Shown in pieces: positions 1 through 64,000 of a stretch of DNA of 64,000 nucleotides. Source of the stretch: Acetobacteroides hydrogenigenes (GTDB taxonomy: Bacteria > Bacteroidota > Bacteroidia > Bacteroidales > ZOR0009); contig NZ_SLWB01000004.1 of NCBI RefSeq assembly GCF_004340205.1, positions 124,001 through 188,000 on the forward strand. The letters run 5' to 3'. The notes beneath the pieces are model-generated. The model saw only the letters and a list, made by a program, of their open reading frames with translations, made no database searches and was not told the DNA's origin. How positions within the stretch are numbered: position 1 is the first letter of the stretch; each line of letters opens with the position of its first letter. The translations under genes were made by a program, and so were the position numbers.

Positions 1-1
1 C

Positions 2-1921
<1,920 letters not shown>

Positions 1922-2215
1922 GATTTTAGATATTAGACTTTAGATAAGGAGGCTCGGACGTAGGTTCGGGCCTCTTCGTATTTATTCCAACAAGACTTTA
2001 GATTTTAGATTTTAGACGATAGACCATGGGACACCCATAGCCGTCAAGTTAAGTTAAGCGATTCGCTCAATCAGGGCTGTCATTGGCTACGCCGAGCTCG
2101 CTTTGCTCGGTTCCGGGCTTGTCCCGGAATCTAAAGAGGAATCCAATAGATTCTATAAAGGGCCCTTCTGGCAGTCATTAGATCCCGTGACAAGCACGGG
2201 ATGACACTCCGAGGG
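1922..2215. repeat. REP-like palindromes and TTAGAC-rich strings downstream of uvrA
   Basis: Just after the uvrA stop there are two runs of the TTAGA-type string (1922-1946 and 1989-2025; core TAGATATTAGAC). Further on are inverted repeats TCCGGG-CTTG-TCCCGGA (about 2111-2129) and ATCCCGTG-ACAAG-CACGGGAT (about 2182-2202). No open frame of plausible composition is seen. The second palindrome resembles dispersed REP-type elements; the TTAGAC string recurs at four other loci in this window. Confidence 0.6.
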
Positions 2216-2325
2216 GACGTTTTTCCTTAAGTTAACGGCATTGCCAATGGAGGGGATAACGTGCTGCTATTAAGCGTTCGTCTTTTGAATTCTGCCTTAG
2301 CTTGACGGCTATGGGTAGACACCTA

Positions 2326-2597
2326 GACAGGAGGCTTCCGAGATCTCGGGAACCTCCTCGCAATCGTGAAAGCTCGTTGCCGAGATCCCAGAAACCTTCT
2401 CGCAATAGTGAAAGCTCGTTGCCGAGGTCTCGGGAACCTTCTCGCAGACGTGAAAGCTCATTCATGAGGGGTCGGGAACCTCCTCGCAACCGTGAAAGCT
2501 CATTCATGAGGGGTCGGAAACCTCCTCGCAACCGTGAAAGCTCGTTGCCGAGGTCCCGGAAACCTTCTCGCAGACGTGAAAGCTCGTTGCCGAGGCT
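2326..2597. repeat. 42-bp intergenic tandem repeat (about 6.5 units)
   Basis: The word GAAAGCTC recurs at 2368, 2410, 2452, 2494, 2536 and 2578, exactly every 42 bp. Each unit is two 21-bp halves, one around GAAAGCTCGTTGCCGAGGTC and one around GGAACCTTCTCGCAGACGT. Half-units are exchanged between copies (TTGCCGAGG against TTCATGAGG). Because 42 is divisible by three, frames stay open on both strands, but their products are only Arg/Ser or Leu/Arg repeats. The array lies between uvrA and the dehydrogenase operon. Confidence 0.9.
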
Positions 2598-2776
2598 GAT
2601 GCTTCGATCTCTCACTCATAAAAGAGCGCCAGATGGTCTTCCCTCGCAATATTTTCCAAAAAACAGCACAAATCAGCTTAACATTTTTACCTACCAGCTG
2701 TTTTGACAGTCGAAATGTAAGCATACCAGCAGAAGGAAATCACCTAAAGCGATGCTACAAAACTAACAGTAACGTT

Positions 2777-3871
2777 ATGTCATTAAAATTTGAAAACTAT
2801 AATCCTGCTGAAGACAAGCTTTTTCAGATCATGGATAATATGGGGGTGATCATCAATCCCTCCGAAATGCCGGACATAAGCGATGCGCTTGCTGTAAAAG
2901 CATATAAGGATATGCTTTTCTCCCGCATTGCCGATGCTATGGCCGTTTCTTTCCAAAGGCAAGGGCGCATGTACACCTATCCATCCAACTACGGGCAGGA
3001 GGCGATTGCGGTAGCAGCTGGAATGGCGATGCGCGAGGAGGACTGGATGGTTCCGGCCTTCCGCGAGCTTGCTGCATGGCTGGCTAAGGGCGCAACGCTA
3101 AAGGAAATATTCCTGTACTACATGGGCAACGAGGAGGGAAGCGCCTTTAAAAATGCCAAGCACCTGCTCCCCTTCAGCGTTCCCATCAGCTCGCAGTTTC
3201 CGCATGCCGTGGGCATCGGGTACGCCATCAACCAGCACAAGAAGGACGAGGTGGTATTCGCCTTTGTTGGCGATGGGGGAACCTCCGAGGGCGACTTCAG
3301 CGAGGCGCTAAACTTTGCCGCCGTATGGAAGGTGCCGGTTGTCTTCATCGTGCAGAATAACCAGTACGCCATCTCGGTCCCCATCAGAAAGCAAACGAAA
3401 TCGAAGAACATTGCCGTAAAGGCGATGGCCTTCGGGATGCCCGGAATTAAGGTCGATGGCAACGACATCTTTGCCATGTACGCGGCCTTAAAACATGCCG
3501 CCGATTACGCTAGGACCAAGAATGGTCCGGTGCTAATCGAGGGCTTCACCTACCGTAGGGGTGCTCATACCACCTCCGACGATCCTACGAAGTACCGAAC
3601 CAAGGAGGAGGAGCAGGAGTGGGATGCCAAAGATCCACTTAAAAGACTAAAGTTCTACTTGGACAGCAAGGGACTATGGACAGAAGATGAGGAAAAGCTT
3701 ACCGAGCAGTACAAGCAGGAGGTGGAACGCCAGTTCGAGGAGGCCGAAAAAACCCCACCCCACACGCTGGACGATGTGTTTAAGTACACCCACTACGAGA
3801 TGCCGGACGAGCTAAGACGTCAAAAGGTCGAGTACGAAAAATTCTTACAATGGAAGGAGGGACGAAAATGA
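2777..3871 (+). CDS. pdhA: 2-oxo-acid dehydrogenase E1 alpha subunit (pyruvate/branched-chain type)
   Basis: Thiamine-diphosphate-dependent decarboxylase subunit that starts oxidative decarboxylation of pyruvate or a branched-chain 2-oxo acid, in an alpha2beta2 E1 with the next gene. The TPP motif runs from GDGGTSEGDF to VQNNQYAIS. The phosphorylation-loop-like YRRGAHTTSDDP is present. I chose the ATG at 2777 (MSLKFENYN) over the upstream ATG at 2633 because the earlier part overlaps repeat-flanking DNA and has no family similarity; this gives 364 residues, normal for the family. Its stop overlaps the E1beta start (ATGA). Substrate cannot be fixed from sequence alone, so the symbol is provisional. 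Confidence 0.9.
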   Translation: MSLKFENYNPAEDKLFQIMDNMGVIINPSEMPDISDALAVKAYKDMLFSRIADAMAVSFQRQGRMYTYPSNYGQEAIAVAAGMAMREEDWMVPAFRELAAWLAKGATLKEIFLYYMGNEEGSAFKNAKHLLPFSVPISSQFPHAVGIGYAINQHKKDEVVFAFVGDGGTSEGDFSEALNFAAVWKVPVVFIVQNNQYAISVPIRKQTKSKNIAVKAMAFGMPGIKVDGNDIFAMYAALKHAADYARTKNGPVLIEGFTYRRGAHTTSDDPTKYRTKEEEQEWDAKDPLKRLKFYLDSKGLWTEDEEKLTEQYKQEVERQFEEAEKTPPHTLDDVFKYTHYEMPDELRRQKVEYEKFLQWKEGRK

Positions 3872-4845
3872 GCGTAATGACAATGGTGCAGGCCATCAAC
3901 AATGCGATGGATATTAAGCTGGCCGAGGATAGCAACGTGGTTATCTACGGCGAGGACGTTGGCTACGAAGGTGGCGTCTTCAGGGTTACCGAAGGGCTAC
4001 AGCAAAAATATGGAGAGAATAGAGTATTCGATTCACCGCTGGCCGAATCGGCCATCGTAGGAACAGCCGTAGGCATGGCCATTGCAGGCCTCCGCCCCAT
4101 AGTAGAGCTGCAGTTCGACGGATTCACCTATCCGGCCTTCAACCAAATAGTATCGCACGCGGCCCGCATGCACAACCGCACACGAGGAAAGTTTAAAACC
4201 CCAATGGTGATTCGCTTCCCCTACGGCGGCGGCATCAACGCGCTGGAGCACCACTCCGAAAGCCCAGAGGCAACCTACGGACACATCCCCGGACTAAAGG
4301 TGGTAATCCCCTCCACCCCGCACGATGCAAAGGGTCTTTTGATCTCAGCCATCGAAAGCGACGATACCATCATATTTATGGAACCCAAGCGCATCTACCG
4401 CGCCATCAAGCAGGAGGTCTCCACCGAGAAGTTCTCCATCCCCATTGGTAAGGCAAAGGTGGTAACACCCGGAACCGACATTACTGTGGTGGCCTACGGC
4501 GCCATGATCCGTGAGGTTCAAAAGGCAATGGTGATGGCCAAGGAGGCCGGCATATCGGTAGAGCTAATCGACCTGAGAACCATCTACCCAATTGACAGGG
4601 AAACCATCGCACAGTCGATACAGAAAACGGGACGAGTGCTAACGGTGGCCGAATCGCCAACAAGCTTTGGCGTAGGAGCCGAGATAATGGCCATTGCCAA
4701 CGAAGAGGCGTTCCTCTACCTCGAGGCTCCTCCAAGAAGGGTAAACGGCTTCGATACCATAATACCGTTAGCCAAAGGCGAGCATTTCTACATGCAAACG
4801 CCCGAGAAGATTTTCTACGAAATTGAACGAACTGTTAGATTTTAA
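3868..4845 (+). CDS. 2-oxo-acid dehydrogenase E1 beta subunit
   Basis: Beta subunit of the E1 decarboxylase. The N-terminal pyrimidine-binding half (GEDVGYEGGVFRVTEGL, then DSPLAESAIVGTAVGMA) is followed by a transketolase C-terminal domain (GTDITVVAYGAM, ELIDLRTIYPID). The start at 3868 is favoured by a strong Shine-Dalgarno (AAGGAGG at 3853-3859) and by the 4-base ATGA overlap with E1alpha; an in-frame ATG at 3850 lies too far inside the upstream gene. Length 325 residues, typical. Translational coupling suggests stoichiometric expression with E1alpha. Confidence 0.93.
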   Translation: MSVMTMVQAINNAMDIKLAEDSNVVIYGEDVGYEGGVFRVTEGLQQKYGENRVFDSPLAESAIVGTAVGMAIAGLRPIVELQFDGFTYPAFNQIVSHAARMHNRTRGKFKTPMVIRFPYGGGINALEHHSESPEATYGHIPGLKVVIPSTPHDAKGLLISAIESDDTIIFMEPKRIYRAIKQEVSTEKFSIPIGKAKVVTPGTDITVVAYGAMIREVQKAMVMAKEAGISVELIDLRTIYPIDRETIAQSIQKTGRVLTVAESPTSFGVGAEIMAIANEEAFLYLEAPPRRVNGFDTIIPLAKGEHFYMQTPEKIFYEIERTVRF

Positions 4846-4856
4846 CCACCTACTCC

Positions 4857-6149
4857 ATGAGGTATATATTTAATTTTCCAGATATAGGCGAAGGCTTAGA
4901 CGAAGGTATCATTGCCGAATGGCATGTTACCAAGGGCCAGCAGGTAAAGTCGGGCGATCCGCTGGTGCTGATGGAAACCGACAAGGTTGTAACCGACATT
5001 CCTTCGCCCAAGAGCGGCACCATTGTTGCCACCTACGGCAAGGTAGGAGAAACCATCCATGTAGGTAGCCCCTTAGTGGAGATCGAGATTGAAGGCGTTG
5101 TCGGCGAAGAGGCAGTAGCCGAGGCTACAAAGAAAGACTTTGTTGAACCTTCGGAAGAACCTATTGAAGAGGGCTCCTTCGGTGTTGTAGGAACCATAGA
5201 GGTTGCCGGCAATAAGGCCTTTCTACCTGCCAGCGAGGAAGGAGTAGCAGAGACTCCATCTGCCGAAAAACCACAAAAAAAGGCGCTTGCCACCCCCGTT
5301 GCGCGTGCCATGGCCAAGGAGTTTAACGTAGACATCAACAGCATAAAAGGGACAGGCCCCGGAGGAAGAATTACCAAGGAGGACATCCATAAGTACGTTA
5401 ACGGAGCGGGGAAACCTACCGTACAACGTACCGAAGTAGCCCATGTTGAAGATCAGGTAACCTACGAGCCCCTCACCCAAATCCGAAAAACCATCGCAAA
5501 AACGATGTCGCTGTCGAAGCAGAACGCCGTACATATGACAGTGCACGAGGAGGTGGAGATCAGCGAGCTGATGCGCGTAAGGGAGAAGTACAAGGTGGTG
5601 CTTGCCGAAAGAAACATCAAGCTAACCTACCTGGCTTTTATCGTTAAGGCAACTGCCCTAGCGCTAAAGCAGCACCCTGCGCTAAACGCCCAGCTCGATT
5701 TGGACAACAACCGAATGGTGTACAAGCACTACTTCAACATAGGCATTGCAGTTGACACCCACGAAGGTCTCGTTGTACCCGTTATCAGGAATGCGGATAA
5801 GCTATCGATCGCTGAGATTGCAGCGCAAATATCCGCGCTTAGCGAAAAGGCAAAGGAGCGCAAGCTTACCCTCGACGACATGAAGGATGGCACCTTCACC
5901 ATCACCAACTACGGCGCCATTGGTGGCATATTCGCCAATCCGGTAATCAACTATCCGCAGTCTGGTATTCTTGGTGTGGGTCGATTACTCAAGAAACCTA
6001 TCGTTAAGGGCGATCAGATAGCCATCGGAAACATACTTCCGCTATCGCTGGCCGTCGACCATCGAATTGTTGATGGTGGCGAAACAACGCGCTTCTTGCT
6101 TCGCATCATGCGCTACCTCGAAGATCCAATAGCAATGGAGTTCGAGTAG
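4857..6149 (+). CDS. 2-oxo-acid dehydrogenase E2, dihydrolipoamide acyltransferase
   Basis: Core acyltransferase of the complex. One N-terminal lipoyl domain (residues 1-80) carries the lipoylated lysine K43 in METDKVVTD. A variable linker follows, then a peripheral-subunit-binding domain (about 143-182, ATPVARAMAKEFN, GTGPGGRITKEDI). The catalytic domain ends with AVDHRIVDGG, with the general base His about residue 402. Length 430 residues with a single lipoyl domain, like branched-chain or acetoin-type E2s and many Gram-positive or Bacteroidetes pyruvate E2s. It starts 11 bp after E1beta. Confidence 0.93.
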   Translation: MRYIFNFPDIGEGLDEGIIAEWHVTKGQQVKSGDPLVLMETDKVVTDIPSPKSGTIVATYGKVGETIHVGSPLVEIEIEGVVGEEAVAEATKKDFVEPSEEPIEEGSFGVVGTIEVAGNKAFLPASEEGVAETPSAEKPQKKALATPVARAMAKEFNVDINSIKGTGPGGRITKEDIHKYVNGAGKPTVQRTEVAHVEDQVTYEPLTQIRKTIAKTMSLSKQNAVHMTVHEEVEISELMRVREKYKVVLAERNIKLTYLAFIVKATALALKQHPALNAQLDLDNNRMVYKHYFNIGIAVDTHEGLVVPVIRNADKLSIAEIAAQISALSEKAKERKLTLDDMKDGTFTITNYGAIGGIFANPVINYPQSGILGVGRLLKKPIVKGDQIAIGNILPLSLAVDHRIVDGGETTRFLLRIMRYLEDPIAMEFE

Positions 6150-6176
6150 GATATCAACATTAAAAAGATTGTGTTT

Positions 6177-7523
6177 ATGGAATACGACGTAATCATCATA
6201 GGCGCTGGTCCTGCCGGCTACGTAGCCGCAATCAGAGCCGCACAGGTGGGATTGAAAACCGCCATCATCGAAAAGAAGTACATCGGTGGGATGTGCCTAA
6301 ACTGGGGTTGCATCCCCTCTAAGTCCATCATCGAAAGCGCGAAGCTGTTCAACAGGATGAAGAACAGCGCGGAGTTCGGCATCGAGGGCATAGACCCAAA
6401 AGCGCTTACGTTCCGCTGGGATAAGGTGAAGTCTCGCTCGCAGAAGATCACCCGAAAGTTAACTGCTGGCATCGGCTTCCTGCTCAAAAAGAATGGCGTC
6501 GACGTTATTATGGGTGAGGCCAAGATTACTGGTAGCGGCTCCGTGGTGGTTGATAATCGGAGCATCACAGCAAAAAGCATCATTATTGCAACGGGCTCCT
6601 ACCCTGCCCCGCTTAGCGATAAGCTCAGCAACGCCCCGGTGGTTCATCTCGAAAGGATTTTTGACCTTAAGGAGATTCCCGAAAATATTGTTGTTTACGG
6701 TAAGGGCGTCATGTCGATAGAGATGGCGCAGTTCTTCCAGCTAATCGGGAAATCGGTTACCGTTGTTTCGGAGGATAGCGAGTTCTTCCCCGGCATCGAC
6801 GAGTACCTGCAGTCCTTCATCACCCGAAAGCTTAAGGCCGATGGTATTCCTTTCGTAGTGGGCGATCCCGTCGAAAAGTTCGAGGATGGCTACCTGTACG
6901 TAAAGGATAAAAAGATTGCCTGCGATGCGCTTGTCAACAGCAGTTTCCGCAACGCCATCATCCCCGAAAGCCAACCTGCGCTATCGCTCAACGAGCAGGG
7001 CTTTATTGCAGTCAACGATAGCTTCGAAACCAGCATCCCGGGCGTTTACGCTATAGGCGATGTTAATGGAAAGAGCTTCTTGGCACACATCGCCTCGGCA
7101 CAAGGGCTGTGGCTGGTTAACCATCTGAAGGGAATCCAAACGGAATTCGCCATCCACAAGTACCCGCTAAACTTCTATACTGTTCCCGAGATTGCGCAGA
7201 TAGGGCTAACCGAGCAGCAGATTAAGGACGAAGGCATTGAGTACAAGGTGAGCGAGTTTCCGCTAACTGCCAACGGCAAGGCCCTAATCGAAGGGAACAC
7301 CGAAGGATTCATCCGTATGCTATCCGACAAGAAGTACGGCGAAGTGCTGGGCGTACAGATTGTAGCCGATCACGCCACCGATATGATTGCAGAGGCATCG
7401 GCTTACCTACAGATGGAGGGAACCGTATACGATGTGGCACAAACCATACACGCCCACCCTTCTGTATCGGAAATCTTTATGGAAGCGGGGTTCGAGGCGG
7501 TGGATAAGGCTATTCACAAGTAA
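6177..7523 (+). CDS. lpdA: Dihydrolipoyl dehydrogenase (E3)
   Basis: FAD/NAD flavoprotein that reoxidises the E2 lipoyl group. The FAD Rossmann motif IIIGAGPAGYVAAIRAAQ, the redox-active disulfide CLNWGC, the second FAD motif (YAIGDVNG) and the C-terminal catalytic HAHPSVSEIFMEA are visible. I chose ATG 6177 (MEYDVIIIG); an in-frame GTG at 6171 would add two residues. It closes the E1-E2-E3 operon, 27 bp after E2. No transcription terminator is seen; a REP/BIME-like element lies downstream. Confidence 0.95.
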   Translation: MEYDVIIIGAGPAGYVAAIRAAQVGLKTAIIEKKYIGGMCLNWGCIPSKSIIESAKLFNRMKNSAEFGIEGIDPKALTFRWDKVKSRSQKITRKLTAGIGFLLKKNGVDVIMGEAKITGSGSVVVDNRSITAKSIIIATGSYPAPLSDKLSNAPVVHLERIFDLKEIPENIVVYGKGVMSIEMAQFFQLIGKSVTVVSEDSEFFPGIDEYLQSFITRKLKADGIPFVVGDPVEKFEDGYLYVKDKKIACDALVNSSFRNAIIPESQPALSLNEQGFIAVNDSFETSIPGVYAIGDVNGKSFLAHIASAQGLWLVNHLKGIQTEFAIHKYPLNFYTVPEIAQIGLTEQQIKDEGIEYKVSEFPLTANGKALIEGNTEGFIRMLSDKKYGEVLGVQIVADHATDMIAEASAYLQMEGTVYDVAQTIHAHPSVSEIFMEAGFEAVDKAIHK

Positions 7524-7544
7524 TCTAACGCAGCGTTTGGGACT

Positions 7545-7728
7545 AAACCACCCCGCCCTTCGGGCACCTCCCGCTAAAGCGGGAGAAATCGCACGATGGA
7601 AAATTGGAAGGTCCAAGTAAGGTGTAAAAAAAACAATTAAACAGGAATTGTAAGAATCCACACCTAAGTTAAATCAACGCATCTCCCCTCCTTTTCAAGG
7701 AGGGGTCGGCGAAGCCGGGGGTGGTTGT
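7545..7728. repeat. BIME-like pair of palindromic units, copy A
   Basis: Two GC-rich units in opposite orientation. The first (7545-7592) contains ACCACCCCGCCC, TTCGGGCA and the hairpin TCCCGC-TAAA-GCGGGA, ending in ATCGC. The second (about 7667-7728) contains CCCCTCCTT-TTC-AAGGAGGGG and ends in GCCGGGGGTGGTTG, roughly the inverse of the first. A second pair, in the reverse arrangement, lies at 25383-25514. No transposase is nearby. Confidence 0.75.
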
Positions 7729-7789
7729 AGATGAAATTTCCAACTATACAAGATTCTCTTACAACTCTATCTAAGAAAATAAACCATCA

Positions 7790-8416
7790 ATGATCCCCAT
7801 TCACCAATACAACCTCCCCGACATCTCCATCCTTGAAAGTGTCGGGGACAGCTACCACATCTGGCATCCCCAGGATACCTATATTGTTTTAGGAGCAGGT
7901 AACAAGCCGGAGGAATCGCTCATCGAGGAGTACGTGCTGGCCGACCAAATCGCCGTGCATAAGCGCCCATCGGGCGGACAGACGGTTGTGCTCACGCCCA
8001 AGACGCTTGTCGTTTCCGTGCTCCTTCATCAGAATTCGACCTCCAATCCCTTGGAGGCATTCAAGAAGATTAACACCACCATTGCCAACGCCCTCGAGCG
8101 CGTTGGGGTCGAGAACTTGGCGCATAAGGGCATCTCCGACATCACCATCGAGGATCGAAAGGTCTTGGGCTCATCAATTTATAGGAGTAAGGATAAGCTA
8201 TTCTACCATGGCGTGCTCAACGTTGCCGAGCCCAACGCCACCTTCGAGCGTTACCTAAAGCACCCGCCCAAAGAGCCCGACTACCGCAAAGGAAGACCTC
8301 ATGGCGACTTCGTCACATCCATTGCAACCAACAAAAACGATATTGACATTCGCGACATAGAGCGATCGCTTCACGATGCCATGCATAGGCTGGTAAGTAA
8401 ACCTTCTGCTCAATAA
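7790..8416 (+). CDS. Lipoate-protein ligase-like protein (BPL/LPL fold)
   Basis: Member of the biotin/lipoate ligase family. The lipoate-binding loop appears as KRPSGGQTVVLTPKTLVVSV, matching the family RRxSGGG pattern with Gln for the last Gly. The conserved lysine region ISDITIEDRKVLGSSIYRSK is present, as is the following YHGVLNV strand. At 208 residues it lacks the C-terminal accessory domain of full LplA, as LipB-like or two-part ligases do. Placed after E1-E2-E3, it probably lipoylates the E2 lysine (inference). Whether it uses free lipoate or octanoyl carrier cannot be decided here. Confidence 0.8.
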   Translation: MIPIHQYNLPDISILESVGDSYHIWHPQDTYIVLGAGNKPEESLIEEYVLADQIAVHKRPSGGQTVVLTPKTLVVSVLLHQNSTSNPLEAFKKINTTIANALERVGVENLAHKGISDITIEDRKVLGSSIYRSKDKLFYHGVLNVAEPNATFERYLKHPPKEPDYRKGRPHGDFVTSIATNKNDIDIRDIERSLHDAMHRLVSKPSAQ

Positions 8417-8789
8417 ACATAAGGTTAGTAGTATCGCACCCATTTTCTAATGGCTAATTCCCATATTAAGGACTTACCCTCCAATCAAACTGCGCATTTT
8501 CTTAAACGCACGGTACATACCCGAAAATTACAATACTTAACGCCAAACGTACTGATCATGTAATCAACAGCACAACAAACATAAGCATTGTTAATCCAAA
8601 CCGTACATGTAATTGCTGAAAGAATATAAAAGATCGCCCTTCAAGCTAGTTAGCTTAACCCCATGAACATATTCTTAAAAGACTTGTAGTTAATAGTAGA
8701 TTCCCATTCGTTGGTCCAACAACAATTTGTGCATCTGGCAAACGGACGAGGAGCTACGCTGCTTACATCACTGCTAAATTTTACCCGTC
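8417..8789. other. Intergenic stretch with no recognised gene
   Basis: 373 bp between the ligase-like gene and the universal stress protein. The region is AT-rich, lacks tandem repeats and shows no clear terminator or TAnnTTTG promoter element. Short open frames exist but have no start context or familiar product. Confidence 0.5.
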
Positions 8790-9269
8790 ATGAAAAAAAT
8801 TACAATGAAAAAGGTGCTAATAGCGCTAGACTACGATCCAACAGCAGAGAAGGTTGCAGAAACAGGCTATGCATTAGCAAAAACGATGAACGCCGATGTT
8901 ATTCTCATGCACGTCATCTCCAACATGGAATACTACACATCAACCGTTTACACCCCTGTTATGGGGTATGGCGATTTCGGGAATGCAGGCCTAACCAAAG
9001 TCTATTCTGCCGATGATCTAAAAAAGGAAACGCAGAATTACCTCGATAAATCAAAAGAGCACCTAGGAGATGACAGCATCCAAACCATAATCGCCGAAGG
9101 AGAATCGGCCGATGCCATCCTGAGCGTTGCAGAGGAAATTCGTGCCGATGTAATAGTAATGGGCTCGCACAGCCGGAGGTGGCTCGACAAAATTTTAGTG
9201 GGCAGCGTAACCGAGAAGGTACTGCACAAAACAAAGATTCCTCTGTTCGTTATACCTACTAGAGGCTAA
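8790..9269 (+). CDS. Universal stress protein, UspA family
   Basis: Single-domain 159-residue Usp. The first beta strand VLIALDYDPTAEKV and the C-terminal nucleotide-binding signature GSHSRRWLDKILVGSVTEKV (G-2X-G-9X-G(S/T)-like) are present, so it probably belongs to the ATP-binding class. The start could be 8790 or the second ATG at 8808; both keep the domain intact. It stands alone, convergent with the GH109-like gene, and ends before a bidirectional terminator. Its stress trigger is unknown. Confidence 0.9.
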   Translation: MKKITMKKVLIALDYDPTAEKVAETGYALAKTMNADVILMHVISNMEYYTSTVYTPVMGYGDFGNAGLTKVYSADDLKKETQNYLDKSKEHLGDDSIQTIIAEGESADAILSVAEEIRADVIVMGSHSRRWLDKILVGSVTEKVLHKTKIPLFVIPTRG

Positions 9270-9326
9270 CCAATCACATACAACGCGAGGCTATCAGCCC
9301 CAGCGTTTAGAGTCTACATATCAACA

Positions 9327-9361
9327 AAAAAGGCTGTTGTGTTAGAACAACAGCCTTTTTC
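9327..9361. terminator. Bidirectional terminator between usp and the GH109-like gene
   Basis: Stem AAGGCTGTTG / CAACAGCCTT with loop TGTTAGAA. It is flanked by an A run on the left and a T run on the right, so it can serve both convergent genes. Confidence 0.9.
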
Positions 9362-9377
9362 CATCTATCCAAGGAGC

Positions 9378-10778
9378 TTACTGAGCAAACTCTAGCTTTT
9401 TAAGTTTTTTCCATCCGCCTCTTGTAAAGTCTGGAATTGCAACAGGAGCCGAATTGTTCTCTAATGATATAGCCGATAGCGGAGCAAGGCAGCACCACTC
9501 TGCAAGGTCGTACACATCCATATCTAAAGGAAGACCGTTTTGCAGGCAGTAAATCAAGCGGTAGTCCATAATGAAGTCCATACCACCATGACCACCAACT
9601 TGCTTAGCTTTTTCCTCCAAAAGTTTATGGATTGGGTGCTTGTACTTCTCCATTAGGGCCTTCTTAACATCAGCCGAAACGAAGTCGTGACCGCTTAAGT
9701 TCTCATGATTTGGAGTAACATCCGAGCCCACCTGACCCTTAGAAAGAGCATAACCTTCGAATGGGTACTTGTTGGCAAATCCCTTAGTTCCGGTTAGCTG
9801 GTACATACGGCTATAAGGACGAGGGGTAGCGACGTTGTGCTGAATTTGGATGGTTTTACCCATTTCGGTACGAATCATCGTCATGGTATGATCGCCATTC
9901 TTGAAATCCTTAACATCCTCGCCAGTGGTTCTCTTAAGATACTCAGGAATAGAAACAGCCTTAGTATCCATCGAAACGAGGTAGTTCATCTTATCGCCAC
10001 GGTGAATGTTTAGCAGCTGACAAGCAGGCCCCATCCCATGAGTAGCGTAGATATCGCCACGATGTTTACGGTTGTAGTCCAAGCGCCAGTTATTCCAGTA
10101 AGCGCCCCAAAACTCTTCTAAGTTGTGAATGTAAGAACCCTCAACATGAAGAATCTCTCCAAACAGCCCTTGCTGAGCCATGTTAAGAGTAGTGAGCTCG
10201 AAGAAGTCGTACACACAATTTTCGAGCTGCATACAGTGCTTACGGGTCTTTTCTGATGTATTAATAAGATCCCAGATTTCTTGCATCGTCATAGCGGCAG
10301 GCACCTCAATAGCAACGTGCTTTCCTTCTTTCATAGCCTGAACGCCAATAACAGCATGATGCTTCCAATCGGTAGCAATGTAAACAAGGTCTACGTTGGG
10401 AAGCGCCGTAACTTTACGCCAAACAGAGGTATCTCCATAAAACTCCTGTGCTTTAGGAAGTCCCTTTTTAACGAGCATCTCGTTTACCCTTTTGGTGTTC
10501 TTTTCCAACACGTCGCAAAGAGCGACAATTTCAACGCCAGGTATATTTGTCATACGACTTACAGCTCCAGGCCCACGCATTCCCAATCCGATAAACGCAA
10601 CACGAACGGTTGGAATTGGAGCACAACGCAGCTGGATAACATCCTGCTGTCCGGCAGGACGAGGTGGTGTTGGCACCGCAATAGGGGCGCATTTGGCTAC
10701 CTTTTTCTGAGCCTGAAGGTTTATTCCTACAGGAACGACTAATAGCGCGATAAGTAGCAGTCTTAGATGTTTCAACAT
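9378..10778 (-). CDS. GH109-like Gfo/Idh/MocA oxidoreductase, exported
   Basis: NAD-binding Gfo/Idh/MocA fold with a Sec-type signal peptide (MLKHLRLLLIALLVVPVG, then LQAQ). Rossmann motif VAFIGLGMRGPGAVSRM, followed by IVALCDVLEK and KEGKHVAIEVPAA. The sequence THGMGPACQ and the IPGVEIVALCD strand resemble family GH109 alpha-N-acetylgalactosaminidases, which use bound NAD in hydrolysis. I placed the start at the ATG at 10778, giving 466 residues; an in-frame ATG at 10841 would put 21 residues before the signal peptide. A Gly/Pro/Cys-rich spacer (about residues 27-58) precedes the domain. Substrate is not determined. Confidence 0.8.
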   Translation of the reverse strand: MLKHLRLLLIALLVVPVGINLQAQKKVAKCAPIAVPTPPRPAGQQDVIQLRCAPIPTVRVAFIGLGMRGPGAVSRMTNIPGVEIVALCDVLEKNTKRVNEMLVKKGLPKAQEFYGDTSVWRKVTALPNVDLVYIATDWKHHAVIGVQAMKEGKHVAIEVPAAMTMQEIWDLINTSEKTRKHCMQLENCVYDFFELTTLNMAQQGLFGEILHVEGSYIHNLEEFWGAYWNNWRLDYNRKHRGDIYATHGMGPACQLLNIHRGDKMNYLVSMDTKAVSIPEYLKRTTGEDVKDFKNGDHTMTMIRTEMGKTIQIQHNVATPRPYSRMYQLTGTKGFANKYPFEGYALSKGQVGSDVTPNHENLSGHDFVSADVKKALMEKYKHPIHKLLEEKAKQVGGHGGMDFIMDYRLIYCLQNGLPLDMDVYDLAEWCCLAPLSAISLENNSAPVAIPDFTRGGWKKLKKLEFAQ

Positions 10779-10951
10779 AAGCTGAGGTTTAAGATGATTA
10801 AACTTTAATCGTCGTAAAAATACGTCCGAAAAGATTCCCAAAGCGATAGCGTTGCTGAAAAAAACGAGGATTGAATAAAAATAGACACCTCGTTATGCAC
10901 ATTGTTGCACTTCCTTTTTACCTATAAACGGCACAACAAAGCACGTCCGAA

Positions 10952-10988
10952 CAAAAATAAAAAAAGTCGCACCAAATGGAGCGACTTC
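10952..10988 (-). terminator. Terminator of malate dehydrogenase
   Basis: Read on the minus strand: stem AAGTCGCTCC / GGTGCGACTT (one mismatch) with loop ATTT, followed by a T-rich tract TTTTTATTTTT. Confidence 0.85.
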
Positions 10989-11010
10989 CCTTTATGATTG
11001 TATGATCAGA

Positions 11011-11954
<944 letters not shown>

Positions 11955-11988
11955 TTATTTAATTAAAACCTCTCTTCATTTTCAGAAT

Positions 11989-12030
11989 GTTAGCACATAC
12001 CACTGCTAACAAATTCACAGTTCAAATATA
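11989..12030 (-). promoter_or_regulatory. mdh promoter -7 element and 5' UTR hairpin
   Basis: On the minus strand TATATTTG (12030-12023) matches the Bacteroidetes -7 consensus TAnnTTTG. Just downstream, GTTAGCA (12010-12004) and TGCTAAC (11995-11989) can form a 7-bp stem in the 5' leader. A -33 TTG at standard spacing is not evident. Confidence 0.5.
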
Positions 12031-12081
12031 GAATACTATTTCTAATAATATCCCCTATTTTTTAAGTTCAACAGCATGTTT

Positions 12082-13569
12082 TTAACGTATTAAGCTTTCG
12101 AAGTCGGCCTCTAATTCTTTCCCCTTTTCGAAATCGTAAAGCGTTACACGCCGTAAGTCGTAGTAGTACCACCAAAACGCCCGCAACGTTGATATGAAAT
12201 TTCTGTTGGCAGCATCCTTCTCCGAAAGGGCAACGTTTAAATCTAGTACCGAAATTTTCCCGGCAATGAAGCGATCCATCGAAACCTTGTAACGGATCTG
12301 TGCAATCGTATCCGACTTAGCGGCAATCCGAAACTTTTGTCCCATTTGGTTAAAGTTCATCACCTTTACATATATATTTTGGTCGAACTCTATCTGCGAC
12401 TGATCTACCTTACCCTTTACGAGGTCGAGGTTGCTCTGCGCATTTTTAATCTTTCCTCGACGCTGGCCCCAGTCAATTATAGGCATTGATAGGGTAATAG
12501 ATGCTGTTTGGGATGGTATAATTCCCCGATAAGCATCAAAAATATCTTCCGAGTTTTGGTTAAATCCCACTTTTGCCCTAAAGTTTGCCGTTAAGCCTGT
12601 TTCTCGCTTATTTTGCTCGAGCCAACGCTCTGCTTCCAGCACCTGCCTATTAAATCGCACGATATCTGGATTATTCTTTCTGGCTTGCTCAAGTACCTTA
12701 TCGTACGATAGAATCATTTCGGGAACCTTAGACGGAACGTTTAATTTTATTTCACCCTTCTCGCTAACCCCTAAGTACGATCGAAATCTGTTCTGAGCGC
12801 TTTCTAAATCAACCAACCTCTCGCTTAATGCAATCTCAGCATTGAGCTTAGAGAGTTCCATCTGCATCACATCGCTCTCGGATATAGACCCCAAACGAAA
12901 GCGTCCCTTGGCTATCTTGTAAAGGGTATCAGCATTACTAAGATTGACACGGGCAACCTTAAGGTTTTGCTGTGCAATTGCTAAATCAAAAAAGCGCTCA
13001 ATAGAAGATATGATTACCGTTTCACGTTGGTATAAGTAGCTGCGCCTTGCTTCTTCATAACGCAGAGGATCTATTTTTTTTTGCCACTTCAACCAGTTTA
13101 CCCCAAAAAGGTTTTGCTGATATGTAACGCTTATGGGTAACGAATTGTATGTAATTTGCCGTTGCGGCTCAATGTCATCGCTACGAGTTAACGCAGATTC
13201 AATGGAGAAAGCACCTCCGGTAAGTCCAACCTTTTGGTTTATCGATAGCGCCAAACTATTTACAAATCTATTCTTTGTAATGTACTTGGTTGTTCCATCC
13301 CCCTGAAGGACTTCAGAAATAGAGTTACTAAAGGAAGGTATGGTAGAGCTTAGATTTAAAGAAGGAAGAAAACTTGCCTTGAAACTGCGATAATCCCAAT
13401 AAGCAAATAGGTAGCTGTTCTTGGCGTTCTTCACATCGTTAGACCGCTCTAGTGCAGCATTAATATAGCTCTCCAAGTCGAATTCATGCGTGCTTTCACT
13501 TTTTTTCTGTCCATACGATGTCAGAAAACAAAGCACAGCAATGGCTATTATCAGAATTGCTCTCCTCAT
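12082..13569 (-). CDS. TolC-family outer membrane efflux protein
   Basis: 495 residues with a signal peptide (MRRAILIIAIAVLCFLTSYG). Two OEP repeats are recognised by long alpha-helical stretches (LKVARVNLSNADTLYKIAKG, then ARKNNPDIVRFNRQVLEAE) and beta strands such as QKVGLTGGAFSIES. It follows the periplasmic adaptor gene by 26 bp and is presumably its outer-membrane partner. No inner-membrane ABC or RND pump is adjacent, so the substrate and energising component are unknown. Confidence 0.85.
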   Translation of the reverse strand: MRRAILIIAIAVLCFLTSYGQKKSESTHEFDLESYINAALERSNDVKNAKNSYLFAYWDYRSFKASFLPSLNLSSTIPSFSNSISEVLQGDGTTKYITKNRFVNSLALSINQKVGLTGGAFSIESALTRSDDIEPQRQITYNSLPISVTYQQNLFGVNWLKWQKKIDPLRYEEARRSYLYQRETVIISSIERFFDLAIAQQNLKVARVNLSNADTLYKIAKGRFRLGSISESDVMQMELSKLNAEIALSERLVDLESAQNRFRSYLGVSEKGEIKLNVPSKVPEMILSYDKVLEQARKNNPDIVRFNRQVLEAERWLEQNKRETGLTANFRAKVGFNQNSEDIFDAYRGIIPSQTASITLSMPIIDWGQRRGKIKNAQSNLDLVKGKVDQSQIEFDQNIYVKVMNFNQMGQKFRIAAKSDTIAQIRYKVSMDRFIAGKISVLDLNVALSEKDAANRNFISTLRAFWWYYYDLRRVTLYDFEKGKELEADFESLIR

Positions 13570-13595
13570 GTAAGTATTTGCAAATAGACGTATTA

Positions 13596-14831
13596 CTATA
13601 GTTGGGTTAGGGTAAAGCGGTTAGGCTTCGTAGGTCGATTTAGGAATACCTGCTCCCCTTTTTTCAATCCATTTACGATAGCCACCAACTCGCTATTAGC
13701 ACCTCCAAGAGCAACCTCCTGTTTCCTGCTATCTTCAGTGAAAACATAAAATTTACCATTTTCCTCCACAATCGCTTTTTTAGGGAGATAAAGAACATTG
13801 CTTAGCGTGCTTAAACGAAGATCGTTAATAGTAGTCATCATAGGTCTCAGCATCGGCGATGTGCCGCTAATTTTAACCATTACGGTATAAACCTTTTTCC
13901 CCTCTACAATTTTAGGTAGGCCCGAAATCTCCTCTATACGACCACTAAAAGAGGTATCCTCCAGCAATGCAACCCGAACCTTTGCCTCCTGCAGGGGCTT
14001 CACCTTTGCAAGATCTTCCTCTGCGAGTTCAAATTTCGAATAGAATGAAGAAGCATCGGGGATCAAAGCAACTGTTAGATCTTCAGGTGTTATAATACTT
14101 CCTGCTTGGCGTTTTGCTCCCGATAAATCGGTATAGTATGTTACAATACCACTCCGAGGTGCACGAACGACTATAGCTCCAAAAAATTTACGCAACTCAT
14201 GCGTTTTTTTTGCAGAACTCTCTGCTCTTGCTTGTAACGAAATGGCGTTATTCTCTATTTGGACCTTCCGTTGCAGGCAGTTTTGCAATGCTTGCTCGTA
14301 GGCTATTTTTGATTTTTCAAATTCTAGCTTCGTCTTTTTTTGTGCTGCAGGCGGATCATAAAACGACTGTTCCATGTTAATCTGACTAATCTCCATATTA
14401 ATGCGAAGTGTAGAAAGATTATACCTCACATCTCGAAGCTGGTTAGCTGTATCCGAAAGTGCTCGCTGTGCCTGCGCATTCAAATCAGAAGCCTCGTTCT
14501 CTGCAGCCTTAATGGCATTTACAATAGGCTCTCTGTCAAGGGTTGCAATAGCCTCCCCTGCCCTAACCATTTTTCCTTCCGGAACGATCGATTTTATCCG
14601 AATCTGTCCGATAACATCAGATTTGGACCTAAATATAGAAGAGGCTTTTACACTAGTAAAACTTTTCGCAACAAGTTCGCCATTTGCCACAATGGTAACA
14701 TCAATATTACCTTCCTTCACTGCAACCAACTCCGACTCCTTATTAGCAAAAAAATCTGAGGTAATTGTAAAATAGGCTGCAACTCCAACAACTATTAGTG
14801 CAACGGCTAGTAATAATCTACTTTTCTTCAC
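13596..14831 (-). CDS. Periplasmic adaptor (HlyD/MacA-like membrane fusion protein)
   Basis: 411 residues starting with a GTG codon and an N-terminal membrane anchor (LLLAVALIVVGVAAYFTI). A barrel-sandwich half is followed by a coiled-coil hairpin (about residues 105-215), a second half (FFGAIVVRAPRSGIVTYYTD) and a beta-barrel (VRVALLEDTSFSGRIEEISG). The architecture fits adaptors linking an inner-membrane transporter to TolC. Its own -7 box lies 8-15 bp upstream, and a terminator separates it from glmM. The partner pump must be encoded elsewhere (inference). Confidence 0.85.
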   Translation of the reverse strand: MKKSRLLLAVALIVVGVAAYFTITSDFFANKESELVAVKEGNIDVTIVANGELVAKSFTSVKASSIFRSKSDVIGQIRIKSIVPEGKMVRAGEAIATLDREPIVNAIKAAENEASDLNAQAQRALSDTANQLRDVRYNLSTLRINMEISQINMEQSFYDPPAAQKKTKLEFEKSKIAYEQALQNCLQRKVQIENNAISLQARAESSAKKTHELRKFFGAIVVRAPRSGIVTYYTDLSGAKRQAGSIITPEDLTVALIPDASSFYSKFELAEEDLAKVKPLQEAKVRVALLEDTSFSGRIEEISGLPKIVEGKKVYTVMVKISGTSPMLRPMMTTINDLRLSTLSNVLYLPKKAIVEENGKFYVFTEDSRKQEVALGGANSELVAIVNGLKKGEQVFLNRPTKPNRFTLTQL

Positions 14832-14838
14832 TCTGATT

Positions 14839-14846
14839 CAAATTTA
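14839..14846 (-). promoter_or_regulatory. -7 promoter element of the adaptor/TolC pair
   Basis: TAAATTTG on the minus strand matches TAnnTTTG, downstream of the glmM terminator and just ahead of the GTG start at 14831. The -33 element is not obvious. Confidence 0.4.
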
Positions 14847-14857
14847 GACGGTTAGGC

Positions 14858-14890
14858 AAAAAGAGAAGGAGAGCCACACCGGCTCTCCTA
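14858..14890 (-). terminator. glmM terminator
   Basis: Minus-strand stem AGGAGAGCC / GGCTCTCCT with loop GGTGT, followed by TCTCTTTTT. It uncouples glmM from the efflux genes. Confidence 0.8.
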
Positions 14891-14903
14891 TATTTGTGCT
14901 TAA

Positions 14904-16292
14904 CTACAGATTGCAAACACTACGTATATCGCTAATAATCTGACCTGCAAAAGCATCAGCTTCAGCAACCGTTGGTGCTTCCGAGTAAATTCGAATAATT
15001 GGTTCAGTATTCGACTTACGCAAGTGTACCCAACGATTTTCGATATCAATACGAACACCGTCGATGTCATTAATTTGATAATCTGCATACTTCCCTTTCA
15101 TCTTAAGCAGTACATCATCAACATCTATTGCAGGTGTAAGTTCAATCTTATTCTTTGAGATATGGTAAGATGGATATGTTTTACGAAGTTCCAAGCAGGT
15201 TTTCCCGCTTTTTGCCAGGTGAGTGAGGAATAGCGCAACCCCAACAAGAGCATCACGACCGTAATGGCTTTCAGGATAGATAACTCCTCCATTGCCCTCT
15301 CCGCCGATAACAGCACCGACTTCCTTCATCTTGGCAACAACATTAACCTCTCCAACTGCCGAAGCGGCATATTCCACACCGTGCTTAATGGCTATATCTT
15401 TAAGTGCTCGCGAAGATGAAAGATTAGATACTACATTCCCTTTCTTGATAGAAAGCAGATAATCGGCAACTGCAACAAGAGTATACTCCTCTCCAAACAT
15501 AGATCCATCTTCGCAAACAAAGGCAAGTCTATCAACATCAGGGTCTACAACAATTCCCATATCTGCCTTTTCCTTTACAACCAGCTCCGCGATGTCCACC
15601 AAGTGCTCTGGAAGAGGTTCTGGATTATGAGGGAATTGGCCATTGGGTACGCAGTATAGTTTTACCACCTCAACTCCCATTTTCTCGAGCAATTCAGGAA
15701 TAACCACACCACCAACTGAGTTAACAGCGTCAACTACAACCTTAAACTTTGCGCTCCTAACAGCGTCAACATCAACTGTGCTAAGAGCAAGAACGGAATC
15801 TATATGCTTTTGATTAAACGAAGGCTGATTCTTAACCTCTCCTAAGTCATCAACCTCTGCAAAATTAAACGCATCGTTCTCTGCAATTGCAAGAATACGC
15901 TTCCCATCTGCATCCGATAGAAATTCCCCTCGGCTATTAAGCAGCTTAAGAGCATTCCACTGCTTCGGATTATGGCTTGCTGTAAGGATTATACCTCCAT
16001 CCGCGTTTTCCATAGTGACAGCAAGCTCTACAGTAGGAGTTGTTGCCAAATCGGCATTAACTACATTAATGCCACTCCCCATCAGGGTTCCAATTACTAG
16101 GTTGCTCACCATAGGGCCCGAAATACGAGCATCTCGTCCTACAACAACCTTAAGGTCGTTTTTCTTTAGCGACTCTTTCAGCCATTGCGCATATGCTGCA
16201 GTAAACTTTACTACATCAATAGGGCTCAGACCATTTCCTGGGGTACCTCCAATAGTACCTCTAATGCCAGAAATAGATTTTATTAATGCCAT
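14904..16292 (-). CDS. glmM: Phosphoglucosamine mutase
   Basis: Converts glucosamine-6-phosphate to glucosamine-1-phosphate for UDP-GlcNAc and cell-envelope synthesis. The phosphohexomutase signature ILTASHNPKQWNALK carries the phosphoserine S106. The metal-binding loop DPDVDRLAFV, the sugar-binding GEGNGGVIYP and the phosphate-binding RKSNTEPIIRIY follow in the expected order. Start taken at the ATG at 16292 (MALIKSISGIRG); a longer frame upstream lacks similarity. Length 462 residues, normal. A phosphomannomutase activity is possible in this family, but the sequence pattern fits GlmM-type mutases of Bacteroidetes. Confidence 0.88.
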   Translation of the reverse strand: MALIKSISGIRGTIGGTPGNGLSPIDVVKFTAAYAQWLKESLKKNDLKVVVGRDARISGPMVSNLVIGTLMGSGINVVNADLATTPTVELAVTMENADGGIILTASHNPKQWNALKLLNSRGEFLSDADGKRILAIAENDAFNFAEVDDLGEVKNQPSFNQKHIDSVLALSTVDVDAVRSAKFKVVVDAVNSVGGVVIPELLEKMGVEVVKLYCVPNGQFPHNPEPLPEHLVDIAELVVKEKADMGIVVDPDVDRLAFVCEDGSMFGEEYTLVAVADYLLSIKKGNVVSNLSSSRALKDIAIKHGVEYAASAVGEVNVVAKMKEVGAVIGGEGNGGVIYPESHYGRDALVGVALFLTHLAKSGKTCLELRKTYPSYHISKNKIELTPAIDVDDVLLKMKGKYADYQINDIDGVRIDIENRWVHLRKSNTEPIIRIYSEAPTVAEADAFAGQIISDIRSVCNL

Positions 16293-16447
16293 TGTAAACG
16301 TGTTAGAGTAATATAAAAACGGCGTTAGAGTTTGAATTGGTAAATATAGCAAAGACATCTTTACCCTATTCCCGACCATCTACCCTTAACATATCTTAAT
16401 AGAATATATTTTGGAAGGAGGTGTTCCATTCCACATAAAAAAAACAC

Positions 16448-16455
16448 TATTTTTG
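16448..16455 (+). promoter_or_regulatory. -7 promoter element upstream of the rluB-like gene
   Basis: TATTTTTG matches TAnnTTTG, 56 bp before the ATG at 16511. The -33 box is not clear. Confidence 0.4.
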
Positions 16456-16510
16456 TAATTAAGGATTTCGCAGAGAATGCGAGTATAAACAACCTTAATT
16501 CGCTACCAGA

Positions 16511-17989
16511 ATGGAAAATGAATTTTACGACGAAAGTCCCGAGAAGTCTACGCGAGGAAGCTTCGACAACAATTCGGGCGAGTCTTTCAATGAAAGGCAA
16601 AGTGAAAAACCTAAAAGAACCATTTCCGATCCTAACAGAGGGGTATTTGAAAGGAAAGTAGATTTTAGTAACAGCAGAGAAAGAAGTTTTGACCGCGAGC
16701 GCAGCTTCAACCGCGACGACCGTGGAGAGCGTGGAGGGTTTAACCGCGAGCGCAGCTTCAACCGTGACGACCGTGGAGAGCGTGGAGGGTTTAACCGCGA
16801 GCGCAGCTTTAACCGTGACGACCGCGGCGGAGAGCGTGGAGGATTCAACCGCGAGCGCAGCTTCAACCGTGACGACCGCGGCGGAGAGCGTGGAGGATTC
16901 AACCGCGAGCGCAGCTTCAACCGTGACGACCGCGGCGGAGAGCGTGGAGGATTCAACCGCGAGCGCAGCTTCAACCGTGACGACCGCGGCGGAGAGCGTG
17001 GAGGATTCAACCGCGAGCGCAGCTTCAACCGTGACGACCGCGGCGGAGAGCGTGGAGGATTCAACCGCGAGCGCAGCTTCAACCGCGATGATCGTGGAGG
17101 ATTTTACTCTCCATTTGAAAAGAAAAAAAGTTACGGAGGAGGCTTCAACGACCGCAATGATAACAGCAACCGCACCCTTCGTCCACGTAAAAACCGCGGA
17201 GAAGAGTTTGATCGTCCAAAAATTGGTGCAGGACTCGGCCCTAAGTATATCGAAGAGCCAATTGATCCAGAAGCAGAAATTCGCCTAAACAAGTACATCG
17301 CCAACTCGGGCGTTTGTTCACGTCGTGAGGCTGACAACCACATTTTGGCCGGTGAAATTACTGTGAACGGAGAAGTGGTAACAACCCTTGGAACAAAGAT
17401 TAAAATGGGCGACGAAGTTCAGTTTAACGGAACTATCATCAAGGGAGAAAAAAAGGTTTATCTTATCCTTAACAAGCCTAAGGGATATGTAACCTCGGTT
17501 GACGATCCACATGCTGAAAAGACAGTAATGGAACTCATCAAAGGTGCCTGCAACGAGCGTGTTTATCCGGTTGGACGTCTAGATAAGTCGACCACTGGCG
17601 TTCTTCTTCTCACCAACGATGGAGAACTTACCAAAACGCTTACCCATCCTACCTACAATAAGAAAAAAATCTATCACGTTTTCCTTGACAAAAGGATAAG
17701 CGAGGAGGATATGGAGCGTATTGCTACAGGTGTAGATCTTGATGACGGTGTAGCTTATGCTGATGCCATTAGCTATGTTGACGGCAGCGACAAGTCTCAG
17801 GTAGGCGTTGAGATTCACTCTGGTAAGAATCGAATTATCCGTCGCTTGTTCGACACCATTGGATATAAAGTAATAAAACTAGATAGAGTTTACTTTGCAG
17901 GATTAACCAAGAAAGGTCTTCCAAGAGGAAGATGGCGTTTCCTAACCCAACGTGAGGTTGGAATGCTTAAGATGGGATCTTACGAATAG
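16511..17989 (+). CDS. RluB/RsuA-family rRNA pseudouridine synthase with Arg-rich repeat tail
   Basis: 492 residues. Residues 1-255 form a disordered N-terminal tail dominated by a 17-18-residue repeat (RERSFNRDDRGGERGGFN), about seven copies. The enzyme follows: an S4 RNA-binding domain (IRLNKYIANSGVCSRREAD) and the pseudouridine synthase core with catalytic VGRLDKSTTGVLLLTNDGEL and a C-terminal KNRIIRRLFDTIGY. It should modify 23S rRNA (RluB-type) or a related site. Arg/Gly/Asp tails in this family probably aid RNA binding (inference). It ends before a terminator shared with the convergent gene. Confidence 0.93.
   Translation: MENEFYDESPEKSTRGSFDNNSGESFNERQSEKPKRTISDPNRGVFERKVDFSNSRERSFDRERSFNRDDRGERGGFNRERSFNRDDRGERGGFNRERSFNRDDRGGERGGFNRERSFNRDDRGGERGGFNRERSFNRDDRGGERGGFNRERSFNRDDRGGERGGFNRERSFNRDDRGGERGGFNRERSFNRDDRGGFYSPFEKKKSYGGGFNDRNDNSNRTLRPRKNRGEEFDRPKIGAGLGPKYIEEPIDPEAEIRLNKYIANSGVCSRREADNHILAGEITVNGEVVTTLGTKIKMGDEVQFNGTIIKGEKKVYLILNKPKGYVTSVDDPHAEKTVMELIKGACNERVYPVGRLDKSTTGVLLLTNDGELTKTLTHPTYNKKKIYHVFLDKRISEEDMERIATGVDLDDGVAYADAISYVDGSDKSQVGVEIHSGKNRIIRRLFDTIGYKVIKLDRVYFAGLTKKGLPRGRWRFLTQREVGMLKMGSYE
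16695..17103 (+). repeat. 51/54-bp coding minisatellite in the pseudouridine synthase gene
   Basis: Near-identical units within the coding sequence: two of 51 bp, then five of 54 bp after insertion of one Gly codon (GGC). Differences between copies are mostly synonymous, such as CGCGAC against CGTGAC. The frame is preserved throughout, and copy number is likely to vary between strains. Confidence 0.9.
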
Positions 17990-18007
17990 ACCCTTTACTA
18001 AAAAACA

Positions 18008-18043
18008 AAAGAGAGGATGGTTCACACCATTCTCTCTTCTTTT
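18008..18043. terminator. Bidirectional terminator after the pseudouridine synthase
   Basis: Stem AGAGAGGATGGT / ACCATTCTCTCT (one G-T wobble) with loop TCAC, with A-rich and T-rich flanks. It serves both convergent genes. Confidence 0.85.
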
Positions 18044-18049
18044 TGGGTA

Positions 18050-19222
18050 CTAGCCTAAAAAGCAGGCTGCCCGTCTGAAGACATGTTTAAAGCCTCCATC
18101 TACAGCATCGCTTATAGTAGGCTTCCCAATAATTGGAAACGGTTGTTCGTGCGAGTGGGGAAAAGTAAAATCCACCATCTCTATATTTTTACTGCCAATG
18201 CTTCTAAAGAAGGATGATACTCCAGTAGGTGATATCACCTTATCTTTTAAAAGCGAGATGGCATACACTTGTCCTTTAAATTTCGAGAGCATATCACAAC
18301 GAAAATCCTTTAGTCTGTTCATGTTGAGCATTGAACGAAAGGCCATGGCAAATCGATTATCCTTTATAAATAATCCCAACCGTGTTTGACGAGCAGATTC
18401 CTTTTCAAACTCATCATTGTAGTAGTTGAAAATCTTACTAAAGGATGGCTCATCCATAATCATCTTAGAAACGCCGTTCATTTCGTTAAAGAAGGCGCCT
18501 CCGCAAAACATGAAAAGCCTGGAGTTAGAAACAATATCGTTAGGATTTGCAATAAAAAGTATTTGGGAGAGAAATGCTCCTATAGAGTAAGCAAAAAAGT
18601 CAACTTGAGCGTTAGGGCTTATATAAGAAACCTTCCCCATTTTTATTTCTTCCAAAAGATTTGCCAGATCATTTGCACTCTGGTATCCAGAGGTAAAAAA
18701 ACGTAAAGGATCGGACAATAGTCTCTGGCTTAAAGCTACATTAACAAACGAAGTACTATTTGCCTTGTCATACCTTAGATGTCCACTGTTTAGGACTGCA
18801 AGCATAACTCTAGGATCTGCCCATTCCTTAGGAGCCCTATTCATATGGTACGATATAGGGAAAAGAAGAACCGCACTTTTAGTAGACCTTGCCAACTCAT
18901 TGGCCCAAGGCATATACTTCATCCAAGTACGCTCATTCAACCCATGGAGTAGAACGATTACCTTATCGTACCTCTTTTCTCCTTCAGGTAAAAAAACAGG
19001 ATATGAAAAGTTGATATTTATATCATCAAAATCCGACAAAACCTCATTTTCCCAACAAGAACTAACCAAAACGTCTGGATGATTTGGCAGACGAAAGCGT
19101 TCAACCTTATTCGAATGAAAGTTTAGGGTGCGAATTTTCAAATCAGCAGTAGGAAAATCAACGCTTCCGCTAGCTAAAACATCTATTTTCTTAAAATCAT
19201 CCAAAGCACTCATGTATCCCAT
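18050..19222 (-). CDS. Alpha/beta-hydrolase-like protein (possibly DUF6051)
   Basis: 390 residues, soluble, no signal peptide. An oxyanion-type HGLNERTWMKYM after the strand KVIVLLHG, a nucleophile-elbow-like FAYSIGAFLSQ, and a late His in FPHSHEQPFP suggest an alpha/beta-hydrolase fold with a Ser-His pair. The elbow is A-Y-S-I-G rather than the standard G-x-S-x-G. It resembles Bacteroidetes proteins of unknown function; the DUF6051 assignment is from memory and unverified. Translation may also begin at the second Met, three codons later. It is divergent from the LytTR gene. Confidence 0.6.
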   Translation of the reverse strand: MGYMSALDDFKKIDVLASGSVDFPTADLKIRTLNFHSNKVERFRLPNHPDVLVSSCWENEVLSDFDDININFSYPVFLPEGEKRYDKVIVLLHGLNERTWMKYMPWANELARSTKSAVLLFPISYHMNRAPKEWADPRVMLAVLNSGHLRYDKANSTSFVNVALSQRLLSDPLRFFTSGYQSANDLANLLEEIKMGKVSYISPNAQVDFFAYSIGAFLSQILFIANPNDIVSNSRLFMFCGGAFFNEMNGVSKMIMDEPSFSKIFNYYNDEFEKESARQTRLGLFIKDNRFAMAFRSMLNMNRLKDFRCDMLSKFKGQVYAISLLKDKVISPTGVSSFFRSIGSKNIEMVDFTFPHSHEQPFPIIGKPTISDAVDGGFKHVFRRAACFLG

Positions 19223-19387
19223 ATTGCTGACGATTAGTTTATTGATTGCAAAATTAAAGCGAGATTACTAGTCGTCCAATTTTATGGGTCAAGAGCAAAT
19301 CCGATGGGGTAAAATTTATTATTTAGGGGCAAAAATGCCAAATGTGGGGTGAAATCACAAAAGTCCCAAAGCTATCAATACTCCTTT

Positions 19388-19418
19388 TTGTATTTATTCG
19401 AGAGAAAAACTACATTTG
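19388..19418 (+). promoter_or_regulatory. Promoter of the membrane LytTR gene
   Basis: TTG at 19388-19390 and TACATTTG at 19411-19418, separated by 20 bp, match the Bacteroidetes -33/-7 pattern (TTG, 19-21 bp, TAnnTTTG). The ATG follows at 19441. Confidence 0.75.
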
Positions 19419-19440
19419 TTCAACAAGAGAAAAGCAGAAA

Positions 19441-20289
19441 ATGGTAGACATTCAAAAACCAATACCAAACTACATTACCAACAAAGGGAATATTGTCAGA
19501 CTGATATTCTTTACCGCTGCATTTGCCCTTGTATTCATCAATATTTACTCCCCTTTTGGAGTAGAAACATGGTATAATGTAACCCCCTTAGAACTATTCT
19601 TCTATTCTAGCCTAGTAATTCTAACAGGAGTGCTAGTTGTGGTTATAAGTAGGGTTTTAATGTACCAGATAAGCAAAAAAAGAACGCTTTTACTTTGGCA
19701 ATACCTACTTTGGATTCTAGCTGAGATTATTTTTATGTCTCTATTCTATACGCTTTACGAGTCTGTAATCCTTCACGAAAAGCGCAATTTTATAGATTTA
19801 GCCACAATCTCTGTTCAAAACACAGCTCTTATTATATTACTGCCCTATTCGGTGCTATGGCTTTACTTCTCGTGGAAAGAGAACAAGGACAAACTAGAAG
19901 CGCTTATTCAGGGAGAGACCTCTTTTGATGCCTCAAAATTGGTTGCCTTTCACGACGAAAAAGGCGTGCTAAGGCTATCTCTAAAAACAGAAAATCTCAT
20001 CTATATAGAAGCTGCCGATAACTACGTAAACATCCACTACTTTAATAAGGGTAAGGTTTCGAAATTTATGCTTCGTAACTCTCTAAAAAGGTTGGAGGAA
20101 ATGTTTGCCAACTCCGAAATGGTGCGCTGCCACCGTTCCTACATCGTAAACTTCGAAAAGGTTAGAATTATCCGAAAGGATAAGGATGGCCTCAGGCTTG
20201 AACTTGACATTCCTAATGCTCAAGACATCCCTGTATCAAAATCGTACGTCGAAAGCGTGATGGATACTTTCGGGAAATACTGCCGCTAA
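19441..20289 (+). CDS. Membrane-anchored LytTR-domain transcriptional regulator
   Basis: 282 residues. The N-terminal half has four hydrophobic segments (about residues 22-40, 52-74, 87-106, 117-136; for example LIFFTAAFALVFINIY and LEIIFMSLFYTLYE-like helices). The C-terminal third is a LytTR DNA-binding domain (LIYIEAADNYVNIHYF, MVRCHRSYIVNFEKV, IPVSKSYVESVM). Start set at ATG 19441, directly after a consensus promoter; an upstream in-frame ATG at 19342 would precede that promoter. There is no receiver domain or partner kinase, so it probably senses a membrane signal itself (inference). Confidence 0.85.
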   Translation: MVDIQKPIPNYITNKGNIVRLIFFTAAFALVFINIYSPFGVETWYNVTPLELFFYSSLVILTGVLVVVISRVLMYQISKKRTLLLWQYLLWILAEIIFMSLFYTLYESVILHEKRNFIDLATISVQNTALIILLPYSVLWLYFSWKENKDKLEALIQGETSFDASKLVAFHDEKGVLRLSLKTENLIYIEAADNYVNIHYFNKGKVSKFMLRNSLKRLEEMFANSEMVRCHRSYIVNFEKVRIIRKDKDGLRLELDIPNAQDIPVSKSYVESVMDTFGKYCR

Positions 20290-20290
20290 C

Positions 20291-20890
20291 TTAATTCTCT
20301 CCAACTATAATGAATAGTGGATAGTTTAGTCCGTTGTCCCTCTTTATTTCCATAAACACATTCAAATGGATTACCGTTAAGCCTGAGGCTTCAATTGCTT
20401 GAGTTAACTGAGCGAGGTCAAAGCCTTTGTGACCGTCGAAACCTTCGCCATGGAAAGAGCCGTCCTCGGAAACCAGATCGATTATTGCCAACTTACCTTG
20501 AGGTTTAAGGAGTCTGGAAAAGCGGGATATAATAGCGGCATAATCGGAAATGTGATGCAAGGTCATTGACGAAAATATAAGATCGAAAGATCCATCAAAA
20601 GAAGCACCTACTGAAAGATCTACGTTACAAACCTTTGCTTTCCCCTGTTGTTCCTTTCCAATTTTTGAGGAAAGCACCTCCAGCATTCCCTCAGAAGTAT
20701 CTACAAATGTTATTGTCCCAACCTTATCGATTAGCGGCAAACCGACCAAGCCAGTTCCACATCCATATTCCATTGCATCCATCGAGGGATTCAGCGCCAC
20801 AACACCTTCGATGGCAGCAGCAACACGCTGCGCTAGTTTTACCCTCTGAGGTGTATCCCATTCGGCTGCTCTTGAATTAAAATCGTTCAT
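20291..20890 (-). CDS. Class I SAM-dependent methyltransferase
   Basis: 199 residues. Motif I is MEYGCGTGLVGLPL, followed by an acidic strand end TFVDTSEGML, motif IV region LIFSSMTLHHIS and post-motif RLLKPQGKLAIIDLV. This is a UbiE/Methyltransf_11-type fold. The substrate cannot be inferred; the His-rich LHHI is typical of small-molecule methyltransferases of this class. Its stop codon lies 1 bp from that of the convergent LytTR gene, with no terminator between them. Confidence 0.85.
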   Translation of the reverse strand: MNDFNSRAAEWDTPQRVKLAQRVAAAIEGVVALNPSMDAMEYGCGTGLVGLPLIDKVGTITFVDTSEGMLEVLSSKIGKEQQGKAKVCNVDLSVGASFDGSFDLIFSSMTLHHISDYAAIISRFSRLLKPQGKLAIIDLVSEDGSFHGEGFDGHKGFDLAQLTQAIEASGLTVIHLNVFMEIKRDNGLNYPLFIIVGEN

Positions 20891-21108
20891 CTAGTGATTA
20901 TTTATCCATATATTATCGCAAAGCATAAAAACAAACAAAAATAGTAAATACACCCAATATCATTTATGAATTACCTATCTACATATAAAGGCTAGCAATC
21001 TTAAAATAAAGAGGGATTAGAACATCAAACAAAAAACATTGTTGAAAACTAGTCACGTTCTCCATAATTGAGGATGACATTGATAACTGTCAAACTAAAC
21101 CGTAAAAG

Positions 21109-21705
21109 ATGAAGTTACTCCCACAAAAAAGGCTCGTGAAGGCAGTGAAAAATTGGTGGATACACATATTTGTAGGGTTAACCTTTATTGGTTTTGGTTT
21201 AGAGACCCACCAAACACCCGAGGCCTCGTTCTTTTCGCTTTACCTTTTATTTGCCATAATTCTTATTGCCGAAGGCACCGCACAACTCTACTATGCCATA
21301 AGTAATAGCAAACTGCTAGCCGGCTGGGGATGGTACCTATCAAATGGGGCTTTCGACCTTATTGTAGGTCTAATCTTGATTTCTCGGAATATCATTTCTG
21401 CCGAATTACTCCCCTATTTTGTTGGGCTCTGGCTTATATTTAAAGGCATAAACGGAGTTAGCTTTTCCATCGACCTAAAAGAATACGGGCTAAAAGTTTG
21501 GTGGTGGATGCTCGCATTTTTTATTGCAGCTGCCGTTCTAGGAATCTTTGTTGTGATTAATCCCGTTGTGGGGATAGCAAACTTAGTAACACTAACCTCC
21601 TACGCTTTTATTTTACTCGGATTGGTAATGGTTGGCTCAGCCTTACACATCAGGCAGCTACACAAGCTACCCCAAAAGATTCTGAGCAAACTTGCCAAGG
21701 TATAG
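21109..21705 (+). CDS. HdeD-like (DUF308) membrane protein
   Basis: 198 residues with six predicted transmembrane helices arranged as repeated pairs, such as WIHIFVGLTFIGFGLE, GAFDLIVGLILISRNI and FFIAAAVLGIFVVINPVVGI. The GxxxLIxGLxLI pattern is typical of HdeD/DUF308 proteins, linked to acid resistance in Escherichia coli but of unknown role elsewhere. It is followed by a strong terminator, so it is probably monocistronic. Confidence 0.8.
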   Translation: MKLLPQKRLVKAVKNWWIHIFVGLTFIGFGLETHQTPEASFFSLYLLFAIILIAEGTAQLYYAISNSKLLAGWGWYLSNGAFDLIVGLILISRNIISAELLPYFVGLWLIFKGINGVSFSIDLKEYGLKVWWWMLAFFIAAAVLGIFVVINPVVGIANLVTLTSYAFILLGLVMVGSALHIRQLHKLPQKILSKLAKV

Positions 21706-21715
21706 GTTCTCTTTT

Positions 21716-21748
21716 AAGGCTTTCTTTCCGAAAGCCTTTTTCTTTTTA
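21716..21748 (+). terminator. Terminator after the HdeD-like gene
   Basis: Stem AGGCTTTC / GAAAGCCT with loop TTTCC, followed by TTTTCTTTTT. Confidence 0.9.
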
Positions 21749-21819
21749 AAAGCTAAAGCGAAAACATTTGTCCTTGATCAATGTTTTTCCACCACAAAAC
21801 CAAAAAAGAGAGGAAAGAT

Positions 21820-22641
21820 ATGGGTAAATGCTCATGTAAATCGAATGCAGCCGCCGATACCATTATTGAAGTAAAGAGCTGCGGATGTAAAAGTAAAAAC
21901 AAGAAAAAGCCATTACTACTCGTAAGCAACCCAATAGATGCAATGCAAATCACCAAACTGATAAGTGAAACTATTGAAGTAAATGTAGAGGAGATAGAAA
22001 AGCAGCATCAGGTGGTAAGGGTAGATGAACTACCTAATGCAACCTACATTCTAAGGCTCGAAAAGAAGGACGTAACATTTAGAAGTGGACAATATTTTTC
22101 GCTTAACATTCCGGGCGATATTCAGGCTCGCCACTACTCCATTTACAGTGGAGAAAACAACGAAACGCTAGACTTTCTTATAAAGGAGGTTGATGACGGA
22201 ATAGTATCCGTTAAGCTACATCATCTTAAACCCGGTGATAAGGTGCTTATTGAAGGACCTTGGGGCCACTTTAGGGTAAAACCTAACGACGTTGAATCTA
22301 AGAAGTTCCTTTTCATAGCATCGGGAACTGGAATATCGCCATTCCATAGCTTCATCAAGTCGCATCCGAACCTCGATTATAAGCTAATTCACGGGGTAAG
22401 AAACGGGAGCGACAGGTATGAGATGGAAGAATATCCAAAAGAAAGGTATGTTGCCTGTACCTCGCGTGACAAATCGGGAGATTTTTATGGAAGAGTCACC
22501 GATTACCTTAAAGCCAACCCAGTTGAGCAAGGTACGCTCTGCTACCTCTGCGGAAATAATCAGATGATTGAGGATGCTATTTCCATTCTTCAGTCGCAAG
22601 GAATAAAAGGTAGCGACATCTATACGGAAATATTCTTTTAG
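21820..22641 (+). CDS. Ferredoxin-NADP reductase-like flavoprotein with Cys-rich N-terminus
   Basis: 273 residues. The ferredoxin reductase FAD domain (FRSGQYFSLNIPG, then RHYSIYSGEN as the RxYS flavin motif) is followed by the NAD(P) domain (LFIASGTGISPFHSFI, LIHGVRN, LCGNNQMIEDA). An N-terminal tail carries CSCKS and SCGCKSKNKKK. Start set at ATG 21820, preceded by AGGAAAG; an in-frame ATG at 21781 overlaps the preceding terminator flank. No separate ferredoxin or P450 partner is adjacent. Role is unknown, probably electron transfer from NAD(P)H. Confidence 0.8.
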   Translation: MGKCSCKSNAAADTIIEVKSCGCKSKNKKKPLLLVSNPIDAMQITKLISETIEVNVEEIEKQHQVVRVDELPNATYILRLEKKDVTFRSGQYFSLNIPGDIQARHYSIYSGENNETLDFLIKEVDDGIVSVKLHHLKPGDKVLIEGPWGHFRVKPNDVESKKFLFIASGTGISPFHSFIKSHPNLDYKLIHGVRNGSDRYEMEEYPKERYVACTSRDKSGDFYGRVTDYLKANPVEQGTLCYLCGNNQMIEDAISILQSQGIKGSDIYTEIFF

Positions 22642-22666
22642 CATAGCCATACACTCCATTTTGCAT

Positions 22667-22706
22667 AGGCGAAGAGGTTCTCATAGACCTTTTCGCCTCT
22701 TTCTTT
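22667..22706 (+). terminator. Terminator after the flavoprotein gene
   Basis: Imperfect stem AGGCGAAGAGGT / ACCTTTTCGCCT with loop TCTCATAG, then CTTTCTTT. It separates the flavoprotein from the pheA leader region. Confidence 0.75.
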
Positions 22707-22945
22707 CTATAAGAATTCATTCTTACAAAATATTTGATTAAAGGTTTATCTTCTTCTAATTTGAAACCTAGCCATTCTTTAAAGTTTATCGCAAGTAACA
22801 ATACCCCAAAAACACATCCTTTTTAGTAGTTCACAAGAATCTTACAGCAATCTATTTACCGTTAAGGATGGTTATAAAACAACGCATAACCGAACATCGG
22901 TAAGCAGAAACAACTAATATTGCATTCGTCAAAACAAACAAAGAG

Positions 22946-23035
22946 ATGAAGTCCCTACAAGTAACAAATTGGTTTTACTTTTTTTATTACTTCTTTTTTT
23001 ACGAAAGAGGGGGCTTGACTATTGCGCGAATGTAA
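22946..23035 (+). CDS. Leader peptide 1 of the pheA region (Phe-biased)
   Basis: A 29-residue peptide beginning at ATG 22946 (preceded by AAAGAG). Residues 9-19 read WFYFFYYFFFY: six Phe, four Tyr and one Trp in eleven codons. ERGGLTIARM and a TAA stop follow. Such a run just before an intrinsic terminator, upstream of prephenate dehydratase, is the hallmark of a Phe/Tyr ribosome-stalling attenuator. The segment GGGGCTTG (23010-23017), within codons 22-24, can pair with the terminator's left arm. The peptide itself probably has no further function. Confidence 0.88.
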   Translation: MKSLQVTNWFYFFYYFFFYERGGLTIARM

Positions 23036-23083
23036 ACAACAACACGAGAATAGACGAGCCCCAGAAATGGGGCTCTTTTTTTT
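23010..23083 (+). terminator. Attenuator 1: terminator with competing antiterminator
   Basis: Terminator: GAGCCCC (23056-23062), loop AGAAAT, GGGGCTC (23069-23075), then eight T. Antiterminator: GGGGCTTG (23010-23017) pairs with CGAGCCCC (23055-23062), eight pairs including one G-U, and would destroy the terminator. The antiterminator arm starts 8 nt after the last Tyr codon of leader 1. It stays free when a ribosome stalls in the Phe/Tyr run and is covered when the ribosome reaches the stop. Confidence 0.85.
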
Positions 23084-23097
23084 ACCATAATATCAGA

Positions 23098-23229
23098 ATG
23101 AAAACAGCACACACCATAGAAACAACGAGGGCAGAGCAGCAGATGCGGTTACGTTCGCTATTTAGCGCTTCGTATCTCTACTTTTTCTATTACTACTGGG
23201 AAAAGCGGGGGTTTTTATGTGCGTACTAG
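23098..23229 (+). CDS. Leader peptide 2 of the pheA region (Tyr-biased)
   Basis: A 43-residue peptide from ATG 23098, or 28 residues if translation starts at the in-frame ATG 23143 (similar in size to leader 1). It contains SYLYFFYYYWEKRG: five Tyr, two Phe and one Trp, then a final Tyr codon directly before TAG. It begins 15 bp after terminator 1, and the layout of leader 1 is repeated: aromatic run, Glu and basic residues, G-rich antiterminator arm, short spacer, terminator. This is evidence for a duplicated or stacked attenuator. Confidence 0.85.
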   Translation: MKTAHTIETTRAEQQMRLRSLFSASYLYFFYYYWEKRGFLCAY

Positions 23230-23283
23230 ATTGTATACGACAACAACGAACATAAAGGCCCCATCACAAATGGGGCCTTTTTT
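23208..23283 (+). terminator. Attenuator 2: terminator with competing antiterminator
   Basis: Terminator: AAAGGCCCCA (23254-23263), loop TCACAAA, TGGGGCCTTT (23271-23280), then TTT. Antiterminator: GGGGTTTTTATG (23208-23219) pairs with the segment 23251-23262 through twelve consecutive pairs, two of them G-U. The arm begins 12 nt after the last Tyr codon of the run (codon 33). pheA starts 27 bp after the terminator. Confidence 0.85.
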
Positions 23284-23309
23284 ATATCCGACCAAAAAGA
23301 CAAAAACAA

Positions 23310-24161
23310 ATGACACTAGAGTACGAATCGCCATTGAGAGTAGCCATACAGGGAGTAAGAGGAGCTTTCCACGAGATTGCCGCAAGAGAAACCCTTGGTA
23401 ACGATATCATCCCTGTAGAGTGCCTAACATTCCGCGAGCTGGTTGCTGCAACCGAATCGGAAAAGGTTGATGCCGCTCTTATGGCCATCGAAAACTCCGT
23501 TGCAGGAGGTATCCTTCCAAACTACGCGCTGCTCCGCAACTCGGAGCTACAGATTGTTGGCGAGGTTTACCTGCGCATCGTACAGAACTTGCTAGCCCTA
23601 CCGGGCGAAACCTTAGAGTCCATAAAAGAGGTGGAATCGCACCCCATGGCCATACAGCAGTGTACCGATTTCTTGGGAGAGCATCCCGAGTGGAAGATCA
23701 TCGAGTCGGAAGATACCGCCCTTAGCGCACGTAAGATATCGGAGGGTGAAATCAGAGGGAAGGCGGCCATTGGCTCGTCGCTGGCTGCCGAGCTGTTCGG
23801 GCTTAACATCCTTGCTCCCGAAATAGAATCGAACAAGGAGAACTACACCCGTTTCCTCATCCTTACAAAAAAGGATGGAAAGATACGCAACACCACCTCC
23901 AACAAGGCAAGCATCTGCTTTTCGGCCAAGCACGAGCCTGGTGCGCTGGCAGCCATCCTCAAGGACATTGCCGACTGCGGCGTAGACCTTACCATGCTCC
24001 ACTCGCTCCCCAAGGTTGGGGCAAAGTGGGAGTACATCTTCCATGCCGACCTTGTGTACGATAGCTACATGCAGTACCTACAGGCCGTTAAGACGCTCAA
24101 CGAAACAGCCACCTACTTTAAGGTGCTGGGCGAATACCAAGCTGGATCAGAAATATTTTAA
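23310..24161 (+). CDS. pheA: Prephenate dehydratase
   Basis: Converts prephenate to phenylpyruvate in phenylalanine synthesis. 283 residues: a type-2 periplasmic-binding-like catalytic domain (VAIQGVRGAFHEIAA, MAIENSVAGGI, HPMAIQQC, ENYTRFLIL with the catalytic Thr-Arg-Phe) and a C-terminal ACT domain (HEPGALAAILKDIA, LHSLP) for feedback by Phe. No fused chorismate mutase; that activity sits on aroF. It is the first structural gene behind the two attenuators. Confidence 0.95.
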   Translation: MTLEYESPLRVAIQGVRGAFHEIAARETLGNDIIPVECLTFRELVAATESEKVDAALMAIENSVAGGILPNYALLRNSELQIVGEVYLRIVQNLLALPGETLESIKEVESHPMAIQQCTDFLGEHPEWKIIESEDTALSARKISEGEIRGKAAIGSSLAAELFGLNILAPEIESNKENYTRFLILTKKDGKIRNTTSNKASICFSAKHEPGALAAILKDIADCGVDLTMLHSLPKVGAKWEYIFHADLVYDSYMQYLQAVKTLNETATYFKVLGEYQAGSEIF

Positions 24162-24182
24162 TTTATAAGCAATAGCAATACC

Positions 24183-25352
24183 ATGCACGTAAAACCATCG
24201 AGTAGAATTGGGAAGGTAAGCGAGTACTACTTCTCGAAGAAGCTAAAGGAGATTGACCAGATGAGGGCCAACGGCACGAAGGTCATCAACCTAGGCATTG
24301 GCAACCCCGACCTGCAGCCATCGACCGCAATGGTTGAGGGCGTTTGTGAAACCAGCCGAAAGAGCGGTGTTCACGGCTACCAGAGCTACATTGGCAGCCC
24401 CATTCTTCGCCAGGCTTTTGCCGATTTCTACCACCGATATTACGGCGTGACGCTAAACCCAGCCAACGAGATTCTTCCACTAACGGGATCGAAGGAGGGC
24501 ATCATGCACATCTCCATGGCCTTCCTCGACGAGGGCGATGAGGTGCTGGTTCCCAACCCTGGCTACCCCACCTACACCTCGGCAACCAAGCTGGCAGGCG
24601 GTATCCCGGTGGAGTACAACCTTACCGAGGAGAACGGGTTTCACCCCAACTTCGAGGAGATAGAGCAGCGCGATCTTTCAAAAGTAAAGATAATGTGGGT
24701 GAACTACCCCCACATGCCAACGGGCGCAAAGGCTACGAGGGAGCTGTTCGAGCAGCTGGTGGCGTTCGGCAGAAAGCACCAAATCCTCATCTGCCACGAC
24801 AACCCCTACAGCTTCATCCTAAACAAGGAGCCGCTAAGCCTGATGGCCGTTGAAGGAGCCAAAGAGGTGGCGCTGGAGCTCAACTCGCTGAGCAAGTCGC
24901 ACAACATGGCCGGATGGCGCGTGGGGATGCTGGCTGGCAGCGCCGAGCACCTCAGCGCGGTGCTCACCTTTAAGAGCAACATGGACTCGGGGATGGCCCT
25001 ACCCATACAGATGGCCGCTGCTGCTGCACTGAGCGCCGATCAGGATTGGTTCGACAGCATCAATGCCGAGTACGCCAAAAGGCTGGTGCTAGCCGAGGAT
25101 ATTGCCCGAAAGATAGGCTGCAAGCTGCCCAAGGAACATTCGGGGATGTTTCTCTGGATAAAAATCCCCGACAGCGTGGAGAGCGCCGAGGCGATGGCCG
25201 ACAAGATCCTCTACCAAAAGGGCATCTTCATCACGCCGGGGTCGATCTTCGGATCGAACGGCAGCCGATTCCTGCGCATCTCGCTCTGCGCTGATAAGGC
25301 AACCTTAAAGGAGGCCGCCGATATACTTAGCACGTATAAGCTAGAGGAATAG
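24183..25352 (+). CDS. Class I/II PLP aminotransferase (putative aromatic aminotransferase)
   Basis: 389 residues, fold type I. Visible: NLGIGNPDLQPS, LTGSKEGIMHI, the NYPHMPTGAKA loop, HDNPYSFI and the PLP lysine in LNSLSKSHNMAGWRVG; the C-terminal RFLRISLC holds the carboxylate-binding Arg. The family includes LL-diaminopimelate and aromatic aminotransferases. Its place between pheA and tyrA argues that it transaminates phenylpyruvate and/or hydroxyphenylpyruvate (inference). It starts 21 bp after pheA. Confidence 0.88.
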   Translation: MHVKPSSRIGKVSEYYFSKKLKEIDQMRANGTKVINLGIGNPDLQPSTAMVEGVCETSRKSGVHGYQSYIGSPILRQAFADFYHRYYGVTLNPANEILPLTGSKEGIMHISMAFLDEGDEVLVPNPGYPTYTSATKLAGGIPVEYNLTEENGFHPNFEEIEQRDLSKVKIMWVNYPHMPTGAKATRELFEQLVAFGRKHQILICHDNPYSFILNKEPLSLMAVEGAKEVALELNSLSKSHNMAGWRVGMLAGSAEHLSAVLTFKSNMDSGMALPIQMAAAAALSADQDWFDSINAEYAKRLVLAEDIARKIGCKLPKEHSGMFLWIKIPDSVESAEAMADKILYQKGIFITPGSIFGSNGSRFLRISLCADKATLKEAADILSTYKLEE

Positions 25353-25382
25353 TAGTACAGAAGTGTTCTTATAACCGCACAA

Positions 25383-25514
25383 AGTTATATCAACGCGACT
25401 CCCCTCCTTTTTAAGGAGGGGTCAGCGCAGCCGGGGGTGGTTGACTCTCGAAATTATAAATTGACCAACCACCCCGCCCTACGGGCACCCCTCCTTGAGA
25501 AGGAGGGGAATCGC
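25383..25514. repeat. BIME-like pair of palindromic units, copy B
   Basis: The left unit contains CCCCTCCTT-TTT-AAGGAGGGG and ends in GCCGGGGGTGGTTG. After about 22 bp, the right unit reads CAACCACCCCGCCC, then CCCCTCCTTGAGAAGGAGGGG and ATCGC. These are the units seen at 7545-7728, in the opposite order. The element sits inside the pheA-tyrA operon, between aminotransferase and tyrA. Confidence 0.75.
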
Positions 25515-25583
25515 CCTGAACAGGCATTGCAGGAAATTAAAAGTCGCCATTCTTTGAATTACGACTTCAAAAAGAAAACAAGA

Positions 25584-26429
25584 ATGAACATTACCATTAT
25601 AGGACTAGGCTTAATTGGAGGATCGATGGCCCTCGACTTTAAGCACATGGGGCATCGGGTGCTAGGCGTCGATGCCAACCCCTTTCACCAGCGCGAGGCC
25701 ATGGACCTTGGGCTGGTGGAGCAATGCCTACCGCTCGATCAGGCCGTGGCGCAGTCGGACGTGGTGGTGGTTGCCGTACCCGTAGGGGCAACACCAGCCG
25801 TTATTAAGGAAGCGCTGCAGCATCTTCCAGCAAATGGCGTTATCTTTGATGTTGGCTCGACCAAAAAAAGTATCTGCAAGGCGCTGGAAGGGCATCCACG
25901 ACGCGAGCGATTTGTTGCCGCCCACCCCATTGCAGGAACCGAGTACAGCGGACCATCGGCAGCGCACAGCGGCCTTTTCTACCGCAAGCTGGGCATCATC
26001 TGCGATAGGGAGAAGAGCGCCCCCGATGCTGTAGACTGCGTGGAGGACCTATTCGTGCAGCTGGGCATGGAGCTCAAGCGCATCGACTCCGACGAGCACG
26101 ACAAGCACCTAGCCTACGTCTCGCACATCTCGCACCTATCGTCGTTTACGCTGGGGCTAACGGTGCTCGACATCGAGAAGGACGAGCGCTCGATCTTCGA
26201 CATGGCCGGCAGCGGTTTCGCCTCGACGGTTCGACTGGCAAAGAGCTCGCCCGAGATGTGGGCGCCCATCATGCTCGAAAACTCGGAGCACCTGCTGGAG
26301 GCGCTCGACAGCTACATCGACAACCTCAACAAGTTTAAGGAGCGCATCCTTAACCGCGACGAGGAGGGGCTAAAGGAACTGATGCGCGAGGCCAACCGAA
26401 TTAGGGGGGTACTGGAGAAGAGGAGTTAA
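25584..26429 (+). CDS. tyrA: Prephenate dehydrogenase
   Basis: Oxidises prephenate to 4-hydroxyphenylpyruvate for tyrosine. 281 residues. NAD motif IIGLGLIGGSMALDF, the HPIAGTEYSGP active-site loop with catalytic His, and HLAYVSHISHLSSF. No ACT domain and no fused mutase. I chose the ATG at 25584, since the longer open frame from 25437 runs through the BIME-like element. The stop codon (26427-26429) lies inside the first unit of an 11-bp tandem repeat. Confidence 0.93.
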   Translation: MNITIIGLGLIGGSMALDFKHMGHRVLGVDANPFHQREAMDLGLVEQCLPLDQAVAQSDVVVVAVPVGATPAVIKEALQHLPANGVIFDVGSTKKSICKALEGHPRRERFVAAHPIAGTEYSGPSAAHSGLFYRKLGIICDREKSAPDAVDCVEDLFVQLGMELKRIDSDEHDKHLAYVSHISHLSSFTLGLTVLDIEKDERSIFDMAGSGFASTVRLAKSSPEMWAPIMLENSEHLLEALDSYIDNLNKFKERILNRDEEGLKELMREANRIRGVLEKRS

Positions 26430-26492
26430 ACGGAAGTTAAACGGAAGTTAAACGGAAGTTATACCGAAGTTATTCGGGAGTTAAACGGAAGT
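26425..26492. repeat. 11-bp tandem repeat at the tyrA stop codon
   Basis: Six units of GTTAAACGGAA begin at 26425, 26436, 26447, 26458, 26469 and 26480; two are diverged (GTTATACCGAA, GTTATTCGGGA). The array contains the tyrA stop. The flank downstream (GTGGAGCAAAGCGACATCCCGCC) resembles 57822-57844 after the alkaline phosphatase gene, so a small dispersed sequence is attached. Confidence 0.85.
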
Positions 26493-26587
26493 GGAGCAAA
26501 GCGACATCCCGCCTTAGCGGGGAAGTTAGACAAAGAGAATTTCAGAAGCAGTCACTTTGAGAATCTAGGCTGATACGCAGGATTTAC

Positions 26588-26616
26588 GTAGAGACGTTGC
26601 ACTGCAATGTCTCTAC
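26588..26616. repeat. Dispersed palindrome of the GTAGAGAC type
   Basis: GTAGAGACGTTGCA, then C, then TGCAATGTCTCTAC: a near-perfect inverted repeat. A relative, GACGCGATAAATCGCGTC followed by TCTAC, lies at 47064-47085. AAACCTGACAGGTTT, a third dispersed palindrome, follows at 26626-26640. Confidence 0.65.
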
Positions 26617-26645
26617 CTTTCGGCTAAACCTGACAGGTTTACGAC

Positions 26646-26882
26646 CCAAAGATTGGCTCACCGGAGCATAAGATTACTCCACCGGAGCTAAGATTGGCTC
26701 GCCCAGTCGTAAGATTGCTTCACCGGGCGTAAGATTTGTCCGCCGAGTCGTAAGATTGCTTCGCCGAACCATAAGATTGCTCTGCCGAACGTAAGATTTG
26801 CTCACCGGGTTGTAAGATTGGGCTACCGGACTTGAGGAAATATCGCTGGAGCTGAGGAAGCGTCGCCGGACTTGATGCTAAA
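26646..26882. repeat. 20-21-bp degenerate tandem repeat (about 11 units)
   Basis: Units are variations of TAAGATTGCTTCGCCGAACCG, each 20 or 21 bp long. The word TAAGATT is constant and the rest alternates among related words (CTCACCGGAGC, CTTCACCGGGC, CTCTGCCGAAC). The last units change to TGAGGAAGCGTCGCCGGACT. Located between tyrA and aroF. Confidence 0.85.
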
Positions 26883-26953
26883 CCTGACAGGTTTTGAAAA
26901 CCTGTCAGGTTTACGCGAAGACATCTAGCATCTAACGTCTAATATCTAGAGTC
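26880..26953. repeat. AACCTGACAGGTT hairpin and TTAGAC-type string
   Basis: AAACCTGACAGGTTTT-GA-AAACCTGTCAGGTTT (26880-26912) is a large inverted repeat; the same unit occurs at 60101-60135. ATCTAGCATCTAACG, TCTAATATCTAGAGTC follow (26926-26953), the complement of the TTAGAC string seen elsewhere. The hairpin might act as a terminator, although no T run follows. Confidence 0.65.
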
Positions 26954-26990
26954 TTAAAAAAGTAACGAAACAAAACAAAAACATCATACA

Positions 26991-28085
26991 ATGGCAGCAA
27001 ACGAGCTTAAAGATTTGATTCCGATGTCGGAATGGTTACCAGGAATCAAGAGACCGCTAATTATCGCAGGACCTTGCAGCGCCGAGAGTCCCGAACAGCT
27101 GATGCAAACCGCCAAGGAGATTAAAGTCCTTGGCCAGGTAGACATCTTCCGCGCAGGCATCTGGAAGCCCCGCACCTTCCCCAACAACTTCGAGGGAGTG
27201 GGCAGCATCGGCTTAGAGTGGCTTCGCGAGGTAAAGAAGGAGACCGGCATGCCCGTGGCCACCGAGGTAGGCTCGGTGAAGCACGTGTTCGAGGCCATCA
27301 AGTACGGCGTCGACCTCATCTGGATTGGCGCCCGCACCACGGCCAACCCCTTCGCCATGCAGGAGATCGCCGAGGCGCTTCAGGGCGTCGACATCCCCGT
27401 GCTGGTAAAGAACCCGCTTAGCCCCGACCTCGAGCTGTGGGATGGAGGTATCAACCGTATCTACGCGGCTGGCATCCGCAAGCTGGGCGCCATCCACCGC
27501 GGCTTCTCCACTTGGGGCAAGAGCGACCTGCGCAACACCCCACACTGGCAGGTGCCCATCGAGCTGAAGCGCATCCACCCGAATCTCCCCATCATTGGCG
27601 ACCCCAGCCACATCTGCGGAAACCGCACCATGATTGCCGACATCGCGCAGCGCGCCATGGATTTCAACCTTGATGGGTTGATGATCGAGAGCCATTGCAA
27701 CCCCGACGAGGCATGGAGCGACGCCAAGCAGCAGGTTACCCCTACCCGACTGGGTGAAATCCTCAGCGGTTTGAAGATAAAAACCGAGCACACCAGCGAT
27801 GAGAAATTTATTCGTACCTTAGATGAGCTCCGCTCGCAGATCGACATGTACGACGACCAGATACTAAACATCCTGGAAGCCCGCATGAAGATCGCCGAGA
27901 AGATCGGTCTCTGCAAGAAGGAAAACAACGTGAGCATCCTGCAGACGGCCCGTTGGAGCGACATCATCAACAAGATGGTTGAGAAGGGGGCTGGCAAGGG
28001 ATTAAGCGATAAGTGTATCTCCGAAATCTTCCAGTCGATCCACGAGGAGTCCATCAACCATCAGATTAACGTAACCAGAGACTAA
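26991..28085 (+). CDS. aroF: Bifunctional DAHP synthase / chorismate mutase (AroQ type)
   Basis: First step of the shikimate pathway fused to chorismate mutase. Residues 1-260 form a type I-beta-like DAHP synthase (IIAGPCSAESPEQL, FRAGIWKPRTFPNNF, WIGARTTANPF, LVKNPLSPDLELW, DPSHICGNR). Residues 275-355 form an all-helical AroQ mutase (LRSQIDMYDDQILNILEARM, KIAEKIGLCKKEN). The mutase domain may serve as an allosteric sensor of prephenate, as in related fusions (known for the family, not shown here). It lies 561 bp after tyrA; whether it has its own promoter is unclear. Confidence 0.94.
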   Translation: MAANELKDLIPMSEWLPGIKRPLIIAGPCSAESPEQLMQTAKEIKVLGQVDIFRAGIWKPRTFPNNFEGVGSIGLEWLREVKKETGMPVATEVGSVKHVFEAIKYGVDLIWIGARTTANPFAMQEIAEALQGVDIPVLVKNPLSPDLELWDGGINRIYAAGIRKLGAIHRGFSTWGKSDLRNTPHWQVPIELKRIHPNLPIIGDPSHICGNRTMIADIAQRAMDFNLDGLMIESHCNPDEAWSDAKQQVTPTRLGEILSGLKIKTEHTSDEKFIRTLDELRSQIDMYDDQILNILEARMKIAEKIGLCKKENNVSILQTARWSDIINKMVEKGAGKGLSDKCISEIFQSIHEESINHQINVTRD

Positions 28086-28091
28086 AGGAAA

Positions 28092-29129
28092 ATGGTAGAG
28101 GTAAAAGTTAAGGGCACCTACGCCGATTCGTCGATCCTTGTCGGCGAATCCATCACGAATATCGCCAAGCACCTCCCCTCGCAGGGGGTGTTTGTGCTAA
28201 CCGACGATAAGGTGAAGAGCCTTTACGGGAAACACTTCGAGGGCTACCCGACCTTTACCATCGGGCAGGGCGAGGGCAACAAGACGCTGCAAACGGTGGA
28301 GCAGATCTACCGCTGGCTGCTCGACAACGACGCCGACCGCAGCTCGTTTATCCTAGCCGTTGGCGGCGGCATCGTGTGCGACGTGGCGGGCTTCGTAGCC
28401 TCCACCTTCATGCGCGGCGTGCGCTTCGGCTTCGTTTCTACGACGCTTCTATCGCAGGTCGATGCCAGCGTTGGCGGCAAGAACGGGGTAAACCTCGAAG
28501 GCTTTAAGAATATCGTGGGATGCTTCAACCAGCCCGAGTTCGTGATCTGCGACCCGCAGATGCTCCTCACCCTCGACGAGCGCGACTACCGCAGCGGCCT
28601 TGCCGAGGTGGTTAAGCACACCCTCATTGCCGATGCCGCGATGTTCACCTATATCGAGCAGAACAGCGACAAGCTGCTGGCCCGCGACGCCGAGGCCATC
28701 AACCGCGTAGTGGAGAACTCAGTTCGCATAAAGGCTAATATTGTGTCGATGGATGAGCGCGAAAAGGGCGAACGCCGCAAGCTCAACCTCGGGCACACCT
28801 GGGGGCATGCCGTCGAGAAGCTCACCCACCTGCCCCATGGCGAAGCGGTAAGCATCGGGATGATGTTCGCCGCGCAGCTGTCGGCGCAAAAAGGATTGAT
28901 GAGCGCCGACGAGGTGAAGCGGCTCAAGGCTCTGCTCGAAAAGCTGCAGTTGCCCACATCGGCATCGTTCGATAGGGCAACCGCCTTTACCTACATGCTA
29001 AAGGATAAGAAGAAGGAGAAATCTACCATTCACTTTGTGCTGATGGAGGGCATCGGCAGCACGCGCGTGGAGCCGCTTAGCACCACCGAGCTGCAGGATT
29101 GCTATAAAAAGATGGAGGCTGCGCTATGA
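28092..29129 (+). CDS. aroB: 3-dehydroquinate synthase
   Basis: NAD-dependent cyclisation of DAHP. 345 residues. VGGGIVCDVAGFVASTFMRG (NAD and phosphate binding), QVDASVGGKNGVNLEGFKN, the metal ligand RSGLAEVVKH, and the two His of LNLGHTWGHAVE with HGEAVSIGM. Starts 6 bp after aroF and overlaps aroD by 4 bases (ATGA). Confidence 0.96.
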   Translation: MVEVKVKGTYADSSILVGESITNIAKHLPSQGVFVLTDDKVKSLYGKHFEGYPTFTIGQGEGNKTLQTVEQIYRWLLDNDADRSSFILAVGGGIVCDVAGFVASTFMRGVRFGFVSTTLLSQVDASVGGKNGVNLEGFKNIVGCFNQPEFVICDPQMLLTLDERDYRSGLAEVVKHTLIADAAMFTYIEQNSDKLLARDAEAINRVVENSVRIKANIVSMDEREKGERRKLNLGHTWGHAVEKLTHLPHGEAVSIGMMFAAQLSAQKGLMSADEVKRLKALLEKLQLPTSASFDRATAFTYMLKDKKKEKSTIHFVLMEGIGSTRVEPLSTTELQDCYKKMEAAL

Positions 29130-29767
29130 TCTGCATCAGCTACGGAAGCATCGCCCTAAACGAGCTACTCGAAAGGCTAAAGGCCACCCAGATGGCCGAG
29201 ATCCGCATCGACCTGCTGGGGCTTACCAAGGATGAGGTAGCCGCGGTATTCCGCTCGCACCCCAACCTCATCGCCACCTGTCGCCCCGACACGATGGGCA
29301 TAGAGGCACAGCGCGAGCTGCTGCTAACCGCCATCGAAAGTGGTGCAGCCTACGTTGACATGGAGGTGGAGGCGCCATCTTCTTTCAAAAAGGAGATGGT
29401 GGAGGGAGCTCACGCCAAGGGTTGCAAGGTTATCGTATCGTACCACAACTACACCGACACGCCCGACAAGGAAACCCTGCAGAGCATGATGGTGGAGATG
29501 ATGGACGATGGTGCCGACATCCTGAAGCTGGCAACCATGGCCAACAGCGCTGCCGATGCGGCGCGCATCCTATCGCTCTACGAGAATCCGATAAAGCCGA
29601 TGGTAGCACTGGCAATGGGCGAAGCAGGAAAGGTAACCCGTGTGGCAATCCCGTTACTGGGAGCGCCATTTACCTTTGCGGCTCCCGAAGGGGCAGCCAC
29701 CGCACCCGGTCAGTTAACCAATACCGAAATGGAGATCATCTATAATGCTATAGGCCATGAAGAGTAA
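29126..29767 (+). CDS. aroD: 3-dehydroquinate dehydratase, type I
   Basis: 213 residues. Schiff-base-forming class I enzyme: AEIRIDLLGL, IATCRPDT, the catalytic His in VIVSYHNYTDTP, the lysine in DILKLATMANS and a late substrate loop GAPFTFA. Somewhat shorter than the 250-residue enterobacterial enzyme. Its 3' end overlaps aroE by 11 bases. The class I type is worth noting because many bacteria use the unrelated class II enzyme. Confidence 0.93.
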   Translation: MICISYGSIALNELLERLKATQMAEIRIDLLGLTKDEVAAVFRSHPNLIATCRPDTMGIEAQRELLLTAIESGAAYVDMEVEAPSSFKKEMVEGAHAKGCKVIVSYHNYTDTPDKETLQSMMVEMMDDGADILKLATMANSAADAARILSLYENPIKPMVALAMGEAGKVTRVAIPLLGAPFTFAAPEGAATAPGQLTNTEMEIIYNAIGHEE

Positions 29768-30728
29768 GCTGTTGGCCGTTTTTGGCAACCCCATCCTACA
29801 CAGCAAAAGTCCGCTGATGTTTAACGCGCTCTTAGGCGACAGCGGCTTATATACGCGTATCAGGGTGCAGTCGGGCAAAGATGTTGCCGAGGCAGCACGC
29901 CACCTGAACCTTGCCGGGGCCAATATCACCGCACCCTTTAAGGAGGAGGTTCTTCCTTTTGTTGATGAGCAATCGGAGGAGGTATCGCTAATTGGCGGCG
30001 CCAACACGCTTGTCAACAACAGCGGTCGCCTTACCGCCTACAACACCGACTGGTACGGCGCAACGCAGGCCATTAAGCAGAGCGGGCTATCTTTAAAAGG
30101 ATTGAAAGTGGTACTTCTCGGGTTGGGCGGAGCCGGAAAAGCTGTTGCCTATGGTCTAGTAAAAGAAGGTGCCGATGTTACCCTTGTAAACCGGACAGCA
30201 TCAAAGGCTGTAGAGGTATCGCGCAAGCTAGGCTGCAGAATGGGAAGGTTAGAAGAGCTGCCAATACTCATTGCCGATGCAGAACTATTCGTATCAGTGC
30301 TAATACCTTCGGCAAAGATTCCAATCAACCATCTACCTAAAGGGCTTTGGGTGTTCGACGCCAACTACCACGCATCGGCGCTGGTAGAGATGGCAAAAAA
30401 GAACGGCAATCCAATAGTAGACGGTAGCCAGTGGCTGCTACATCAGGCGGTAAAGGCATACGAGCATATCTTTGGCACAACGCCATCGGTAGAGGTGATG
30501 GACCAAGCGCTGAAGCAACCCCGCAACACCAACATCAAGGCTGTAGCCATCTGCAACGTGGATGAACCGCAGCAAATCAGCGAAGAACTTTGGGCTGCAC
30601 CAAAACATAAAGCAGAAAGCATCATAAACCTACACCAACCCGACTTGGTGATTTACACCCCCACCTTGGGCACCAACGAGGTTGAAGAAATCTATAAAGA
30701 TGAAAGAAGTAAGGCCTTCGGAAGTTAA
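29757..30728 (+). CDS. aroE: Shikimate dehydrogenase with C-terminal extension
   Basis: Reduces 3-dehydroshikimate with NADPH. Substrate site FGNPILHSKSPLMFNALL with the catalytic Lys, GGANTLVNNSG with YNTDWYGA (Asn and Asp), and the nucleotide motif LGLGGAGKAVAYGL with VNRTASKA. The enzyme would end near residue 260 (GSQWLLHQAVKAYEHIFG). About 60 further residues follow (KAVAICNVDEPQQISEELW and PDLVIYTPTLGTNEV) with no recognised fold. The gene also overlaps aroA by 29 bases, a larger overlap than its neighbours. Confidence 0.9.
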   Translation: MKSKLLAVFGNPILHSKSPLMFNALLGDSGLYTRIRVQSGKDVAEAARHLNLAGANITAPFKEEVLPFVDEQSEEVSLIGGANTLVNNSGRLTAYNTDWYGATQAIKQSGLSLKGLKVVLLGLGGAGKAVAYGLVKEGADVTLVNRTASKAVEVSRKLGCRMGRLEELPILIADAELFVSVLIPSAKIPINHLPKGLWVFDANYHASALVEMAKKNGNPIVDGSQWLLHQAVKAYEHIFGTTPSVEVMDQALKQPRNTNIKAVAICNVDEPQQISEELWAAPKHKAESIINLHQPDLVIYTPTLGTNEVEEIYKDERSKAFGS

Positions 30729-31938
30729 GGGAACCGTATGCATCCCCGCATCAAAAAGCGTGGTGCAGCGTGCCGTGGCTGCGGCCATGCTGGCGCGGGG
30801 CACCTCCATCATCCATAACCCCAGCACCTGCAACGACTGCTTGGCGGCGCTCAACATGGCCCGTCAGCTGGGCGCAACGGTGGTTGAGGAGCCCAACAGG
30901 TGGACCATTACGGGTGATTTTCGTCCGAGCAGCACGGAGCTGTCATGCGGCGAAGCGGGCTTAAGCATCCGCATGTTCACCCCTATCGTTTCGACGTTGG
31001 CTACAAAGCAAACGCTAACAGGACATGGCTCGCTTACCACCCGTCCGATGGGCGGATTGGAGGAGGCCATCAACCAGCTAGGGGCAACGTGCCAAACCAC
31101 CAACGGGCTGCTTCCTATAACCGTTCAAGGACCAATGATGGGCGGTACAGCCAACATCGATGGATCACTAAGTTCACAAATACTTACCGGACTGCTAATG
31201 GCGGCCCCGCTTGCCAAGCAGGATGTAACCCTCAACGTAGCCAACCTCAAGAGCCGCCCCTACATCGATATAACCATTGAGGTGATGCTGCAGTTTGGCG
31301 TGGAGGTGGAGAATAACAGCTACCAGCACTTCCGCGTGAAGGCAAATCAACAGTACAAGCCCTACGAGCTTCGCGCCGAGGGCGATTGGAGCGGAGCGGC
31401 ATTCTTCCTGGTTGCAGGGGTAATTGCGGGTAAGCTACGGGTAGAAAATATATCGTCAGCCTCCAAGCAGGCAGATAAGGAGATTGTTACGGCAATTAAG
31501 CTGGCCGGAGGACGAATTACCGAGGGCAACGGCTTCTTCGAGGTGGAGAAATCACCACTAAAAGCCTTCTCGTTCGATGCCACCAACTGCCCCGACCTCT
31601 TCCCTCCGCTTGCCGTGCTGGCAGCAGCCTGCAAGGGAACAACGCTGCTTAAGGGCGTATCGCGCTTAACCCATAAGGAGAGCAACCGCGCTATGGCCAT
31701 CCAGAACGAATTTGCCAAGGCGGGCATCTCGGTGGTAATTGAGGGCGACGAGATGTACATCAAGGGAGCAACGCCCAAGTCCTGCACCATGGAGTCGTAC
31801 AACGACCACCGCATGGCGATGGCTGCGGCAACGCTGGCGCTTATCGCATCGGGACAGATTGGTATCACCACGCCGGAATGCGTTGCCAAATCGTATCCGG
31901 AGTTTTGGGAGCATCTGGAAAACGTGCTAGAACACTGA
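30700..31938 (+). CDS. aroA: 5-enolpyruvylshikimate-3-phosphate synthase
   Basis: Sixth step of the pathway. 412 residues with two inverse alpha/beta domains: PASKSVVQRAVAAAMLARG (substrate Lys-Ser), GEAGLSIRMFTPI, LTGHGSLTTRPMGGL, GDWSGAAFFLVAGV, ESNRAMAIQNEF, and YNDHRMAMAAA near the end. ATG 30700 is chosen; the upstream TTG at 30682 would extend the overlap with aroE. The N-terminal glycine-loop shows GLSIRM instead of the classic LGNAGTAMR, as in many Bacteroidetes enzymes; glyphosate sensitivity class not assessed. Confidence 0.94.
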   Translation: MKEVRPSEVKGTVCIPASKSVVQRAVAAAMLARGTSIIHNPSTCNDCLAALNMARQLGATVVEEPNRWTITGDFRPSSTELSCGEAGLSIRMFTPIVSTLATKQTLTGHGSLTTRPMGGLEEAINQLGATCQTTNGLLPITVQGPMMGGTANIDGSLSSQILTGLLMAAPLAKQDVTLNVANLKSRPYIDITIEVMLQFGVEVENNSYQHFRVKANQQYKPYELRAEGDWSGAAFFLVAGVIAGKLRVENISSASKQADKEIVTAIKLAGGRITEGNGFFEVEKSPLKAFSFDATNCPDLFPPLAVLAAACKGTTLLKGVSRLTHKESNRAMAIQNEFAKAGISVVIEGDEMYIKGATPKSCTMESYNDHRMAMAAATLALIASGQIGITTPECVAKSYPEFWEHLENVLEH

Positions 31939-32105
31939 TTTTACTGGTGAAGCTGATTTTTACAGATAATGTTTTAAACACAAAGGGCACAAAGGATAGC
32001 ACAAAGTGCATAAAGACTTTTATTCCTCATCTTTCAGTCGTGTGTCGTGATACTTGTGTCTTGTGTCTAAAATCTAACGTCTAATATCTAACATCTAAAA
32101 AAGAT
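31939..32105. repeat. Short spacer with TTAGAC-type string
   Basis: Between aroA and aroC. ACACAAAGGGCACAAAGGA and AGCACAAAGTGCATAAAG are near-repeats (31979-32017). Then TAAAATCTAACGTC, TAATATCTAACATC (32067-32098) repeats the dispersed string. No gene. Confidence 0.6.
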
Positions 32106-33086
32106 ATGAACTCATTTGGAAGACTTTTTAGGGTTACCATATTTGGCGAGTCGCACGGCGCCTCGGTGGGTATCAACATCGACGGATGCCCGGCGGGGAT
32201 TGCCCTCGCGGAGGCCGACCTGATGGCCGACCTTGCCCGCCGTAAGAGCGGCGCCAAGGGTACTACGCCCCGCAGCGAGGAGGATATGCCAGAAATCATC
32301 TCGGGCGTGTTCAACGGCCATACTACGGGTGCGCCCATCACCATCATATTCAGAAATACCAACACCATCTCCAAAGACTACTCGAACCTTGTAACCTCGC
32401 CCCGCCCAGGCCATGCGGACTACGTGGCGCAGGAGAAGTACAAGGGATACCAGGACTACCGCGGCGGTGGGCACTTCTCGGGGCGCGTTACCCTTGGCCT
32501 AGTTGCCGCAGGAGCTATCGCCAAGAAGATAGTTGAGGGCGTTACCATCAGCGCGAAGCTGCTATCGGTGGGCGGGCGTACCGACATCGATGCGGTGATC
32601 GACGAGGTGGTGGCGGCGCACGACTCGGTAGGGGGCGTGGTGGAGTGCCGCGCTACGGGGCTTCCCGTAGGCTGGGGCGAACCCTTCTTCGACTCGGTGG
32701 AGTCGGCCATATCGCACATCGTATTTGCCATACCCGCCACCAAGGGCATTGAGTTTGGCTCGGGCTTTGCCGCCGCCACGATGCGCGGCAGCGAGCATAA
32801 CGATGCAATCATCACCCCCGATGGAAGAACCTCGTCGAACAATGCGGGGGGCATCAACGGGGGCATCAGCAACGGGAACGAGCTGGTGTTTAGGGTAGCG
32901 ATAAAGCCAACATCGAGCATTGGGGTAGCGCAGCAGACCCTCAACCGCGAAACGGGCCAAGTGGAGGAACTGGTGATTAAGGGTCGCCACGACGCCTGTA
33001 TCGCCCTGCGCGTACCCGTGGTGCTCGAGGCCGCTACGGCTATCGCCCTTGCCGACCTTTTGCTCGTGGGCAAGGCTTACCGGTAG
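32106..33086 (+). CDS. aroC: Chorismate synthase
   Basis: FMN-dependent last step to chorismate. 326 residues, somewhat short. FGRLFRVTIFGESHG (signature 1 with the catalytic His), RPGHADYVAQEKY, FSGRVTLGLVAAG in the HFSGR region, MRGSEHNDAI, NNAGGINGGISNGNELVFRV (signature 3) and KGRHDACIALRVPVVLEA. It ends the aromatic cluster and is followed by a strong terminator. Shikimate kinase (aroK) is not in the window. Confidence 0.95.
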   Translation: MNSFGRLFRVTIFGESHGASVGINIDGCPAGIALAEADLMADLARRKSGAKGTTPRSEEDMPEIISGVFNGHTTGAPITIIFRNTNTISKDYSNLVTSPRPGHADYVAQEKYKGYQDYRGGGHFSGRVTLGLVAAGAIAKKIVEGVTISAKLLSVGGRTDIDAVIDEVVAAHDSVGGVVECRATGLPVGWGEPFFDSVESAISHIVFAIPATKGIEFGSGFAAATMRGSEHNDAIITPDGRTSSNNAGGINGGISNGNELVFRVAIKPTSSIGVAQQTLNRETGQVEELVIKGRHDACIALRVPVVLEAATAIALADLLLVGKAYR

Positions 33087-33126
33087 CACATTGTTGAAAT
33101 GCGTTTGAAACGCGTCTCAACAAATG

Positions 33127-33155
33127 AAAAAGCGCCTTTTAGGGGCGCTTTTTCG
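33127..33155. terminator. Terminator after aroC
   Basis: AAAAAGCGCC / GGGCGCTTTTT with loop TTTTAG. Symmetric A and T flanks allow use by the convergent operon. Confidence 0.9.
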
Positions 33156-33275
33156 TCAACCAAATTTCTGATTTGCTAAAACAACCACGTTTTCAATCAG
33201 GATATATTCTTTACACAAGCCATTTTGCAGAACGATGTTTTGCTACTTGTGCCTTGCTATTTTACACTAACGGCC

Positions 33276-33614
33276 CTACCTCTCGCTGCTAATCAGGCTA
33301 CGGCCTACGTTAATCAAGCCTTGCACCGGAACTGCGAGATCGAAGTTGGGAATCATTGTTCGGCTAGAGCCAAACGTGCTGAACGATTCGCCAATCATAT
33401 CAGGCAACCCACCCATTTGAGCCTTCACCACACTGGCGCCCGTTCTTAGCTCCATGTAAACCTTCTTGTTGAGATCCTGCGCTAGAGCATCCTTGCCCAG
33501 CAGCGGCCTATAGTTGGAGGCCATCAGGCCAACACAGGCAAGAAACATCACACCGCTGAATGCCGTTACGGCTAGCATTACTCGGTCGGTTCGGTTGGTT
33601 ACAAGTGCTTTCAT
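33276..33614 (-). CDS. Small membrane-anchored hypothetical protein
   Basis: 112 residues; not recognised. One N-terminal hydrophobic segment (VMLAVTAFSGVMFLACVGLM), then a polar region (DLNKKVYMELRTGASVV). It is the last gene of the ABC/GntR operon, 43 bp after the DUF2807-like gene. Start and protein nature are plausible because codon use resembles the neighbours, but the function is unknown. Confidence 0.5.
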   Translation of the reverse strand: MKALVTNRTDRVMLAVTAFSGVMFLACVGLMASNYRPLLGKDALAQDLNKKVYMELRTGASVVKAQMGGLPDMIGESFSTFGSSRTMIPNFDLAVPVQGLINVGRSLISSER

Positions 33615-33657
33615 TGTTGATGGTATTAGCAGCTAAATTTTGGGTATTCGTAAAAAG

Positions 33658-34314
33658 CTATTCTTTTCCACCTTTAAGGTTGACGTTGGCGTTGCCGGTA
33701 ACGCTCATGCTAAGCTTGCTGTTGGGCGATACCCCATCGAGGTCAGCGTTATCGCTTAGGCGGATGTCCCAGGCTGCCACCTTAAGCAGCTCACCTGCAG
33801 ATCCCGACGAGTTGTCAGCCCCCTTGTAGCTGAACGTTTGAACCGAGCCCTTTAGTATGTTCAGGTCCGAGTTGCCAAGCAGCTCCATCTCCAGCTGATC
33901 GGCCACCAGCGAGTCGATGGTGCAGCGGGCATCGTTTAGCACCATGCGCTGCAGCTGAGGCATCTCCACGATTACCACCGCGTGGGCATCGTCCTTTTTG
34001 ATTTTCGAGCTAACGGTTAGCGCTCCGTTAGACTCGGCTACGGCAATCTGCCCCTTATAGGTATCTTCTACAAATACAGCCGTACGGTTTGATGCACCTA
34101 GGCGTACCACCACGTCGAGGCTGTTGGTGCCATTTACGGCTACCGATTGGCAAGGGGCAAAGGTTAGCTCCTTCATGCCAAGCTTATTTTGCTTAATGGC
34201 CACGCTACGCTCGTTGGCCGCCTTAAGGGTGCGTATTACCTTGCTTGTAGCAACCGCTGTTAGTACAACCGAAAGGGCTACAAATGATAGTATAAGGATA
34301 TTACTTGTTTTCAT
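33658..34314 (-). CDS. Exported DUF2807-like adhesin-fold protein
   Basis: 218 residues with an N-terminal membrane segment (ILILSFVALSVVLTAVAT). The C-terminal part has repeating short beta strands (LVADQLEMELLGNSDLNI, LSMSVTGNANVNLKGGKE), typical of the right-handed DUF2807 fold found in Bacteroidetes. It lies 9 bp after the GntR gene. The function of such proteins is unknown; position suggests a role connected with the transporter. Confidence 0.65.
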   Translation of the reverse strand: MKTSNILILSFVALSVVLTAVATSKVIRTLKAANERSVAIKQNKLGMKELTFAPCQSVAVNGTNSLDVVVRLGASNRTAVFVEDTYKGQIAVAESNGALTVSSKIKKDDAHAVVIVEMPQLQRMVLNDARCTIDSLVADQLEMELLGNSDLNILKGSVQTFSYKGADNSSGSAGELLKVAAWDIRLSDNADLDGVSPNSKLSMSVTGNANVNLKGGKE

Positions 34315-34323
34315 ACGATTGTT

Positions 34324-34695
34324 TTATTTGGTAAGGTTAACCTTGTATTCGTTGTACATGCGGTTCAGCTCATCGAAGCTGATCTCGAGCTGAAAGATGC
34401 TCTTGAAGAAATTGGGGAGCGAGTCGGTGATGAACTCCTCGCGCAGCAGGCTCTTCACCCTCTGCACGGCATCCTCGGCCACAAAGTAGCCAATGCCCCT
34501 TTTGTTGTAGATGATTCCACGGCTTTGCAGATGCTCGAAGGCGCGCATGGCGGTGTTGGGGTTCACCTCGAGCTCTACGGCCAGCTCGCGGATGGAGATA
34601 ATCTTTTCGTTGACCTTCCACTTGCCCATCATGATGCAATCGCACATGTAGTCGGCAATCTGGATGTATATTGATTTAGTGCTGCTAAATTCCAT
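34324..34695 (-). CDS. GntR-family regulator, YtrA subfamily
   Basis: 123 residues: an N-terminal winged HTH (IYIQIADYMCDCIMMGKWKV, IISIRELAVELEVNPNTAM, RAFEHLQSRGIIYNKRGIGY) and a short helical tail without a ligand domain, which defines the YtrA subfamily. YtrA regulators commonly sit in, and repress, ABC transporter operons; this one is the third gene. A perfect 10-bp inverted repeat at the operon promoter is the likely operator. Confidence 0.9.
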   Translation of the reverse strand: MEFSSTKSIYIQIADYMCDCIMMGKWKVNEKIISIRELAVELEVNPNTAMRAFEHLQSRGIIYNKRGIGYFVAEDAVQRVKSLLREEFITDSLPNFFKSIFQLEISFDELNRMYNEYKVNLTK

Positions 34696-34707
34696 GGCTA
34701 CGTGTTT

Positions 34708-35463
34708 TTAGATTTGTTTTTCTGATAGCCTGAAGTATGCCACTGTCCAGAAGAAGGGAGGAAGAAGCCAAAGAGCAGGTTTCATAAATTGCCCTCTAAT
34801 AATATCGTTGCCATCCCAATGAACATTGACTCCATTACTGCTTTCGCTAAAAGTTTTAAGTAGCTCGTAGTTCATTCTAATAATGATGCCTGCAACGGCA
34901 AAAATCACCCCGTAAAAGAGGACTACTGCCAGCGTTGTTTTCAGCAGGCTGCGCTTGCCAAACCAGATGGAGCCCAGCATGTACACCGACTGCACGATGA
35001 GGATATTGCGAATAGTCTCGGCAAAGTTTAAGCCATCGATACTAAAAATGTTCTCCATACTAAATATCCCTGTTGCATTAGCGGCAGCGTAAAAAAGCCC
35101 ATCAACCGCTAAAAATATCAGGGAGAAAACGATAGGAAATAGAACCGAAGTATATAGGATGGCATTTAGCAGCTTTTCCAGCTGGGATGCGGGCGTTGCA
35201 AGGAAGGCCATCCCCTTTAGCTTACCCTTAGTTTCAGAAAATGCCCTATCGGCATAAACGATTCCTAGAATAACAATTCCCACACCAAGCACACCAGTTT
35301 GATGTACAATTAGAATTGAACCCGTTGTCGCTATAAGCCCAAAGATTATGGCTAACACCGCGGCCAGACCAAGTATCTCATAAATGGTTGACGATTTGCT
35401 ATCGAGGAACCTCTTTCTTACAAGGAGGCCAAATCGGTTAAAGTCGAATATGTTGCTTTTCAT
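34708..35463 (-). CDS. ABC transporter membrane protein
   Basis: 251 residues, six hydrophobic segments, such as ILGLAAVLAIIFGLIATTGS, VLGVGIVILGIVYADRAF, TSVLFPIVFSLIFLAVDGLF and LAVVLFYGVIFAVAGIII. No identifiable domain beyond an ABC-2-like layout. Its ATPase starts 9 bp upstream; GntR follows after 12 bp. The transported substrate is unknown; YtrA-linked systems often export or respond to cell-envelope-active compounds (family knowledge). Confidence 0.75.
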   Translation of the reverse strand: MKSNIFDFNRFGLLVRKRFLDSKSSTIYEILGLAAVLAIIFGLIATTGSILIVHQTGVLGVGIVILGIVYADRAFSETKGKLKGMAFLATPASQLEKLLNAILYTSVLFPIVFSLIFLAVDGLFYAAANATGIFSMENIFSIDGLNFAETIRNILIVQSVYMLGSIWFGKRSLLKTTLAVVLFYGVIFAVAGIIIRMNYELLKTFSESSNGVNVHWDGNDIIRGQFMKPALWLLPPFFWTVAYFRLSEKQI

Positions 35464-35472
35464 GGTAGCGGC

Positions 35473-36309
35473 TTATTTGTTGTTAAACACTTGTTGAATG
35501 GTACTCTTTTGGGCTAGCACAGAGTTGAAGAGAATCTCCATATCGAGCTTGCTGGCCTCGCCGTTGGCGTTATGGAAAACCCCGGTAAATCCGCGTAGTG
35601 ACGATTCGCCGTAGATAGCCGTAGGGGCCTTCTCTACATCAACAGTCTTAAACACCAGTTTTTCGGTGATGGCATCAACAGGTTGGTTAAGGGCAACCAC
35701 GCCTTCGTCGAGCACAATAACGGTATCGATAAGGTTGTCGAGGTCGCGCACCTGGTGGGTGGAGATGATGATGCAGCGCTCTTCGGTTGCCACCGAGGCC
35801 ACGATCTTACGGAACTGGCTCTTCGAAGGGATATCGAGGCCGTTCGTAGGCTCGTCGAGGATAAGCACCGAGCAGCTGGTGGCCAGCCCAAAGGCGATAA
35901 TGGCCTTCTTCTTTTGCCCGTACGATAGGCTCGACAGCTTTTCGTCGTAGCTAATTTCGAACTCCCTTATATAGTTAAGGAAGCTACCCAAATCGAACTT
36001 GGGGTAAAACGGAGCGTTAGCTGCTACAAAATCGCGGATTCGCATATCGTTGGTGTGGATATCCTCTGGAATGTAGAAGACATCGCTCAAAAAGTTGGGC
36101 TCTCTCTTTTTGGGGTTGAAGCCCAATACAGAGCAGCTGCCGTTGGTTGCGAAAAGCATCCCCTGAATTACCTTAAGCAAGGTGGTTTTGCCTGCGCCAT
36201 TCTTACCCAGCAAACCGTATATATGCCCTGCTTCGAGGCCTAAAGAAAGGTCCTTGAAAAGCACCTTCTTTTTGCTATAGCCAAACTGCAAGTTTTTGAT
36301 GTCAATCAT
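35473..36309 (-). CDS. ABC transporter ATP-binding protein
   Basis: 278 residues. Walker A GLLGKNGAGKTTLLKV, signature LSSLSYGQKKKAIIAFGLA (a degenerate LSGGQ, here LSYGQ), Walker B VLILDEPTNGLD and the switch STHQVRDLDNL. The C-terminal 65 residues form a variable domain. It is the first gene of the operon, with the ATG at 36309 about 32 nt after the predicted transcription start. Confidence 0.93.
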   Translation of the reverse strand: MIDIKNLQFGYSKKKVLFKDLSLGLEAGHIYGLLGKNGAGKTTLLKVIQGMLFATNGSCSVLGFNPKKREPNFLSDVFYIPEDIHTNDMRIRDFVAANAPFYPKFDLGSFLNYIREFEISYDEKLSSLSYGQKKKAIIAFGLATSCSVLILDEPTNGLDIPSKSQFRKIVASVATEERCIIISTHQVRDLDNLIDTVIVLDEGVVALNQPVDAITEKLVFKTVDVEKAPTAIYGESSLRGFTGVFHNANGEASKLDMEILFNSVLAQKSTIQQVFNNK

Positions 36310-36321
36310 CGTTTATTGTTT

Positions 36322-36379
36322 TAGTGTTCTACTTTGCTAGTACACTGCAAATATAGAACACTATTTTTGGTATCCGCAA
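36322..36379 (-). promoter_or_regulatory. Promoter and GntR operator of the ABC operon
   Basis: Perfect inverted repeat TAGTGTTCTA (36322-36331) and TAGAACACTA (36354-36363). On the minus strand a -7 box TATATTTG (36355-36348) lies between the half-sites, with TTG at 36379-36377, 21 bp upstream. Repressor bound here would block transcription of its own operon (inference). Confidence 0.8.
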
Positions 36380-36745
36380 GCTTTTATCAAATATTTTTTT
36401 ACTTTTTCTTCAAAAAAATCTTTTTTCACTGATATTTAAGCATGTACAAGTAGCAGAAAAAGTGCATCGCCGCGAGCTATGCCATACAATTCATAGTTTT
36501 GAGGGGTATTTAAGGTATAGTATGGGCACAAAACAGATCTCAAATGCCTACCCCAAAGTTGGTGGAGCGCAAAACAGGGTCTTTTTCACCTAAAGATTTT
36601 GATTGGCAACAAGTTTTTTGCTAAAAAATTGTCTACTTAACCATAAGGAGTACGATTTACGGGTTTCCTTTTGGGCGTATCGTACCTTTTTGCTTTTTTT
36701 ACCCTATCGTTCAACGATAGGTAACTAATAAAAACCGAACAAGCT
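36380..36745. other. AT-rich intergenic region upstream of the first M3 peptidase
   Basis: About 366 bp without a gene. A 19-bp palindrome CCTATCGTT-C-AACGATAGG lies at 36703-36721, 24 bp before the GTG start of the peptidase, perhaps an operator or a leader hairpin. Nothing else is recognised. Confidence 0.5.
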
Positions 36746-38848
36746 GTGAAAAGAATTCTTACAATGGCCGCAAGCATAGCCATACTTTTAGGAGGATTAG
36801 AGGGTAAAGCCCAAGAAAATCCGTTCTTTAGCGAGTTTAAAACTCCGTATCAGGTGCCCGATTTCCAGAAGATTAAGCTGGAGCACTACCTTCCTGCCTA
36901 CCAAGAGGCAATCAAGCAGCACGATGCCGAAATTGCGGCAATTGTTAACAACAAGGCCAAGCCAACCTTCGAAAATACGATCGTTGCCCTCGACAATTCG
37001 GGAGAGATGCTCGGACGCGTAGGCTCAACCTTTGGAAACGTAATGGGAACCGATGGCGATAAGGCCATGCGCGACTTGGCCAAGCAAATCACGCCGCTAA
37101 CCTCAAAGCACTACGACGACATCAACTTTAACGAAGGGCTCTTTAAGCGCGTTGAGGCGGTTTACAACAATAAAAAGATTACCAGCAAGCTGACTACCGA
37201 GCAGAAGATGCTCCTCGAGAATACCTATAAAGGGTTCAAGCGCTCGGGTGCAGGTCTACCCGTCGATAAGATTGCCCGTCTCCGCCAAATTAACGGCGAG
37301 CTGTCGATGCTTTCGCTTAAGTTTGGGGATAACAACCTTGCCGAAACCAACAACTTTAAGCTGGTTCTGGAGAATCCTGCCGACCTAAAAGGCCTTCCAC
37401 AAAGCGTGGTTGACGCGGCCGCACTAGAGGCCAAAAAGGCAAACCTCGAAGGCAAGTGGGTGTTTACGCTCCAAAAGCCTAGCATGATTCCTTTCCTTCA
37501 GTACTCGGAGAAGCGCGACCTACGCGAGCGCCTCTACAAGGGCTACCTCAACCGTGGCAACAACTACAACGAGAACGACAACAAGGAGGTTATCAAGAAG
37601 ATTCTTACCCTCTCGAAGGAGCGCGCCAACATTCTTGGCTTCGAGACTACCGCCGACTACATTCTAGACGACCGTATGGCCAAGACCCCTGCCAACGTAT
37701 ACAACCTGCTTAAGCAGGTTTGGACTCCAGCCCTTGCCGTTGCTAAGCGAGAGCTGGCCGACATGCAGGAGCTGGCCAAGAGCGAGGGCATGAACGAAAC
37801 CCTACAATCGTGGGACTGGTGGTACTACGCCGAAAAGGTGCGCAAGGCCAAGTACGACCTCGACGAGGAACAGCTTCGCCCCTACTTTAAGCTCGAGAAC
37901 GTTCGCGAAGGGGTATTCTACGTAGCCAACAAGCTTTACGGGTTAGAGTTTAAGAAGATTACCAACATCCCCGTTCCCAATCAGGAGCAAACCGAGGCCT
38001 TCGAGGTTACCGAAAAGGGTAAGCACGTTGGCATCCTATACATGGACTACCACCCACGTGCCACCAAGCGCGTTGGCGCATGGTGTACCAGCTTCCGCCG
38101 CCAGTCGAATGTTGATGGCAAGTACATAACCCCTGTGGTTTCTATCGTGTGCAACTTCTCGGCTCCAACTGCCGATGCCCCTGCCCTACTCAATGCCGAC
38201 GAGGTAGGAACCCTTTTCCACGAGTTTGGCCACGGCCTGCACAACCTGCTCTCGAACGTTCACTACAAGGGAGTTGCCGCAACCCAGGTGAAGCGCGACT
38301 TTGTTGAGCTTCCATCGCAAATCATGGAGCACTGGGCATTTGAGCCAGAGGTGCTAAAGGTGTACGCTAAGCACTACAAAACCGGAGAGGTTATTCCTGC
38401 TCAACTAATCGAGAAGCTCGATAAGAGCGGCAAGTTTAACCAAGGATTTACAACCGTAGAGTACGTTGCTGCAGCCACCCTCGACCTCGACTACTACAGC
38501 CAAAAGGATTTCAGCAACCTCGACATAAACGAGTTCGAGAAGCAGTCTATGGCCAACTTGGGCATCATCCCTCAGATTGCGCCACGCTACCGCACCACCT
38601 ACTTTAGCCACATCTGGGGTGGTGGCTACTCGGCTGGATACTACAGCTACATGTGGGCCGAGGTGCTCGATGCCGATGCGTTTGAGGCGTTTGCTGAAAA
38701 GGGCATCTTCGATCAGGCAACGGCCAAGAGCTTCCGCGACAACATCCTATCAAAGGGTGGTTCGGACGAGGCGATGACCCTCTACAAGCGCTTCCGCGGT
38801 GCTGAGCCAAACATTCAGCCGCTACTAAAGAATCGTGGGCTTAACTAG
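36746..38848 (+). CDS. M3 family peptidyl-dipeptidase (Dcp-like), exported
   Basis: 700 residues, GTG start, Sec signal peptide (ILTMAASIAILLGGLEGKAQ). Zinc-binding FHEFGHGLHNLL plus a downstream Glu, TTYFSHIWGGGYSAGYYSYMW and the substrate-loop Tyr/His-rich region. The family removes C-terminal dipeptides. It is highly similar to the gene at 39969, the two being paralogs flanking the patatin gene. A Sec signal without lipobox predicts a periplasmic enzyme. Confidence 0.9.
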   Translation: MKRILTMAASIAILLGGLEGKAQENPFFSEFKTPYQVPDFQKIKLEHYLPAYQEAIKQHDAEIAAIVNNKAKPTFENTIVALDNSGEMLGRVGSTFGNVMGTDGDKAMRDLAKQITPLTSKHYDDINFNEGLFKRVEAVYNNKKITSKLTTEQKMLLENTYKGFKRSGAGLPVDKIARLRQINGELSMLSLKFGDNNLAETNNFKLVLENPADLKGLPQSVVDAAALEAKKANLEGKWVFTLQKPSMIPFLQYSEKRDLRERLYKGYLNRGNNYNENDNKEVIKKILTLSKERANILGFETTADYILDDRMAKTPANVYNLLKQVWTPALAVAKRELADMQELAKSEGMNETLQSWDWWYYAEKVRKAKYDLDEEQLRPYFKLENVREGVFYVANKLYGLEFKKITNIPVPNQEQTEAFEVTEKGKHVGILYMDYHPRATKRVGAWCTSFRRQSNVDGKYITPVVSIVCNFSAPTADAPALLNADEVGTLFHEFGHGLHNLLSNVHYKGVAATQVKRDFVELPSQIMEHWAFEPEVLKVYAKHYKTGEVIPAQLIEKLDKSGKFNQGFTTVEYVAAATLDLDYYSQKDFSNLDINEFEKQSMANLGIIPQIAPRYRTTYFSHIWGGGYSAGYYSYMWAEVLDADAFEAFAEKGIFDQATAKSFRDNILSKGGSDEAMTLYKRFRGAEPNIQPLLKNRGLN

Positions 38849-38872
38849 CTTAAGCATATAGCAGCATAAAAT

Positions 38873-38906
38873 AAAAGCCTGACAGCGTACTGTCAGGCTT
38901 TTATTT
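38873..38906. terminator. Bidirectional terminator between M3 peptidase and patatin
   Basis: AAAAGCCTGACAG / CTGTCAGGCTTTT with loop CGTA; A-rich before and T-rich after. Confidence 0.9.
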
Positions 38907-38908
38907 TC

Positions 38909-39811
38909 CTACTCCTGGCCATCAACAATATCGGGATGCTCCCGAATAAAGGCCTCCAGCGATTGCTTAGCCTCGTAGTAGCCTATCCAGAACATCTCAC
39001 TTCCTAGGCGAGTCTCGGTGATCTTGTACCGAACCAGCTCGGAAGGCTCTATGAACAGGTCAACCTGCTCCTTGTCCGTAAACGTATTGGCCCGAATCAT
39101 GAGCTTAAATATGCGCTCCCATTCCGGCTCGTACATTCTGCCGTGAGCCGAATAGTCCTCAAGCGGATTAACGTGCATGGCGATAACATACTTGCAGGCC
39201 CTCCGAATAGGCGATACCGACAGGTTCTGCATCACCCCTCCATCAACGTAATGCTGACCATCAATCAAAACCGGCTTAAAAACCATCGGGATGGCGCTCG
39301 ATGCGACAACGGGTTTTAGCACATCACCCGTGTAAAAGTAAACGTTTTGCCCTCTTTCGAGGCTGGTTGCATTTACCACTAGCGGGATGTTTAGCCCCTC
39401 GAAGGTTGTCTTGGGCAAATTTTGGCGAAGTATTTGGAGCAGATCCTTGGCCTTAAAGAGCAGGTGATGATTGCGCTTGTCCTTACCAGCATCCGGGTTT
39501 CTTCCGTTTGCTCTAAAACGGGGAAGCTGCAGCAGCCGAATGTTACTAAAGATATCCAGCATGGCATCTGGCGATTTCCCGCCAGCATACATTACTCCGG
39601 CGATTGCCCCTGCGCTCGTTCCCGATATGACATTTGGCCTAACGCCCAGCTCGTCCATCGCCTTAAAGAAGCCGGCATGGGCAAACCCTCGCGCTCCACC
39701 ACCGCTCAATACCACGCCCACCTTGTATATAGGCGCATCGCAGGTGTACGGATGCCGGCAGCTATCCGATACAATTGTCACCTCGCGCTGTATATCCGAT
39801 TTCTTCTTCAT
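38909..39811 (-). CDS. Patatin-like phospholipase
   Basis: 300 residues, cytoplasmic, no signal. The oxyanion motif VLSGGGARGFAHAGFFK, nucleophile elbow GTSAGAIAG, and catalytic Asp in YVDGGVMQNL are complete, so the Ser-Asp dyad is intact. It probably acts as a lipid acyl hydrolase (RssA-like). It is opposite in direction to the peptidases and separated from one by a terminator, so a shared function is not indicated. Confidence 0.92.
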   Translation of the reverse strand: MKKKSDIQREVTIVSDSCRHPYTCDAPIYKVGVVLSGGGARGFAHAGFFKAMDELGVRPNVISGTSAGAIAGVMYAGGKSPDAMLDIFSNIRLLQLPRFRANGRNPDAGKDKRNHHLLFKAKDLLQILRQNLPKTTFEGLNIPLVVNATSLERGQNVYFYTGDVLKPVVASSAIPMVFKPVLIDGQHYVDGGVMQNLSVSPIRRACKYVIAMHVNPLEDYSAHGRMYEPEWERIFKLMIRANTFTDKEQVDLFIEPSELVRYKITETRLGSEMFWIGYYEAKQSLEAFIREHPDIVDGQE

Positions 39812-39968
39812 CTAGTAGCGGCGGCCATTGCCACCAACAAGTTAATCGAAGTAGAGCCTTAGATGCTTTCTACTTAACATTTTCTTCCATATTTTTTTAT
39901 ATGTTTACAGCTTAATGCAGCACAGCTGCAAATAGCAACGACAATCTGCTAACTTAATTCTTAAACCC

Positions 39969-42059
39969 GTGAAAAAATTAACCATTATTGCTCTTGCCGC
40001 TATGGTGATTTTTGGAGCTTGTGGCAAAAAGCAAGCCGACAACCCGCTTCTAGGGAAGTTCGACACCCCGTTCGAAGTACCTCCTTTTGATAAGATCAAA
40101 ACGGAGCACTACATGCCTGCCTTTGAGGAGGGCATTAAGCAGCACGATGCCGATATTAAGGCAATTGCTGAAAACAAGGAGGCCCCAACGTTCGAGAACA
40201 CCATTGTTGCGCTCGACACCAGCGGCGCCCTTCTTAACCGCGTATCGATAATCTTCTTCAACCTAAAGTCGGTTATCTCCGACGATAAGATGCAGGAGGT
40301 TGCCGGTAAGGTTGCCCCAATGCTCTCGAAGCATTCCGACGACATTACCTTTAACAAGCCCCTGTTCGAGCGCGTTAAAGCCGTTTACGACAAGCGCCAG
40401 ACCCTCGGACTAAACACCGAGCAAAACCGTCTGGTAGAGCTCATCTACAAAGACTTTATCCGTGCAGGCGCGGCTTTAGATCTTCAAAAGCAGGATCAGC
40501 TGCGCAAGATCAACGAGAAGCTTTCGCTGCTTGGCGTGAAGTTCTCGGAGAACCTTTTGGCCGAGAATGCCGCCTTTAAGCTGGTGCTCGACAAGAAGGA
40601 AGACCTTGCAGGCCTACCTCAAGGCGTGATTGACGGTGCTGCCGCTACCGCTAAGGAGCAAAAGATGGATGGTAAGTGGGTATTCACCCTCGACCGCTCG
40701 AGCATCACCCCATTCCTTACCTACTCGTCGCGCCGCGATCTCCGCGAGAAGATCTACACCGCCTACCTCAACCGTGGTAACAACAGCAATAAGAACGATA
40801 ACAAGGCGGTTATTAAGGATATCCTTAAGTACAACCTCGAGCGCTCGAGGCTGCTTGGCTTCAACACCACTGCCGACTATATCCTCGACATCAACATGTC
40901 GAAGACTCCTGCCAACGTGTTTAAGCTGCTCAACCAGCTATGGACTCCAGCCCTTAACGTGGCTAAGAAGGAGCTTGCCGACATGGAGGCTATTGCCGCT
41001 AAGGATGGCATCAAGGACTTTAGCAGCTGGGACTGGCACTACTACGCCGAAAAGGTTCGCAAGGCTAAGTACGACCTCGACGAGGAGCAAATTCGCCCTT
41101 ACTTCAGCCTCGAGAATGTAACCAAGGGAATCTTCTACTGCGCTAATAAGCTCTACGGGCTAGATTTCAAGCAAATCAACAACGTACCCGTTTACCATAA
41201 GGATGTGGTAGCTTACGAGGTTACCGAAAAGGGTAAGCACGTGGGCATCCTTTACATGGAGTTCTTCCCTCGCGAAAGCAAGGGCGGCGGCGCATGGTGC
41301 ACCGGATACCGTCAGCAAACCAACATCAACGGTAAGTTTGTAGCACCAGTGGTATCCATTGCCTGCAACTTCACCAAGCCAAGCGGCGACACCCCTGCCC
41401 TACTGAGCATGGACGAAACCGAAACCTTCTTCCACGAGTTTGGCCACGCCCTTAACGGCCTTCTTGCCAACACTACCTACAACAAGACCGGCTACGCCAT
41501 CCCAACCGATTTCGTAGAGCTGCCATCGCAGATCAACGAGCACTGGGCATTCGATCCCGAGGTGCTTAAGGTGTACGCTAAGCACTACAAAACTGGCGAG
41601 GCTATTCCTGCTGCCCTAGTTGAGAAGATGGGCAAGAGCGACAAGTTTAACCAAGGCTTTGCAACTACCGAATACTTGGCTGCATCGCTGCTCGATATGT
41701 CGTACTACACCCTTACCGACGTTGCCAACCTCGACATCGCCAAGTTCGAGAAGGAAACCCTAGGTAAGCTTGGCCTTATCCCACAGATTGCGCCTCGCTA
41801 CCGTACCACCTACTTCGCCCACATTTGGGGTGGTGGATACTCGGCTGGATACTACGCCTATATTTGGGCTGAGGTTCTGGATGCCGACGGCTTCGAGCTC
41901 TTCAAGCAAAAGGGCATTTTTGACCCAGCAACGGCCAAGAGCTTCCGCGACAACGTGCTCTCGCAGGGCGCTGCCGACGATGCTATGGCCATGTACAAGC
42001 GCTTCCGTGGCGCCGAGCCAAGCCTCGAGCCACTTTTGAAGAACCGTGGACTAAAGTAG
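39969..42059 (+). CDS. M3 family peptidyl-dipeptidase (Dcp-like), lipoprotein
   Basis: 696 residues, GTG start. The N-terminus is a lipoprotein signal with lipobox FGAC (MKKLTIIALAAMVIFGAC), so the enzyme is anchored to a membrane. Catalytic FHEFGHALNGLL and TTYFAHIWGGGYSAGYYAYIW are intact. It aligns along its full length with the gene at 36746; the differing export signals suggest distinct locations in the envelope. Both may act in peptide nutrition (inference). Confidence 0.9.
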   Translation: MKKLTIIALAAMVIFGACGKKQADNPLLGKFDTPFEVPPFDKIKTEHYMPAFEEGIKQHDADIKAIAENKEAPTFENTIVALDTSGALLNRVSIIFFNLKSVISDDKMQEVAGKVAPMLSKHSDDITFNKPLFERVKAVYDKRQTLGLNTEQNRLVELIYKDFIRAGAALDLQKQDQLRKINEKLSLLGVKFSENLLAENAAFKLVLDKKEDLAGLPQGVIDGAAATAKEQKMDGKWVFTLDRSSITPFLTYSSRRDLREKIYTAYLNRGNNSNKNDNKAVIKDILKYNLERSRLLGFNTTADYILDINMSKTPANVFKLLNQLWTPALNVAKKELADMEAIAAKDGIKDFSSWDWHYYAEKVRKAKYDLDEEQIRPYFSLENVTKGIFYCANKLYGLDFKQINNVPVYHKDVVAYEVTEKGKHVGILYMEFFPRESKGGGAWCTGYRQQTNINGKFVAPVVSIACNFTKPSGDTPALLSMDETETFFHEFGHALNGLLANTTYNKTGYAIPTDFVELPSQINEHWAFDPEVLKVYAKHYKTGEAIPAALVEKMGKSDKFNQGFATTEYLAASLLDMSYYTLTDVANLDIAKFEKETLGKLGLIPQIAPRYRTTYFAHIWGGGYSAGYYAYIWAEVLDADGFELFKQKGIFDPATAKSFRDNVLSQGAADDAMAMYKRFRGAEPSLEPLLKNRGLK

Positions 42060-42087
42060 ACCATCTACCGATTTAGCATACTTGATG

Positions 42088-42122
42088 AAGCAGCGGGGAG
42101 CAATCTCCGCTGCTTTCTTTTT
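42088..42122 (+). terminator. Terminator after the second M3 peptidase
   Basis: Imperfect stem AAGCAGCGG / CCGCTGCTT around GGAGCAATCT, then TCTTTTT. Confidence 0.8.
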
Positions 42123-42291
42123 ATGCGAGCAGCAATCCGAAGGGCCATTCCCGAACCTCTTCTGCGCGTACGAACACTTCTGCAGCCGATCCCTCAAGAT
42201 AAAAGCTCGTACAAACACCTCCAGCCGATGATCCCTAATCAGAAAAGTGCATCGCAACATCTTTCCCGCACCATCTCCCTATCCCAAACGA

Positions 42292-42514
42292 CTGTCGGAG
42301 GCTGCAATATTTACTTAAACCAGCCGAACTCTAATATTGCAGCGCAATATTTATTTTACACCAGTCGAACTTGATTATTGCGTTGCAATACTTAAATTCG
42401 ACTGGAATATTTTAATATTGTAGCCTAAATATTAAAATTACACCGGTCAAATTCAATATTGCGCTGCAATATTCAGCTATTCCGGTAGTATTCCAATATT
42501 GCAACCTCCGACAG
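42292..42514. repeat. 41-bp palindromic repeat array with 20-bp terminal inverted repeats
   Basis: Ends: CTGTCGGAGGCTGCAATATT (42292-42311) and AATATTGCAACCTCCGACAG (42495-42514), 19 of 20 complementary. Inside are about four 41-bp degenerate units, each centred on AATATTGC-GCAATATT, with ACCAGTCGAAC or its complement at the edges. It looks like a MITE or an expanded palindrome; no transposase or coding frame. The rest of the 734-bp gap (42123-42291 and 42515-42793) holds nothing recognised apart from the dnaB promoter element. Confidence 0.8.
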
Positions 42515-42766
42515 CACCAACCGCATCGGAGATGGGCCACCGGAGGTCTGCGCATGGGCAACCCGCATCACCGATCGTCCGCCTAAGCCCTTCGAAGCCC
42601 CGCTTAGGTTGGGAGATAAGCCTCTAAAGGGCGAGCAAAGCCCATTCCCCCACACCGAATATATGCCGGAGGCCATTACAGGTAGCTGTTCATCATCGGT
42701 TAGTACGCGGTGGGTAATTAGTCATAAACTCTTGGGCAGGCCGAACGACCCTTTCGAAATTGTAGC

Positions 42767-42774
42767 TACTTTTG
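42767..42774 (+). promoter_or_regulatory. -7 promoter element of dnaB
   Basis: TACTTTTG (TAnnTTTG), 20 bp ahead of the ATG at 42794. No convincing -33 element. Confidence 0.4.
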
Positions 42775-42793
42775 TAAACCTATCCGAATAAAG

Positions 42794-44362
42794 ATGGCTA
42801 AAGGAAACTACAGCAAGAAGCCCCAAACCACCAACGTGGCAACCGTTGGGCTGGAGATGGGCAAGGTACCACCCCAAGCGCTCGACCTCGAAGAGGCCGT
42901 GCTGGGCGCAATGATGCTCGAGAAGGATGCGATAATGAACGTAATGGATGTGCTAAAGCCCGAGGCTTTCTACAAGGATGCGCACCAGAAGATCTTTATG
43001 GCCATCTCGCGCCTCTCCACCCGTATGGAGCCCATCGATATCTACACCGTATCGCAGGAGCTGAAGCGCACCGAGGAGCTCGACCTCGTCGGCGGTCCCT
43101 ACTACCTTACGCAGCTTACGCTAAAGGTGGGATCGGCGGCGCACGTAGCCTTCCACGCCAAGATTATTGCCCAGAAGTACATCCAGCGCGAGCTGATCCG
43201 CATTTCAAGCGACATCCAGCGCAACTCGTTCGACGAGACCATCGACGTGGAGGAGCTGCTCGACACCGCGCAGATGGAGATCTTCAACCTGGCCGAAGGC
43301 AACGTTAAGAAGGAGGCCCTTAAGATGGACTCCATCGTTAAGGATGCCATTGCACAGATCGAGGAAGCCTCCAAGCGTACCGATGGATTGAGCGGGGTGC
43401 CCACCGGATTCGTGGGGCTCGACCGCCTCACCTCGGGATGGCAGCCTTCGGATCTCATCATCGTGGCGGCCCGTCCGGCGATGGGTAAAACGGCCTTCAC
43501 CCTGTCGATGGCCCGTAACATGTCCGTAGACCACCGCAAGCCTGTGGCCTTCTTCTCGCTCGAAATGGGTGCCACCCAGCTGGCCATGCGTCTGATCATC
43601 GGCGAAACCGGCATCGAATCGGATAAGGTAAAGAACGGTAAGCTCGAGCCCCACGAGTGGGCACAGCTCGAGGTGCGCATCAAGGATCTTACCGAAGCGC
43701 CGCTCTTTATCGACGACACCCCTGCCCTCTCGATCTTCGAGTTCCGCAGCAAGGCGCGTCGCCTCAAAACACAGCATGACATTGCCATCATAATAATCGA
43801 CTACCTGCAGCTGATGGTGGGACCACCCGAAACGCGCGGCAACCGCGAGCAGGAGGTGTCGGTGATCTCGCGCTCGCTTAAGGCCATTGCCAAGGAGCTC
43901 AACATCCCCATCATCGCCCTGTCGCAGCTTAACCGTTCGGTGGAAACGCGCGGCGGCAACAAGCGCCCGCAGCTATCGGACCTTCGCGAATCGGGAGCCA
44001 TCGAGCAGGATGCCGATATCGTATCGTTCATCCACCGTCCCGAGTACTACGGGCACACCGAGGATGAGGACGGCAACTCGCTCATCGGCATCGCCGAGAT
44101 CATCGTGGCCAAGCACCGTAACGGTTCGGTAGACGACGTGCGCCTACGCTTCCAAAAGGAGGGAGCCCGATTCCTCGACCTCGAGGATGGCGACATCAGC
44201 GCCTACGCCAACCTGCTACCTCAGGGCAACGCGTCAGGAGGCGGAATGGATGGCGGAGCACAGGCCTTTACCGTTGGCTCGAAGATGAACAACGACTTCC
44301 CTGGAGGCGGCGAGTTCGACCTTGGCATCAAGAACGGCTTTACCACAGATGTACCATTTTAA
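42794..44362 (+). CDS. dnaB: Replicative DNA helicase
   Basis: 522 residues. N-terminal DnaB primase-interacting domain (ALDLEEAVLGAMMLEKDAI, KPEAFYKDAHQKIF), then RecA-like helicase core: Walker A ARPAMGKTAFTLSMARN, FFSLEMGATQLAMR, Walker B IIIIDYLQLM, LSQLNRSVETRGGNKRPQLS and LRESGAIEQDADIVSFIHR. Full length and without an intein. It is a host chromosomal helicase, with no phage genes near. Confidence 0.96.
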   Translation: MAKGNYSKKPQTTNVATVGLEMGKVPPQALDLEEAVLGAMMLEKDAIMNVMDVLKPEAFYKDAHQKIFMAISRLSTRMEPIDIYTVSQELKRTEELDLVGGPYYLTQLTLKVGSAAHVAFHAKIIAQKYIQRELIRISSDIQRNSFDETIDVEELLDTAQMEIFNLAEGNVKKEALKMDSIVKDAIAQIEEASKRTDGLSGVPTGFVGLDRLTSGWQPSDLIIVAARPAMGKTAFTLSMARNMSVDHRKPVAFFSLEMGATQLAMRLIIGETGIESDKVKNGKLEPHEWAQLEVRIKDLTEAPLFIDDTPALSIFEFRSKARRLKTQHDIAIIIIDYLQLMVGPPETRGNREQEVSVISRSLKAIAKELNIPIIALSQLNRSVETRGGNKRPQLSDLRESGAIEQDADIVSFIHRPEYYGHTEDEDGNSLIGIAEIIVAKHRNGSVDDVRLRFQKEGARFLDLEDGDISAYANLLPQGNASGGGMDGGAQAFTVGSKMNNDFPGGGEFDLGIKNGFTTDVPF

Positions 44363-44573
44363 TGCAGAACGGCGCTTAGCACTGTTGAAATAGCTCCACA
44401 GTTTGACGACTATTTTTAACAAACAACAGGAGGGGCTTGCTCTAACCTACTGCAAGCTGTCTTCATAAAGCGCTGCATCCATACCGTTTACAAGCCAGAA
44501 GCTATAAAAAGCGTTATTGGGGCAGCGGTTGGCCTCATTTTTGTTGAGTTACTTACCATAAAATAATTTAGGA

Positions 44574-45053
44574 ATGAAAAAGTTACTACTACTAGTAAGC
44601 GCAGTGGCGCTACTATCAGGAATCGCTCAAGCGCAAAACCCAATCCCAAAGGGAACTAAAAATCTTAACGCAGGATTCGGACTTGGTGCTTACTCGGTAC
44701 CCGTTTACTTTGGAATGGATTTCGGCATCGGATACGACCTATCAGTTGGCTTCGAAACCGCATTTCAGGATCGTGCCGACCACTACACAGCATGGAGCTT
44801 TGCCGGAAACTGCAACTACCACTTCAACCGAATACTGAACATCCCCAGAAACTTCGACTTCTACGCAGGTGGTAGCATTAATGCCGTTGCCTACAAGTAC
44901 GACCACGACTACGTAGATAGAGAAACCGGGTTATTCCCAGGGATTCAGGTAGGCGGACGCTACTTCTTTACCCCAAACTTTGGCATTAACGCAGAATTCC
45001 GCGGAGGAGATATTCTCTCTGGAGGCAAATTTGGCGTGACATTCAAATTCTAA
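44574..45053 (+). CDS. Small outer-membrane beta-barrel protein
   Basis: 159 residues with a signal peptide (MKKLLLLVSAVALLSGIAQA). The mature part has alternating strands (LNAGFGLGAYSVPVYFGMDF, FDFYAGGSINAVAYKYD, FPGIQVGGRYFFTPNFGIN) and ends in a C-terminal Phe (FGVTFKF), the outer-membrane insertion signal. About eight strands are expected. No specific family or role can be named. Confidence 0.75.
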   Translation: MKKLLLLVSAVALLSGIAQAQNPIPKGTKNLNAGFGLGAYSVPVYFGMDFGIGYDLSVGFETAFQDRADHYTAWSFAGNCNYHFNRILNIPRNFDFYAGGSINAVAYKYDHDYVDRETGLFPGIQVGGRYFFTPNFGINAEFRGGDILSGGKFGVTFKF

Positions 45054-45081
45054 TTCAAACTTACCATACAGCGTGTTTTAT

Positions 45082-45118
45082 GGCGAGAGCGGTGGCTGAA
45101 ACGCTCTCGCCTTTTTTT
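45082..45118 (+). terminator. Terminator after the beta-barrel gene
   Basis: GGCGAGAGCG / CGCTCTCGCC with loop GTGGCTGAAA, then seven T. Confidence 0.92.
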
Positions 45119-45251
45119 GCCTTTTTCCAATCTGCTATAAAATTCTAATTATCCATCAAAGTATAGGTGTAGCCTCTTTTTTTACGTACTTTTCAGAATT
45201 GAAGAGAAAGTAAACTCCTGTACAACTATTGTAGACCCTAACTTTACACTG

Positions 45252-46043
45252 ATGAGAACTTGGATTTTAACAATAGCCCTCGCTGGACTTATAGGCAGCA
45301 GCGCATTTGGTCAACAACAATTCCAAAAAAAGAACTTTGTACCAACGCAGGGCGATACGCTCAGGTATCAGGTGCTGTTTCCCGAAAGCTATAGCGCCGA
45401 CAAAAAATACCCCTTGGTAATCTTCCTTCACGGCTCTGGCGAACGTTCGAACGACAACATGCTACAGCTAAAGCATGGATCAAGAATGTTTACCAACCCC
45501 GTAAACATGGAGAAGCACCCTGCAATCGTTCTTTTCCCACAATGTCCAGCCACCGAAACCTGGATTGGGAATAGCCTTCCCCAACGCGACGAAAAGGCGA
45601 ACATTGACTGGAGCCAAATGGCCAACACCCCCATTGCCCCATCGCTCGAAAAGGTGAAGAAGCTTATCGACTTCTACGTTGCCAACGAAAAGGTTGATCC
45701 TAGACGAATCTACATCATGGGGCTCTCGATGGGCGGCATGGGCACCTTCGACCTAGTGGCCCGCTACCCCAATCTGTTTGCTGCGGCAATTCCTATTTGC
45801 GGAGGCGTTTATGCACCTCGCCTTAAGGACGCGGCTAAAACCGTTAAATTTCGCATCTACCACGGCGATGCCGATCCTGTTGTTTCGTGCAGCAACTCGC
45901 GTCAGGCCTATCTAGCACTAAAAGAGTTTGGAGCGTGCGTAACCTACATAGAGTTCCCCGGCGTAGAGCACAACAGCTGGAATCCGGCCTTCAACCAGCC
46001 CGATTTCTTCGAATGGCTCTTTAAGCAGAAGAGAAAGAAGTAA
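45252..46043 (+). CDS. Exported alpha/beta-hydrolase esterase (phospholipase/carboxylesterase type)
   Basis: 263 residues with signal peptide (WILTIALAGLIGSSAFG). VIFLHGSGERSND oxyanion loop, nucleophile GLSMGGMGTFDLV, acid HGDADPVV and base GVEHNSW complete a Ser-Asp-His triad. The pattern is that of CE1/prolyl-oligopeptidase-like esterases that release acyl groups from polysaccharides or phospholipids. Its substrate is not indicated by neighbours. Confidence 0.85.
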   Translation: MRTWILTIALAGLIGSSAFGQQQFQKKNFVPTQGDTLRYQVLFPESYSADKKYPLVIFLHGSGERSNDNMLQLKHGSRMFTNPVNMEKHPAIVLFPQCPATETWIGNSLPQRDEKANIDWSQMANTPIAPSLEKVKKLIDFYVANEKVDPRRIYIMGLSMGGMGTFDLVARYPNLFAAAIPICGGVYAPRLKDAAKTVKFRIYHGDADPVVSCSNSRQAYLALKEFGACVTYIEFPGVEHNSWNPAFNQPDFFEWLFKQKRKK

Positions 46044-46125
46044 GTTTTAGAATCTAAATTTCAGACTCGACTTCGCTCGGCTACCGGGCCGTTATCTATG
46101 GCATCTATTTTTTTAACTAACGACT

Positions 46126-46168
46126 AAAAAGGGGCTGCACCAACTACGATGCAGCCCCTTCTTTATAT
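46126..46168. terminator. Bidirectional terminator between esterase and DsrE-like genes
   Basis: AAGGGGCTGCA / TGCAGCCCCTT with loop CCAACTACGA, preceded by AAAAA and followed by CTTTA. Confidence 0.88.
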
Positions 46169-46187
46169 AATTGGACAGTAATGCAGC

Positions 46188-46688
46188 TTAGGTAAAAATG
46201 ATCTGCGTACCCTGACCGCCGCACAGTTCATAGAACTGTCCAACAGTAAGGACATCCTTAACCTCGTCGCTCAAGTCGCTCTTCTTGAGCTTAAACATGT
46301 CCATCGCCAGCTTGCAGGCGTAGATTTCGCCGCCACCTGCGGTAATCATCTCCAGAAACTCAGGAACAGTAGGGATATCCAACTTCTCCATCTCGGCTCT
46401 CATCATCTTCGAAACACCAGCCTCAACACCGGGTAAAACGCCCAGCAGCGTTGGGAAAGGTAATCCGCCAGGCATGCGCATGGCAGGATTGCCAACGGCT
46501 GCCGTATGGAGGCTACTCATCTGCTTTTTGGTAATAGCATCAAGACCAAAGAAGGTAAAGAATACCTTAGTTTCGATGCCCTCCATTACGGCTCCGTTGG
46601 CCATTACTAGGGCAGCATACACATCTTCAAGACTCCCTTTGGCGCATATAATGCACACCTTTTTCAATGGATATTCTTCGTTGTTCAT
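46188..46688 (-). CDS. DsrE/DsrF/DrsH-like sulfur-handling protein
   Basis: 166 residues, soluble. VCIICAKGSLEDVYAALVMANG gives the beta-alpha start with Cys12 and Cys15; FFTFFGLDAITKK follows, and later CKLAMDMFKL contains a further Cys. The size and CxxC fit DsrE2-type proteins that shuttle persulfide sulfur. It ends the three-gene operon with the TusE-like and SQR-like genes, in keeping with sulfide-derived sulfur transfer (inference). Confidence 0.85.
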   Translation of the reverse strand: MNNEEYPLKKVCIICAKGSLEDVYAALVMANGAVMEGIETKVFFTFFGLDAITKKQMSSLHTAAVGNPAMRMPGGLPFPTLLGVLPGVEAGVSKMMRAEMEKLDIPTVPEFLEMITAGGGEIYACKLAMDMFKLKKSDLSDEVKDVLTVGQFYELCGGQGTQIIFT

Positions 46689-46707
46689 AGTATTCGGTTT
46701 TTGAGGG

Positions 46708-47019
46708 TTAAACGCAGCTTAGCGGTTTCTTAACACCGGCTATCTTGGTAGCCAACTTCAGAGGTGCTCCGGGAAAGAGCTCGTAGAAGCCCTTGATGTC
46801 TACAACACCCGACTTGCCAACGCTACGAATGGTAAGCGCCTCGCCCTTGGCCACCCTCTCGCGTAGGAAATCGAGCACATGGTAGTGCTTATCGGTAAGT
46901 TCAAGGTTGTTCTCCTTTGCAATCGCAGCAGCCACCTCTTTGGTCCACTGGTTAGCGTTTTCGAGGTAGCCTTCGTCGTTTACATCTACCATTACGCCTG
47001 CGTATTCTTTTTGTGCCAT
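46708..47019 (-). CDS. TusE/DsrC/DsvC-family sulfur relay protein
   Basis: 103 residues. The family core YLENANQWTKEVAAAIAKEN and HYHVLDFLRERVAKG, ending in KPLSCV, has the penultimate Cys102 that carries the persulfide. The second conserved Cys of true DsrC, eleven residues before, is replaced (KIAGVKK has none), so this is the single-Cys TusE-like form, and dissimilatory sulfite reduction is not indicated. It lies 20 bp before the DsrE-like gene. Confidence 0.88.
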   Translation of the reverse strand: MAQKEYAGVMVDVNDEGYLENANQWTKEVAAAIAKENNLELTDKHYHVLDFLRERVAKGEALTIRSVGKSGVVDIKGFYELFPGAPLKLATKIAGVKKPLSCV

Positions 47020-47063
47020 GTCTTTATTTTGTTTTGTTTTTGTTACGTTGTTCTTGTTTATTA

Positions 47064-47085
47064 AGACGCGATAAATCGCGTCTCT
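47064..47085. repeat. GACGCGAT palindrome between SQR and TusE genes
   Basis: AGACGCGATAAATCGCGTCT (47064-47083), followed by CTACC. A relative of the 26588 palindrome. It sits downstream of the SQR stop within the operon and may modulate mRNA ends. Confidence 0.6.
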
Positions 47086-47096
47086 ACCGATTCCTG

Positions 47097-48329
47097 TTAA
47101 ACCTTCTTCTTGCCGGCTAGGCTGAACTTGCTTGATACCGGTAGCCTCCGATTCTTCAGCAAGAACTCCCAGTATATAAGCTTAAACGCCAGCTTGCCCC
47201 AGTGGTTTAGTCGGGTTACGCCCAAAAGCTTCATAGGCCCAATACCTGGAAGAGGATACATGCCGGGCAGCGGCTCGTTGGTATAGTCGAAGTCGATAAG
47301 CGTTCCCTTGCCATGCCCCGTTTCGATGAAGCAGTTGGCATGCCCATCGAACTGGTGCGAGGGCGCCTTGCCGTTGGCATACTCCACGATGTTCTCGGCC
47401 AGCACATCGGCGGCGAAGTGGGCAACCGATCCCGCCTTGGAGGTGGGCAGGTTGGCCGCATCGCCAATGGCAAACACGTTGGGCTTATGCACCGATTGCA
47501 TCGTTCCCTTATCCACCTGCACGTAGTTCATATCGTCCACCAAACCCGATGAGGCTAGGAACTCCTCGCCTAGGTTAACGGGCACCACCACCAGACCGTC
47601 GAACTCCACCTCGCGCCCGTCGTACGAGCGGATGATGTTCTTCTCTTCGTCCACTCCCTCCACGTAGAAGTCGGTTACTACCGTTATATTTTTTTCTTCG
47701 AGCACCGAGCTCAGCATCTTGGTGGCAACGGGCTTGGTAAATGCGCCCGACATCGGCGTGGTGTAGATGATCTCCACCTTATCGCGAATGCCCTTCTTGG
47801 CGAAGAAGGCATCAGCCAAAAAGACGAACTCCAGCGGAGCAATGGGGCACTTGTAGGGTAGCTCGGTGATGGTCATCACCAGCTTGCCGCCTCGGAAATC
47901 CTTCAGATAGTCGTGCAGCGCTACAGCCCCCTCGAAGGTGTAGAAGTCGAAGATGTTCTTGTACCAGCGCTCGCCAACCAAGCCGGGCGTTTCGGATGGA
48001 GTTGGCACCGTACCCGTAGCCACAATCAGGATATCGTAGCGGATGGCCTCGCCACCTACAAGGTTTACCACATTCTCCTCGGCATCGATGCTAAGAATAT
48101 CGGCAACCGTGAACTTTACGTTACGAGGAATGAACGCATCCTTCTTCTTCACCACATCCTTAGGCGAGTAAATCCCAAAGGGGATAAACAGGAAACCGGG
48201 CTGGTAGTAGTGGATGTTGTTTCGGTCTAAAACCTCAATCTCCCACTCCTTTCGGTCGAGCATCTTTGCCAGCTTATTTGCCATTATGGTGCCAGCCGTT
48301 CCCGCACCAAGTATTACCACTTTTTTCAT
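47097..48329 (-). CDS. Sulfide:quinone oxidoreductase-like flavoprotein
   Basis: 410 residues. FAD motif VVILGAGTAGTIMANKLA, LIVATGTVPTPSETPG, and FAIGDAANLPTSKAGS. Two Cys at expected redox positions, C161 (ELPYKCPIAPLEF) and C333 (DGHANCFIETG), correspond to the pair that forms the polysulfide bridge; the third, N-terminal Cys of type I enzymes is missing. It would oxidise sulfide and reduce quinone at the membrane. First gene of the sulfur operon, divergent from the Crp/Fnr gene. Confidence 0.85.
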   Translation of the reverse strand: MKKVVILGAGTAGTIMANKLAKMLDRKEWEIEVLDRNNIHYYQPGFLFIPFGIYSPKDVVKKKDAFIPRNVKFTVADILSIDAEENVVNLVGGEAIRYDILIVATGTVPTPSETPGLVGERWYKNIFDFYTFEGAVALHDYLKDFRGGKLVMTITELPYKCPIAPLEFVFLADAFFAKKGIRDKVEIIYTTPMSGAFTKPVATKMLSSVLEEKNITVVTDFYVEGVDEEKNIIRSYDGREVEFDGLVVVPVNLGEEFLASSGLVDDMNYVQVDKGTMQSVHKPNVFAIGDAANLPTSKAGSVAHFAADVLAENIVEYANGKAPSHQFDGHANCFIETGHGKGTLIDFDYTNEPLPGMYPLPGIGPMKLLGVTRLNHWGKLAFKLIYWEFLLKNRRLPVSSKFSLAGKKKV

Positions 48330-48465
48330 CCTTTTCTATTTCGTTTTTCGGATGGAACCTCTAAAGTCTTGCAGATTCAAAATTTTATATAATTTCGTTC
48401 GGGTTGATCGCCCTCTGCTAGTGCAATATTACGACGGAGATTAACGCATTATCAATTGGATGGCA

Positions 48466-48494
48466 TGATAAAGATCAGCACATGATATTTATCA
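48466..48494. promoter_or_regulatory. Two tandem FNR-type boxes
   Basis: TGATAAAGATCA (48466-48477) and TGATATTTATCA (48483-48494) both match the core TGAT-N4-ATCA of FNR-type operators, centres 17 bp apart. They also form a larger TGATAAA/TTTATCA inverted repeat. They lie 23-51 bp before the Crp/Fnr start and 137 bp before the SQR start. Confidence 0.85.
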
Positions 48495-48516
48495 CATTTA
48501 TAAAACGAGCAAAAAC

Positions 48517-49215
48517 ATGGGAAATAACGGGATGCTGTGCTCATGCAAGGAATGTATTGTCCGAAACCTCATCTTCGAGCATGTTTCGGTGGATGAGCTA
48601 GCCGACTACTGCTCCACCAAAACCGAGCGAAACTACAAAAAGGGAGAAGCCATCATCCACGAGGGCGACCCCATCACCTCGTTCCTGTACATCCAGAAGG
48701 GGCTGGTGAAGCTGCACCGCCACACAGCCGACTCGGCCTACGACCAGATCATCTCCATAGCCCTACCGTTCGACCTCATCAGCATCCTCTCCGTTTTTTC
48801 GGATACCCGCTACAACCTCTCCATCACCGCCATCGAGGATACGGTGGTGTGCGAGTTCGACCTAAATAGAATTAAGGATTTGGTAAGAACCAACGGCGAG
48901 TTTGCGCTCGACCTACTAGCGCGCATCAGCCGAACCACCGACAACATCCTCCGCCGTAACAACGACATCAACAGCAAAAACCTGCGCGGGCGCATCGCCT
49001 ACATCCTGCTCTTCTTTTCCAACGACATCTACAAAAACCGATTCTTCGAGCTGCCCATCTCGCGAAAGGAGATCGCCGAGCTCATCGGGATGACCACCGA
49101 GAACGTCATCCGCATCCTCTCCGAGTTTCGGAAGGAGCACATCATTCGGATAAACGGTAAGGAAATTGAGATTGAGGATGCCGATAAGCTGAAGATGATC
49201 TGCCTGCACGGATAA
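48517..49215 (+). CDS. Crp/Fnr-family transcriptional regulator with Cys-rich N-terminus
   Basis: 232 residues. Cys8, Cys10 and Cys13 (CSCKEC), plus Cys32 and a Cys around 110 (VVCEFDL), resemble the FNR iron-sulfur pattern without matching its spacing. Cyclic-nucleotide-like barrel (KKGEAIIHEGDPITSFLYIQ, FDLISILSVF) and HTH (ISRKEIAELIGMTTENVIRI). The recognition helix MTTENVIRIL keeps the Glu and Arg of the FNR helix, in agreement with the TGAT-N4-ATCA boxes upstream. Probably redox- or sulfide-responsive and controlling itself and the sulfur operon (inference). Confidence 0.88.
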   Translation: MGNNGMLCSCKECIVRNLIFEHVSVDELADYCSTKTERNYKKGEAIIHEGDPITSFLYIQKGLVKLHRHTADSAYDQIISIALPFDLISILSVFSDTRYNLSITAIEDTVVCEFDLNRIKDLVRTNGEFALDLLARISRTTDNILRRNNDINSKNLRGRIAYILLFFSNDIYKNRFFELPISRKEIAELIGMTTENVIRILSEFRKEHIIRINGKEIEIEDADKLKMICLHG

Positions 49216-49218
49216 TGC

Positions 49219-49323
49219 TAGACCTTGAAGTAACCTGAAGTGGCTGCCAAAGATTCAGACGTGGCGGCTAATAAAATAGTAGTGGTCGCCAAGGATTCAA
49301 ACATGATAGTTAGCTTGCCAGCG
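49219..49323. repeat. 21-bp degenerate tandem repeat filling the gap after the Crp/Fnr gene
   Basis: Units of 21 bp: 49240 GTGGCTGCCAAAGATTCAGA, 49261 GTGGCGGCTAATAAAATAGT, 49282 GTGGTCGCCAAGGATTCAAA (each plus one base), then a diverged one at 49303 and a diverged one before 49240. It occupies nearly all DNA between the convergent stop codons. Confidence 0.7.
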
Positions 49324-49328
49324 GAAGC

Positions 49329-50057
49329 CTACAGCAGCCGCTTGAGCTCAATCAGATCACGAATCTGGTAGGTAGGAGCAAACGAGCCCTCGTCCCCTTG
49401 CGGAGTGTAGAACACCTGATCGATACCCGCGTTGCGAGCCCCCACGATATCCACCTCAAAGTCATCGCCCACCATCAGCGCCCTACTAGGTTTGCACCCC
49501 GCTTCGCGAAGCGCCTGCTCGAAGATGCGCACGTCGGGCTTCTGGTGCCCCACGTTCTCGGAGGTAAGCATCAGATCGAAATACTGCTCTAGCCCGCACG
49601 CCTTAAGCTTAATCCACTGCACCTCGTTAAAGCCGTTGGTGATAATCAGCATGCGGTAGCCGCGCTTCCGGAGGTACTCCATCACCTCCATGGCATTCGG
49701 CATCAGCGACGTTTTGGTTGGGCTGTCGGCAATGTAGCGCACGTCGAGCGTTTGGGCCAGCACCTCGTCCTTCACCTTCGCCGACTTAAGGGTCAGTGAA
49801 AAGCGCATCTTTCGGAGCGTATCCTTTGCCACCCTACCGTGGCGGTACTCGGCCCAAAGGCGCTCGTTATGCTTCTGGAATATCTCGTGAAACTCATCGA
49901 AGGTTTTAAAGTGGCGGAAGAGTTCAAACTCCTGGTAGAGATCGCTAAGCGTAACGCGCGCGTTGCCCTCAAAGTCCCACAACGTACGGTCGAGGTCGAA
50001 GAAAATATGGGTGTAAGGCTTGCCACCTAGCTGCCGGATGATGGGTTTCAGATTCAT
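49329..50057 (-). CDS. HAD-superfamily hydrolase, YjjG-like nucleotidase
   Basis: 242 residues. Motif I FFDLDRTLWDFE (nucleophile Asp and Asp+2), motif II IITNGFNEVQ, motif III KPDVRIFEQAL, motif IV MVGDDFEVDIVGARNAG, with a helical C1 cap (residues 25-100). The YjjG/YfnB family dephosphorylates nucleotides including non-canonical pyrimidines. Monocistronic; no terminator is visible at its 3' end. Confidence 0.85.
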   Translation of the reverse strand: MNLKPIIRQLGGKPYTHIFFDLDRTLWDFEGNARVTLSDLYQEFELFRHFKTFDEFHEIFQKHNERLWAEYRHGRVAKDTLRKMRFSLTLKSAKVKDEVLAQTLDVRYIADSPTKTSLMPNAMEVMEYLRKRGYRMLIITNGFNEVQWIKLKACGLEQYFDLMLTSENVGHQKPDVRIFEQALREAGCKPSRALMVGDDFEVDIVGARNAGIDQVFYTPQGDEGSFAPTYQIRDLIELKRLL

Positions 50058-50247
50058 GGGATGTAAAAATAGCGGTTTTAGCCAATAGCCTCCCCCCGTT
50101 GAGCTACTTTAAGGTAATATAAGAATCGCCCTAAATGGTCGGAAAAACCAGCGACAAACGGTTTGGCTTGCAAGGATACTAAACACCTACAAAGCTTTAT
50201 ATTTTGTCAAGCCCCGTCTAAGATGCTACATTTCCCACGATAATTAC

Positions 50248-50255
50248 TACTTTTG
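50248..50255 (+). promoter_or_regulatory. -7 promoter element of the DEAD-box helicase gene
   Basis: TACTTTTG matches TAnnTTTG and lies 23 bp ahead of the TTG start at 50278. Confidence 0.4.
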
Positions 50256-50277
50256 CAAGCAACTAAATCAATAGGAA

Positions 50278-51396
<1,119 letters not shown>

Positions 51397-51418
51397 TAAC
51401 TAACAACTCGAGCTCCCT

Positions 51419-52795
51419 ATGTTGGAAAAAATTTTCAAGCTGAAGGAACAGAACACAAACGTCAGAACCGAGATCGTTGCTGGTATTACTACGTTTGTAA
51501 CGATGGCCTACATCCTCTTCCTTAACCCGAACATTCTTGCGGGAACAGGGATGAATCACAACGCCGTGTTCTTTGCAACGGCGGTTGCTGCCGGTGTGGT
51601 ATCGATCGCAATGGGATTTGTAGCCAACTTCCCTATTGCCTTGGCTCCTGGAATGGGATTGAACGCGTTCTTTGCCGCTATTGCCGTACAAGGCGCCGGA
51701 ATGCCCTGGCAGGCGGCTCTTGGTGCCGTGTTTATCTCAGGTATCATCTTCGTTATCCTGACCGTTACCAAGGTTCGCCAGATGCTGGTTGTTGCCGTTC
51801 CAAACTCGCTTAAGGTGGCCATCACCGTGGGTATTGGACTTTTTATCACGGTTATCGGCATTAAGCTTTCGGAGATTATGGTGGTAAAGGCATCGCTCAT
51901 TCCTCCAACCCTTGAGCAGATTAACGCCAACCCAGCCGCCCCTGCAGCGCTCAAGTTCTTCGAATGGAACATCGGGCTAGGAAACTTCACGAACCCGGCA
52001 ATGGCGCTTTCGGTTATCGGCCTATTCATTTCGGTTCTTTTGATGACCTTACGCGTAAAAGGATCGCTGCTTATCGGGATCGTAATCACTACGCTTATAG
52101 GAATTCCTATGGGGGTAACCGTTATCCCTGAGCATTTCTCCCCATTTGCGCTCCCCGATTTCAACAACCTAGCGGTGGGGGCTCTCGACATTAAGGCCGC
52201 CCTCAACATGGGAATCTGGACGGTTGTGTTCACCTTCACCTTCGTTGAGCTTTTCGACACCTTCGGCACCCTTGTTGGTACAGCCCGCAAGGCCAACCTC
52301 ATCGACAAGAACGGCAACTCGCCAAAGATTGGTAGGGCCATGCTTGTTGATGCATTTGGGGTATCGTTTGGCGCATTCCTCGGAACATCGACCATCACCG
52401 CTTACGTAGAGAGCGCAGCCGGTATCGGCGAGGGCGGACGTACGGGGCTTACTGCAGTTACCACGGGTATTCTGTTCCTGTTGGCCCTAATCCTGGCGCC
52501 TCTTGCAGGACTAATCCCCAACGCTGCAACCGCACCAGCGCTTATCATCGTTGGTCTTCTAATGGTTTCGAGCATTCATGAGATCGACTTCAACGATTTC
52601 ACCGAAGGCTTCCCTGCATTTATGACCTTTATTATGATGCCGTTCACCTACAATATCGCCAACGGTATTGCCGCAGGTATCGTATTCTACACCGCCCTCA
52701 AGGTGGTTACCGGAAAGTGGAAGCAGGTGCACTGGATGATGTACCTACTTTTCGTACTCGTAATCGTCCGCTATATCTTCCTAGCCGAACACTAG
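51419..52795 (+). CDS. NCS2/AzgA-family purine permease
   Basis: 458 residues, about 12-14 transmembrane helices. N-terminal TEIVAGITTFVTMAYILFLN, ALAPGMGLNAFFA and the later TFVELFDTFGTLVGTA with FLGTSTITAYVESAAG are family signatures of AzgA-like transporters for adenine, guanine and hypoxanthine with protons. The gene starts 22 bp after the helicase and may share its transcript; a terminator closes it. Confidence 0.92.
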   Translation: MLEKIFKLKEQNTNVRTEIVAGITTFVTMAYILFLNPNILAGTGMNHNAVFFATAVAAGVVSIAMGFVANFPIALAPGMGLNAFFAAIAVQGAGMPWQAALGAVFISGIIFVILTVTKVRQMLVVAVPNSLKVAITVGIGLFITVIGIKLSEIMVVKASLIPPTLEQINANPAAPAALKFFEWNIGLGNFTNPAMALSVIGLFISVLLMTLRVKGSLLIGIVITTLIGIPMGVTVIPEHFSPFALPDFNNLAVGALDIKAALNMGIWTVVFTFTFVELFDTFGTLVGTARKANLIDKNGNSPKIGRAMLVDAFGVSFGAFLGTSTITAYVESAAGIGEGGRTGLTAVTTGILFLLALILAPLAGLIPNAATAPALIIVGLLMVSSIHEIDFNDFTEGFPAFMTFIMMPFTYNIANGIAAGIVFYTALKVVTGKWKQVHWMMYLLFVLVIVRYIFLAEH

Positions 52796-52818
52796 CCGAT
52801 AGCAAGCACTATACAAAA

Positions 52819-52855
52819 GAAGCCCTCGCCCAAAAGCGGGGGCTTCCTTTATTTG
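52819..52855 (+). terminator. Terminator after the purine permease
   Basis: GAAGCCCTCGC / GCGGGGGCTTC (one mismatch or wobble) with loop CCAAAA, then CTTTATTT. Confidence 0.85.
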
Positions 52856-52896
52856 GGAGGTGCGATGCGTGGTATGCAATGCAAAAGGCAATGCGA

Positions 52897-53118
52897 TGAA
52901 ACGGGGAATCGGAGCATCGAATGTACCCTTCCCAAAGCTGTGAAACGATGATCGGAGGGTCAAATGTACCCTTCCCAAAGCTGGGAAACGGTGATCGGGG
53001 GGTCGGATGTGCTCTTCACAAAGCTGGGAAACGGTGATCGGAGGGTCGGATGTGCCCTTCACAAAGCTGGGAAACAGTGATCGGAGGGTCGGATGTGCCC
53101 TTCACAAAGCGGTGAAAC
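52897..53118. repeat. 43-bp tandem repeat (five units)
   Basis: The word GGTGATCGG or relatives recurs at 52904, 52947, 52990, 53033 and 53076, every 43 bp. Each unit reads GATCGGAGGGTCGGATGTG, then CCCTTCACAAAGCTGGGAAAC; early units have ATGTACCCTTCCCAAAGCTG. Located between two convergent genes. No reasonable protein is encoded. Confidence 0.9.
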
Positions 53119-53209
53119 GGAAAATCCCCCGTTAGCTTCAGAATCCGCCTGCGTAATCCCCCCTACGGAGGAATGCTCTGCCCCACACAGGACAACCGCA
53201 GTGTTCGGC

Positions 53210-53824
53210 CTAAAGCACCATGCTGAACATAACAGCCCCAATTACAATAGAGGCAACGACCCCAAGCGCGATCCAGTTAAAGTACTTCTCGATAAACACC
53301 TTGACGCCGGCTCCAAATCGCCATATCAGAAAAGCGATCAGCAGGTAGCGGCCGCCACGTCCAACAATAACGGAGAGGATAAAGAAGAAGAAGTTGACAT
53401 CGAAAACGCCCGAGGAAATGGTTACCAGCTCGAAGGGTATGGGCACAAACCCTGCCGCAAATACCAAAAGAGCTCCCCATTTGTCGAAAAGGCCCTGTAT
53501 GCTCTGATAGGCAGCCACGGAGAATCCCGGCAGATGGTCGAAAAAGAAGCGGGCGATGGCCGTGTAGTCTCCGCTAGCATCAACCCACGCAAAATATCCG
53601 ATAAAGTAGCCAACGGTTGCGCCCAATATGCCCCCAATGGCGGCAACCTTGCCGTAGAACATTGCCCTATCGAGATTGGCGATTATGAGCGGGATGAAAA
53701 GCAGCATAAACGGGAATACCGAGAACACCGATTCGAAAAAGGCAGCAATAAATAGGATAGCAACCCCATAACGGGAGTGCGCCTTTTCTATGATCCACTC
53801 AAATAGCCTACGGAGGTACGACAT
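53210..53824 (-). CDS. YqaA-like DedA/VTT-family membrane protein
   Basis: 204 residues with several helices: GVAILFIAAFFESVFSVFPF, KVAAIGGILGATVGYFIGYF, and the VTT core FAAGFVPIPFELVTISSGVF, FFFILSVIVGRGGRYLLIAF with the reentrant GFVPIP and conserved Arg. The YqaA branch of the DedA family is linked to membrane integrity and lipid-carrier recycling (family knowledge). Monocistronic. Confidence 0.85.
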   Translation of the reverse strand: MSYLRRLFEWIIEKAHSRYGVAILFIAAFFESVFSVFPFMLLFIPLIIANLDRAMFYGKVAAIGGILGATVGYFIGYFAWVDASGDYTAIARFFFDHLPGFSVAAYQSIQGLFDKWGALLVFAAGFVPIPFELVTISSGVFDVNFFFFILSVIVGRGGRYLLIAFLIWRFGAGVKVFIEKYFNWIALGVVASIVIGAVMFSMVL

Positions 53825-53946
53825 GGAAGCCTAACGATTTCTTTAAGGTTATTTCATCATCAATTAAGATGCCACTTAGGCCGTTGCCCAACAGAAGAAA
53901 GCTAAACCTGGGGCTATGCAACAAAAATTAAGCATCAAAAGGAGTC

Positions 53947-54687
53947 CTATAGCTTAAGCGCATCCTTTAGCGCCTTGTAGCCCGAGCTGCTCGCTTTAAC
54001 CTGATCGCCATTTTTCAGCTTAACGATGTAGTTCTCCTTCTCGAAGAGCTCGATACGGCTTATTTCGTTTATGTTGATGATGTACGAGCGGTGTATTCGG
54101 ATAAACGTATCGGGGTCGAGATGCTGCTCGAAGTACTTCATGGTTTTTTCCTTAAGGAACTTTCCCTCTTTGGTGTGGATCATCACGTAATCGCCCTCCG
54201 ACTCGAGGTATACGATATCTCCGATGGCAATAATCTCAATCTTTGATCCCGATTTTACGGCGATGCGCTGCAAAATTTCGGTTTTCTCCTCGGCCAAGGC
54301 GATAACTTCGGTAAAGTTCTGCTCGGTCTGAGATGCAATACGCCCCACTACCTTCTTAACCGCATCGGCAAAGCGCTCGCGCGAGAAGGGCTTTAGCAGG
54401 TAGTCAACCGCGTTCTCATCAAAAGCCTTTATGGCGTAGCTGTCGTAGGCCGTGGTGAAAATGACATGAGGCTTATGCTCAATAATCTCGAGCAGCTCGA
54501 ATCCCGAAAGCTTCGGCATTTGGACATCCAAAAATATTAAGTCGGGATTGTGCTCGTTAATGCTCTTTACAGCGGTAAAGCCATCGGCACATTCGCCCAA
54601 AACCTCAATCTCCGAGAAGTCTTCCAGGAATTTCCGAACCAGCATGCGAGCGGGCTCTTCATCATCAATAATTAACGTACGAATCAT
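53947..54687 (-). CDS. LytTR-type response regulator
   Basis: 246 residues. N-terminal receiver (MIRTLIIDDEEPARMLVRKF, phospho-Asp in DLIFLDVQMPKLSG, TAYDSYAIKAFDENAVDYL and the switch KPFSRERF) and C-terminal LytTR DNA-binding domain (DIVYLESEGDYVMIHTKEG, FIRIHRSYIININEI). It overlaps the kinase gene by 4 bases, and pairs with it. Confidence 0.93.
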   Translation of the reverse strand: MIRTLIIDDEEPARMLVRKFLEDFSEIEVLGECADGFTAVKSINEHNPDLIFLDVQMPKLSGFELLEIIEHKPHVIFTTAYDSYAIKAFDENAVDYLLKPFSRERFADAVKKVVGRIASQTEQNFTEVIALAEEKTEILQRIAVKSGSKIEIIAIGDIVYLESEGDYVMIHTKEGKFLKEKTMKYFEQHLDPDTFIRIHRSYIININEISRIELFEKENYIVKLKNGDQVKASSSGYKALKDALKL

Positions 54688-55748
54688 GCAACACTCTTTT
54701 TTGCAGGTGGTATAATGAGGGTAACCTCAAAAACCTGATTCTCATTCTTTATATGGAGCAGCGTTTCGTTCTGGTATATGAGCTTTAACCGCTCGGCTAT
54801 GTTGCGAAGCCCAATGCCTGCACCCTTACCCATTGGGGCTCCCTCTTGGTAGTTATTCTTTATGGATACAATCAGAATATCGTTATCCATGTAAGCGTTA
54901 GTTTCAATAATGATAGGCTCTGTGCTCTCGTAAACCCCGTGCTTAATGGCATTCTCGTACAAGGGCTGGAGGATCATAGCCGGAATATCGGCCGCTAGCG
55001 CATCGTTGGTAAGCGAAAAGCGGTACTGCAGCTTAGCCCCAAAGCGAATCTTCTCAATCTCAAGGTACCTATGGATGTTTTCGATCTCCTTGCTTAGCGC
55101 CACAATGGCAGCCTTCTCCTGCGATACGGTATAGCGCAAGTAGTCGGAGAGCTTAACCACCATTTCCTGCGCCCGATCGGCATCAACCATTGTTAGCGAG
55201 CTAATCGAGTTAAGGCTGTTGAATAGGAAATGTGGATTAATCTGAGATCGTAGCATGCTTATCTCAACCTCCTTCAGCGACTGCTGCAGCTGCAGCTCGG
55301 TCTCGTGCTTTTCTCGAAGATTCCTCGCATAAATGTGGAGGTAGTACGAGAGAACTACAATAGCATACCCCATAATCCCCTGAAAGATCCCGAAGGAAAG
55401 CTGCTCTTCGAGCGGTATCGTTGCTGTTTTTCCGGTAGGAAAAATGGCTATTACAATATGGAAACTAATGCTAAACCAGATTATGATGAACACCGATGCA
55501 GTTGCTAAGTGGTTAAAGGCTATCATTATCCATCCTTCCTGCTTTTGGCAGCTGCTTACCGGATACCACAACGGGATGGCGAGGACCGCAAAGACTGTAC
55601 TGAATACTAGATTCCCCAAAAAAACTTCCTCGATCGGCGAACTGCCGTAAAAGTATTCGAGAGAGCTATTTAGTGTCAGGATGAAGCCCCATACAACCGC
55701 ATAACCAATGCCAAGTACCCTACTTTTAAAAATGGGATGGTCAAACAT
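54684..55748 (-). CDS. LytS/YehU-type sensor histidine kinase
   Basis: 354 residues. Four N-terminal membrane segments (VLGIGYAVVWGFILTLNSSL, NLVFSTVFAVLAIPLWY, LATASVFIIIWFSISFHI, MGYAIVVLSYYL), then the His-kinase domain (LRSQINPHFLFNSLNSISSL with His) and HATPase (MILQPLYENAIKHGVYES, KGAGIGLRNIAERLKLIY). Lacks the extracellular GAF of YehU. It begins 15 bp after the LiaF-like gene. Confidence 0.92.
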   Translation of the reverse strand: MFDHPIFKSRVLGIGYAVVWGFILTLNSSLEYFYGSSPIEEVFLGNLVFSTVFAVLAIPLWYPVSSCQKQEGWIMIAFNHLATASVFIIIWFSISFHIVIAIFPTGKTATIPLEEQLSFGIFQGIMGYAIVVLSYYLHIYARNLREKHETELQLQQSLKEVEISMLRSQINPHFLFNSLNSISSLTMVDADRAQEMVVKLSDYLRYTVSQEKAAIVALSKEIENIHRYLEIEKIRFGAKLQYRFSLTNDALAADIPAMILQPLYENAIKHGVYESTEPIIIETNAYMDNDILIVSIKNNYQEGAPMGKGAGIGLRNIAERLKLIYQNETLLHIKNENQVFEVTLIIPPAKKSVA

Positions 55749-55763
55749 CTACTTAAAATAAAA

Positions 55764-56483
55764 CTACACACTCTTAATTTCACCTCCGCCAAACACGCAA
55801 ACTCCTTTTACGATAAGGCGCTTACGAGGCTCAACTGCCGACGTTCGAACAAAGCTACGCTTGTCGCTAAATCCGCCAAGGATGGATACCACCTCAACCT
55901 GAACCTCCCAATCGGATGGAACGTAGAGGGTAATGCCTCCAAAAACACAAATTGTTTCAACTACGGCAATATCATTCTCGAATTGAGCTTGCGATAGGTC
56001 TACTTCAGAGCCCCCAAAGATGTTGGTAAACTTCCCTCCCCTAAACTTAGAGGTATAGCGACGTTTCGATCCGCCAAAGAGGTTAAAGTCATCAACCACT
56101 CCGTCGGTTTCTACCGTGGTCGACTGCGAAAAGTTTCTCTCAAAGTAGCCCTCCGTTTTTTTTTCATCGGAAGGTCGCCTTATGCTATGCTTTAGGATAA
56201 GCAGCACTCCTCCACCAATCAGCAGTATAGGCCAAAACATCCCAATAAAGTTGAAGGGTAAGTCGATAATGCGAGGAACTAGGAAGAATGCTCCTATCAT
56301 AATTAGGATCAACCCCGAGACGTAGCTTTCTCGGCTAAATATGTTTACAAAGCCAATAACAATCAGCAGCATCTGCCAGGTGAAAATCCAGTGGGTTATC
56401 TCTGGGCTAATAAGGTTCATCTTCTCAAGCATCAAGATGAAGCCTGCAGCTATCAGTACAAATCCGAATGCAATCTTTTTCAT
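55764..56483 (-). CDS. LiaF-like membrane protein
   Basis: 239 residues. Four short membrane helices (IAFGFVLIAAGFILMLEKM, WQMLLIVIGFVNIF, GLILIMIGAFFLV, GMFWPILLIGGGVLLIL) precede a soluble beta-rich domain (ICVFGGITLYVPSDWEVQV, VSILGGFSDKRS) of the LiaF/YvqF type. In Bacillus LiaF inhibits the LiaS kinase upon envelope stress. Here it precedes a LytS/LytTR pair, so an analogous negative or sensing role is likely (inference). Start taken at ATG 56483. Confidence 0.75.
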   Translation of the reverse strand: MKKIAFGFVLIAAGFILMLEKMNLISPEITHWIFTWQMLLIVIGFVNIFSRESYVSGLILIMIGAFFLVPRIIDLPFNFIGMFWPILLIGGGVLLILKHSIRRPSDEKKTEGYFERNFSQSTTVETDGVVDDFNLFGGSKRRYTSKFRGGKFTNIFGGSEVDLSQAQFENDIAVVETICVFGGITLYVPSDWEVQVEVVSILGGFSDKRSFVRTSAVEPRKRLIVKGVCVFGGGEIKSV

Positions 56484-56729
56484 GGTTCTAGATTGTGAAC
56501 TACAACAGGGTCTCATATGTAAAGAGGTATTAAAGGTAACAACTTTTTATGCTCCAAAATTAAAATTGCAGGGCTTCCCTTTCAATAATTAATCGACAAG
56601 TTGGAGGAAGGTTTAGATAAACCGCCTGTTTTGGAGGATGAGCGCTCCACTCTTTTTACGAAATATTGGTTCTCGAGCTTGTTTTAATTAAAAAAAACTG
56701 ATCTTAGTAGCCAAAAAAATCAGACCTCA

Positions 56730-57803
56730 ATGAAAAGATTGCTTATTGTTGGCTTAATGCTGGCTGCGTCCTTTGCCAACGCACAGAAATCGCCTAAGAA
56801 TATTATTCTTATGATTGGTGATGGAATGGGGTACAACACGGTTTCTCTTCGCATCTTGGAGGCCAACGGAACCTCCAATTTCGAACGTTTTACCCATATA
56901 GGCTCCATTAAAACCTACAACTCGGATGGCGGCATTACCGATTCGGCTGCCGGAGGAACGGCATTTGCCATTGGCGAAAAAACCAAGGATGGCGTTGTGG
57001 GCATGGACGCAAACCTTCAGCCCAAAACGAACCTAATGGAGGTTGCCCAAAAGAATAAGCAGGCAACGGGTATTGTGGTTACCTGCGCGCTTACCCACGC
57101 AACTCCTGCCTCATTTTCGGCACATCAGCCAAAACGAAAAATGGCTGAAGAGATTGCTAACGACATCATCAACTCCAATATTGACCTGCTTGTTGGTGGC
57201 GGTATAAAGCACTTCACCAAGCGAAAAGATGGACGCAACCTGTTTGACGAAGCAAAAACAAAGGGCTACAACGTATTTACCGATACCACGTCGTACTTTA
57301 GCGCAACACCTCAAAAGGCAATGGTGCTGGTCGCAGACGAACACCTTAAAGCAGCCGACAAGGAAAGGGGCAACTTCCTCCCCCGCGCAACTATGAAAAC
57401 GATCGAACTCCTTAGGGATAATAAAAAAGGATTCTTTATGATGGTAGAAGGATCGCAAATAGACTGGGCTGCACACGGGAATGACGCCAATCAGATAAAG
57501 GCCGAAATGGCAGACTTCGACAAAACCATTGGCGCTGTTCTTGACTTCGCCCAAAAGGATGGCAACACCCTTGTTATTGTTTTGGCAGACCACGATACCG
57601 GAGGCTTAACCCTTCCTCCTACCGAGGTGAACAACCTTAGCGAAGAATACGGCAGCTACGTCGTTAAGTTTTCTACCGGAGCGCACTGTGGAACCCTTAT
57701 CCCTGTATTTGCCTATGGCCCCGGCGCCGAAAAATTCCAGGGCATCTACCAGAATAGCGACGTTTTCCACAAGATTATGCAGCTGAAGAAGTGGGGAAAG
57801 TAG
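56730..57803 (+). CDS. Alkaline phosphatase, exported
   Basis: 357 residues with a signal peptide (MKRLLIVGLMLAASFANA). Nucleophile Ser72 in GGITDSAAGGTAFAIG; metal ligands in NIILMIGDGMG, LTHATPASF, MMVEGSQIDWAAHGND and LADHDTGG; the final His in FSTGAHCGTLIPVFAYG. Hydrolyses phosphomonoesters in the periplasm with zinc and magnesium. No Pho-box-like operator is apparent in the 246-bp upstream region shared with the LiaF-like gene. Confidence 0.93.
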   Translation: MKRLLIVGLMLAASFANAQKSPKNIILMIGDGMGYNTVSLRILEANGTSNFERFTHIGSIKTYNSDGGITDSAAGGTAFAIGEKTKDGVVGMDANLQPKTNLMEVAQKNKQATGIVVTCALTHATPASFSAHQPKRKMAEEIANDIINSNIDLLVGGGIKHFTKRKDGRNLFDEAKTKGYNVFTDTTSYFSATPQKAMVLVADEHLKAADKERGNFLPRATMKTIELLRDNKKGFFMMVEGSQIDWAAHGNDANQIKAEMADFDKTIGAVLDFAQKDGNTLVIVLADHDTGGLTLPPTEVNNLSEEYGSYVVKFSTGAHCGTLIPVFAYGPGAEKFQGIYQNSDVFHKIMQLKKWGK

Positions 57804-57918
57804 GAAGAAGAAGTTAAACGGAAGTGGCGCGAAGCGACATCCCGCCTAAGCGGAATTAAAGAATAGGCCTCTTTATTCACCTCTCAAATCACATATCGCA
57901 AATCACACATCCTCATAA
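57804..57918. repeat. Fragment of GTTAAACGGAAGT dispersed sequence
   Basis: GAAGTTAAACGGAAGTGGCG, then CGAAGCGACATCCCGCC (about 57811-57846) matches the flank of the 11-bp array at 26475-26515 after tyrA. The remaining bases carry CACATATCGCAAATCACACA, a short internal duplication. Confidence 0.6.
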
Positions 57919-57950
57919 GGGCCTTTCGAAAGAGAGGTCTTTTTTTATTT
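57919..57950 (+). terminator. Terminator between alkaline phosphatase and prfA
   Basis: GGCCTTTC / GAGAGGTC (with two wobbles), loop GAAA, followed by TTTTTTTATTTT. Confidence 0.75.
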
Positions 57951-58041
57951 TCGCCAACAACCAAAAGGACATCACCATTTCCTTCTGATTACCAATAAAT
58001 ACTAATTTATCCAATTAGCACGGCTATTTGAGGGAAAGTTG

Positions 58042-58049
58042 TAAATTTG
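58042..58049 (+). promoter_or_regulatory. -7 promoter element of prfA
   Basis: TAAATTTG matches TAnnTTTG, 27 bp before ATG 58077. AGAAGGA (58061-58067) is a Shine-Dalgarno candidate. Confidence 0.5.
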
Positions 58050-58076
58050 CAACCAATTTTAGAAGGATTCAACACT

Positions 58077-59165
58077 ATGTCAGAGAACTCATTCTTAAGC
58101 AAATTAGAGTTTTTCAAGATTAAGTTCGAGGAAGTTGGTCAGCAGATCACCGACCCGGATGTAATCGCCGATATGAAAAAGTACGTGGCCCTGAACAAGG
58201 AGTACCGCGAGCTAGAACCCATTGTAGCAGCATACGAACGATATAAAATTGTTGTTAGCAACCTTGCCTTTTCGAAGGACGTTCTTGCCAACGAAAAGGA
58301 CGAGGAGATGCGCGACATGGCCAAGATGGAAATCGACGAGCTCGAAACCGAAAAGGTTGAACTTGAGGAAAACATCAAGTTCATGCTTATCCCTGCCGAT
58401 CCACAGGACGAGAAGAACGCCATCCTCGAAATCCGTGGTGGTACCGGTGGCGACGAGGCAGCCATCTTTGCCGGCGACCTCTTCCGCATGTACTCGAAGT
58501 ACTTCGAAAAGAAGGGCTGGCGTACCGAGGTTACCAGCTTCTCCGAGGGTACTGCAGGCGGCTACAAAGAAATCGTAATCAAGGTATCGGGCGATAAGGT
58601 GTATGGAACGCTGAAGTACGAATCGGGCGTGCACCGCGTACAGCGCGTACCCCAAACCGAAACCCAAGGACGCGTACACACATCGGCTGCAACCGTAGCC
58701 GTGCTACCCGAAGCCGACGAGTTCGACGTACAGATCAGCATGAACGACATCCGCAAGGACACCTACTGTTCGTCGGGTCCTGGAGGTCAGTCGGTGAACA
58801 CCACCTACTCGGCCGTGCGCCTTACCCACATCCCTACCGGAATTGTGGTACAGTGCCAGGACGAAAAGTCGCAGATCAAGAACTTCGACAAGGCGCTCAA
58901 CGAGCTTCGTACTCGTATCTACAACATGGAGTACCAAAAGCACATGGATGCCATTTCGAAGCAGCGTAAGACAATGGTATCTACCGGCGACCGCTCGGCC
59001 AAGATCCGCACCTACAACTACCCACAGGGCCGTATCACCGATCATCGTATCAACTACACCGTGTACAACCTTCCGGTGTTTATGGATGGCGACATTCAGG
59101 ACCTGATCGACAAGCTACAGTTTGCCGAAAATTCGGAACGTTTGAAGGAAACAGAATTGAGCTAG
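58077..59165 (+). CDS. prfA: Peptide chain release factor 1
   Basis: 362 residues. Recognises UAA and UAG. Domain 1 helical, then the codon-recognition region and the catalytic GGQ loop (SGPGGQSVNTTYSAVRLTHI). The anticodon-like tripeptide appears in the RVQRVPQTETQGRVHTSAATV region (PxT type: residues P-Q-T here preceding). Start at ATG 58077 rather than the earlier ATG at 58047, which would overlap the -7 element. A terminator follows. Confidence 0.96.
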   Translation: MSENSFLSKLEFFKIKFEEVGQQITDPDVIADMKKYVALNKEYRELEPIVAAYERYKIVVSNLAFSKDVLANEKDEEMRDMAKMEIDELETEKVELEENIKFMLIPADPQDEKNAILEIRGGTGGDEAAIFAGDLFRMYSKYFEKKGWRTEVTSFSEGTAGGYKEIVIKVSGDKVYGTLKYESGVHRVQRVPQTETQGRVHTSAATVAVLPEADEFDVQISMNDIRKDTYCSSGPGGQSVNTTYSAVRLTHIPTGIVVQCQDEKSQIKNFDKALNELRTRIYNMEYQKHMDAISKQRKTMVSTGDRSAKIRTYNYPQGRITDHRINYTVYNLPVFMDGDIQDLIDKLQFAENSERLKETELS

Positions 59166-59171
59166 CATACT

Positions 59172-59204
59172 CTAAAGAGCGGGTTATTGCCCGCTCTTTC
59201 TATA
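59172..59204 (+). terminator. Terminator between prfA and pyrF
   Basis: AAAGAGCGGG / CCCGCTCTTT with loop TTATTG, then CTATAT. A partial T run only. Confidence 0.75.
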
Positions 59205-59222
59205 TCAAATACCACAACCAAC

Positions 59223-60053
59223 ATGAACGCACAGCAGCTATTCGAACAGATTCAGGCCAAGCGCAGCTTCCTCTGCGTGGGGCTCGACAGCGATATCACC
59301 AAGATACCTCAACATCTTCTCAGCACAGAAGATCCCATCTTCGAGTTCAACAAGGCGATTGTTGATGCTACCGCCGAGTACGCCGTAAGCTACAAGCCAA
59401 ACTTGGCCTTCTACGAGTCGCTGGGCGTTGCCGGTTGGATTAGCCTGCATAAAACCGTTAGGTACATCCGCGAGCGCTACCCCTCGCAGTTTATCATTGC
59501 CGATGCCAAGCGCGGCGATATCGGCAACACCTCCGAGATGTACGCCAAGGCGTTCTTCGAGGGGTTCGACTTCGACGCGGTAACCCTTGCCCCCTACATG
59601 GGCAGCGACACCGTTACCCCATTTCTGAAGTACGAGGGCAAGTGGAGCATCATCCTAGCGCTTACCTCCAACAAGTCGGCCGCCGACTTCCAGCTGCTGG
59701 AGGATGCCGCCAACGGCAAAAAGATTTACGAGGATGTGATTACCACATCTGCACAGTGGGGAACTACAGACAACACGATGTACGTTGTTGGCGCCACCAA
59801 GGCCGAGATGCTGGGCGATGTTCGCCAGCTGATCCCTAACCACTTCCTGCTAGTACCAGGAGTAGGCGCTCAGGGTGGAAGCCTTAGCGAGGTAGCTAAG
59901 CATGGGATGAACAGCCAATGCGGCCTGCTGGTGAACAGCTCGCGCGCCATCATCTACGCCGACACCACCGAGAACTTTGCCGCAGCAGCAGCCAAAGCCG
60001 CCCGCGAGGTGCGCGACGAGATGGACATCCTGCTAAAGGAAAAAGGGTTGTAG
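59223..60053 (+). CDS. pyrF: Orotidine 5'-phosphate decarboxylase, type 2
   Basis: Last step to UMP. 276 residues. [13 protein letters not shown], the catalytic stretch [15 protein letters not shown] (Asp-Lys-Asp), [11 protein letters not shown] and [11 protein letters not shown]. Length and motif order match the subfamily 2 enzymes found in Bacteroidetes. Start at ATG 59223; the longer frame from 59187 runs through the prfA terminator. Confidence 0.95.
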
Positions 60054-60060
60054 AAGAAAA

Positions 60061-60092
60061 GACTCTAGATGTTAGATTTTAGATATTAGACA
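60061..60092. repeat. TTAGAC-type string after pyrF
   Basis: GACTCTAGATGTTAGATTTT then AGATATTAGACA: the same string that occurs at 1922, 26926, 32067 and 63041. Confidence 0.6.
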
Positions 60093-60100
60093 ATCCATAT

Positions 60101-60138
60101 AAAACCTGACAGGTCTTCAAGACCTGTCAGGTTTTATT
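60101..60138 (+). terminator. AACCTGACAGGTC hairpin after pyrF
   Basis: AAAACCTGACAGGTC / GACCTGTCAGGTTTT with loop TTCAA is a perfect 15-bp stem followed by ATTAA. It may terminate pyrF; the same repeat occurs at 26880. Confidence 0.7.
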
Positions 60139-60159
60139 AATCACCAGCAAACTTCCCCC

Positions 60160-60465
60160 ATGAACCTCCTCCGCGAAAAGCGCACCATCGCCGTAATGAT
60201 AGGCCTATACTGCCGCCACCACCACGGCAAGGGCGAAACGCTGTGCACCAGCTGCACCTCGCTCCTCGAGTACGCCACCCGCCGAATCGACAGCTGCAAG
60301 TTCGGCCCCCACAAGCCCGTATGCGCCAAGTGCACCATTCATTGCTATAAATCAGACATGCGCCAGCAGGTACGCCAGGTGATGCGATTCTCAGGTCCTC
60401 GCATGCTCTACCGATCGCCCTACCTTGCCATCTGCCACATCATCGATAGCTGGCGGAAGCGGTAG
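60160..60465 (+). CDS. ygbA: YgbA family protein (nitrous oxide-stimulated promoter family)
   Basis: 101 residues. Cys- and His-rich: LYCRHHHG, LCTSCTSLLEYATRRID, CKFG, VCAKCTIHCYKSDMRQQV, MRFSGPRM. The spacing (CxxC, CxxCxxxC) suggests metal or cluster binding and matches YgbA_NO family proteins. In Escherichia coli YgbA supports recovery from nitrosative stress (family knowledge). Monocistronic after pyrF. Confidence 0.85.
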   Translation: MNLLREKRTIAVMIGLYCRHHHGKGETLCTSCTSLLEYATRRIDSCKFGPHKPVCAKCTIHCYKSDMRQQVRQVMRFSGPRMLYRSPYLAICHIIDSWRKR

Positions 60466-60500
60466 CCTCGCACACAGCCCCACCAAATATCCTCAACCAT

Positions 60501-60820
60501 CACCGCTGATTGATGTGGCATCAAGCTTTATTTCTGTGGCACCGACTTTCAATTCTGTGGCATCAATTTTCATTTCAGAGGCTTCAAATTCTATTTCGGG
60601 GGCGCTAATTTTCATTTCGGTAAGAACAAGCTTTATTTCTGTGGCGCTGACTTTCATTTCTGCAAGTTCAAGCTTTATTTCTGTGGAGTTAACTTACATT
60701 TCTGTGGCACCAACTTACACTTCGGGGGTGACACATTCAATTGATGTGGCATCAAACCCCATTTCGGGGGCGTCATGTTTCGTTTCTGTGGCACCGACTT
60801 ACACATCGGCAACCAAAAGC
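60501..60820. repeat. 21-bp degenerate tandem repeat (about 15 units)
   Basis: Units are 21 bp long and vary around TTTCATTTCTGTGGCACCAAC: TTTATTTCTGTGGCACCGAC, TTTCAATTCTGTGGCATCAA and TTACACTTCGGGGGTGACAC are examples. Start word TTTCATTT or TTTATTT, middle CTGTGGC or CGGGGGC, end CAAC or CAAG. In one frame it reads as a heptapeptide with consensus FISVAPT, probably accidental. Confidence 0.88.
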
Positions 60821-60885
60821 AGCATCACCACGCAACCGGATCACCTCGCAGCAGCGCCTAATCCAATAGCGGCATCGCCAGAACG

Positions 60886-60921
60886 CAAAAAGGGTCGTCC
60901 AGCTGTGGACGACCCTTTACT
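60886..60921. terminator. Terminator of the M20 dipeptidase
   Basis: AAAGGGTCGTCC / GGACGACCCTTT with loop AGCTGT. On the minus strand an A/T-rich tail follows (GCAAAAAGG complement), serving the dipeptidase. Confidence 0.8.
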
Positions 60922-60939
60922 TTGTATGGTGTAGGAAGC

Positions 60940-62313
60940 TTACTTCTTCATCTCCTCGTTGTAGTGGCCGTAGAAGTGCGTGTTGGCCTCGATTCCCTTA
61001 AAGAAGCGGTTGAGCGAGAAGCTCTCGTTGGGCGAGTGAACGCGGTCGGACTCGTGCCCATACCCCATTAGGATGGACTTAATGCCTAGCACCTTCTCGA
61101 ATACAGCCACAATAGGGATACTTCCACCACTACGGAGTGGAATTGGCTGATCGCCGAACACATCGACACATGCCTTTGAAGCTGCACGGTAGCCGGGATG
61201 CTCGGATGGCGATACGTAAGGAGCACCACCGTGATGGGCAGTTACCTTTACCTTTACGCTCTTTGGCGCGATAGCCTCGAAGTGTGCCTTAAACAGGTCA
61301 GATATCTTATGATGCTCCTGGTTAGGCACCAGGCGCATGGAGATCTTTGCAAATGCCTTAGAAGGGGTTACCGTCTTAGAGCCCTCGCCGGTGTAGCCAC
61401 CCCAAATACCGTTTACGTCGAGCGATGGACGTATACCGGTGCGCTCGTTGGTGCTGAAGCCTGCTTCGCCCTGCACCTCGTCGATGTCAAGGGCCTTCTT
61501 GTACTCATCCAGGTTGAAGGGTGCCCTGGCGAGCATGGCGCGATCTTCGGCCGATACCTCTAGAACATCGTCGTAGAAGCCTGGAATGGCGATGTGACCG
61601 TTATCGTCGATGCACGAGGCAATCATCTTAGCCAGTACGTTGATTGGGTTGGCCACCGCACCACCAAAGATGCCCGAGTGTAGGTCTTGGTTTGCACCGG
61701 TAACCTCAACCTCCATGTAGGCCAAGCCGCGGAGGCTTTGGGTAAGGGTTGGGGTATTCTCGCCAATCATGCTGGTATCCGAGATAAGGATTACGTCGGC
61801 AGCAACCAAATCCTTGTACTTCTTGCACCACTCCTCGAGATTTGGCGATCCGATCTCCTCCTCGCCCTCGATCATAAACTTCACGTTATTCTTCAGCTGG
61901 CCAGTTTTAACCAGGTATTCGAAAGCCTTGATCTGAGTAAACATCTGACCCTTGTCGTCGTTGGCACCGCGAGCCCAAATACGGCCATCGCGAATAACGG
62001 GCTCGAAAGGGTTGCTGTTCCATAGCTCTACGGGATCAACCGGCATTACGTCGTAGTGACCGTAGATTAGAACGGTTGGTGCAGTAGGATCAACGATCTT
62101 CTCGCCAAACACCACAGGGTTGCCCGACGATGGGATTACCTCTGCCCTATCGGCACCAGCCGAAAGAATTGAGTCCTTTATATACTCCGCCGTACGAACC
62201 ATATCCGGCTTATGCTCAGCTTGCGATGAGATAGAAGGGATGCGAATCAACCCAAAAAGCTCGTCAAGGAAGCGCTCCTTGTTTTCTTCGATATACGTTT
62301 TGATGTTACTCAT
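60940..62313 (-). CDS. M20 family dipeptidase
   Basis: 457 residues. Metal-binding IYGHYDVMPVDPVELW (His, Asp), ARGANDDKGQMF, MIEGEEEIGSPNLE (Glu-Glu base), ISDTSMI, and the late GYGHESDRVHSPNESF. Between them is the M20 dimerisation lid. Similar to Gly-X or CNDP-like dipeptidases. Cytoplasmic, no signal. Confidence 0.93.
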   Translation of the reverse strand: MSNIKTYIEENKERFLDELFGLIRIPSISSQAEHKPDMVRTAEYIKDSILSAGADRAEVIPSSGNPVVFGEKIVDPTAPTVLIYGHYDVMPVDPVELWNSNPFEPVIRDGRIWARGANDDKGQMFTQIKAFEYLVKTGQLKNNVKFMIEGEEEIGSPNLEEWCKKYKDLVAADVILISDTSMIGENTPTLTQSLRGLAYMEVEVTGANQDLHSGIFGGAVANPINVLAKMIASCIDDNGHIAIPGFYDDVLEVSAEDRAMLARAPFNLDEYKKALDIDEVQGEAGFSTNERTGIRPSLDVNGIWGGYTGEGSKTVTPSKAFAKISMRLVPNQEHHKISDLFKAHFEAIAPKSVKVKVTAHHGGAPYVSPSEHPGYRAASKACVDVFGDQPIPLRSGGSIPIVAVFEKVLGIKSILMGYGHESDRVHSPNESFSLNRFFKGIEANTHFYGHYNEEMKK

Positions 62314-62341
62314 TGTATCAATTTTAAATTTGCCCTAAAAT

Positions 62342-62374
62342 AAACAATCCCCGCAAATTTCGGGGATCGTTTTA
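62342..62374 (-). terminator. Terminator of the DUF3109 gene
   Basis: Minus-strand stem ATCCCCG / CGGGGAT with loop AAATTTG and outer AAAAC/GTTT pairs, then TTTATTTTA. Confidence 0.75.
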
Positions 62375-62421
62375 CAAATTATAATTAAAATCGTCGCCTT
62401 TAGCTACAAACACCAACTATT

Positions 62422-63006
62422 CTACTCGTTTTGGTTTTCTAATTCAAGCATTTTGGCTGCATCCTCTATTTTTTGGTAGAACTCCTCGCCAAAACGGCGG
62501 ATGAGCGGCTCCTTTAGAAACTTGTAAACGGGCAAACCAATGTTGCTTCCAAGAATACGGGCGGGCTTGCAGATATCCCATACGTCGTAGTTTACGCCGA
62601 TAAGACCGTTGGAGAACTCCTTAATTCGAATTGGGTAGAGGTAGCACGAGATGGGCTTCTGAAAAACGGTCTTTCCCTCCCGGTATGCCTTCTCGATGGC
62701 GCAAAGGGTAACGCCATCCTCCACGTAGGTGTAGGCGCACTCGCCCTTGTTGATAAGCGGAGTTGTCCACTCGCCATCGCTATCCTTTACCACAACCGCC
62801 TGCGCTTCTACAGCTGCAATGCCCTGTGGTGTCATGTAGGGTTTCCAACTGGGGTACTCGCTCTCCATCACATCCATCTCATCCTCGTTAACAGGGGCTC
62901 CCGAATCGCCGCTCACGCAGCATTCGCCCTTACATTTGGACAGGTCGCAGCAAAACTGTTTTTCGAAGATGTTAAGGCTGAATATAACGTTGTCGATTTG
63001 AATCAT
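62422..63006 (-). CDS. DUF3109 family protein
   Basis: 194 residues. Rich in conserved Cys: CCDLSKCKGECCVSGDSGAP, GECAYTYVEDGVTLCAIEK, ISCYLYPIRI and DICKPAR, the spacing of the DUF3109/YkgJ zinc- or cluster-binding type. Function not known. The neighbour downstream is the dipeptidase, separated by a terminator. Confidence 0.88.
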   Translation of the reverse strand: MIQIDNVIFSLNIFEKQFCCDLSKCKGECCVSGDSGAPVNEDEMDVMESEYPSWKPYMTPQGIAAVEAQAVVVKDSDGEWTTPLINKGECAYTYVEDGVTLCAIEKAYREGKTVFQKPISCYLYPIRIKEFSNGLIGVNYDVWDICKPARILGSNIGLPVYKFLKEPLIRRFGEEFYQKIEDAAKMLELENQNE

Positions 63007-63039
63007 GCTCGCAAAATTTCGTCAAAGATAGAATTTTTG

Positions 63040-63073
63040 AGTCGTTAGACGTTAGATATTAGACGTTAGACCA
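63040..63073. repeat. TTAGAC-type string before the DUF3109 gene
   Basis: GTCGTTAGACGTTAGATATT then AGACGTTAGACC. Fifth locus with this string. The rest of the 153-bp spacer between the DUF3109 gene and the Memo-like gene shows nothing. Confidence 0.65.
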
Positions 63074-63159
63074 CACCATACCCGCGTAGATTAGATTCTT
63101 TAACTTCTTTGACCTCAAAATTTAGTTTAATTCCAACAGAACTTACGATCCCCTCCACA

Positions 63160-63993
63160 CTAGTGATACGCTAGCATCGAGACATAATCGACTACCTCGG
63201 CAGATGGATAAACCTCGCCGGAATGCCCGCGCTTAAGCACATCAACCTTTGCGCTTTGATCGACCATCTTGGCGAAGGCTAACAACGTCATTATCGGACC
63301 AAAACCGCAGATGGAGATATGCATGGTTCGCACACGATGCTCGAACTCGCCCAAGTCGAACTGCAGCAGCGGCTCTAGGGCCATGCTGTCGAGCTCGTAC
63401 CCCACCTTCGAGTTCTTGAAATGGGTGAAGTCGGACGAGGCAATCAGCAGAATCCTTCGGTTAAGCTTATCGGCGGCGGCTTTGAGCTGTTCGGCCAGCG
63501 TACGGGCGTTGTGGTGATTCTGCTCGAGCATGTTTATGGTTAGCAGCTTAACCTTTCCATCCAAAAAATACTGGATAAAGGGAACGACAACCTCGGCCGA
63601 GTGCTCGTACCGTTGTGCCTCATCGTTAAAGGGAAGTCCCAACTCGCGAGCTAGCTCCATATCAACATCAATAAGCCCTAAGGGAGACTGCCACTGGGTA
63701 TGGCTATCGAGCGACATCGGGCTGTTGCCCATGCCCGTATGGTTTGGCGATACCACCACCACCGTATCGAACACCTGCTGGCTTTCGCGAACAATCTCGA
63801 AGAAATGGACGGCCTGATGGGCGCAAAAAATGTGTCCGGCATGCGGAACAACCCCACCGATTAAGGCATAATCCTTTAACGAGTAGCATATCTCATCCTT
63901 TTGCATGGTCACCTCGATACCGAATAGCTTTTCGATATCAGCCCGCTTATCGGAGTAGAACCGACCTTCGGCATAGTTTGCTCTTACTGACAT
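63160..63993 (-). CDS. Memo-family protein (AmmeMemoRadiSam system protein B)
   Basis: 277 residues. RANYAEGRFYS, GGVVPHAGHIFCAHQAV, VVVVSPNHTGMG, SAEVVVPFIQYF, LIASSDFTHFK, and the late KRGHSGEVYPSAEVVDY. The His residues of PHAGH, PNHTG and the HSAEV and DFTHF region form the metal-binding pocket of the family. The AmmeMemoRadiSam set also includes AMMECR1 and a radical SAM protein, which would lie past the right edge. ATG at 63993, seven bases from the edge. Confidence 0.9.
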   Translation of the reverse strand: MSVRANYAEGRFYSDKRADIEKLFGIEVTMQKDEICYSLKDYALIGGVVPHAGHIFCAHQAVHFFEIVRESQQVFDTVVVVSPNHTGMGNSPMSLDSHTQWQSPLGLIDVDMELARELGLPFNDEAQRYEHSAEVVVPFIQYFLDGKVKLLTINMLEQNHHNARTLAEQLKAAADKLNRRILLIASSDFTHFKNSKVGYELDSMALEPLLQFDLGEFEHRVRTMHISICGFGPIMTLLAFAKMVDQSAKVDVLKRGHSGEVYPSAEVVDYVSMLAYH

Positions 63994-64000
63994 AGGGCTC

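Follow-up and report, generated by a model that had tools for sequence, protein, structure and literature searches.

A probable doubled attenuator precedes the aromatic operon

The window, that is, the whole 64 kb stretch of DNA that was analysed, carries a nine-gene aromatic operon running from pheA to aroC (23310–33089). Upstream of pheA lie two successive units, each consisting of a short leader ORF enriched in codons for the end-product amino acids of the operon and of an intrinsic terminator that sits between this ORF and pheA. The presence of a doubled Phe/Tyr attenuator upstream of pheA was confirmed, and its components are given below in order of position.

22667–22698, + strand: intrinsic terminator of the preceding gene, whose ORF ends at 22641 (terminator scan; 13-bp stem, T tail)
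22915–22922, + strand: probable promoter −7 element TAATATTG, 31 nt 5′ of leader 1 (promoter scan; 5/6 match to the Bacteroidota TAnnTTTG)
22946–23035, + strand: leader peptide 1 ORF, 29 codons (translation; kept in G001 and G002)
22970–23002, + strand: regulatory codon run 1, W F Y F F Y Y F F F Y (sequence)
23010–23023, + strand: antiterminator arm 1 (23010–23017 plus 23019–23023), pairing with 23049–23053 and 23055–23062
23056–23083, + strand: intrinsic terminator 1, 8-bp stem, T8 (terminator scan, fold)
23098–23229, + strand: leader peptide 2 ORF, 43 codons (translation; ATG position kept in the genus)
23173–23199, + strand: regulatory codon run 2, Y L Y F F Y Y Y W (sequence)
23208–23220, + strand: antiterminator arm 2, forming 13 uninterrupted pairs with 23250–23262
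23254–23283, + strand: intrinsic terminator 2, 11-bp stem, T tract (terminator scan, fold)
23310–24161, + strand: pheA, prephenate dehydratase, which opens the operon (NCBIfam, E 1.8e-56)
24183–33089, + strand: aminotransferase, tyrA, DAHP synthase/chorismate mutase, aroB, aroD, aroE, aroA and aroC (NCBIfam and translations)

The terminator of the preceding gene insulates the leader region from transcription further upstream. Leader 1 translates as MKSLQVTNWFYFFYYFFFYERGGLTIARM, with one Trp, six Phe and four Tyr across the eleven codons of its run; leader 2 translates as MKTAHTIETTRAEQQMRLRSLFSASYLYFFYYYWEKRGFLCAY and starts 15 nt 3′ of terminator 1. The terminator scan places the two terminators at 23056–23075 and 23254–23280, followed by T tracts. 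On re-reading of the sequence, the leader coordinates and codon counts of a first-pass annotation of this DNA proved correct, and its reading of the pheA upstream region as two serial attenuators was supported. On both strands of the window, at least 7 aromatic codons out of 10 together with a following terminator were found in only these two ORFs. No match was obtained when plasmids were searched. A shifted frame of leader 1 is also open through to the leader 2 stop (22969–23229, 86 codons), reading LFLLLLFL where leader 1 has its aromatic run, and is probably a by-product of the T-rich codons.

The operon spans a nearly complete route to Phe and Tyr, its genes being assigned by NCBIfam up to aroE and from translations for aroA and aroC. 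The gene order is identical in the sister genome G001 and in G185, and pheA heads an aromatic operon in nearly all relatives checked. A Trp codon is conserved in both leaders across the genus, which would fit an operon that also supplies chorismate to Trp. Directly 5′ of tyrA, an imperfect palindrome (25398–25520) with dozens of dispersed matches in both orientations in this genome represents a REP/MITE-like element; its Rfam match to mir-2545 was weak and surely spurious. The ORF predicted from GTG 25437 crosses this palindrome, and tyrA homology begins ~49 residues in. Between tyrA and the DAHP synthase gene lies a 560-nt insert (26430–26990) made of short dispersed repeats, for which 61 matches were found in the genome, the AACCTGACAGGTTT palindrome among them; in G001 the insert is absent and the two genes adjoin.

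Each antiterminator arm is matched to its own terminator

In unit 1, the helix 23010–23017/23055–23062 is extended by 23019–23023/23049–23053 to 13 pairs, and in unit 2 the helix 23208–23220/23250–23262 likewise comprises 13 pairs; the pairings described by the first-pass annotation are real, but the 8 and 12 pairs that it gave are too short. RNA folding of 23003–23062 yielded a z score of −5.5. With a ribosome placed on the run, unit 1 folded into the antiterminator form (−24.7 kcal/mol), and with the ribosome placed at the stop codon the terminator formed (−16.9); both terminators folded when no ribosome was included. In unit 2, the pairing of the arm with the terminator was modestly better than in shuffled sequences (p 0.035), and the terminator hairpin was more stable than the antiterminator at equilibrium, so that unit 2 could switch only kinetically, with the antiterminator forming before the terminator as the order of synthesis would permit.

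Over 99 units, the mean pairing energy of an arm with its own terminator was −13.6 kcal/mol, compared to −5.7 for shuffled sequences and −8.8 for the terminators of other genomes, and 93 of the units reached p ≤ 0.05. The arm starts a median of 11 nt (interquartile range 9–13) past the last aromatic codon, a spacing that fits the footprint of a stalled ribosome. By these pairing statistics and the footprint spacing, the mutually exclusive antiterminator is placed where a ribosome stalling on the run could affect it. The two mutually exclusive hairpin pairs proposed earlier for this locus are supported. Orthogonality was assayed in the 15 tandems whose two terminators were both found by the detector, and summed cognate pairings exceeded cross-pairings in all 15 (p 6e-5); in silico, the pairing of the two units is orthogonal. 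A column-wise covariation table is biased because each helix was picked as the best one, and the pairing claims rest instead on the shuffled and cross-genome controls and on the orthogonality test. A candidate protector hairpin, in which AAGUCCC at the beginning of leader 1 pairs with arm 1, appeared in the fold but is poorly kept in G001 and was set aside.

Aromatic leader units are conserved in Bacteroidales and repeatedly doubled

Conservation within the genus was assessed in three genomes, and the other two (G001 and G002) retain the leader, terminator and arm of each unit; sister locus L004 (opposite strand) carries both leaders. Changes in the aromatic runs within the genus are mostly synonymous, with one in-frame one-codon indel, and a G–C pair of arm 2 in this genome is replaced by A–U in both G001 and G002, a compensatory change. 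Across the order, an aromatic leader was found 5′ of pheA in 90 of the 97 Bacteroidales upstream regions, the leader sequences being otherwise unrelated. At least one leader-plus-terminator unit was detected in 84/97 pheA upstream regions, compared to 1/485 Markov-shuffled sequences and 0/97 reverse strands; these controls and the uniqueness within the window exclude chance. Relatives outside Bacteroidales in the same class mostly carry an aromatic leader unit too.

Two leaders with two terminators occur in 20 of the 97 Bacteroidales regions (~20%), distributed over 13 GTDB families, and two further tandem cases were found elsewhere in the class. This count combines the detector with reading by eye: both terminators were detected in 15 of the 20, and the second was missed in G070, G072, G090, G132 and G191. 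By eye, the first four of these show a hairpin and a T tract at the second terminator, and G191 was counted as a near copy of G090. The earlier description of the doubling as unusual holds for published leader-peptide tandems, of which few were found, but not for Bacteroidales pheA regions. When PheA from 115 sequences was placed on a maximum-likelihood tree, the tandem state required at least 13 changes, which indicates that the doubling was gained or lost many times; no significant link to operon length was found (p 0.24). Of two close relatives in one family, G070 is tandem and G174 single (L100, L103), and the one leader of G174 is similar to the distal unit of G070. This contrast is a candidate for a recent loss or gain.

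A proposed pair of attenuators reading one signal in series

A full 6/6 match to the −7 motif precedes the first leader in 70/90 cases in the order, compared to 5/90 shuffled sequences; in this genus the first promoter matches at 5/6 or less, with a weak −33 element. Two complete sensor-plus-terminator units were found at the locus, on what would be a single transcript. The observed features, comprising both units, their conservation, the paired alternatives, their orthogonality and no visible second promoter, very probably form two ribosome-mediated attenuators in series on one transcript, which would read the same signal and multiply termination to give a tighter and steeper switch.

According to this model, a single transcript would begin 5′ of leader 1 and then meet both attenuators. 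When charged tRNA-Phe and tRNA-Tyr are ample, the ribosome would pass the aromatic codons and cover the arm, so that the terminator could form and transcription would stop; when Phe or Tyr is short, the ribosome would stall in the run, the free arm would take the 5′ side of the terminator and RNA polymerase would continue. Ribosome stalling and read-through are proposed here by analogy with established attenuation. Polymerases leaking past terminator 1 would face terminator 2, which would answer to the same signal through a separate leader and arm, and in this way the leak would be multiplied down and the induction ratio raised. As illustrative arithmetic, with assumed read-through values of 0.1 and 0.8, one unit would give 8-fold and two units 64-fold induction. 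Since Phe and Tyr codons occur in both leaders, each leader should stall whenever one of the two amino acids runs short, and judging from the codons the logic is likely low Phe OR low Tyr, read twice, instead of low Phe AND low Tyr. The doubling would likely be of benefit by reducing the leak and steepening induction. Ribosome stalling as the sensor and two multiplying termination points, both put forward in the first-pass annotation, are a supported reading, and we infer both. To our knowledge, transcription–translation coupling is not established for these bacteria, which counts against the attenuation model, as do the weak −33 element in this genus and, for unit 2, the modest pairing and the more stable terminator.

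The first-pass annotation had further assigned a Phe bias to one leader and a Tyr bias to the other, whereby leader 1 would sense mainly Phe, leader 2 mainly Tyr, and full expression would need scarcity of both. The composition in this genome points that way, with 6F:4Y in run 1 and 2F:5Y in run 2, but leader 2 is 3F:4Y and 4F:4Y in the other two genus genomes, the Phe fraction over the 20 tandems is 0.56 in the distal and 0.60 in the proximal leaders (p = 0.23), and several codons of each amino acid in both leaders mean that either shortage should stall both. Neither leader is specific to one amino acid; both mix Phe and Tyr, the bias is weak in the sisters and absent across the tandems, and such an AND gate is very improbable. 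That each unit is complete alone would also suit an arrangement in which the two attenuators are transcribed from separate promoters and do not act in series. Against this, only ~15 nt separate the T tract of terminator 1 from the leader 2 ATG, the spacer after terminator 1 in tandems is often only 10–30 nt, and the promoter scan found no full −7 match before leader 2 in the 20 tandems, the best between-unit matches being 3–5 of 6 and in most cases lacking a −33 element, whereas first leaders mostly have 6/6; two separate promoters are highly improbable.

The second unit could instead be a redundant duplicate that arose by slippage or duplication and drifts neutrally with little regulatory effect, a reading that we regard as unlikely although it deserves weight. 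The frequent gains or losses on the PheA tree and the lack of a significant link to operon length are in its favor, as are the near-identical arms in some tandems (G216), but the genus and tandem clades such as G167/G062/G090/G191 keep both units intact, and what is kept comprises the open frame, the aromatic run, the terminator and the match of each arm to the terminator of its unit. An ordinary 5′ UTR structure with untranslated short ORFs, or an aromatic-binding riboswitch, would account for the folding of both terminators without a ribosome. On this reading, the aromatic runs would not be expected to change mostly by synonymous substitution and by an in-frame indel, to recur in 90/97 relatives whose sequence is otherwise unrelated, or to be followed by an arm at a near-constant distance, and no Rfam riboswitch reached threshold; the probability of this reading is close to negligible.

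Relation to known attenuators

The E. coli pheA attenuator (pheL; RF01859) is a single unit that responds to Phe only. It shares with the units here a leader peptide rich in Phe, an antiterminator and a terminator that exclude each other, and a position upstream of pheA, whereas the present leaders are mixed Phe/Tyr(/Trp) and doubled. The two units score 25.6 and 25.0 bits against Rfam Phe_leader RF01859, below the gathering cutoff of 55. In the Salmonella mgtCBR leader, two short ORFs each gate transcription with independent and additive effects (Lee and Groisman, 2012; PMC3641672); they sense ATP and proline, the stem-loops are unlike intrinsic terminators, and these tandem leader-peptide attenuators were termed a singular example in 2012 (PMC3641672). 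In contrast to the two signals of mgtCBR, a single signal would here be read by both units, in either case at an intrinsic terminator. Pseudo-cooperative tandem riboswitches (such as TPP, c-di-GMP) place two independent devices for the same signal at two successive termination decisions, and for tandem riboswitches with one ligand a steeper, more digital response is predicted (PMC9481103); the sensor proposed here differs in being a ribosome translating a leader peptide instead of an aptamer. Leader-peptide attenuation, including a structured 5′ element at pheA without an Rfam match, was reported for Flavobacterium psychrophilum, which also concerns amino-acid operons in Bacteroidota but in a different order, and the passage in question describes no doubling (PMC9723704).

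Within the literature searched, whose coverage left out most subscription journals, no tandem attenuator in Bacteroidota and no doubled same-signal ribosome-mediated attenuator recurring across an order was found. The single unit is a textbook leader-peptide attenuator, and what had no counterpart in that literature is the same-signal doubling with two intrinsic terminators. We favor, with some reserve, the view that this doubling is a recurrent Bacteroidales solution, gained and lost often, in which one Phe/Tyr signal would act twice by way of orthogonal antiterminators, and which would sharpen control as a leader-peptide counterpart of pseudo-cooperative tandem riboswitches. The same-signal tandem recurs in 13 families, and closely related genomes with one unit offer natural controls, which makes it testable whether serial attenuation steepens the response and whether transcription–translation coupling in Bacteroidota suffices for classical attenuation. 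The tandems and single units also provide matched antiterminator/terminator pairs in large number, and no Rfam family was found for them.

Other leaders in the same genome

Other 7-codon Phe/Tyr runs in this genome (L065, L070–L072) were attributed to chance, with no terminator or aromatic gene evident nearby. Single attenuators of like design precede trpE (WWW) and hisG (HHHHH), which speaks for the attenuation model at pheA. The trpE leader (L198:1240–1510) reads MNRSLQLSQAWWWRNKNLLC and then AAAGGGGCTCGCTTAACACAAGCGAGCCCCTTTT, forming a single Trp attenuator, and upstream of hisG (L201) a single His leader, MKLFNLHHHHHAACHRVWV, is followed by a terminator.
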